NCBI GenBank assembly: GCA_023444445.1
Contig: JAEXMK010000169.1
Coordinates: 1-19,989, forward strand
Source of the DNA: Pseudomonadota bacterium
GTDB lineage: Bacteria; Pseudomonadota; Alphaproteobacteria; Rhizobiales; Rhizobiaceae
Reading direction: 5' to 3'
Length of the DNA stretch: 19,989 nucleotides
A program made the position numbers and the translations under genes. Within the stretch, counting starts at the first letter, position 1. Every line of letters starts with the position of its first letter. Below are positions 1 through 19,989 of the stretch, in pieces. Below the pieces are notes generated by a model that did not search any database, was not told where the DNA came from, and saw only the letters and a program-made list of their open reading frames with translations.

Positions 1-84
1 CAATACATCGCTGTTCTGGGCGCATTTATGCGCCACGACCTGTGCTACGCCACCGGCGCCGATGATCAGAACGTTCTTCTTCAT
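1..84 (-). CDS. Carboxynorspermidine synthase / saccharopine dehydrogenase-like protein, N-terminal part only
   Basis: Only the first 28 codons lie in the window; the gene runs off the left edge. The N-terminus reads MKKNVLIIGAGGVAQVVAHK, a Rossmann nucleotide-binding start with the glycine motif GAGGVA, as in saccharopine dehydrogenase family proteins. A strong AAGGAGG lies about 11 nt before the ATG. It sits 59 bp downstream of nspC on the same strand. From family knowledge, such a dehydrogenase next to NspC condenses aspartate semialdehyde with putrescine or diaminopropane to give the carboxy-polyamine that NspC decarboxylates. The family call rests on a short N-terminus plus this neighbour. 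A lysine-pathway saccharopine dehydrogenase is the alternative, but the nspC context makes it less likely. Confidence 0.8.
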   Translation of the reverse strand, partial: MKKNVLIIGAGGVAQVVAHKCAQNSDVL

Positions 85-143
85 TTCAGGTGATGCCTCC
101 TTTTCCCCGCAGGGATGAGCTTCGTTGATGTTAAAAACAGGGT

Positions 144-1241
144 TTAAGACAGGCTTTGCTCGAAATCGGCAAAGTCGAATTCACGAACGGCGCGGATGGT
201 GCCGTCGAGTTCCTTGATGGCGATCGCCGGCATCTTCACGCCGTTGAACCAGTTCTTCTTGACCATGGTGTACCCCGCCGTGTCCTGGAAGGAGATGCGG
301 TCGCCAACCTTCAACTCCTTGTCGAAGCGGAAATCGCCGAAAATATCGCCGGCGAGGCAGGACTTGCCGCAGACCATATAGGGATGTTCACCCTCGTTCG
401 GCGAAACCTTGGCACTCTCACGATAGATCAGCAGATCGAGCATATGCGCTTCGATGGAGCTGTCGACGATGGCGAGGTTCTTGCCGTTAAACAGCGTGTC
501 GAGAACCGTCACTTCGAGCGTCGTGCTCTTCGTGATCGAGGCTTCGCCCGGCTCCAGATAGACCTGCACGCCATATTTTTCGGAGAATGCCCGCAGACGG
601 TCGCAGAACTGGTCGAGCGGATAATTGTCACCGGTAAAGTGGATACCGCCGCCAAGGCTCACCCACTCAGCACGCGATAGCAGCGATGCGAACTTTTCCT
701 CAATCTGGGTCAACATGCGGTCAAACAGAGAGAAATCGCCGTTTTCGCAGTTATTGTGGATCATGAAACCGGAAATGCGGTCCATGACCTTTTCAACCTT
801 GGCCACATCCCATTCGCCGAGACGGCTGAAGGGACGTGCGGGGTCAGCAAGGTCGAAGCTCGAAGAGCTAACCTGTGGGTTGAGGCGCAGGCCACGGGTG
901 ATCCCGGAGGCCTTGTCCGCAAAACGCTCAAGCTGGCTGATGGAATTGAAGATGATCTTGTCCGCGTTGGAGATCACCTCGTCGATTTCGTAATCGGCAT
1001 AGGCAACGGAATAGGCGTGGGTTTCACCACCGAATTTCTCGCGGCCGAGACGCACCTCATAAAGCGACGACGAGGTGGTGCCGTCCATATATTGCGACAT
1101 GAAATCGAATACGGACCATGTGGCGAAGCACTTCAGCGCCAGCAGCGCCTTGGCGCCGGATTTTTCCCGCACATAGGCAATCTTCTCCATGTTGCGGAGA
1201 AGTTTTGTCTTGTCGATGAGGTAATAAGGCGTCTGCAGCAT
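144..1241 (-). CDS. nspC: Carboxynorspermidine / carboxyspermidine decarboxylase (PLP fold III)
   Basis: A 365-residue protein of the alanine-racemase-fold PLP decarboxylases, cytosolic. It removes CO2 from carboxyspermidine or carboxynorspermidine to make spermidine or norspermidine. Visible features are the PLP lysine in LLALKCF (Lys37), a glycine-rich phosphate loop SLGGGIHF around residue 195, EPGEA around 231, and a conserved CGKSCLAGD near 290 that holds the active-site cysteine region. The length is typical of NspC. Its partner dehydrogenase starts 59 bp downstream, so the two form the alternative spermidine operon that replaces SpeD/SpeE in many alphaproteobacteria. The start is the first ATG of the frame; the ribosome site before it (GTGAAA) is weak, so expression may be modest or the start slightly uncertain. 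I recognise no promoter upstream. Confidence 0.92.
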   Translation of the reverse strand: MLQTPYYLIDKTKLLRNMEKIAYVREKSGAKALLALKCFATWSVFDFMSQYMDGTTSSSLYEVRLGREKFGGETHAYSVAYADYEIDEVISNADKIIFNSISQLERFADKASGITRGLRLNPQVSSSSFDLADPARPFSRLGEWDVAKVEKVMDRISGFMIHNNCENGDFSLFDRMLTQIEEKFASLLSRAEWVSLGGGIHFTGDNYPLDQFCDRLRAFSEKYGVQVYLEPGEASITKSTTLEVTVLDTLFNGKNLAIVDSSIEAHMLDLLIYRESAKVSPNEGEHPYMVCGKSCLAGDIFGDFRFDKELKVGDRISFQDTAGYTMVKKNWFNGVKMPAIAIKELDGTIRAVREFDFADFEQSLS

Positions 1242-1388
1242 GGCGTTTCACATATTGATTGAAGTCAAGGTCGGTCTTGGATGATGGGCCTTATATGATG
1301 CTTGTGACAGGAAAACAAATGTCCGGGCCCGAATTCCCGGAAAAATGCCCGGCGCACCATCATGGTGGAACAAAACGCATAACGTTAC

Positions 1389-1413
1389 GGAACCAAGCGC
1401 CTGTCGGCGCGTT
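1389..1413 (+). promoter_or_regulatory. EcfG-type promoter for the DUF883 / YqjE-like operon
   Basis: GGAAC (1389-1393), a 16-nt spacer, then CGTT (1410-1413) is a perfect match to the alphaproteobacterial general stress sigma factor consensus. It points at the DUF883 gene starting at 1522, giving a leader of about 100 nt. An 8-bp inverted repeat (1398-1405 with 1423-1430) overlaps the spacer and flanks the -10. Confidence 0.75.
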
Positions 1414-1521
1414 TCAATCGCGGACAGGCGGGTTGTTTCTGCCGCCGCAACGGGAGTCAAGCGGCGATAGGCTTTGACATATCGCCATCTCCATCAACGA
1501 TGTTCAGGAAGGACTTCACTC

Positions 1522-1866
1522 ATGGCAAGCGTGCGTAGCAGCGTTAATGACAAGATCCAGCAATCCCTCGAAAGTGGTGATGCAGCCGATGTGGCCGCAC
1601 AGCTCTCCCAGCTTCGCGAAGACCTGGCAAATCTTGCCAAGAGCGTAAAGGCGCTTGGCGTGGGTGCTTCATACGAGCTGAAGGCCCAGGCGGCGCGGGT
1701 TGCCGACGACGCCCTTTCCGCGTCGAGCGACATGGCTGACACCGTACGCAACGAAATTTCCACGCTGAATGACAATCTGACGGATCAGGTTCAGAAGAAC
1801 CCCCTTCAGTCGCTCGGCATCGCCGTAGGCGTCGGTTTTGTTCTTGCACTCCTGACGCGTCGATAA
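1522..1866 (+). CDS. DUF883 family (YqjD/ElaB-like) membrane-anchored stress protein
   Basis: A 114-residue small protein. The start at 1522 (MASVRSS) is chosen because AGGAAGGA ends 8 nt upstream; an upstream in-frame start at 1474 has no such site. Residues 1-90 are polar, alanine- and glutamine-rich helix likely to form a coiled coil. Residues 94-114 form a C-terminal tail anchor with small residues (IAVGVGF) that ends in two arginines. This is the layout of E. coli YqjD and ElaB, inner-membrane proteins that bind ribosomes in stationary phase; that role is family knowledge, not shown here. It is the first gene of a pair with the 1871 gene, under an EcfG-type promoter, so it is probably induced by general stress. 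Confidence 0.85.
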   Translation: MASVRSSVNDKIQQSLESGDAADVAAQLSQLREDLANLAKSVKALGVGASYELKAQAARVADDALSASSDMADTVRNEISTLNDNLTDQVQKNPLQSLGIAVGVGFVLALLTRR

Positions 1867-1870
1867 GCTC

Positions 1871-2308
1871 ATGCTCGAGGCATTGCTGGTCTATCTGGGG
1901 GAGACCCAGCGAGAAGGACGGGTCGTTACGAGACGACTTCGCTCCGTCATCATGCTTTCAGTGCTGGCAGGGATATTTTTCCTGATAGCTTTCGTCGCAG
2001 CGGTCGTTGCGGGTTCGATCTATCTTGCACGCCACGTCGGAGCTGGACCCGCAGCGCTGGTCGTCGCGGGATCGGCCTTCCTGCTCGGCGTTATTATGCT
2101 GGTGGCGCTCGCCATCATCAAACGCCCAAGGGTTTACGCGACCAGACCGATAACACCACTTACAGCCGCGGCACCGTTGGCGGCGGGCCCGCTCGCTCTG
2201 CAATCTTTGCTTTCGCTCGCCATCCAGGCACGTCCTTACGCGACACTTGCCGTCGCGGTGGCGGCTGGTTTTCTCGCGACAAGAGTGAGTACAAAAAAGA
2301 CCAAGTAA
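1871..2308 (+). CDS. YqjE-like membrane protein (phage holin superfamily III / PF07332-like)
   Basis: A 145-residue integral membrane protein starting 4 nt after the DUF883 stop, so the two are probably one transcript. It has a short amphipathic N-terminus (about 1-28), two hydrophobic helices (about 29-55 and 62-85) joined by a short turn, a linker, and a third hydrophobic segment (about 120-138) followed by a basic tail ending KKTK. The two-helix core resembles the PF07332 family, whose bacterial members such as YqjE are not phage lysis proteins. The third segment resembles the DUF883 tail anchor. The ribosome site is weak, which fits translational coupling to the gene before it. The membrane topology is clear; the exact family is a recognition by eye. 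Confidence 0.75.
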   Translation: MLEALLVYLGETQREGRVVTRRLRSVIMLSVLAGIFFLIAFVAAVVAGSIYLARHVGAGPAALVVAGSAFLLGVIMLVALAIIKRPRVYATRPITPLTAAAPLAAGPLALQSLLSLAIQARPYATLAVAVAAGFLATRVSTKKTK

Positions 2309-2331
2309 CTTCTTGGCAGCCTCACAAGACC

Positions 2332-2368
2332 AACCGCGCCTCCAGGCCATGGATGCGCGGTTTTTTTT
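2332..2368 (+). terminator. Rho-independent terminator after the YqjD/YqjE-like pair
   Basis: An 8-bp stem pairs AACCGCGC (2332-2339) with GCGCGGTT (2355-2362), followed by a run of eight T (2361-2368). It closes the stress pair before galE. The rest of the gap to galE (2369-2479) holds no promoter I can name with confidence. Confidence 0.85.
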
Positions 2369-2479
2369 ATGTTACCCGCGAAGGATAGATTGGCTGATGG
2401 CACCCTGCGCCACGCCGCCCTTATTTGAACAAAGTGACATAGAGTCTCGGCGCGTCCGTAATTTTCTGAAAGGCAATTG

Positions 2480-3463
2480 ATGAAGAAGAAAGTCCTTGTC
2501 GTCGGCGGTGCCGGCTATATCGGTTCGCACACCTGCCTACTCCTGTCCGAGCGGGGATATGAACCTGTTGTTTTCGATAATCTGTCCAACGGGCACGAGG
2601 AATTCGTCCGCTGGGGGCCTTTCGAACAGGGCGATATTCGCGACCGGGCGCGGCTGGACGAGGTCTTCGCCAAGCACCGGCCGGAGGCCGTTCTTCACTT
2701 CGCCGCGCTGATTGAAGTCGGTGAATCGGTCAAGCAGCCCGTGGCTTTCTATGACAATAACGTCATCGGTTCGCTCAACCTGCTTTCCGCCGCCATAGAT
2801 GCCGGCGTCACCTCATTCGTCTTCTCCTCCACCTGCGCCACTTACGGATTGCCGGAACAGGTGCCAATCGACGAGACGCATCGGCAGGCGCCGATCAACC
2901 CCTATGGCCGCACCAAATGGGTGGTAGAACAGGCGTTGAAGGATTACAGCACCTATAAGGGTCTGCGCTCGGTAATGCTGCGCTATTTCAACGCCGCGGG
3001 CGCGGATTTCGAAGGCCGCATCGGCGAATGGCACAAGCCAGAAACCCACGCGATCCCGCTTGCCATAGAGGCCGCACTCGGCCGGCGTCAGGGTTTCAAG
3101 GTGTTCGGCACGGATTATGACACCCGCGACGGCACCTGCGTGCGCGACTATATTCACATTCTCGATCTTGCCGATGCGCATGTGCGGGCGGTGGACTACC
3201 TGCTGGATGGCGGCGAGACTGTAGAACTCAATCTCGGCACCGGCACTGGTACGACGGTGAAGGAGTTGCTGGCGGCGATATCGGAAGTTTCCGGCCGCCC
3301 CTTCCCCGTCGAATACACCGAGCGACGTGACGGGGATTCCACAACCCTGGTGGCCAATAACGATAAGGCACGGGAAGTTTTGGGCTGGCAACCGCGTTAC
3401 ACCCTGCACGATATCATCAAATCTGCCTGGGCGTGGCATTCCTCCCGCAACGCTGGCGACTGA
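2480..3463 (+). CDS. galE: UDP-glucose 4-epimerase
   Basis: A 327-residue short-chain dehydrogenase/reductase of the extended type that interconverts UDP-glucose and UDP-galactose with bound NAD. Visible are the Rossmann motif GGAGYIG (residues 9-15), the active-site SST (116-118) and the catalytic YGRTK (Tyr142, Lys146). A C-terminal substrate-binding part contains RDGDSTTLVANNDKA, typical of GalE. The ATG at 2480 is preferred over a TTG one codon earlier, because GAAAGG lies 6 nt upstream. In rhizobia and agrobacteria the equivalent gene is often called exoB and supplies UDP-galactose for succinoglycan and lipopolysaccharide. It stands alone here, between two opposed stress genes. Confidence 0.95.
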   Translation: MKKKVLVVGGAGYIGSHTCLLLSERGYEPVVFDNLSNGHEEFVRWGPFEQGDIRDRARLDEVFAKHRPEAVLHFAALIEVGESVKQPVAFYDNNVIGSLNLLSAAIDAGVTSFVFSSTCATYGLPEQVPIDETHRQAPINPYGRTKWVVEQALKDYSTYKGLRSVMLRYFNAAGADFEGRIGEWHKPETHAIPLAIEAALGRRQGFKVFGTDYDTRDGTCVRDYIHILDLADAHVRAVDYLLDGGETVELNLGTGTGTTVKELLAAISEVSGRPFPVEYTERRDGDSTTLVANNDKAREVLGWQPRYTLHDIIKSAWAWHSSRNAGD

Positions 3464-3467
3464 CGAC

Positions 3468-3498
3468 AAAAAAGGCACCGACCCTCAGGTCGGTGCCT
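3468..3498 (-). terminator. Rho-independent terminator for the PRC-barrel gene (shared with galE end)
   Basis: A perfect 11-bp stem (3473-3483 with 3488-3498, 4-nt loop) starts 9 nt after the galE stop. Read on the minus strand it is followed by six T, so it terminates the PRC-barrel transcript. On the plus strand it has no T run and could at most protect the galE 3' end. Confidence 0.85.
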
Positions 3499-3552
3499 CG
3501 CGCGGGGCGGCTCATTCAAGCCTGCCTCGCTCCTGCCTCCCAGGTATCCGCA

Positions 3553-4116
3553 TTAGGGCTTGGTGGCAGAGGTTGTGGTGCCATCAGGCGTAGCCGGTGC
3601 AGCAGCATTCTGCTCGCTTGCTTTCTGTTCAAGTGTCTTGAACTCCGGCGCTGCCTTTAGCGTTTCAGCCGTTTCGGTCGTGGTCAGACGAATGGTGCCG
3701 TCCTCGACGTTGCGGGTCATCGTAATCTTGTCCATGGGAACGGCAACGTCCTTTGCGCCAATGCCCAGGAACCCGCCAACGCCAATCACGGCTGCAACAA
3801 GACCACCATCCTGTTCCATGATGAGGTTTGTGACGTTACCGATGCTTTCATCCGCACCGGTATAGACAGACTTGCCGATATAGTCGTTGGCGCTGACCTG
3901 ATTTTCAGCCTGCTGGGTGATGTACGCACCGCCTGTCGACGTGGCCGCGCTATCGGCTGCCGTCGGAGCAGTCGGCGTCATCGGCGTTGCGGGCTCGGTC
4001 TGTGTGCTTGGGCTTGCCGGTGCAGGCTGTGTCGTTCCCTGAGCGATGGCGAGCGGCGCGAAAGCGGTCGTACCCATCAGTGCGGCGGTGAAAATAGTCG
4101 CGAATTTCTTGGTCAT
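3553..4116 (-). CDS. Exported PRC-barrel domain protein
   Basis: A 187-residue protein with a Sec signal peptide (MTKKF then a hydrophobic core, predicted cut near AIA-QG at residue 26). A proline/threonine/alanine-rich low-complexity linker (about 27-62) precedes a PRC-barrel (about 75-150: YIGKSVYTGADESIGNV, then VPMDKI), and the tail is Thr/Ala/Pro-rich. The PRC-barrel is a small beta-barrel found in photosynthetic reaction centre H subunits, RimM and many alphaproteobacterial envelope proteins; no enzymatic role can be read here. The start has GGAAGG upstream at good spacing. It is transcribed away from the HWE kinase at 4353, has its own EcfG-type promoter and a strong terminator, and so is a single-gene stress unit in the periplasm. 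Confidence 0.85.
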   Translation of the reverse strand: MTKKFATIFTAALMGTTAFAPLAIAQGTTQPAPASPSTQTEPATPMTPTAPTAADSAATSTGGAYITQQAENQVSANDYIGKSVYTGADESIGNVTNLIMEQDGGLVAAVIGVGGFLGIGAKDVAVPMDKITMTRNVEDGTIRLTTTETAETLKAAPEFKTLEQKASEQNAAAPATPDGTTTSATKP

Positions 4117-4193
4117 TTTCGTACCTTCCTTTCATCGTTCACAACTGGCCGGCGGTAATATTTCCTCCCGCTTCTCGACCGGTTCGATTGGCA

Positions 4194-4219
4194 AACGGCA
4201 TGGTTGTTAGAATAGTTCC
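4194..4219 (-). promoter_or_regulatory. EcfG-type promoter for the PRC-barrel gene
   Basis: On the minus strand GGAAC (4219-4215), a 17-nt spacer and CGTT (4197-4194) match the general stress sigma consensus exactly. The start codon lies about 78 nt downstream. Confidence 0.75.
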
Positions 4220-4352
4220 GATTTTTTCGATCACGGCTTCGGGAGATACCGTGAACCACAACAACCAAAGGTGAAAAATCAGCCATTGCTAACAGAGGAC
4301 AGCGCGCTATTATTCCTGCTGTAACAATGCCATAACTGCCGGAGTTTATTAT

Positions 4353-6071
4353 ATGCCTCCACCCGGCAACAGACTGAAAGACATGTTCTCGACTTTGCGT
4401 CGGCGCAGCGGAAATTTTTTCCCCACGGCTTCCATCGGCACGTATCTGGTGGTGATGGCAACCGTTATCACGTTGCCGCTCATCCTTTTCGTCGGCTATC
4501 TCATGCTGCGCCTCGAGGCAGAAAAACGCGACGACTTGCAGCGGGAAACCATCGAGGACGTGCGGGTGGTCTCCCGCAACATCGACCGTCGCCTTCAGGA
4601 AATCTCCACGTCACTCAATCTCCTGTCGCAATTCCCCGAGCTTGAGAGTGGCAACCTCGCAGCGTTTCAGGGACGCGTTGCCGAAAGCCTTAAACGGGAG
4701 GGCCTTTTTGCCCTTCTCGTCACCAAGGATGGTCAGCAGCGCCTTAACACGCGCGTTCCCTACGGCGAACCGATGAGCAACGTGCCTGCTGAAGCACACC
4801 TGGCCAAAGCGATTGACTCCCGCCGCATCACCGTCTCTGACCTGTTTTTTGGTTCCACCAGCAAGGAATGGGTATTCAATGTTACCTTGCCGCTCGATCC
4901 GGACCTGAGATCGGCTGGAGACGCCTTGATACTGACGCAGAATGCAAGTGATCTCGGCCGCCTTATTCCAACGGAAAACCTGCCTCGCCACTGGGCGGTC
5001 GCCATCATTGATGGCACCAACCGCGTTGTTGTTTCCAGCGAACCCGATCAGGTTCAGGTCGGGCAGCCGTTCATGTCCCCGGAAATCCTTTCGCAAATGC
5101 AGGCCTTCAGCGGCAATTTCTTCGACGGCAAGGGAAATCTCTACGCCTACGCACAACTGCCGGGTTGGCAATGGAAGACGGTGATGTGGGGACCGCTCGC
5201 CGCAAGCCAGGCGGCGCTGATCGACACCTGGCGGCAGATGATGATCGGCAGTCTTGTGCTGGTGCTGATCGCCATCGGCGGCGCCTATCTCGTCGGCCGG
5301 CAATTGCGCAGCTCCATCCGCGATCTCACCCACATGGCCGAGCGAATCGGTGAAGGCGAGATCGTGGCACCCGTCGATACCAAGATAAAGGAGGCGAACC
5401 AGGTCGCCATCGCCCTCTCCAACGCCTCCTTCGACAGAAGCCAGTCGGAGGAGCGTTTGCAGCTGCTTCTGCACGAACTGGTGCACCGTTCCAAAAACAT
5501 TCTGACCCTGGTTCAGGCGATGATACGGCAGCTGGGCCGCGAGAATAAGAGCATTCCGGAATTCCAGAAAGAGGTGGACCACCGCCTGCGCGGCCTTGGA
5601 ATGTCGATCCGCGCTCTTGCGGAAGTTCAATGGCAGGGCCTGCCGATCCGCAAGCTGATCGAAACCCATCTCGATGTTTTCGGCACGGTGGCGGAACGCT
5701 TCAGACTGGAAGGCGACGATTTCATGCTGTCTCCTGAAGCGGCACAGAACTTCGGGCTCGTGGTGCATGAGCTGACGACGAATTCCATCAAATATGGCGC
5801 ACTTTCGGTTCCGCCAGGAAAAATAACCGTCAGCTGGAAAGCGCTCGAAAAAGACGGCCGGCAGATGCTCCATCTCATCTGGACGGAGACAGGCGGGCCG
5901 CCCGCAACCGAGCCGAGTCGCAAGGGCTTCGGCACCACGGTCATCAAACGCCACGCGGAAGGCGCGTTCGGCGGGAACGTCATAACCCAGTATCGCGAGA
6001 CCGGCTTCGAATGGTCGCTGGAAGCGCCGATGCGCTATTTCATCCCAAAGCGACCCGAGCAGACACACTAA
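4353..6071 (+). CDS. Membrane-bound HWE-family sensor histidine kinase with HAMP domain
   Basis: A 572-residue inner-membrane kinase. A transmembrane helix at about 28-50 and a second at about 295-315 enclose an extracytoplasmic sensor of roughly 245 residues, probably a Cache-type fold. A HAMP-like linker follows (about 315-360, LTHMAERIGEGE), then an HWE kinase core: phospho-accepting His378 in ELVHRSKN, the N box ELTTNSIKYGALS, the diagnostic W-x-E as WTETGGPP, and a G box GFGTTVIKRHAEG. HWE kinases commonly phosphorylate PhyR-type regulators, so the nearby phyR is the plausible partner; that link is inference. The start at 4353 has GGAG 8 nt upstream. I see no EcfG-type promoter in front of it, unlike the second kinase. 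The ligand cannot be read from the sequence. Confidence 0.9.
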   Translation: MPPPGNRLKDMFSTLRRRSGNFFPTASIGTYLVVMATVITLPLILFVGYLMLRLEAEKRDDLQRETIEDVRVVSRNIDRRLQEISTSLNLLSQFPELESGNLAAFQGRVAESLKREGLFALLVTKDGQQRLNTRVPYGEPMSNVPAEAHLAKAIDSRRITVSDLFFGSTSKEWVFNVTLPLDPDLRSAGDALILTQNASDLGRLIPTENLPRHWAVAIIDGTNRVVVSSEPDQVQVGQPFMSPEILSQMQAFSGNFFDGKGNLYAYAQLPGWQWKTVMWGPLAASQAALIDTWRQMMIGSLVLVLIAIGGAYLVGRQLRSSIRDLTHMAERIGEGEIVAPVDTKIKEANQVAIALSNASFDRSQSEERLQLLLHELVHRSKNILTLVQAMIRQLGRENKSIPEFQKEVDHRLRGLGMSIRALAEVQWQGLPIRKLIETHLDVFGTVAERFRLEGDDFMLSPEAAQNFGLVVHELTTNSIKYGALSVPPGKITVSWKALEKDGRQMLHLIWTETGGPPATEPSRKGFGTTVIKRHAEGAFGGNVITQYRETGFEWSLEAPMRYFIPKRPEQTH

Positions 6072-6127
6072 GGCTCCTGCACCCGACAGCTAAAATTTGG
6101 CGATTATCAAAAAAAATGCATGTCGCG

Positions 6128-6152
6128 GGAACCGAACGCTTCGGCGTGCATT
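6128..6152 (+). promoter_or_regulatory. Near-consensus EcfG-type promoter in front of a candidate small RNA
   Basis: GGAAC (6128-6132), a 16-nt spacer, then CATT (6149-6152), one base away from CGTT. The octamer GCATTCTT sits at exactly the same distance from GGAAC in the nepR promoter. No protein gene follows on this strand before 8344. Confidence 0.5.
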
Positions 6153-6157
6153 CTTAC

Positions 6158-6274
6158 TGCAGGCCAAGCAATTCCCCCGTCCCCGCCTGAAGCTTGGTCT
6201 GAATATAAACGGGTTTCACCCCTGAAAACCCGTGATAAAAATAGCACGGCTCTCCCATGGGCCGTGCTTTTTTT
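6158..6274 (+). ncRNA. Candidate stress-induced small RNA with three C-rich hairpin loops
   Basis: About 115 nt between the membrane kinase and the convergent second kinase, with promoter and terminator but no convincing reading frame. Stem 1 pairs CCAAGC (6164-6169) with GCTTGG (6192-6197) around a 22-nt loop containing CCCCCGTCCCC. Stem 2 pairs ACGGGTTT (6209-6216) with AAACCCGT (6226-6233) around CACCCCTGA. Stem 3 is the terminator, whose loop exposes TCCCAT. C-rich loops that could pair with Shine-Dalgarno sequences are a known feature of alphaproteobacterial small RNAs such as the alpha-r14 family and Caulobacter GsrN; I do not recognise this one as a member of either. The 5' end is inferred from the promoter. 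It could instead be a processed 3' UTR of the upstream kinase. Confidence 0.55.
6243..6274 (+). terminator. Strong Rho-independent terminator, possibly bidirectional
   Basis: AGCACGGC (6243-6250) pairs with GCCGTGCT (6261-6268), followed by seven T (6268-6274). On the minus strand the same stem is followed by ATTTTTA, so it may also end the convergent kinase transcript, whose stop codon is at 6326. Confidence 0.85.
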
Positions 6275-6325
6275 GTCTCGGGCTTGGAAACGGTGCGTGG
6301 CACCATTCACGCTGGCCGTCCCTTT

Positions 6326-7309
6326 TCAGAAAGCTGTGCCGTCACCCGAAGGGAACGTCAGGCGGTAAACGATCCGCTCGGGCGTTAGCTGGTATTCCGC
6401 ACTGCCGCCGAGAGCAGAAGGCACCACCTTTTCCAGCACCACGCTGCCGAAACTGCCGTGCCTGGCCGCCGCCGGCTCCTTCGATGGCATCATCGGCTCG
6501 TTCCACTCGACGATATAAAAATCACCGTCCTGACGACACTGGAGAGAGATCGGCGGGTGGTAGGCCAGATTCCCGCTGTGGCTGACCGTATTGACGACCA
6601 GCTCATGGAAGGCGAGCCCGATATAAAGCGCGCCATTCGGATTGAGCAGCAGGTTTTCGCCTTCCATATGGATGAGATTCGGATATTCCGGCACATAAAG
6701 ATCGAATTGCTGGCGCAGAAGCTCGAATATGCGCGCACCCCGCCAGTCGGAATCCGTAATGAGATCCTGGCTCTGGGCAAGGGCATGCAATCGGCCGCGG
6801 AACTTGCGCAGAAAATCATCCTTGGTGAGGCTAAAACGGGCCGTCTGGCCCGCAAGGCTCTGGATGATCGCCAAGAGGTTTTTGGAGCGGTGACTGACTT
6901 CGCGCAAAAGTGAGCGCAGAAGCTGCTCGCGTCGCCTTTCCGCCGTCACTTCGCGGATGGTGGTCTTCATCACCACCTGGTTCGACTGGTTGAAAGTGGA
7001 ATGGACCTGAAACTGGAAGACACGATCATTGCCGGCATTGACTTCCAGCATGCCACGGCTGCCCGCAGTGCTCATGTCCTTCTTCAGCTCGGCAAGTCGG
7101 GCAGAGAGCTCGACGCCGAAAAGACTTTCATCGGTTGGAAGGGAATCGGCCGGAAGTTTCCAGACATCCGGCAGATTGGCCACGAATATGTAGTCGCGGT
7201 TCCAGTCCTGCAGCATGACTGTCTCACCCGAATCGAGCAAGGCGAGAACGAGCGAATCGTGAAGTTCGCTTTCGTCCCTCTCCGCGTTATGCCATGCCAG
7301 CCGATGCAA
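6326..7309 (-). CDS. Cytosolic PAS-like HWE-family histidine kinase of the stress locus
   Basis: A 327-residue soluble kinase downstream of phyR on the same strand. An N-terminal PAS-like sensor (about 15-125, with VMLQDWNRDYIFVANLPDVW) precedes the kinase core: phospho-accepting His140 in EVSHRSKN, an N box with Asn in HELVVNTVSHSG, the W-x-E signature as VEWNEP, and a divergent G box near the end (HGSFGSVVLEK). It has no transmembrane helix. The frame is open upstream to 7375. I place the start at TTG 7309 because AAGGAG lies 6 nt before it (7316-7321) and because an EcfG promoter overlaps 7360-7384, which would put the upstream starts outside the transcript. It likely phosphorylates PhyR, as neighbouring HWE kinases do in other alphaproteobacteria. 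Confidence 0.85.
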   Translation of the reverse strand: MHRLAWHNAERDESELHDSLVLALLDSGETVMLQDWNRDYIFVANLPDVWKLPADSLPTDESLFGVELSARLAELKKDMSTAGSRGMLEVNAGNDRVFQFQVHSTFNQSNQVVMKTTIREVTAERRREQLLRSLLREVSHRSKNLLAIIQSLAGQTARFSLTKDDFLRKFRGRLHALAQSQDLITDSDWRGARIFELLRQQFDLYVPEYPNLIHMEGENLLLNPNGALYIGLAFHELVVNTVSHSGNLAYHPPISLQCRQDGDFYIVEWNEPMMPSKEPAAARHGSFGSVVLEKVVPSALGGSAEYQLTPERIVYRLTFPSGDGTAF

Positions 7310-7315
7310 ATTCGT

Positions 7316-7321
7316 CTCCTT
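7316..7321 (-). promoter_or_regulatory. Ribosome binding site deciding a TTG start
   Basis: AAGGAG on the minus strand, 6 nt before TTG at 7309. The upstream in-frame starts (TTG 7375, GTG 7372) have no comparable site. Confidence 0.7.
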
Positions 7322-7359
7322 GCAGAAAGCCGAAGGACAGTCCCACGACCGTAACCGCC

Positions 7360-7384
7360 AACGCCCGGGCACCAAACTGGTTCC
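7360..7384 (-). promoter_or_regulatory. EcfG-type promoter for the cytosolic HWE kinase
   Basis: On the minus strand GGAAC (7384-7380), a 16-nt spacer and CGTT (7363-7360) match the consensus exactly. It lies in the gap after the phyR stop, so the kinase can be expressed separately from phyR. The leader to TTG 7309 would be about 45 nt. Confidence 0.75.
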
Positions 7385-7410
7385 CGGTCAGTCCGCGGTG
7401 TCGGCAAAAT

Positions 7411-8205
7411 TCACGCGGCGACGCGTGAGCTTTCGTTGAAAAACAGCGCCTGGCTGATGAGCGCTTTCACCATGTCCGGGTTGAACGGCTTCGTCACAAG
7501 GAAGGTCGGCTCCGGCCGCTCGCCTGTCAAAAGACGTTCGGGGAAAGCCGTGATGAAGATCACCGGGAGGGTGGTCATCTGCAGAATGTCCCTCATCGCA
7601 TCGAGACCGGAACTGCCGTCGGCGAGCTGGATATCGGCAAGGATCATCTTGGGCTGGGTGCGATGGAAGAGATCGAGCGCTTCCGTATGGGTGCGGGCGA
7701 TGCCTGTGACGCGGTGGCCGAGATCGGTGACCATCTGCTCGATATCCATGGCAATCAGAGGTTCGTCCTCGATGATCATGATATCGGTTGCCACCTGCCT
7801 TGCAATTTCAGAGGCGGCCTCATCGATCAGCTTGCCGACCTGGTCTTCGGACACCTTCAGAACCTCTGCGGTTTCCGATGGCGTGAACTCTTCGACAGTC
7901 GTCAAGAGGAAAGCCTGACGGGCAAGCGCCGGCACGGCGGAGAGGTTCGCGGAGGCGCGTTTTTCCCATCCCGACAGGTTTTCGTCGGTCTTAATATTGA
8001 TCGTCACGGAACTAAAGATCGATACGAACAATTGATAGAGCGAAACACGATCGTTGCTAGTCTGCGGAAAAATGCTGATATCCGCGATCAGAGCTTCGAG
8101 TGTGGCGGCAACATAGGCATCGCCAGTCGATTGTGAGCCGCAAACAGCACGCGCGAACCTGCGTAGATATGGCAGGTGCGGTGCGATGCGTGTAGAAACT
8201 GACAT
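7411..8205 (-). CDS. phyR: PhyR, anti-anti-sigma response regulator of the general stress response
   Basis: A 264-residue protein in which residues 1-135 are a sigma-factor-like domain (sigma2/sigma4 mimic) and residues 140-255 a receiver domain. Receiver residues seen are the acidic pair in IIEDEP, phospho-acceptor Asp191 in MILADIQLADG, and Lys239 in TKPFNP. When phosphorylated, PhyR exposes the sigma-like domain and captures NepR, freeing EcfG (established for the family). The start at 8205 is chosen for AAGGGGAG upstream; an upstream ATG in the frame at 8262 lies before the -10 box and would be untranscribed. It is divergent from nepR-ecfG and preceded by a perfect EcfG promoter, so it is under positive feedback. 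Confidence 0.97.
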   Translation of the reverse strand: MSVSTRIAPHLPYLRRFARAVCGSQSTGDAYVAATLEALIADISIFPQTSNDRVSLYQLFVSIFSSVTINIKTDENLSGWEKRASANLSAVPALARQAFLLTTVEEFTPSETAEVLKVSEDQVGKLIDEAASEIARQVATDIMIIEDEPLIAMDIEQMVTDLGHRVTGIARTHTEALDLFHRTQPKMILADIQLADGSSGLDAMRDILQMTTLPVIFITAFPERLLTGERPEPTFLVTKPFNPDMVKALISQALFFNESSRVAA

Positions 8206-8251
8206 GGAATTCTCCCCTTTCATGCGGTCTGCAACGCAAACCCACGATATC

Positions 8252-8277
8252 AACGCGCGCATCGCAAAAAAAGTTCC
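8252..8277 (-). promoter_or_regulatory. EcfG-type promoter for phyR
   Basis: On the minus strand GGAAC (8277-8273), a 17-nt spacer and CGTT (8255-8252) match the consensus exactly. Its -35 forms a perfect 6-bp inverted repeat (8273-8278 with 8285-8290) with the -35 of the divergent nepR promoter. Confidence 0.85.
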
Positions 8278-8285
8278 GAACTGCC

Positions 8286-8310
8286 GGAACTATTTTTTTT
8301 ACCGCGCATT
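8286..8310 (+). promoter_or_regulatory. EcfG-type promoter for nepR-ecfG (near consensus)
   Basis: GGAAC (8286-8290), a 16-nt spacer rich in T, then CATT (8307-8310) instead of CGTT. Only 8 bp separate the two divergent -35 boxes. Autoregulation of nepR-ecfG by EcfG is usual in this group. Confidence 0.65.
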
Positions 8311-8343
8311 CTTTGCCTCGACACAAAAGGAATACCGGACGTT

Positions 8344-8550
8344 ATGAGCATGTTTCAGTCGGACCAAGATCAGCCGGATAATTCGGCGCCGCCCCAGGTT
8401 CCACAATCCGGGCGGGCCGTGATTTCCCGTAAGCTCCGAGAGCTTTATGATGCCGTTCAGGATGAAGGCATCCCTGACAAATTCCTCGACCTTCTCGAAA
8501 AACTCGATGAAGCCGAAAGCAAAGCCAAATTGAAGGCTTCGGGGGAATGA
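8344..8550 (+). CDS. nepR: NepR anti-sigma factor
   Basis: A 68-residue protein. A disordered polar N-terminus (1-25) is followed by the conserved NepR core: helix 1 ISRKLRELYDAVQDEGIPD, then helix 2 FLDLLEKLDEAE. NepR binds EcfG and holds it inactive until phosphorylated PhyR takes NepR away (known for the family). The length and position match NepR in other alphaproteobacteria. Its stop TGA overlaps the ecfG start (ATGA), which indicates translational coupling and fixed stoichiometry of sigma and anti-sigma. The ribosome site is AAGGAA about 12 nt upstream, rather distant. Confidence 0.95.
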   Translation: MSMFQSDQDQPDNSAPPQVPQSGRAVISRKLRELYDAVQDEGIPDKFLDLLEKLDEAESKAKLKASGE

Positions 8551-9116
8551 TGGCGAAAGAGCCTGAGCAGACGGATTACAATTTCAAACGGGAAATGCTG
8601 GCGGCACTGCCGAACCTGCGCGCCTTCGCGATTTCGCTCATCCGTTCGAGGGATCGTGCAGACGACCTCGTGCAGGACACAATCATGAAGGCCTGGGCCA
8701 AACAGGACAGCTTTCAACCCGGAACCAACATGCGCGCTTGGCTGGTGACGATCCTGCGCAACGAATTCTACAGCCAGATCCGTAAGTCGGGCCGTGAAGT
8801 GCAGGATTCCGAAGGGGTTTACACCTCGCGCCTTTCCGTTCCGCCGGAACAGCATGGTTCGGTGGACCTTCAGGATTTTCGCTCGGCATTGGCTAAACTG
8901 CCTGACGACCAGCGTGAAGCCATCCTCCTGATCGGCGCCTCGGGTTTTGCTTATGAGGAAGCCGCCGAAATCTGCGGCTGCCCGGTCGGCACCATCAAGA
9001 GCCGCGTCAGCCGCGCAAGACTGCGCCTGCAGGAATTGCTTGGCATCGAAAACGAAAACGAGTTTGGACCGGATGCGCAGATGAGCGCCGTCACGGCCGC
9101 TGCAACGGTGCGCTGA
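8547..9116 (+). CDS. ecfG: EcfG general stress response sigma factor
   Basis: A 189-residue ECF sigma factor of the EcfG group. The sigma2 region holds DDLVQDTIMKAW and NMRAWLVTILRNEFY (about 37-80), for core binding and -10 recognition. The sigma4 region holds LAKLPDDQREAILLI and the helix-turn-helix EEAAEICGCPVGTIKSRVSR (about 115-160), for the GGAAC -35. Two ATGs adjoin (8547 and 8550). The first overlaps the nepR stop; the second has better spacing from GGGGG (8541-8545), so the true start may be one codon later. The translation start region is perfectly complementary to a loop of the candidate small RNA at 6171-6179. A terminator follows at 9137. Confidence 0.96.
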   Translation: MMAKEPEQTDYNFKREMLAALPNLRAFAISLIRSRDRADDLVQDTIMKAWAKQDSFQPGTNMRAWLVTILRNEFYSQIRKSGREVQDSEGVYTSRLSVPPEQHGSVDLQDFRSALAKLPDDQREAILLIGASGFAYEEAAEICGCPVGTIKSRVSRARLRLQELLGIENENEFGPDAQMSAVTAAATVR

Positions 9117-9136
9117 GGAAATTGAACGTCGGAAAC

Positions 9137-9163
9137 GGGCAGGCACGCGCCTGCCCTTTTTTT
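9137..9163 (+). terminator. Rho-independent terminator after ecfG
   Basis: GGGCAGGC (9137-9144) pairs with GCCTGCCC (9149-9156) over a 4-nt loop, followed by seven T. It separates ecfG from the convergent putR. Confidence 0.9.
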
Positions 9164-9174
9164 GTGCCCGCTTT

Positions 9175-9645
9175 TCAAATACCCGTTTCCTTGACCGACT
9201 GCATGACCACAAAGGTGGAAGTGTTGGCGACGGAGGGCAGGCTCGAGATTTTTTCGCCGAGCACCCTGCGGTATTTGCGAATATCGCTGGTGCGCACCTT
9301 CAGAAGATAATCAAAAGCGCCGGCAATCATGTGGCACTCTTCCACTTCCTTGATTTTGCGCACCGCCGTGTTGAACTCCTCCAGCGCCTTTTCCCGCGTG
9401 TCTGACAGCTTGACCTCGGCGAAGGCAATGTGATCGACGCCGAGCTTTTGCGGATTGAGCATGGCCCGGAAGCCGAGAATATAGCCCTCATCCACCAGCC
9501 GCTTCAGTCGCGTCTGGCAGGGCGTCTTGGAAAGGCCGACCCGTTTTGAAAGTTGCAGCACGGACATACGCCCGTCCTCGCTGAGCGCCCCGAGAATCTT
9601 GAGATCGAGGTGATCCAGATCGTCTGTTTTCTGACTATTTGCCAT
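9175..9645 (-). CDS. putR: Lrp/AsnC-family regulator PutR, divergent from putA
   Basis: A 156-residue Lrp-type protein. An N-terminal helix-turn-helix (about 10-60, DLKILGALSEDGRMSVLQLS then GLSKTPCQTRLKRL) is followed by a RAM ligand-sensing domain (about 70-150, with GAFDYLLKVRTSD). In Agrobacterium an Lrp-like PutR activates putA in response to proline (published for this genus); the divergent position here fits that exactly. It probably binds in the 175-bp gap, which is AT-rich around 9668-9720. It starts at ATG 9645, with only a weak AAAAAG upstream. It is convergent with ecfG across a short gap. Confidence 0.92.
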   Translation of the reverse strand: MANSQKTDDLDHLDLKILGALSEDGRMSVLQLSKRVGLSKTPCQTRLKRLVDEGYILGFRAMLNPQKLGVDHIAFAEVKLSDTREKALEEFNTAVRKIKEVEECHMIAGAFDYLLKVRTSDIRKYRRVLGEKISSLPSVANTSTFVVMQSVKETGI

Positions 9646-9820
9646 GCTTTTTTACGCCATTCTCGATTTATAAAAGTTCATATTACCTATTTTATCCTGA
9701 AAATAAGGCCATAGCAATTTCTGCGGCGATGATATTCTAAGCGCCAGGATGACAAGCGGCGGGCGCAGGACGCGCTGCCGCCGACGATCTGCCTTCAACA
9801 GCGTTTTCAGGATTTTCAGA
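9646..9820. promoter_or_regulatory. putR-putA divergent control region
   Basis: A 175-bp gap. The part at about 9668-9720 is markedly AT-rich compared with its surroundings, as expected for Lrp-type operator and promoter DNA. I cannot assign exact PutR sites or -10/-35 boxes. An in-frame ATG at 9749 lies within it but lacks a ribosome site. Confidence 0.45.
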
Positions 9821-12800
9821 ATGGCCGATGGTGCAAGCAACGCCGGTGTAGTAGCGAACGGAATCTTCCAGAACTTTGCGCCGCCGGTGCGCGAACAGAG
9901 CCTGCTGCGCAAGGCGATCACTGCCGCCTATCGCCGCCCCGAGGAGGAGTGCCTGGCGCCGCTCCTTACGGCGGCAACCGTGACATCCGAACAGGCGAGC
10001 GCCATCCGCGCCACCGCCCGCAAGCTGATCGAAGCATTGCGTGCCAAAACCAAGGGCACGGGCGTCGAGGGGCTTGTGCAGGAATATTCACTTTCCAGCC
10101 ATGAGGGCGTGGCGCTGATGTGCCTTGCCGAGGCATTGCTGCGCATTCCCGACACCGCTACCCGTGATGCTTTGATCCGTGACAAGATCGCACGCGGCGA
10201 CTGGAAATCTCATATCGGCGGCGGTCGCTCGCTTTTCGTCAATGCCGCGACCTGGGGTCTCGTCATCACCGGCAAGCTGACCTCGACGGTCAACGACAGC
10301 GGACTTTCGGCGGCGCTGACCAAGCTGATCGCCCGGGCGGGTGAACCCGTCATCCGTCGTGGCGTCGACATGGCCATGCGCATGATGGGCGAGCAGTTCG
10401 TGACCGGCGAAACGATCGGGGAAGCCATCAAGCGCTCGAAGCCACTGGAAGAACAGGGCTTCCAATATTCCTACGACATGCTGGGCGAAGCCGCGACCAC
10501 CGCAAAGGACGCCGAGCGTTATTACAAGGATTATGAAAACGCCATCCACGCCATCGGCAAGGCTTCCGCCGGCCGCGGCATCTATGGCGGGCCAGGCATT
10601 TCCATCAAGCTTTCCGCACTGCATCCGCGTTACGCCCGCGCGCAGGCCGAGCGGGTGATGGCCGAGCTTCTGCCACGCGTAAAGTCGCTGATGCTGCTCA
10701 GCAAGAAATACGATATCGGCCTCAATATCGATGCTGAAGAAGCCGACCGGCTGGAACTGTCGCTCGACCTTTTGGAAGAACTGGCGCTCGACAAGGACCT
10801 TGCCGGCTGGAACGGCCTCGGCTTCGTGGTACAGGCCTATGGCCGCCGCTGCCCCTTCGTTCTGGACTACATCATCGATCTCGCCCGCCGTTCCGGCCGC
10901 CGCATCATGGTGCGTCTCGTCAAGGGCGCCTATTGGGATGCAGAAATCAAGCGCGCGCAGGTGGAGGGGCTGGAAGACTTTCCGGTCTTCACCCGAAAGG
11001 TGCATACCGATGTTTCCTACATCGCCTGCGCCCGCAAGCTGCTCGACGCACGCGATCTGGTGTTCCCGCAATTTGCGACGCACAACGCGCAGTCCATGGC
11101 GACGATCTACCATCTTGCCGGTCCTGACTTCAAACTAGGCGACTATGAGTTCCAGTGCCTGCACGGCATGGGCGAGCCGCTTTACAGCGAAGTCGTCGGT
11201 AAAAAGAAGCTCGACCGGCCCTGCCGTTTCTACGCGCCGGTCGGCACCCACGAGACCCTGCTGGCCTACCTCGTCCGCCGCCTCCTGGAAAACGGTGCCA
11301 ACTCCTCTTTCGTCAACCGTATTGCCGATCCCGCAGTGCCGGTAGATTCCCTCCTGGAAGACCCGGTCGCGGTGGTGAAGGCCTATGCCGTTCCCGGCGC
11401 GCGTCACGATCGCATCGCTGCCCCTGAAGGCCTGTTCGGCCCGGAACGCAAAAATTCCGCCGGCCTTGATCTCTCCAGTGAAACAACGCTCTCCGCTCTC
11501 GACAAAACCTTGAAGGCGGGTGCAACAACGGCATGGAAAGCAGCCGCACCACAGGCGGGCGGCCAGACGCGCCCGGTTCTCAACCCCGGCGATCACACCG
11601 ATATCGTCGGTCATGTTACCGAGCCGACTGAGGACGATGTGAACGCCGCTATGCAACGGGCGGCGGCCTCGAACTGGCCCTCCACCCCGGTGGAAGAACG
11701 CGCCGCCTGCCTGGAACGCGCCGCTGACGCCATGCAGGCCGAAATGCCTGCGCTGCTGGGCCTCATCATGCGCGAGGCGGGAAAATCCATGCCGAACGCC
11801 ATTGCCGAAGTGCGCGAGGCCATTGACTTCCTGCGTTATTATGCAGCGGAAGCCCGCAGGAATTTCACGGCGGGCGAAACGCCGCTTGGCCCGGTCGTCT
11901 GCATCAGCCCGTGGAATTTCCCGCTCGCCATCTTCATCGGTCAGGTGACGGCAGCGCTGGTCGCGGGCAATCCGGTTCTGGCAAAGCCTGCCGAAGAAAC
12001 GCCGTTGATTGCTGCGCAGGGCGTACGCCTGTTGCATGAAGCAGGCGTTCCCGAAGACGCCGTGCAGCTTCTGCCGGGCGACGGCAAGACGGGCGCAGCG
12101 CTCGTCGGTTCGCCATTGACGGCTGGCGTCATGTTCACCGGCTCCACGGAGGTGGCGCGGCTCATTCAAGGCCAGCTTGCCGGACGGGTTCTGGCCAACG
12201 GCCAACCGGTGCCGCTTATTGCCGAAACCGGTGGCCAGAACGCCATGATCGTCGATTCCTCGGCTCTTGCCGAACAGGTCGTCGCCGATGTCATCGCGTC
12301 TGCCTTCGACAGCGCCGGTCAGCGCTGCTCGGCATTGCGCATTCTCTGCCTGCAGGAAGACGTGGCAGATCGCACACTGACCATGCTCAAAGGCGCGCTG
12401 CATGAACTGCGTATTGGCCGTACCGATCGACTTTCCGTTGATGTCGGCCCCGTTATCACCGCTGAGGCCAAGGGAATCATCGAAAAGCATATCGAAGGCA
12501 TGCGTTCGCTCGGCCACCGCATCGAGCAGATCACGCTTGCGGGTGAGACCGGCAAGGGCACCTTCGTGCCGCCGACCATCATCGAGATGAAGTCGCTTGC
12601 CGATCTGAAGCGCGAGGTCTTCGGGCCTGTGCTGCACGTCATTCGCTTCAAGCGCGACAATCTCGACCGGCTGATCGACGAGATCAACGCGACCGGTTAC
12701 GGCCTGACTTTCGGCCTGCATACGCGTCTCGATGACACGATCGCGCATGTGCTCTCTCGCGTGGCGGCCGGCAATCTCTATGTTAACCGCAACATCATCG

Positions 12801-13495
12801 GCGCGGTGGTCGGCGTGCAGCCCTTTGGCGGCCGCGGCCTTTCCGGCACCGGCCCAAAGGCCGGCGGCCCGCTCTATCTCGGCCGTATGACGGAGAAAGC
12901 GCCGAAGATCGACCGCATTGCCAGCCAACAGGATCAGGCGGCGGTCGAACTCGCCCGCTGGCTGGATGAAAACGGTGAGACCGTCGCGGCGGAAGCCGCG
13001 CGGCAGGCGGCAGCTCTTTCCGGCCTGGGCTTCGAGACGGAGCTTGCCGGGCCGGTCGGCGAGCGCAATGTCTACGCCCTTCATCCGCGTGGCAAAATCC
13101 TGCTGGTGCCGGCAACCGAACAGGGGCTTTACCGCCAGCTTGCGGCAGCGCTTTCCACCGGAAACTCGGTTGTCGTCGACAATGCTTCGGGACTGGAAAA
13201 GGCGATCTACGGCCTTCCGGCGACCGTCACGTCACGCATCGTGTGGGCCGATGACTGGGAAAAATCAGCACCCTTCGCCGGTGCGCTGGTCGAAGGTGAT
13301 GCCGATCGCGTGATCGCGATCAACAGGAAGATCGCTGCGCTGCCGGGCCCGCTGGTTCTCGTTCAGGCCGCGACGACGGAAGCACTTTCCGGCGAAAGCC
13401 AGCCCTATACTCTCGACTGGCTGGTGGAAGAGGTGTCCGTCAGTGTCAACACCACGGCTGCCGGCGGCAATGCCAGCCTGATGAGCATTGGCTAA
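9821..13495 (+). CDS. putA: Bifunctional proline dehydrogenase / delta-1-pyrroline-5-carboxylate dehydrogenase
   Basis: A 1224-residue enzyme that oxidises proline to glutamate by channelling between two active sites. The FAD-dependent proline dehydrogenase barrel (about 80-500) holds QAYGRRCPFVLDY (Gln338), KGAYWDAEIKRAQ (Lys368) and the FAD/substrate segment CLHGMGEPLYSEV. The aldehyde dehydrogenase part (about 560-1020) holds SPWNFP, Glu802 in AETGGQN and catalytic Cys836 in AGQRCSALR. A C-terminal domain of about 200 residues, of the inactive aldehyde-dehydrogenase-like type, follows. There is no N-terminal ribbon-helix-helix, so it is a type B PutA that does not repress itself; control is by PutR. 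Start 9821 is preferred (AGGA 8 nt upstream); ATG 9749 would add 24 arginine-rich residues without a ribosome site. Confidence 0.96.
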   Translation: MADGASNAGVVANGIFQNFAPPVREQSLLRKAITAAYRRPEEECLAPLLTAATVTSEQASAIRATARKLIEALRAKTKGTGVEGLVQEYSLSSHEGVALMCLAEALLRIPDTATRDALIRDKIARGDWKSHIGGGRSLFVNAATWGLVITGKLTSTVNDSGLSAALTKLIARAGEPVIRRGVDMAMRMMGEQFVTGETIGEAIKRSKPLEEQGFQYSYDMLGEAATTAKDAERYYKDYENAIHAIGKASAGRGIYGGPGISIKLSALHPRYARAQAERVMAELLPRVKSLMLLSKKYDIGLNIDAEEADRLELSLDLLEELALDKDLAGWNGLGFVVQAYGRRCPFVLDYIIDLARRSGRRIMVRLVKGAYWDAEIKRAQVEGLEDFPVFTRKVHTDVSYIACARKLLDARDLVFPQFATHNAQSMATIYHLAGPDFKLGDYEFQCLHGMGEPLYSEVVGKKKLDRPCRFYAPVGTHETLLAYLVRRLLENGANSSFVNRIADPAVPVDSLLEDPVAVVKAYAVPGARHDRIAAPEGLFGPERKNSAGLDLSSETTLSALDKTLKAGATTAWKAAAPQAGGQTRPVLNPGDHTDIVGHVTEPTEDDVNAAMQRAAASNWPSTPVEERAACLERAADAMQAEMPALLGLIMREAGKSMPNAIAEVREAIDFLRYYAAEARRNFTAGETPLGPVVCISPWNFPLAIFIGQVTAALVAGNPVLAKPAEETPLIAAQGVRLLHEAGVPEDAVQLLPGDGKTGAALVGSPLTAGVMFTGSTEVARLIQGQLAGRVLANGQPVPLIAETGGQNAMIVDSSALAEQVVADVIASAFDSAGQRCSALRILCLQEDVADRTLTMLKGALHELRIGRTDRLSVDVGPVITAEAKGIIEKHIEGMRSLGHRIEQITLAGETGKGTFVPPTIIEMKSLADLKREVFGPVLHVIRFKRDNLDRLIDEINATGYGLTFGLHTRLDDTIAHVLSRVAAGNLYVNRNIIGAVVGVQPFGGRGLSGTGPKAGGPLYLGRMTEKAPKIDRIASQQDQAAVELARWLDENGETVAAEAARQAAALSGLGFETELAGPVGERNVYALHPRGKILLVPATEQGLYRQLAAALSTGNSVVVDNASGLEKAIYGLPATVTSRIVWADDWEKSAPFAGALVEGDADRVIAINRKIAALPGPLVLVQAATTEALSGESQPYTLDWLVEEVSVSVNTTAAGGNASLMSIG

Positions 13496-13504
13496 AACAT
13501 GGAA

Positions 13505-13528
13505 GCGGCAGGGTTTCTTCCCTGCCGC
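13505..13528. other. Hairpin between convergent putA and ssuB
   Basis: A perfect 9-bp stem (13505-13513 with 13520-13528) with a 6-nt loop lies between the two convergent stop codons. Neither strand has a T run after it, so it is a 3'-end protecting or weak terminating structure rather than a classic terminator. Confidence 0.6.
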
Positions 13529-13536
13529 GCCACCTT

Positions 13537-14364
13537 TCATACAGTAGTATCGCCACGACCGAAAAGCTGGTTCAGAACCTGTTCCTCCAGCTTGGCGAAT
13601 TCCGGTGTGCCGTGACGGCGCGGGCGCGGCAGTTTCACATCCAGGTCGAGCGCGATGCGCCCCTCATCGATGACGACGATCCGATCGGCAAGTGCGACAG
13701 CCTCGGAAACATCATGGGTGACGAGCACGGCGGTGAATTTCTGCTTGCGCCAGATGCGCTCCAGAAGAAGCTGCATTTCAATGCGGGTGAGAGCATCCAG
13801 CGCGCCGAGCGGTTCGTCGAGTGCCAATATCTGCGGATGGGCGACTAGCGCGCGCGCCAGCGCCATGCGCTGCTTCTGACCACCGGAAAGCACATAGGGC
13901 CATTCCCCTGCCCGGTCCTTCAGTCCCACCTCGTCAAGAATGGCAAGCGCCTGCTCGTGCGCCGCTTCGCCCTTGGCGATGCCGGTCAACCCAACGGAAA
14001 CATTGTTAGCGATCCTCTCCCAGGGCAGAAGGCGCGGCTCCTGAAACATCATGCGGGTGCGGCTTGATGCATCCTTCGAGACGGTTCCGGTCGTCGGCGT
14101 GTCGAGACCGGCCAGAATGCGCAAAAGCGTGCTTTTACCACAACCGCTCTTGCCGATAATGGCCAGAAACTCGCCTTCCCGCACATCGAGATTGATGCCG
14201 CGCAGAACCGGCTTCTCGCCGAAGCTTTTCGTGACATTGCGGAAACTGAAGGCGACCTTGCCTTCGGCCGGTTTGGCACGGGATTCGGTTGCCGCTTCCG
14301 CTTCTGTTGGAAGGGAGGGCGCGGCATCGGGGCGTCTCAGGGTCGTCACATTACCGGTCGACAT
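13537..14364 (-). CDS. ssuB: Sulfonate-type ABC transporter ATP-binding protein
   Basis: A 275-residue ATPase and third gene of the ssuA-ssuC-ssuB transcript. After an unusual polar, alanine-rich N-terminal extension of about 35 residues come the Walker [10 protein letters not shown] (71-79), a Q-loop in [11 protein letters not shown], the signature [15 protein letters not shown], Walker B ILALDEP with the D-loop GALD, and the H-loop VLVTHD. The Q-loop sequence and length match the SsuB/TauB/NrtD group that imports alkanesulfonates, taurine or nitrate. The assignment to sulfonates rests on the neighbouring binding protein and is likely rather than certain. It starts at ATG 14364, 8 nt after the permease stop, with AGG upstream. 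Confidence 0.85.
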
Positions 14365-14372
14365 GGGTTACC

Positions 14373-15152
14373 TCAGGCTTTCTTGAAGGCTGGATGCCAT
14401 TGCAGGAAGATGCTTTCGAGGAAGCGGGCGAAACTGTCGGCGAGCTTGCCGAGAAGCGCATAGATGAGGATCGACAGAACCACGACGTCGATCAGCAGGA
14501 ATTCGCGTGCCTGCATGGCCATATAACCAAGGCCGGAAGAGGAAGAGATGGTTTCCGCCACAATCAGCGTCAGCCACATGATGCCGAGCGCATAACGCAG
14601 GCCGGTGAAAATCGAGGGCAGCGCGCCGGGCAGGATCACCCGCCGGAACAGCGTAAAGGGCGTCATGCCATAGGTTCGTCCCATCTCCACCAGTTGCGGA
14701 TCGACGCCCTGAATGCCGAGCAGCGTGTTGATGTAGATCGGGAAAAACACGCCGAGCGCGACAAGAAAGAGCTTCGCTTCCTCATCGATCCCGAACCACA
14801 GGATAACGAGCGGAATGAGCGCCAGATGCGGGATGTTGCGGATCATTTGCAGCGTCGTATCGGTGAAGCTACGAGAAAACTTTGACAGACCGTTGGCCAG
14901 CCCGAAGATGAAGCCGATGGAGCCGCCGATGGCGAAACCGGCCAGTGCCCGCGCAGAACTTACCCCGATATTGGCAACAAGCTCGCCGGATAAAAGCAGA
15001 CGCCAAAAGGCTTCCGCGACGGCGGAAGGTGCTGGCAGGACGTTGGCCGAAATCACCCCCGCGCGCGCCGCCGCCTCCCACCCTGCAAGGATGAGAGCCG
15101 GAAGCAGCCAGCCGATGACACCGCCAAACTCGATGCGCTTACTGCTGCTCAC
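14373..15152 (-). CDS. ssuC: Sulfonate-type ABC transporter permease
   Basis: A 259-residue inner-membrane permease with about six hydrophobic helices and the cytoplasmic EAA-type loop in the middle (EMGRTYGMTPFTLFRRVILP), which docks on SsuB. It starts at GTG 15152 with GGAG 8 nt upstream; the ATG at 15156 is in another frame and stops at once. It lies 15 nt after the binding-protein gene and 8 nt before ssuB, clearly one operon. Taurine (TauC) or nitrate-type permeases are close relatives, so the substrate is inferred from context. Confidence 0.85.
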   Translation of the reverse strand: MSSSKRIEFGGVIGWLLPALILAGWEAAARAGVISANVLPAPSAVAEAFWRLLLSGELVANIGVSSARALAGFAIGGSIGFIFGLANGLSKFSRSFTDTTLQMIRNIPHLALIPLVILWFGIDEEAKLFLVALGVFFPIYINTLLGIQGVDPQLVEMGRTYGMTPFTLFRRVILPGALPSIFTGLRYALGIMWLTLIVAETISSSSGLGYMAMQAREFLLIDVVVLSILIYALLGKLADSFARFLESIFLQWHPAFKKA

Positions 15153-15167
15153 GGCATGTCCTCCGGC

Positions 15168-16121
15168 TCAGTTCGTCGCGCCTGACCAGACGGCGTCCTT
15201 GATACTGATCTGTTTCGGGATCAGGCCGAGACGATAAAAGCGATCCGCCGTTTCCTGTTGGCTGGCGATGATCTTGTCATCGATCTTGGTAATTCCGAAT
15301 TCCGAACGGTTCGCGGCAATCGTTTGCGCCTCCAGCGGAACGCCCGTCACCTCATGCAGCGCCGCAGCGACCTTGTCGCGATTGGCGGCAGACCACTTCG
15401 CAGCCTCACCGAGCGCATCGATCGTCGTGTTGATGGTGTCGCCATGCGATTTGGCATAATCGCGATTGGCCAGGAAATAGGTTTTGACATCGAGAACGTC
15501 GCTGGTGCGCGCAAGCGTAACCGGCTTGTAGCGGGTTTCGGCAATGGCGTAGAAGGGATCCCAGACAGCCCAGGCATCGATCTTGTCGCTGGCAAAAGCG
15601 GCGGCAGCATCGGCGGGGCTGAGATAGATCACCGCGATGTCGCTGAATTTCAGGCCGTTCTTTTCCAACGCTGCCACCAGAAGATTGTGCGCACTGGTGC
15701 CCTTGCCGACGCCGACCTTCTTGCCCTTGAGATCAGCCACTGACTTGATGCCGCTCTCAGGCTTGGTAAAGATCGCCTCGCCCTTGCCGTTCGAAGGAAG
15801 AGCCGCGACGTAAACAATGGCCGACCCCGCTGCCTGCCCGAAAATCGGCGGCGCATCACCCGTCCAGCCGACATTGATGGAACCGACATTCAAGGCCTCC
15901 ACCAGCGGCGGGCCTGCCGTGAACTCCACCCAGGAGACCTTGACGCCCTTTGCCTCAAGCGCCTTTTCAATGACGCCCTGCTGCCTTGCGATAACTGGCA
16001 GGCCGGTTTTCTGGTAACCGATTTTCAGTTCTTCCGCCGCGTTTGCGGTAAAGGGAAGCACGGAAAAAGCGGCGGCGGCGATAAGACCGGCAGAAAGGGC
16101 GCGTCGGGTGATGGCTGGCAT
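15168..16121 (-). CDS. ssuA: Sulfonate-type ABC transporter periplasmic binding protein
   Basis: A 317-residue periplasmic protein, first gene of the transporter operon. The start at 16121 (MPAITRRALSAG) is preferred because GGAG lies 5 nt upstream; a longer frame from 16187 has no such site. The signal peptide spans residues 1-28, cut near ANA-AEE. The mature part starts ELKIGYQKTGLPV and contains EFTAGPPLVEAL, NVGWTGDAPP and GKKVGVGKGTSAHNLL, typical of the SsuA/NrtA/TauA family of aliphatic sulfonate binders. No desulfonating monooxygenase (ssuD) or reductase (ssuE) is in the window, so this may be a stand-alone importer whose ligand could be another sulfur compound. Confidence 0.85.
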   Translation of the reverse strand: MPAITRRALSAGLIAAAAFSVLPFTANAAEELKIGYQKTGLPVIARQQGVIEKALEAKGVKVSWVEFTAGPPLVEALNVGSINVGWTGDAPPIFGQAAGSAIVYVAALPSNGKGEAIFTKPESGIKSVADLKGKKVGVGKGTSAHNLLVAALEKNGLKFSDIAVIYLSPADAAAAFASDKIDAWAVWDPFYAIAETRYKPVTLARTSDVLDVKTYFLANRDYAKSHGDTINTTIDALGEAAKWSAANRDKVAAALHEVTGVPLEAQTIAANRSEFGITKIDDKIIASQQETADRFYRLGLIPKQISIKDAVWSGATN

Positions 16122-16134
16122 TTCGTCTCCTATC

Positions 16135-16153
16135 ACCGGCCCCCTTGGCCGGT
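16135..16153 (-). other. Inverted repeat in the ssuA leader
   Basis: A perfect 7-bp stem (16135-16141 with 16147-16153, 5-nt loop) lies 14 nt before the ssuA start codon. It has no T run, so it is a leader hairpin or operator. Farther upstream, AATATAA occurs twice exactly 20 bp apart (16211 and 16231), a possible promoter or activator site. I see nothing else in 16154-16294. Confidence 0.4.
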
Positions 16154-16295
16154 TTGCGATATGGAGCAATGCTAGGGTTTCCGGCAAAAACGATAGAGAG
16201 ACAATAATTCAATATAACCAATTCCGCGGGAATATAATTTCGCCACTCTCGGGGTTTTCCGCAAATATCGGCGGCGACAATTTTTTTGCCTCAGC

Positions 16296-16323
16296 AAAAT
16301 GCCGGCGCGAGGGGCGCCGGCAT
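16296..16323 (-). terminator. Terminator of the aldehyde dehydrogenase gene
   Basis: A perfect 10-bp GC-rich stem (16299-16308 with 16314-16323, 5-nt loop) followed on the minus strand by a short T run. It lies 25 nt past the dehydrogenase stop and separates it from the ssu operon. Confidence 0.7.
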
Positions 16324-16348
16324 AGGGATCAATCTCGATGTTGTGGGC

Positions 16349-17878
16349 TTATTCGATATCGAAGGAAACGCCCTGCGCCAGTGGCAGCGCCTTGGAGTAG
16401 TTGATGGTGTTGGTCGCGCGGCGCATATAGGCCTTCCAGGAATCCGAACCGGATTCACGGCCGCCACCGGTTTCCTTCTCACCGCCGAAGGCACCGCCGA
16501 TTTCCGCGCCCGATGTGCCAATATTGACGTTGGCGATACCGCAATCCGAACCTTCCGACGACAGGAAGCGTTCAGATTCCTGAATGTCACGGGTGAAGAT
16601 CGACGAGGAAAGACCGGCGGCGACAGCGTTATGCGCCTCGATCGCCTGATCGAGATCGCTATACTTCATGACGTAGAGGATCGGGGCGAAAGTCTCTTCC
16701 AGAACGGGGCCAACCTGCTTGGGCATTTCGACCAATGCGGGCTTCACATAGTAGGCGTCAGTCGCACCGGTATCCACGCGGCCGCCGCCATTCACGACGC
16801 CGCCAGCCGCCTTGGCAGCCTCGAGCGCCTTCTGCATGCCATCGAAAGCCGCCTTGTCGACCAGCGGACCGACGAGGGCCGAGCTTTCCAGCGGATTGCC
16901 GACGGAGACAGAGGCATAGGCTTTCTTCAGACGCGGCACGAGCTCGTCATAGACGCTGTCATGCACGAAAAGGCGGCGAAGCGTGGTGCAGCGCTGCCCG
17001 GCCGTGCCCATGGCACCGAAGGCGATGGCGCGCAATGCCATGTCGAGATCGGCAGAGGGGCAGACGATACCGGCATTGTTGCCGCCGAGTTCCAAGATGG
17101 CGCGGGCGAAGCGTTTGGCCAGACGCGGCCCGACATCGCGACCCATGCGGGTGGAGCCGGTGGCGGAAACCAGCGGCACCTTGGGATGGTCAACAAGCGC
17201 CTCGCCGACGGCGCGGTCGCCGATCAGCAGCTGGGACAGGCCTTCCGGCGCGTCGCCGAAACGAGCAACGGCGCGCTCGAAGATGCCCTGAACGGCAAGC
17301 GCCGTGAGCGGGGTCTTCTCCGAAGGCTTCCAGACGACCGAGTTACCGCAGACGAGGGCAAGTGCGGCGTTCCACGACCAGACGGCAACGGGGAAGTTGA
17401 AGGCCGAGATGACCCCGACGACACCCAGCGGATGCCAGGTTTCCATCATCCGGTGACCGGGGCGTTCGGTAGCGATGGTGAGACCATAAAGCTGGCGGGA
17501 AAGACCGACGGCGAAATCGCAGATATCGATCATTTCCTGCACTTCGCCGAGACCTTCGGACGGGATCTTGCCCGCTTCCAGCGAAACGAGACGGCCAAGA
17601 TCGGCCTTGAAGGCGCGCAGCTCTTCGCCCAGCAGGCGGATCAATTCGCCACGGCGGGGCGCCGGAATATTACGCCATGTCTTGAAAGCCGCATCGGCCT
17701 TCTCGATCACAGTAGCGACACCCTCGACCGAGACGGTCTTCAGGTTCGCGATCTGCTCACCCGTGACGGGGCTGAAGGACGCCATGTCGCCGCCGGTATA
17801 GAGATCGCGGGCAACGCCCATCCTGTCGAGAAGGGCCGCAGCTTCCTGTTTCACGTCAAGCTTCGTCATCGCATCCAT
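16349..17878 (-). CDS. amaB: ALDH7-family aldehyde dehydrogenase (L-piperidine-6-carboxylate / aminoadipate semialdehyde dehydrogenase)
   Basis: A 509-residue NAD-dependent dehydrogenase. Seen are FNFPVAVWSWN, KPSEKTPL for cofactor binding, Glu263 in ELGGNNAGIV and catalytic Cys297 in GTAGQRCTTLRR. The NNAGIV and QRCTTLRRLFVH blocks are characteristic of the antiquitin/ALDH7 group, which oxidises aminoadipate semialdehyde to 2-aminoadipate in lysine and pipecolate breakdown. Three ATGs lie close together; 17878 has AGGA at the best spacing (8 nt), while 17884 is too close to it and 17869 is also possible. A LysR-type regulator is divergent and probably controls it. No lysine or pipecolate oxidase lies beside it here, so the substrate is assigned by family. 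Confidence 0.88.
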   Translation of the reverse strand: MDAMTKLDVKQEAAALLDRMGVARDLYTGGDMASFSPVTGEQIANLKTVSVEGVATVIEKADAAFKTWRNIPAPRRGELIRLLGEELRAFKADLGRLVSLEAGKIPSEGLGEVQEMIDICDFAVGLSRQLYGLTIATERPGHRMMETWHPLGVVGVISAFNFPVAVWSWNAALALVCGNSVVWKPSEKTPLTALAVQGIFERAVARFGDAPEGLSQLLIGDRAVGEALVDHPKVPLVSATGSTRMGRDVGPRLAKRFARAILELGGNNAGIVCPSADLDMALRAIAFGAMGTAGQRCTTLRRLFVHDSVYDELVPRLKKAYASVSVGNPLESSALVGPLVDKAAFDGMQKALEAAKAAGGVVNGGGRVDTGATDAYYVKPALVEMPKQVGPVLEETFAPILYVMKYSDLDQAIEAHNAVAAGLSSSIFTRDIQESERFLSSEGSDCGIANVNIGTSGAEIGGAFGGEKETGGGRESGSDSWKAYMRRATNTINYSKALPLAQGVSFDIE

Positions 17879-18046
17879 GTCCATCGTCCTTTTGGTTGAA
17901 AGGGAGGAAAGGCCGTTTGATACGGCGCTTTCAACTCCCGTCACTCATCTTTCCCCGAACTTTTCATTCGTTGTTTGAAACTGGGACCGGCCACGCCGGA
18001 AAACACCGTTCCATTCTTTCCCGTAATCATATACGACCATAACAAC

Positions 18047-18070
18047 CCGTTTCCAATGAGAAACGCGGGT
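18047..18070. promoter_or_regulatory. Dyad in the amaB-lysR intergenic region, candidate LysR operator
   Basis: CCCGTTTC and GAAACGCGGG form an imperfect inverted repeat with one bulged base around a 6-nt centre, just before the LysR-type gene start. GTTTC-N6-GAAAC is the symmetric core. LysR-type regulators usually bind dyads in the divergent gap and often autoregulate. The assignment is by position only. Confidence 0.35.
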
Positions 18071-18089
18071 AAGTTGATGCGAGAATGGA

Positions 18090-18992
18090 ATGGATCCGCG
18101 CAGAAGACTGGTTCCTGATATCGTTACCCTGCAGGCGTTCGAATGCGCGGCACGGCATGGCAATTTTACGCGCGCTGCCGAAGAACTTAACCTCACCCAG
18201 AGCGCGGTGAGCCGGCAGATCGGCGAACTGGAAGCGCAGACAGGAATGCAGCTTTTCGAGCGCATCCGCAGACGGGTGGTGCTTTCGGAAGCGGGGCGCA
18301 AATTCCTGCCCGATGTGCGGCGGCTGTTACAGCAGTCCGAGCAACTGATGGTGCGTGCGGTTTCTGCTGGCACCTCGCATGCATCGCTTTCCGTCGCGAC
18401 GCTGCCGACGTTTGGAAGCCGCTGGCTGATGCCGCGCCTCTCCCGCTTCATCGACGCCAATCCTGATATGACGATCACGATCGGCTCGCGCTCGCACCCT
18501 TTCGATTTCGATGAGGAAGGTTTCGATCTCGCCATTCATTACGGACAGCCAATCTGGGCGCATGGCACCTGCACCTTCTTATGCAATGAGGTGATCGTGC
18601 CGGTTGCCAGCCCTTCCCTGCTTCGCCGCGCCGGCGTGAACCGGGTGCAGGATCTGGCCGGACAGCCGCTGCTGCATGTCACCACCCGGCCGAAGCTCTG
18701 GACGGAATGGCTGGAAATGAACGGTGTGACGGCTGACAATGCTTATCAGGGTAGCCGTTTCGACCAGTTTTCGATGATCATCGAAGCCGCCGCGAGCGGC
18801 ATCGGTTTTGCCCTCCTGCCGAGATATCTCATCGAGGCGGAGCTTGCCTCCGGCCGCCTCAAAATCGTTTTTGACATCCCCCTGCAGACTGACAAGAGCT
18901 ACTACGTCGCCTTGCCGGAAGGACGGCAGGACAATGTGCTTGCTCGCGCCTTTCAGGCCTGGCTGCTCGATCAGGTCGGCAAGCCGGTTTAA
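18090..18992 (+). CDS. LysR-type transcriptional regulator (GcvA-like), divergent from amaB
   Basis: A 300-residue LysR-type protein. The winged helix-turn-helix lies at about 8-65 (LQAFECAARHGNFTRAAEEL, then TQSAVSRQIGELE), and the effector-binding domain at about 95-295. The pattern FDLAIHYG and RWLMPRL resembles the GcvA-like branch. It is transcribed away from amaB with a gap of about 200 bp, the usual arrangement for a regulator and its target, so it likely controls lysine or pipecolate degradation. The ATG at 18090 is the in-frame start; an ATG 5 nt earlier is in another frame. The effector is not readable from the sequence. Confidence 0.9.
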   Translation: MDPRRRLVPDIVTLQAFECAARHGNFTRAAEELNLTQSAVSRQIGELEAQTGMQLFERIRRRVVLSEAGRKFLPDVRRLLQQSEQLMVRAVSAGTSHASLSVATLPTFGSRWLMPRLSRFIDANPDMTITIGSRSHPFDFDEEGFDLAIHYGQPIWAHGTCTFLCNEVIVPVASPSLLRRAGVNRVQDLAGQPLLHVTTRPKLWTEWLEMNGVTADNAYQGSRFDQFSMIIEAAASGIGFALLPRYLIEAELASGRLKIVFDIPLQTDKSYYVALPEGRQDNVLARAFQAWLLDQVGKPV

Positions 18993-19020
18993 TCCACACC
19001 AGTGCGGTTCACATCGGCGA

Positions 19021-19908
19021 TCAGAGGCGATTGCGGAAAAACGGGTTCCAACGCACGGTGCCCAGCCTGACCTTTTCGCGGATCATCGTGAGCAACCCCG
19101 ATGCGGCGATGACGGCCAGACCGAGCACCGCGATGGCGTCAGGGTATTCGTGAAAGAAAGTCATGCCGATCGCCACCGCCCAGAGGATTTGCGAATAATG
19201 CGAAGGCGCGATCTGGCTTGCCGGCGCGATGCGGGTGGCAACCAGAAGCGTGATCTGTCCCGTGGCCGTGCAAAGGCCGATGAAGGCGAAGGCCAGCAAC
19301 TGGTGCAGGTTGGGCATGACGAAATCCGGGACGGAAGCGATGCCGTTGAAGGTCAGGCCGTAAATCAACAGCACACCCATGATCGAGGTGCGCTTTTCCT
19401 TGCCCGCCAGCGAGCGCAACAGCACGATGGTCATGGCCGCAAGGAATGCCACGCCGATGGCAGCAATATGCCCGAGCTCCAGTGTCTTGAAGCCGGGCCG
19501 CACGACGAGGATGACGCCGACGATGCCGGCCAGAACCGCCGCCCAGCGCCATGGTCCGATATTCTCTTTCAACACCACGGCGGAAAGCACGGTGACGAAG
19601 AGCGGTGACAGGAAGATCAGTGCATAGGCTTCCGCCAGCGGAATGGTGGTGAAGGCGTAGATACCGAAAATCCCCGCAAAGAGACCGGAAATGGCGCGCC
19701 CGTGCACCGCGAAGGGCCGGCTCATGCGCCAGAATTCGCGCCACCTTTCCTCACGCGGCTTGCTGAAGAAGATGAAGATGCCGGAAAAGAGAATGCTGAA
19801 GAAGCCGATTTCGAAAACGCTGATCTGCGATCCGAGCGACTTGATGGTGGCATCGCCCATGGAAAAGGTCGCATAGGCGAACAGACCGAGCAGAAAACCC
19901 TTTTGCAT
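19021..19908 (-). CDS. EamA-family (DMT) transporter
   Basis: A 295-residue inner-membrane protein with about ten hydrophobic helices arranged as two EamA repeats (about 5-135 and 150-280). The first holds FTTIPLAEAYALIFLSPLFV and VVLKENIGPWRW, the second ASQIAPSHYSQILWAV, typical of drug/metabolite exporters of the RhaT/YdcZ-like superfamily. The substrate cannot be predicted. GGGGAAG lies 4 nt before the ATG. It is convergent with the LysR-type gene (28 bp apart, no terminator visible). The 81 bp upstream to the window edge carry no recognisable gene or promoter. Confidence 0.88.
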   Translation of the reverse strand: MQKGFLLGLFAYATFSMGDATIKSLGSQISVFEIGFFSILFSGIFIFFSKPREERWREFWRMSRPFAVHGRAISGLFAGIFGIYAFTTIPLAEAYALIFLSPLFVTVLSAVVLKENIGPWRWAAVLAGIVGVILVVRPGFKTLELGHIAAIGVAFLAAMTIVLLRSLAGKEKRTSIMGVLLIYGLTFNGIASVPDFVMPNLHQLLAFAFIGLCTATGQITLLVATRIAPASQIAPSHYSQILWAVAIGMTFFHEYPDAIAVLGLAVIAASGLLTMIREKVRLGTVRWNPFFRNRL

Positions 19909-19989
19909 TTGACTTCCCCGAACATCGACCGCAACGCAAAGCTTCTCCCGGTCGCGGGAAACGCGCCCGGGACGCCCCGGTTTGGGTCA

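Follow-up and report, generated by a model that had tools for sequence, protein, structure and literature searches.

The window examined here, a DNA stretch of 19,989 nucleotides, carries a general stress locus, and it raises the question of whether the gap between two convergent kinase genes holds an RNA gene in its own right and, if so, how such an RNA may act. From the letters alone, the original prediction placed in this gap an EcfG promoter, about 115 nt of noncoding DNA and a strong terminator, and all of these proved to lie there. The promoter (6128..6152, + strand) consists of GGAAC at 6128-6132, a 16-nt spacer and CATT at 6149-6152. Assuming that transcription begins 6-8 nt beyond the -10 element, the predicted small RNA would span 6159..6274 on the + strand and measure about 111-117 nt.

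The predicted RNA is organized as three hairpins, all on the + strand. Hairpin 1 (6164..6197) has the stem CCAAGC/GCTTGG (6164-6169 with 6192-6197) and a C-rich loop of 22 nt (6170-6191), which reads AATTCCCCCGTCCCCGCCTGAA in the window and has the core CCCCGTCCCCGCC. In the predicted fold this stem extends to as many as 10 pairs, one of them G-U, and weak inner pairs form within the loop; predicted folds and alignment nevertheless place an exposed C-rich loop in this 5' hairpin. Hairpin 2 (6209..6233) has an 8-bp stem, ACGGGTTT/AAACCCGT (6209-6216 with 6226-6233), around the loop CACCCCTGA (6217-6225). Hairpin 3 (6243..6274) is the intrinsic terminator, with a stem of 10 pairs including one G-U (6243-6252 with 6259-6268), the loop TCCCAT and a T run. 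All three stems of the original prediction are thus present, but the lengths of 6 and 8 bp given there are minima, as stem 1 and the terminator reach 10 pairs. The 131 nt at 6150-6280 fold at -55.5 kcal/mol, as compared to -28.3 (sd 3.3) for shuffled sequences (z -8.2; none of 200 shuffles as good), and the fold of 6159-6274 alone gives z -7.4.

Rfam returned no match for this RNA at gathering score. The best weak match was SbrA of Listeria (RF01489), which likewise has CCCC in a loop before the terminator. Its score of 24.1 bits is, however, far below the gathering score of 45, and Listeria belongs to a distant phylum. SbrA depends on sigma B; the resemblance is at most convergence. Among alphaproteobacterial small RNAs, CuckooRNA/alpha-r14 and CcsR, of the CCUCCUCCC type, have C-rich loops that are thought to face ribosome binding sites. 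By reading of the sequence, the CCUCCUCCC motif is absent from 6159-6274.

The genes around the gap are those expected of a general stress locus. Kinase 1 (4353..6071, + strand), the upstream neighbour, lies outside the RNA gene and encodes an HWE histidine kinase with a dCache-like part that falls below the Pfam cut-off. Kinase 2 (6326..7309, - strand), also an HWE histidine kinase, is the convergent neighbour and takes the position of R. etli tcrY; its probable start, TTG at 7309, was placed by the start in L010 and by AAGGAG upstream. It is followed by phyR (7411..8262, - strand; domains PhyR_sigma2, PhyR_sigma-like and Response_reg; start codon uncertain), whose product is 99% identical to PhyR of Agrobacterium leguminum (L001). 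On this basis we take the stretch to be Agrobacterium DNA. On the + strand, nepR (8344-8550) was read by eye from the sequence, and ecfG (8547-9116) follows it, overlapping its end. Among the Agrobacterium-clade loci that we fetched by phyR, kinase 2 adjoins the RNA in 14/14 and kinase 1 in 13/14. Across all 80 fetched loci, kinase 1 was found in 13, all of the Agrobacterium clade; it is missing in L010.

The promoter is not the only one of its type in the window. The pattern GGAACN15-18SRTT occurs seven times against 2.8 expected, with at least seven occurrences in 5 of 200 shuffles. One site lies before nepR-ecfG (8286-8310, + strand) and shares the -10 element CATT with the small RNA. Others lie before an ORF at 1474 (1389-1413, + strand) and, on the - strand, before a PRC-barrel gene (4194-4219), kinase 2 (7360-7384) and phyR (8252-8277). 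A further - strand site (18089-18115) has a spacer of 18 nt and lies across the beginning of a lysR gene, about 145 nt before a minus-strand aldehyde dehydrogenase gene; it may be a chance occurrence. Judging by these sites, the EcfG regulon seems to occupy the locus as a block.

We sought the RNA in a comparison set of 80 fetched loci, 14 of the Agrobacterium clade and 66 others (L015-L080). It is present beside kinase 2 in all 14 Agrobacterium-clade loci. A covariance model built from these loci and the window (R1) matched 39/39 Agrobacterium-genus genomes at E up to 1e-5, model E-values being rough throughout; on the window, itself part of the building set, the match spans 6160-6274 at 116 bits. 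In one genome (G256) the RNA lies on the second replicon (contig C2, 2.08 Mb), at 1281787-1281900 on the minus strand, and ten listed genomes of the genus, this one included, have the match on a contig of 2.08-2.39 Mb.

The promoter has been kept along with the RNA. GGAAC-N16-[CT][AG]TT stands upstream in 37/37 distinct Agrobacterium sequences (from 51 records), always with a 16-nt spacer and ending 9-10 nt before GCCA of stem 1, while the -10 element varies between CATT (17), CGTT (15) and TGTT (5). The spacer sequence and the flanks around the promoter are unconserved. As a single motif such a promoter would be weak evidence; it is strong because it is kept in every one of these sequences.

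The structure shows a comparable constraint. In an alignment of 15 sequences (A2), 99.7% of 359 cells fall in standard pairs and 4 of 24 pairs have changed on both sides, a combination of pairing fraction and both-side changes that none of 500 shuffles reached. When the pairs are shifted by 1-3 columns, pairing falls to 26-51%. Eighteen of the 24 pairs are invariant, and the evidence is thus carried by few pairs. The measure 'further standard pair types' was reached by shuffles in 500/500 cases for A2, 198/500 for A3 and 24 for A5. In the larger alignment A5 (35 distinct rows), 99.5% of cells are paired and eight pairs have changed on both sides, although this alignment leans towards the model because it was fitted to it. 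Hairpin 2 alone has both-side changes at 5/8 pairs among the 35 distinct sequences. Within the loops, A2 shows no variation in CCCGTCCCCGCCT (loop 1) or CCCCTG (loop 2). This pattern of compensatory stem changes around fixed loop cores is what the original prediction had expected of a covariance search in Rhizobiaceae. Its third C-rich loop did not hold up equally well: loops 1 and 2 are conserved and C-rich, but the terminator loop is variable and not C-rich in many relatives, and we therefore count two conserved C-rich loops rather than three. An extreme case is a genome (G271, locus L128) whose stems are largely rewritten, yet whose loops 1 and 2 read ACCCCGTCCCCCG and CCCGCCCTAA within a like fold.

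Two genomes of the genus, G269 (L132) and G270 (L130), carry a second, shorter copy of the RNA that lacks hairpin 2; a separate EcfG-like promoter precedes it, and hairpin 1 and the terminator are present (the fold was computed for L132). Since these copies do without hairpin 2, hairpin 1 may be the active minimum, in line with Caulobacter, where the 5' part of GsrN is reported to be sufficient (PMC5869019).

Beyond Agrobacterium, we distinguished three types of RNA among the 80 loci: type A in the 14 Agrobacterium loci, type B in 34 and type C in 13, with none seen in 19. Type B occurs in Neorhizobium, Pseudorhizobium and others, and has CCCCCGTCCCCCGCCC as its loop and TCCCCCTCG as its second loop. 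Type C occurs in Rhizobium and Metarhizobium; its hairpin 1 encloses an inner hairpin and carries a C-rich sequence unlike that of the window RNA. CCCCGTCCCC of loop 1 is also found in 34/66 non-Agrobacterium loci. Three type B loci (L018, L032 and L036) have the RNA unit inverted relative to kinase 2, as the other 31 do not. Promoter and C-rich strand flip together there, which also indicates that the C-rich strand is the transcribed one. The unit appears in these loci as if moved or flipped whole.

Covariance models tie the three types together. With E up to 1, R1 found 25/34 type B RNAs; the remainder of its 45 matches comprised four type A RNAs, four of their opposite strands and 12 matches elsewhere. 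For a second model (R2) we used 22 of the 34 type B RNAs. In their alignment (A3), 98.7% of cells are paired and both sides have changed in 12 of 29 pairs, with hairpin 2 invariant. Given 13 sources, R2 produced 11 matches: the window (E 1.4e-5), 4/5 other type A sources (L001, L010, L128 and L129), 5/6 type C loci (L045, L046, L062, L070 and L078) and L119. The last had itself been fetched by R2; the same place (L231) has PhyR and EcfG homologues. The two sources missed were L006 (type A) and L080 (type C). As R2 matches both other types, type B links A and C. A third model (R3), built from the 13 type C RNAs, did not recognize the window, L001, L006 or L128; among the four type B loci that we supplied, it found only L028.

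Searches over the family, covering 247 genomes, extended this picture. R3 matched in 30 of them, and in 29/30 the fetched 1.5-kb flanks (a 3-kb stretch) contain a homologue of kinase 2, PhyR or EcfG. An EcfG-like site stands just upstream in 27/30, the exceptions under the pattern used being L231, L243 and L240. CCCC occurs in both hairpin regions of 29/30 matches, as compared to 73/6000 random windows of the same loci. We regard the match in L240 as false, since it has neither the EcfG-like site nor stress-gene neighbours. Under stricter cut-offs, R1 gave matches in 7/247 genomes (E up to 0.001), of which four were strong, and R2 in 10/247 (E up to 0.01), with three strong matches and L119 at 2.5e-9. 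Among the weak R1 and R2 matches, L085-L087 and L120-L125 were judged by eye to be chance terminators; L088 and L126 are true RNAs matched on the opposite strand, and L127 was left out. Plasmid records held no similar DNA at E up to 1e-5.

The 19 loci without such an RNA at the site comprise 17 that are Ciceribacter/Allorhizobium-like, one of Rhodobium and one of Martelella, and R2 run on the whole genomes of eight of them gave a best E-value of 0.016. All of the Ciceribacter/Allorhizobium-like loci (L030, L031, L033-L035, L052, L058, L061, L067, L069, L071-L074, L076, L077 and L079) keep phyR and kinase 2. In this group the RNA may have been either lost or changed past recognition. On the comparative evidence, the window RNA is a member of a family located next to stress genes in a sizeable portion of the Rhizobiaceae.

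Could the whole unit be nothing other than the shared 3' untranslated region or terminator of two convergent kinase genes, with neither promoter nor function of its own? The genes do converge, and since the hairpin at 6243-6268 is the only + strand terminator reported in 5900-6500, kinase 1 transcripts may run into it. Such a reading would not lead one to expect a promoter kept in all 37 distinct sequences amid unconserved flanks. It also requires a kinase gene that the RNA evidently does without: L010 retains both RNA and promoter intact with a PRC-barrel gene in place of kinase 1, and across L015-L080, where the kinase 1 query finds at most 36% identity over at most 223 residues, a related RNA is still present in 47/66 loci. 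In L018, L032 and L036, the orientation of the RNA relative to kinase 2 is even reversed. We therefore consider this explanation very improbable. Even less credible is that the region acts through an encoded small protein. An open frame of 82 codons (6120-6368) spans it, but the frame begins upstream of the promoter, and relatives show indels in loops and linkers that are not multiples of three, with pairing kept. A stand-alone small RNA gene at this site is thus very probably real, and the original call of an EcfG-type small RNA at the general stress locus is borne out by promoter conservation, covariation, the terminator and independence from kinase 1.

Small RNAs of this kind have precedents. 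In R. etli, ReC64 lies downstream of phyR-tcrY and has an EcfG1 promoter that fits its start by 5' RACE; its expression is described as abolished in ecfG1 and double mutants, and its promoter as activated by EcfG in E. coli (Jans 2013; PMC3892343). The same report gives its length as 88 from an earlier Northern analysis. Northern analysis in stationary phase detected it together with an additional, larger band (Vercruysse 2010; PMC2881028), and a further report describes raised levels in saline shock, with SigA and RpoH promoters predicted there (PMC4167512). The window RNA resembles ReC64 in being intergenic, downstream of phyR and its kinase, and in having an EcfG promoter. Moreover, the type C RNAs found at this place in Rhizobium are recognized by R2, the model that also finds the window RNA. 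ReC64 is itself probably of type C. The predicted length of about 115 nt sets the window RNA apart from the 88 reported for ReC64.

The second precedent is GsrN of Caulobacter, which has a C-rich 5' loop and activates katG by pairing with katG mRNA (Tien 2018; PMC5869019). Through BLASTn with the R. etli sequence, the same paper predicted GsrN homologues at the stress locus in R. etli, S. meliloti, B. abortus and 'Agrobacterium radiobacter'. Like GsrN, the window RNA would, judging by its promoter, belong to the small RNAs of the EcfG/sigma-T regulon; it has a C-rich 5' loop and lies near ecfG-nepR-phyR, the usual place of GsrN homologues. Unlike GsrN, for which katG pairing is established in Caulobacter, it has only a weak loop 2 fit to katG. 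The kind is therefore already known through ReC64 and the predicted GsrN homologues, and the window RNA joins it. The original label 'unannotated' thus holds for Rfam and for the available text of the papers, but not for the kind of RNA, one of the predicted GsrN homologues being that of 'Agrobacterium radiobacter'.

Earlier detection in Agrobacterium is possible. The available parts of the C58 RNA-seq and Hfq co-immunoprecipitation papers (PMC3738593, PMC4201532), supplementary lists aside, name no transcript here, and none of the five linear-chromosome entries in the C58 Northern table (PMC3738593) falls at the expected place, if G256 is C58. Among the literature matches listed, those that name ReC64 all concern R. 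etli, and no title among those listed for GsrN concerns Rhizobiaceae. Among the matches listed since 2016, only Tien 2018 brings together EcfG, PhyR, sRNA, C-rich and Rhizobium.

The ecfG ribosome binding site, CGGGGGAA (8540-8547, overlapping the nepR end), perfectly complements UUCCCCCG of loop 1, and the predicted duplex scores -22.6 against -15.4 (sd 3.5) for shuffled sequences, with 20 candidate start sites tested. We rejected ecfG as a conserved target, since the run of five G is found in only 2/15 loci (the window and L005). We also assessed katG, chosen beforehand as the known GsrN target, and found PF00141 in 8/9 genomes. The commoner form of loop 2 (CGCCCC) pairs with TCGGAGGGCGAAAT of katG at -18.3 against about -11 for shuffled sequences in 4/8 katG starts, and these four are almost one sequence. 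The other four are unpaired; their starts, chosen by a mechanical rule, are possibly misplaced, that of L158 most of all. The window and G256 carry CACCCC in loop 2, unlike the commoner loop. Among 675 starts from a crude caller, katG ranked 21st with the genome's own loop 2 and 2nd with the commoner loop, and 322nd with loop 1. We regard the katG pairing with loop 2 as a weak lead only. Pairing of the loops with ribosome binding sites is thus still conjectural: the perfect fit to loop 1 in the window is kept in 2/15 loci, and the loop 2 fit to katG is suggestive only.

These results bear on whether the RNA pairs with mRNAs at all, or instead mainly binds a protein or another RNA as a sponge, or interferes with transcription of the convergent kinase 2. 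No conserved mRNA target was found among loop-core complements in six genomes, the ecfG site in 15 loci and the katG starts. The exact loop-core complement, GGGGACGGGG, is rare, at 2-8 places per genome in the six genomes, the RNA gene included, against 22-39 for the reversed control. We draw nothing further from the counts themselves, because codon use may raise the reversed control. Both the missing target and the rarity would suit an RNA that does not pair with mRNAs. A comparable C-rich loop in GsrN, however, does pair with katG mRNA in Caulobacter, according to the available text (PMC5869019), and the strand flips relative to kinase 2, together with the changing neighbourhood, speak against an effect in cis. 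Taken together, a role without mRNA pairing seems improbable, though less so than the two readings that deny an RNA gene altogether.

In our view, the window very likely encodes an EcfG-induced, trans-acting RNA of the GsrN/ReC64 kind within the general stress regulon, whose C-rich loops pair with G-rich mRNA sites. Under stress-response control, PhyR would free EcfG, and EcfG would start transcription at or near 6159, giving a product of about 115 nt that ends in the terminator at 6268-6274. This RNA would fold into two hairpins and a terminator hairpin and present two C-rich loops, with the cores CCCCGUCCCC and CCCCUG. These would most likely pair with G-rich stretches of mRNAs, ribosome binding sites included, and the pairing would change translation or stability of the mRNA, as for GsrN in Caulobacter. 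What the genomes themselves show is the promoter, the structure with its terminator, their conservation, independence from kinase 1 and kinship with RNAs of this locus in other Rhizobiaceae; we infer the transcription of the RNA in Agrobacterium, its dependence on EcfG, its pairing with mRNAs and all of its targets.

A broader proposal, which we put forward as a speculation with the balance of probability clearly against it, is that a single ancient Rhizobiaceae family of EcfG-driven RNAs with two C-rich hairpins, absent from Rfam, forms the RNA arm of the general stress response. Such RNAs would act in the manner of an anti-Shine-Dalgarno sequence, a common set of mRNAs would have fixed the CCCCGUCCCC core in the Agrobacterium and the Neorhizobium-like lineages, and particular lineages would have added duties such as ecfG feedback (the window and L005) or katG control.

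The value of these results lies in a firm comparative case and a set of family models rather than in a new kind of system. ReC64, the predicted Rhizobiaceae GsrN homologues and the window RNA can now be treated as a single family open to testing, for which there are three covariance models. The CCCCGUCCCC core, fixed under changing stems, tells which bases to mutate, and nature offers useful variants in the short copy without hairpin 2 of two genomes and in the lineage where the RNA was not found. For Agrobacterium, a genus widely used for plant transformation, the RNA means that the general stress response probably has a post-transcriptional arm as well.
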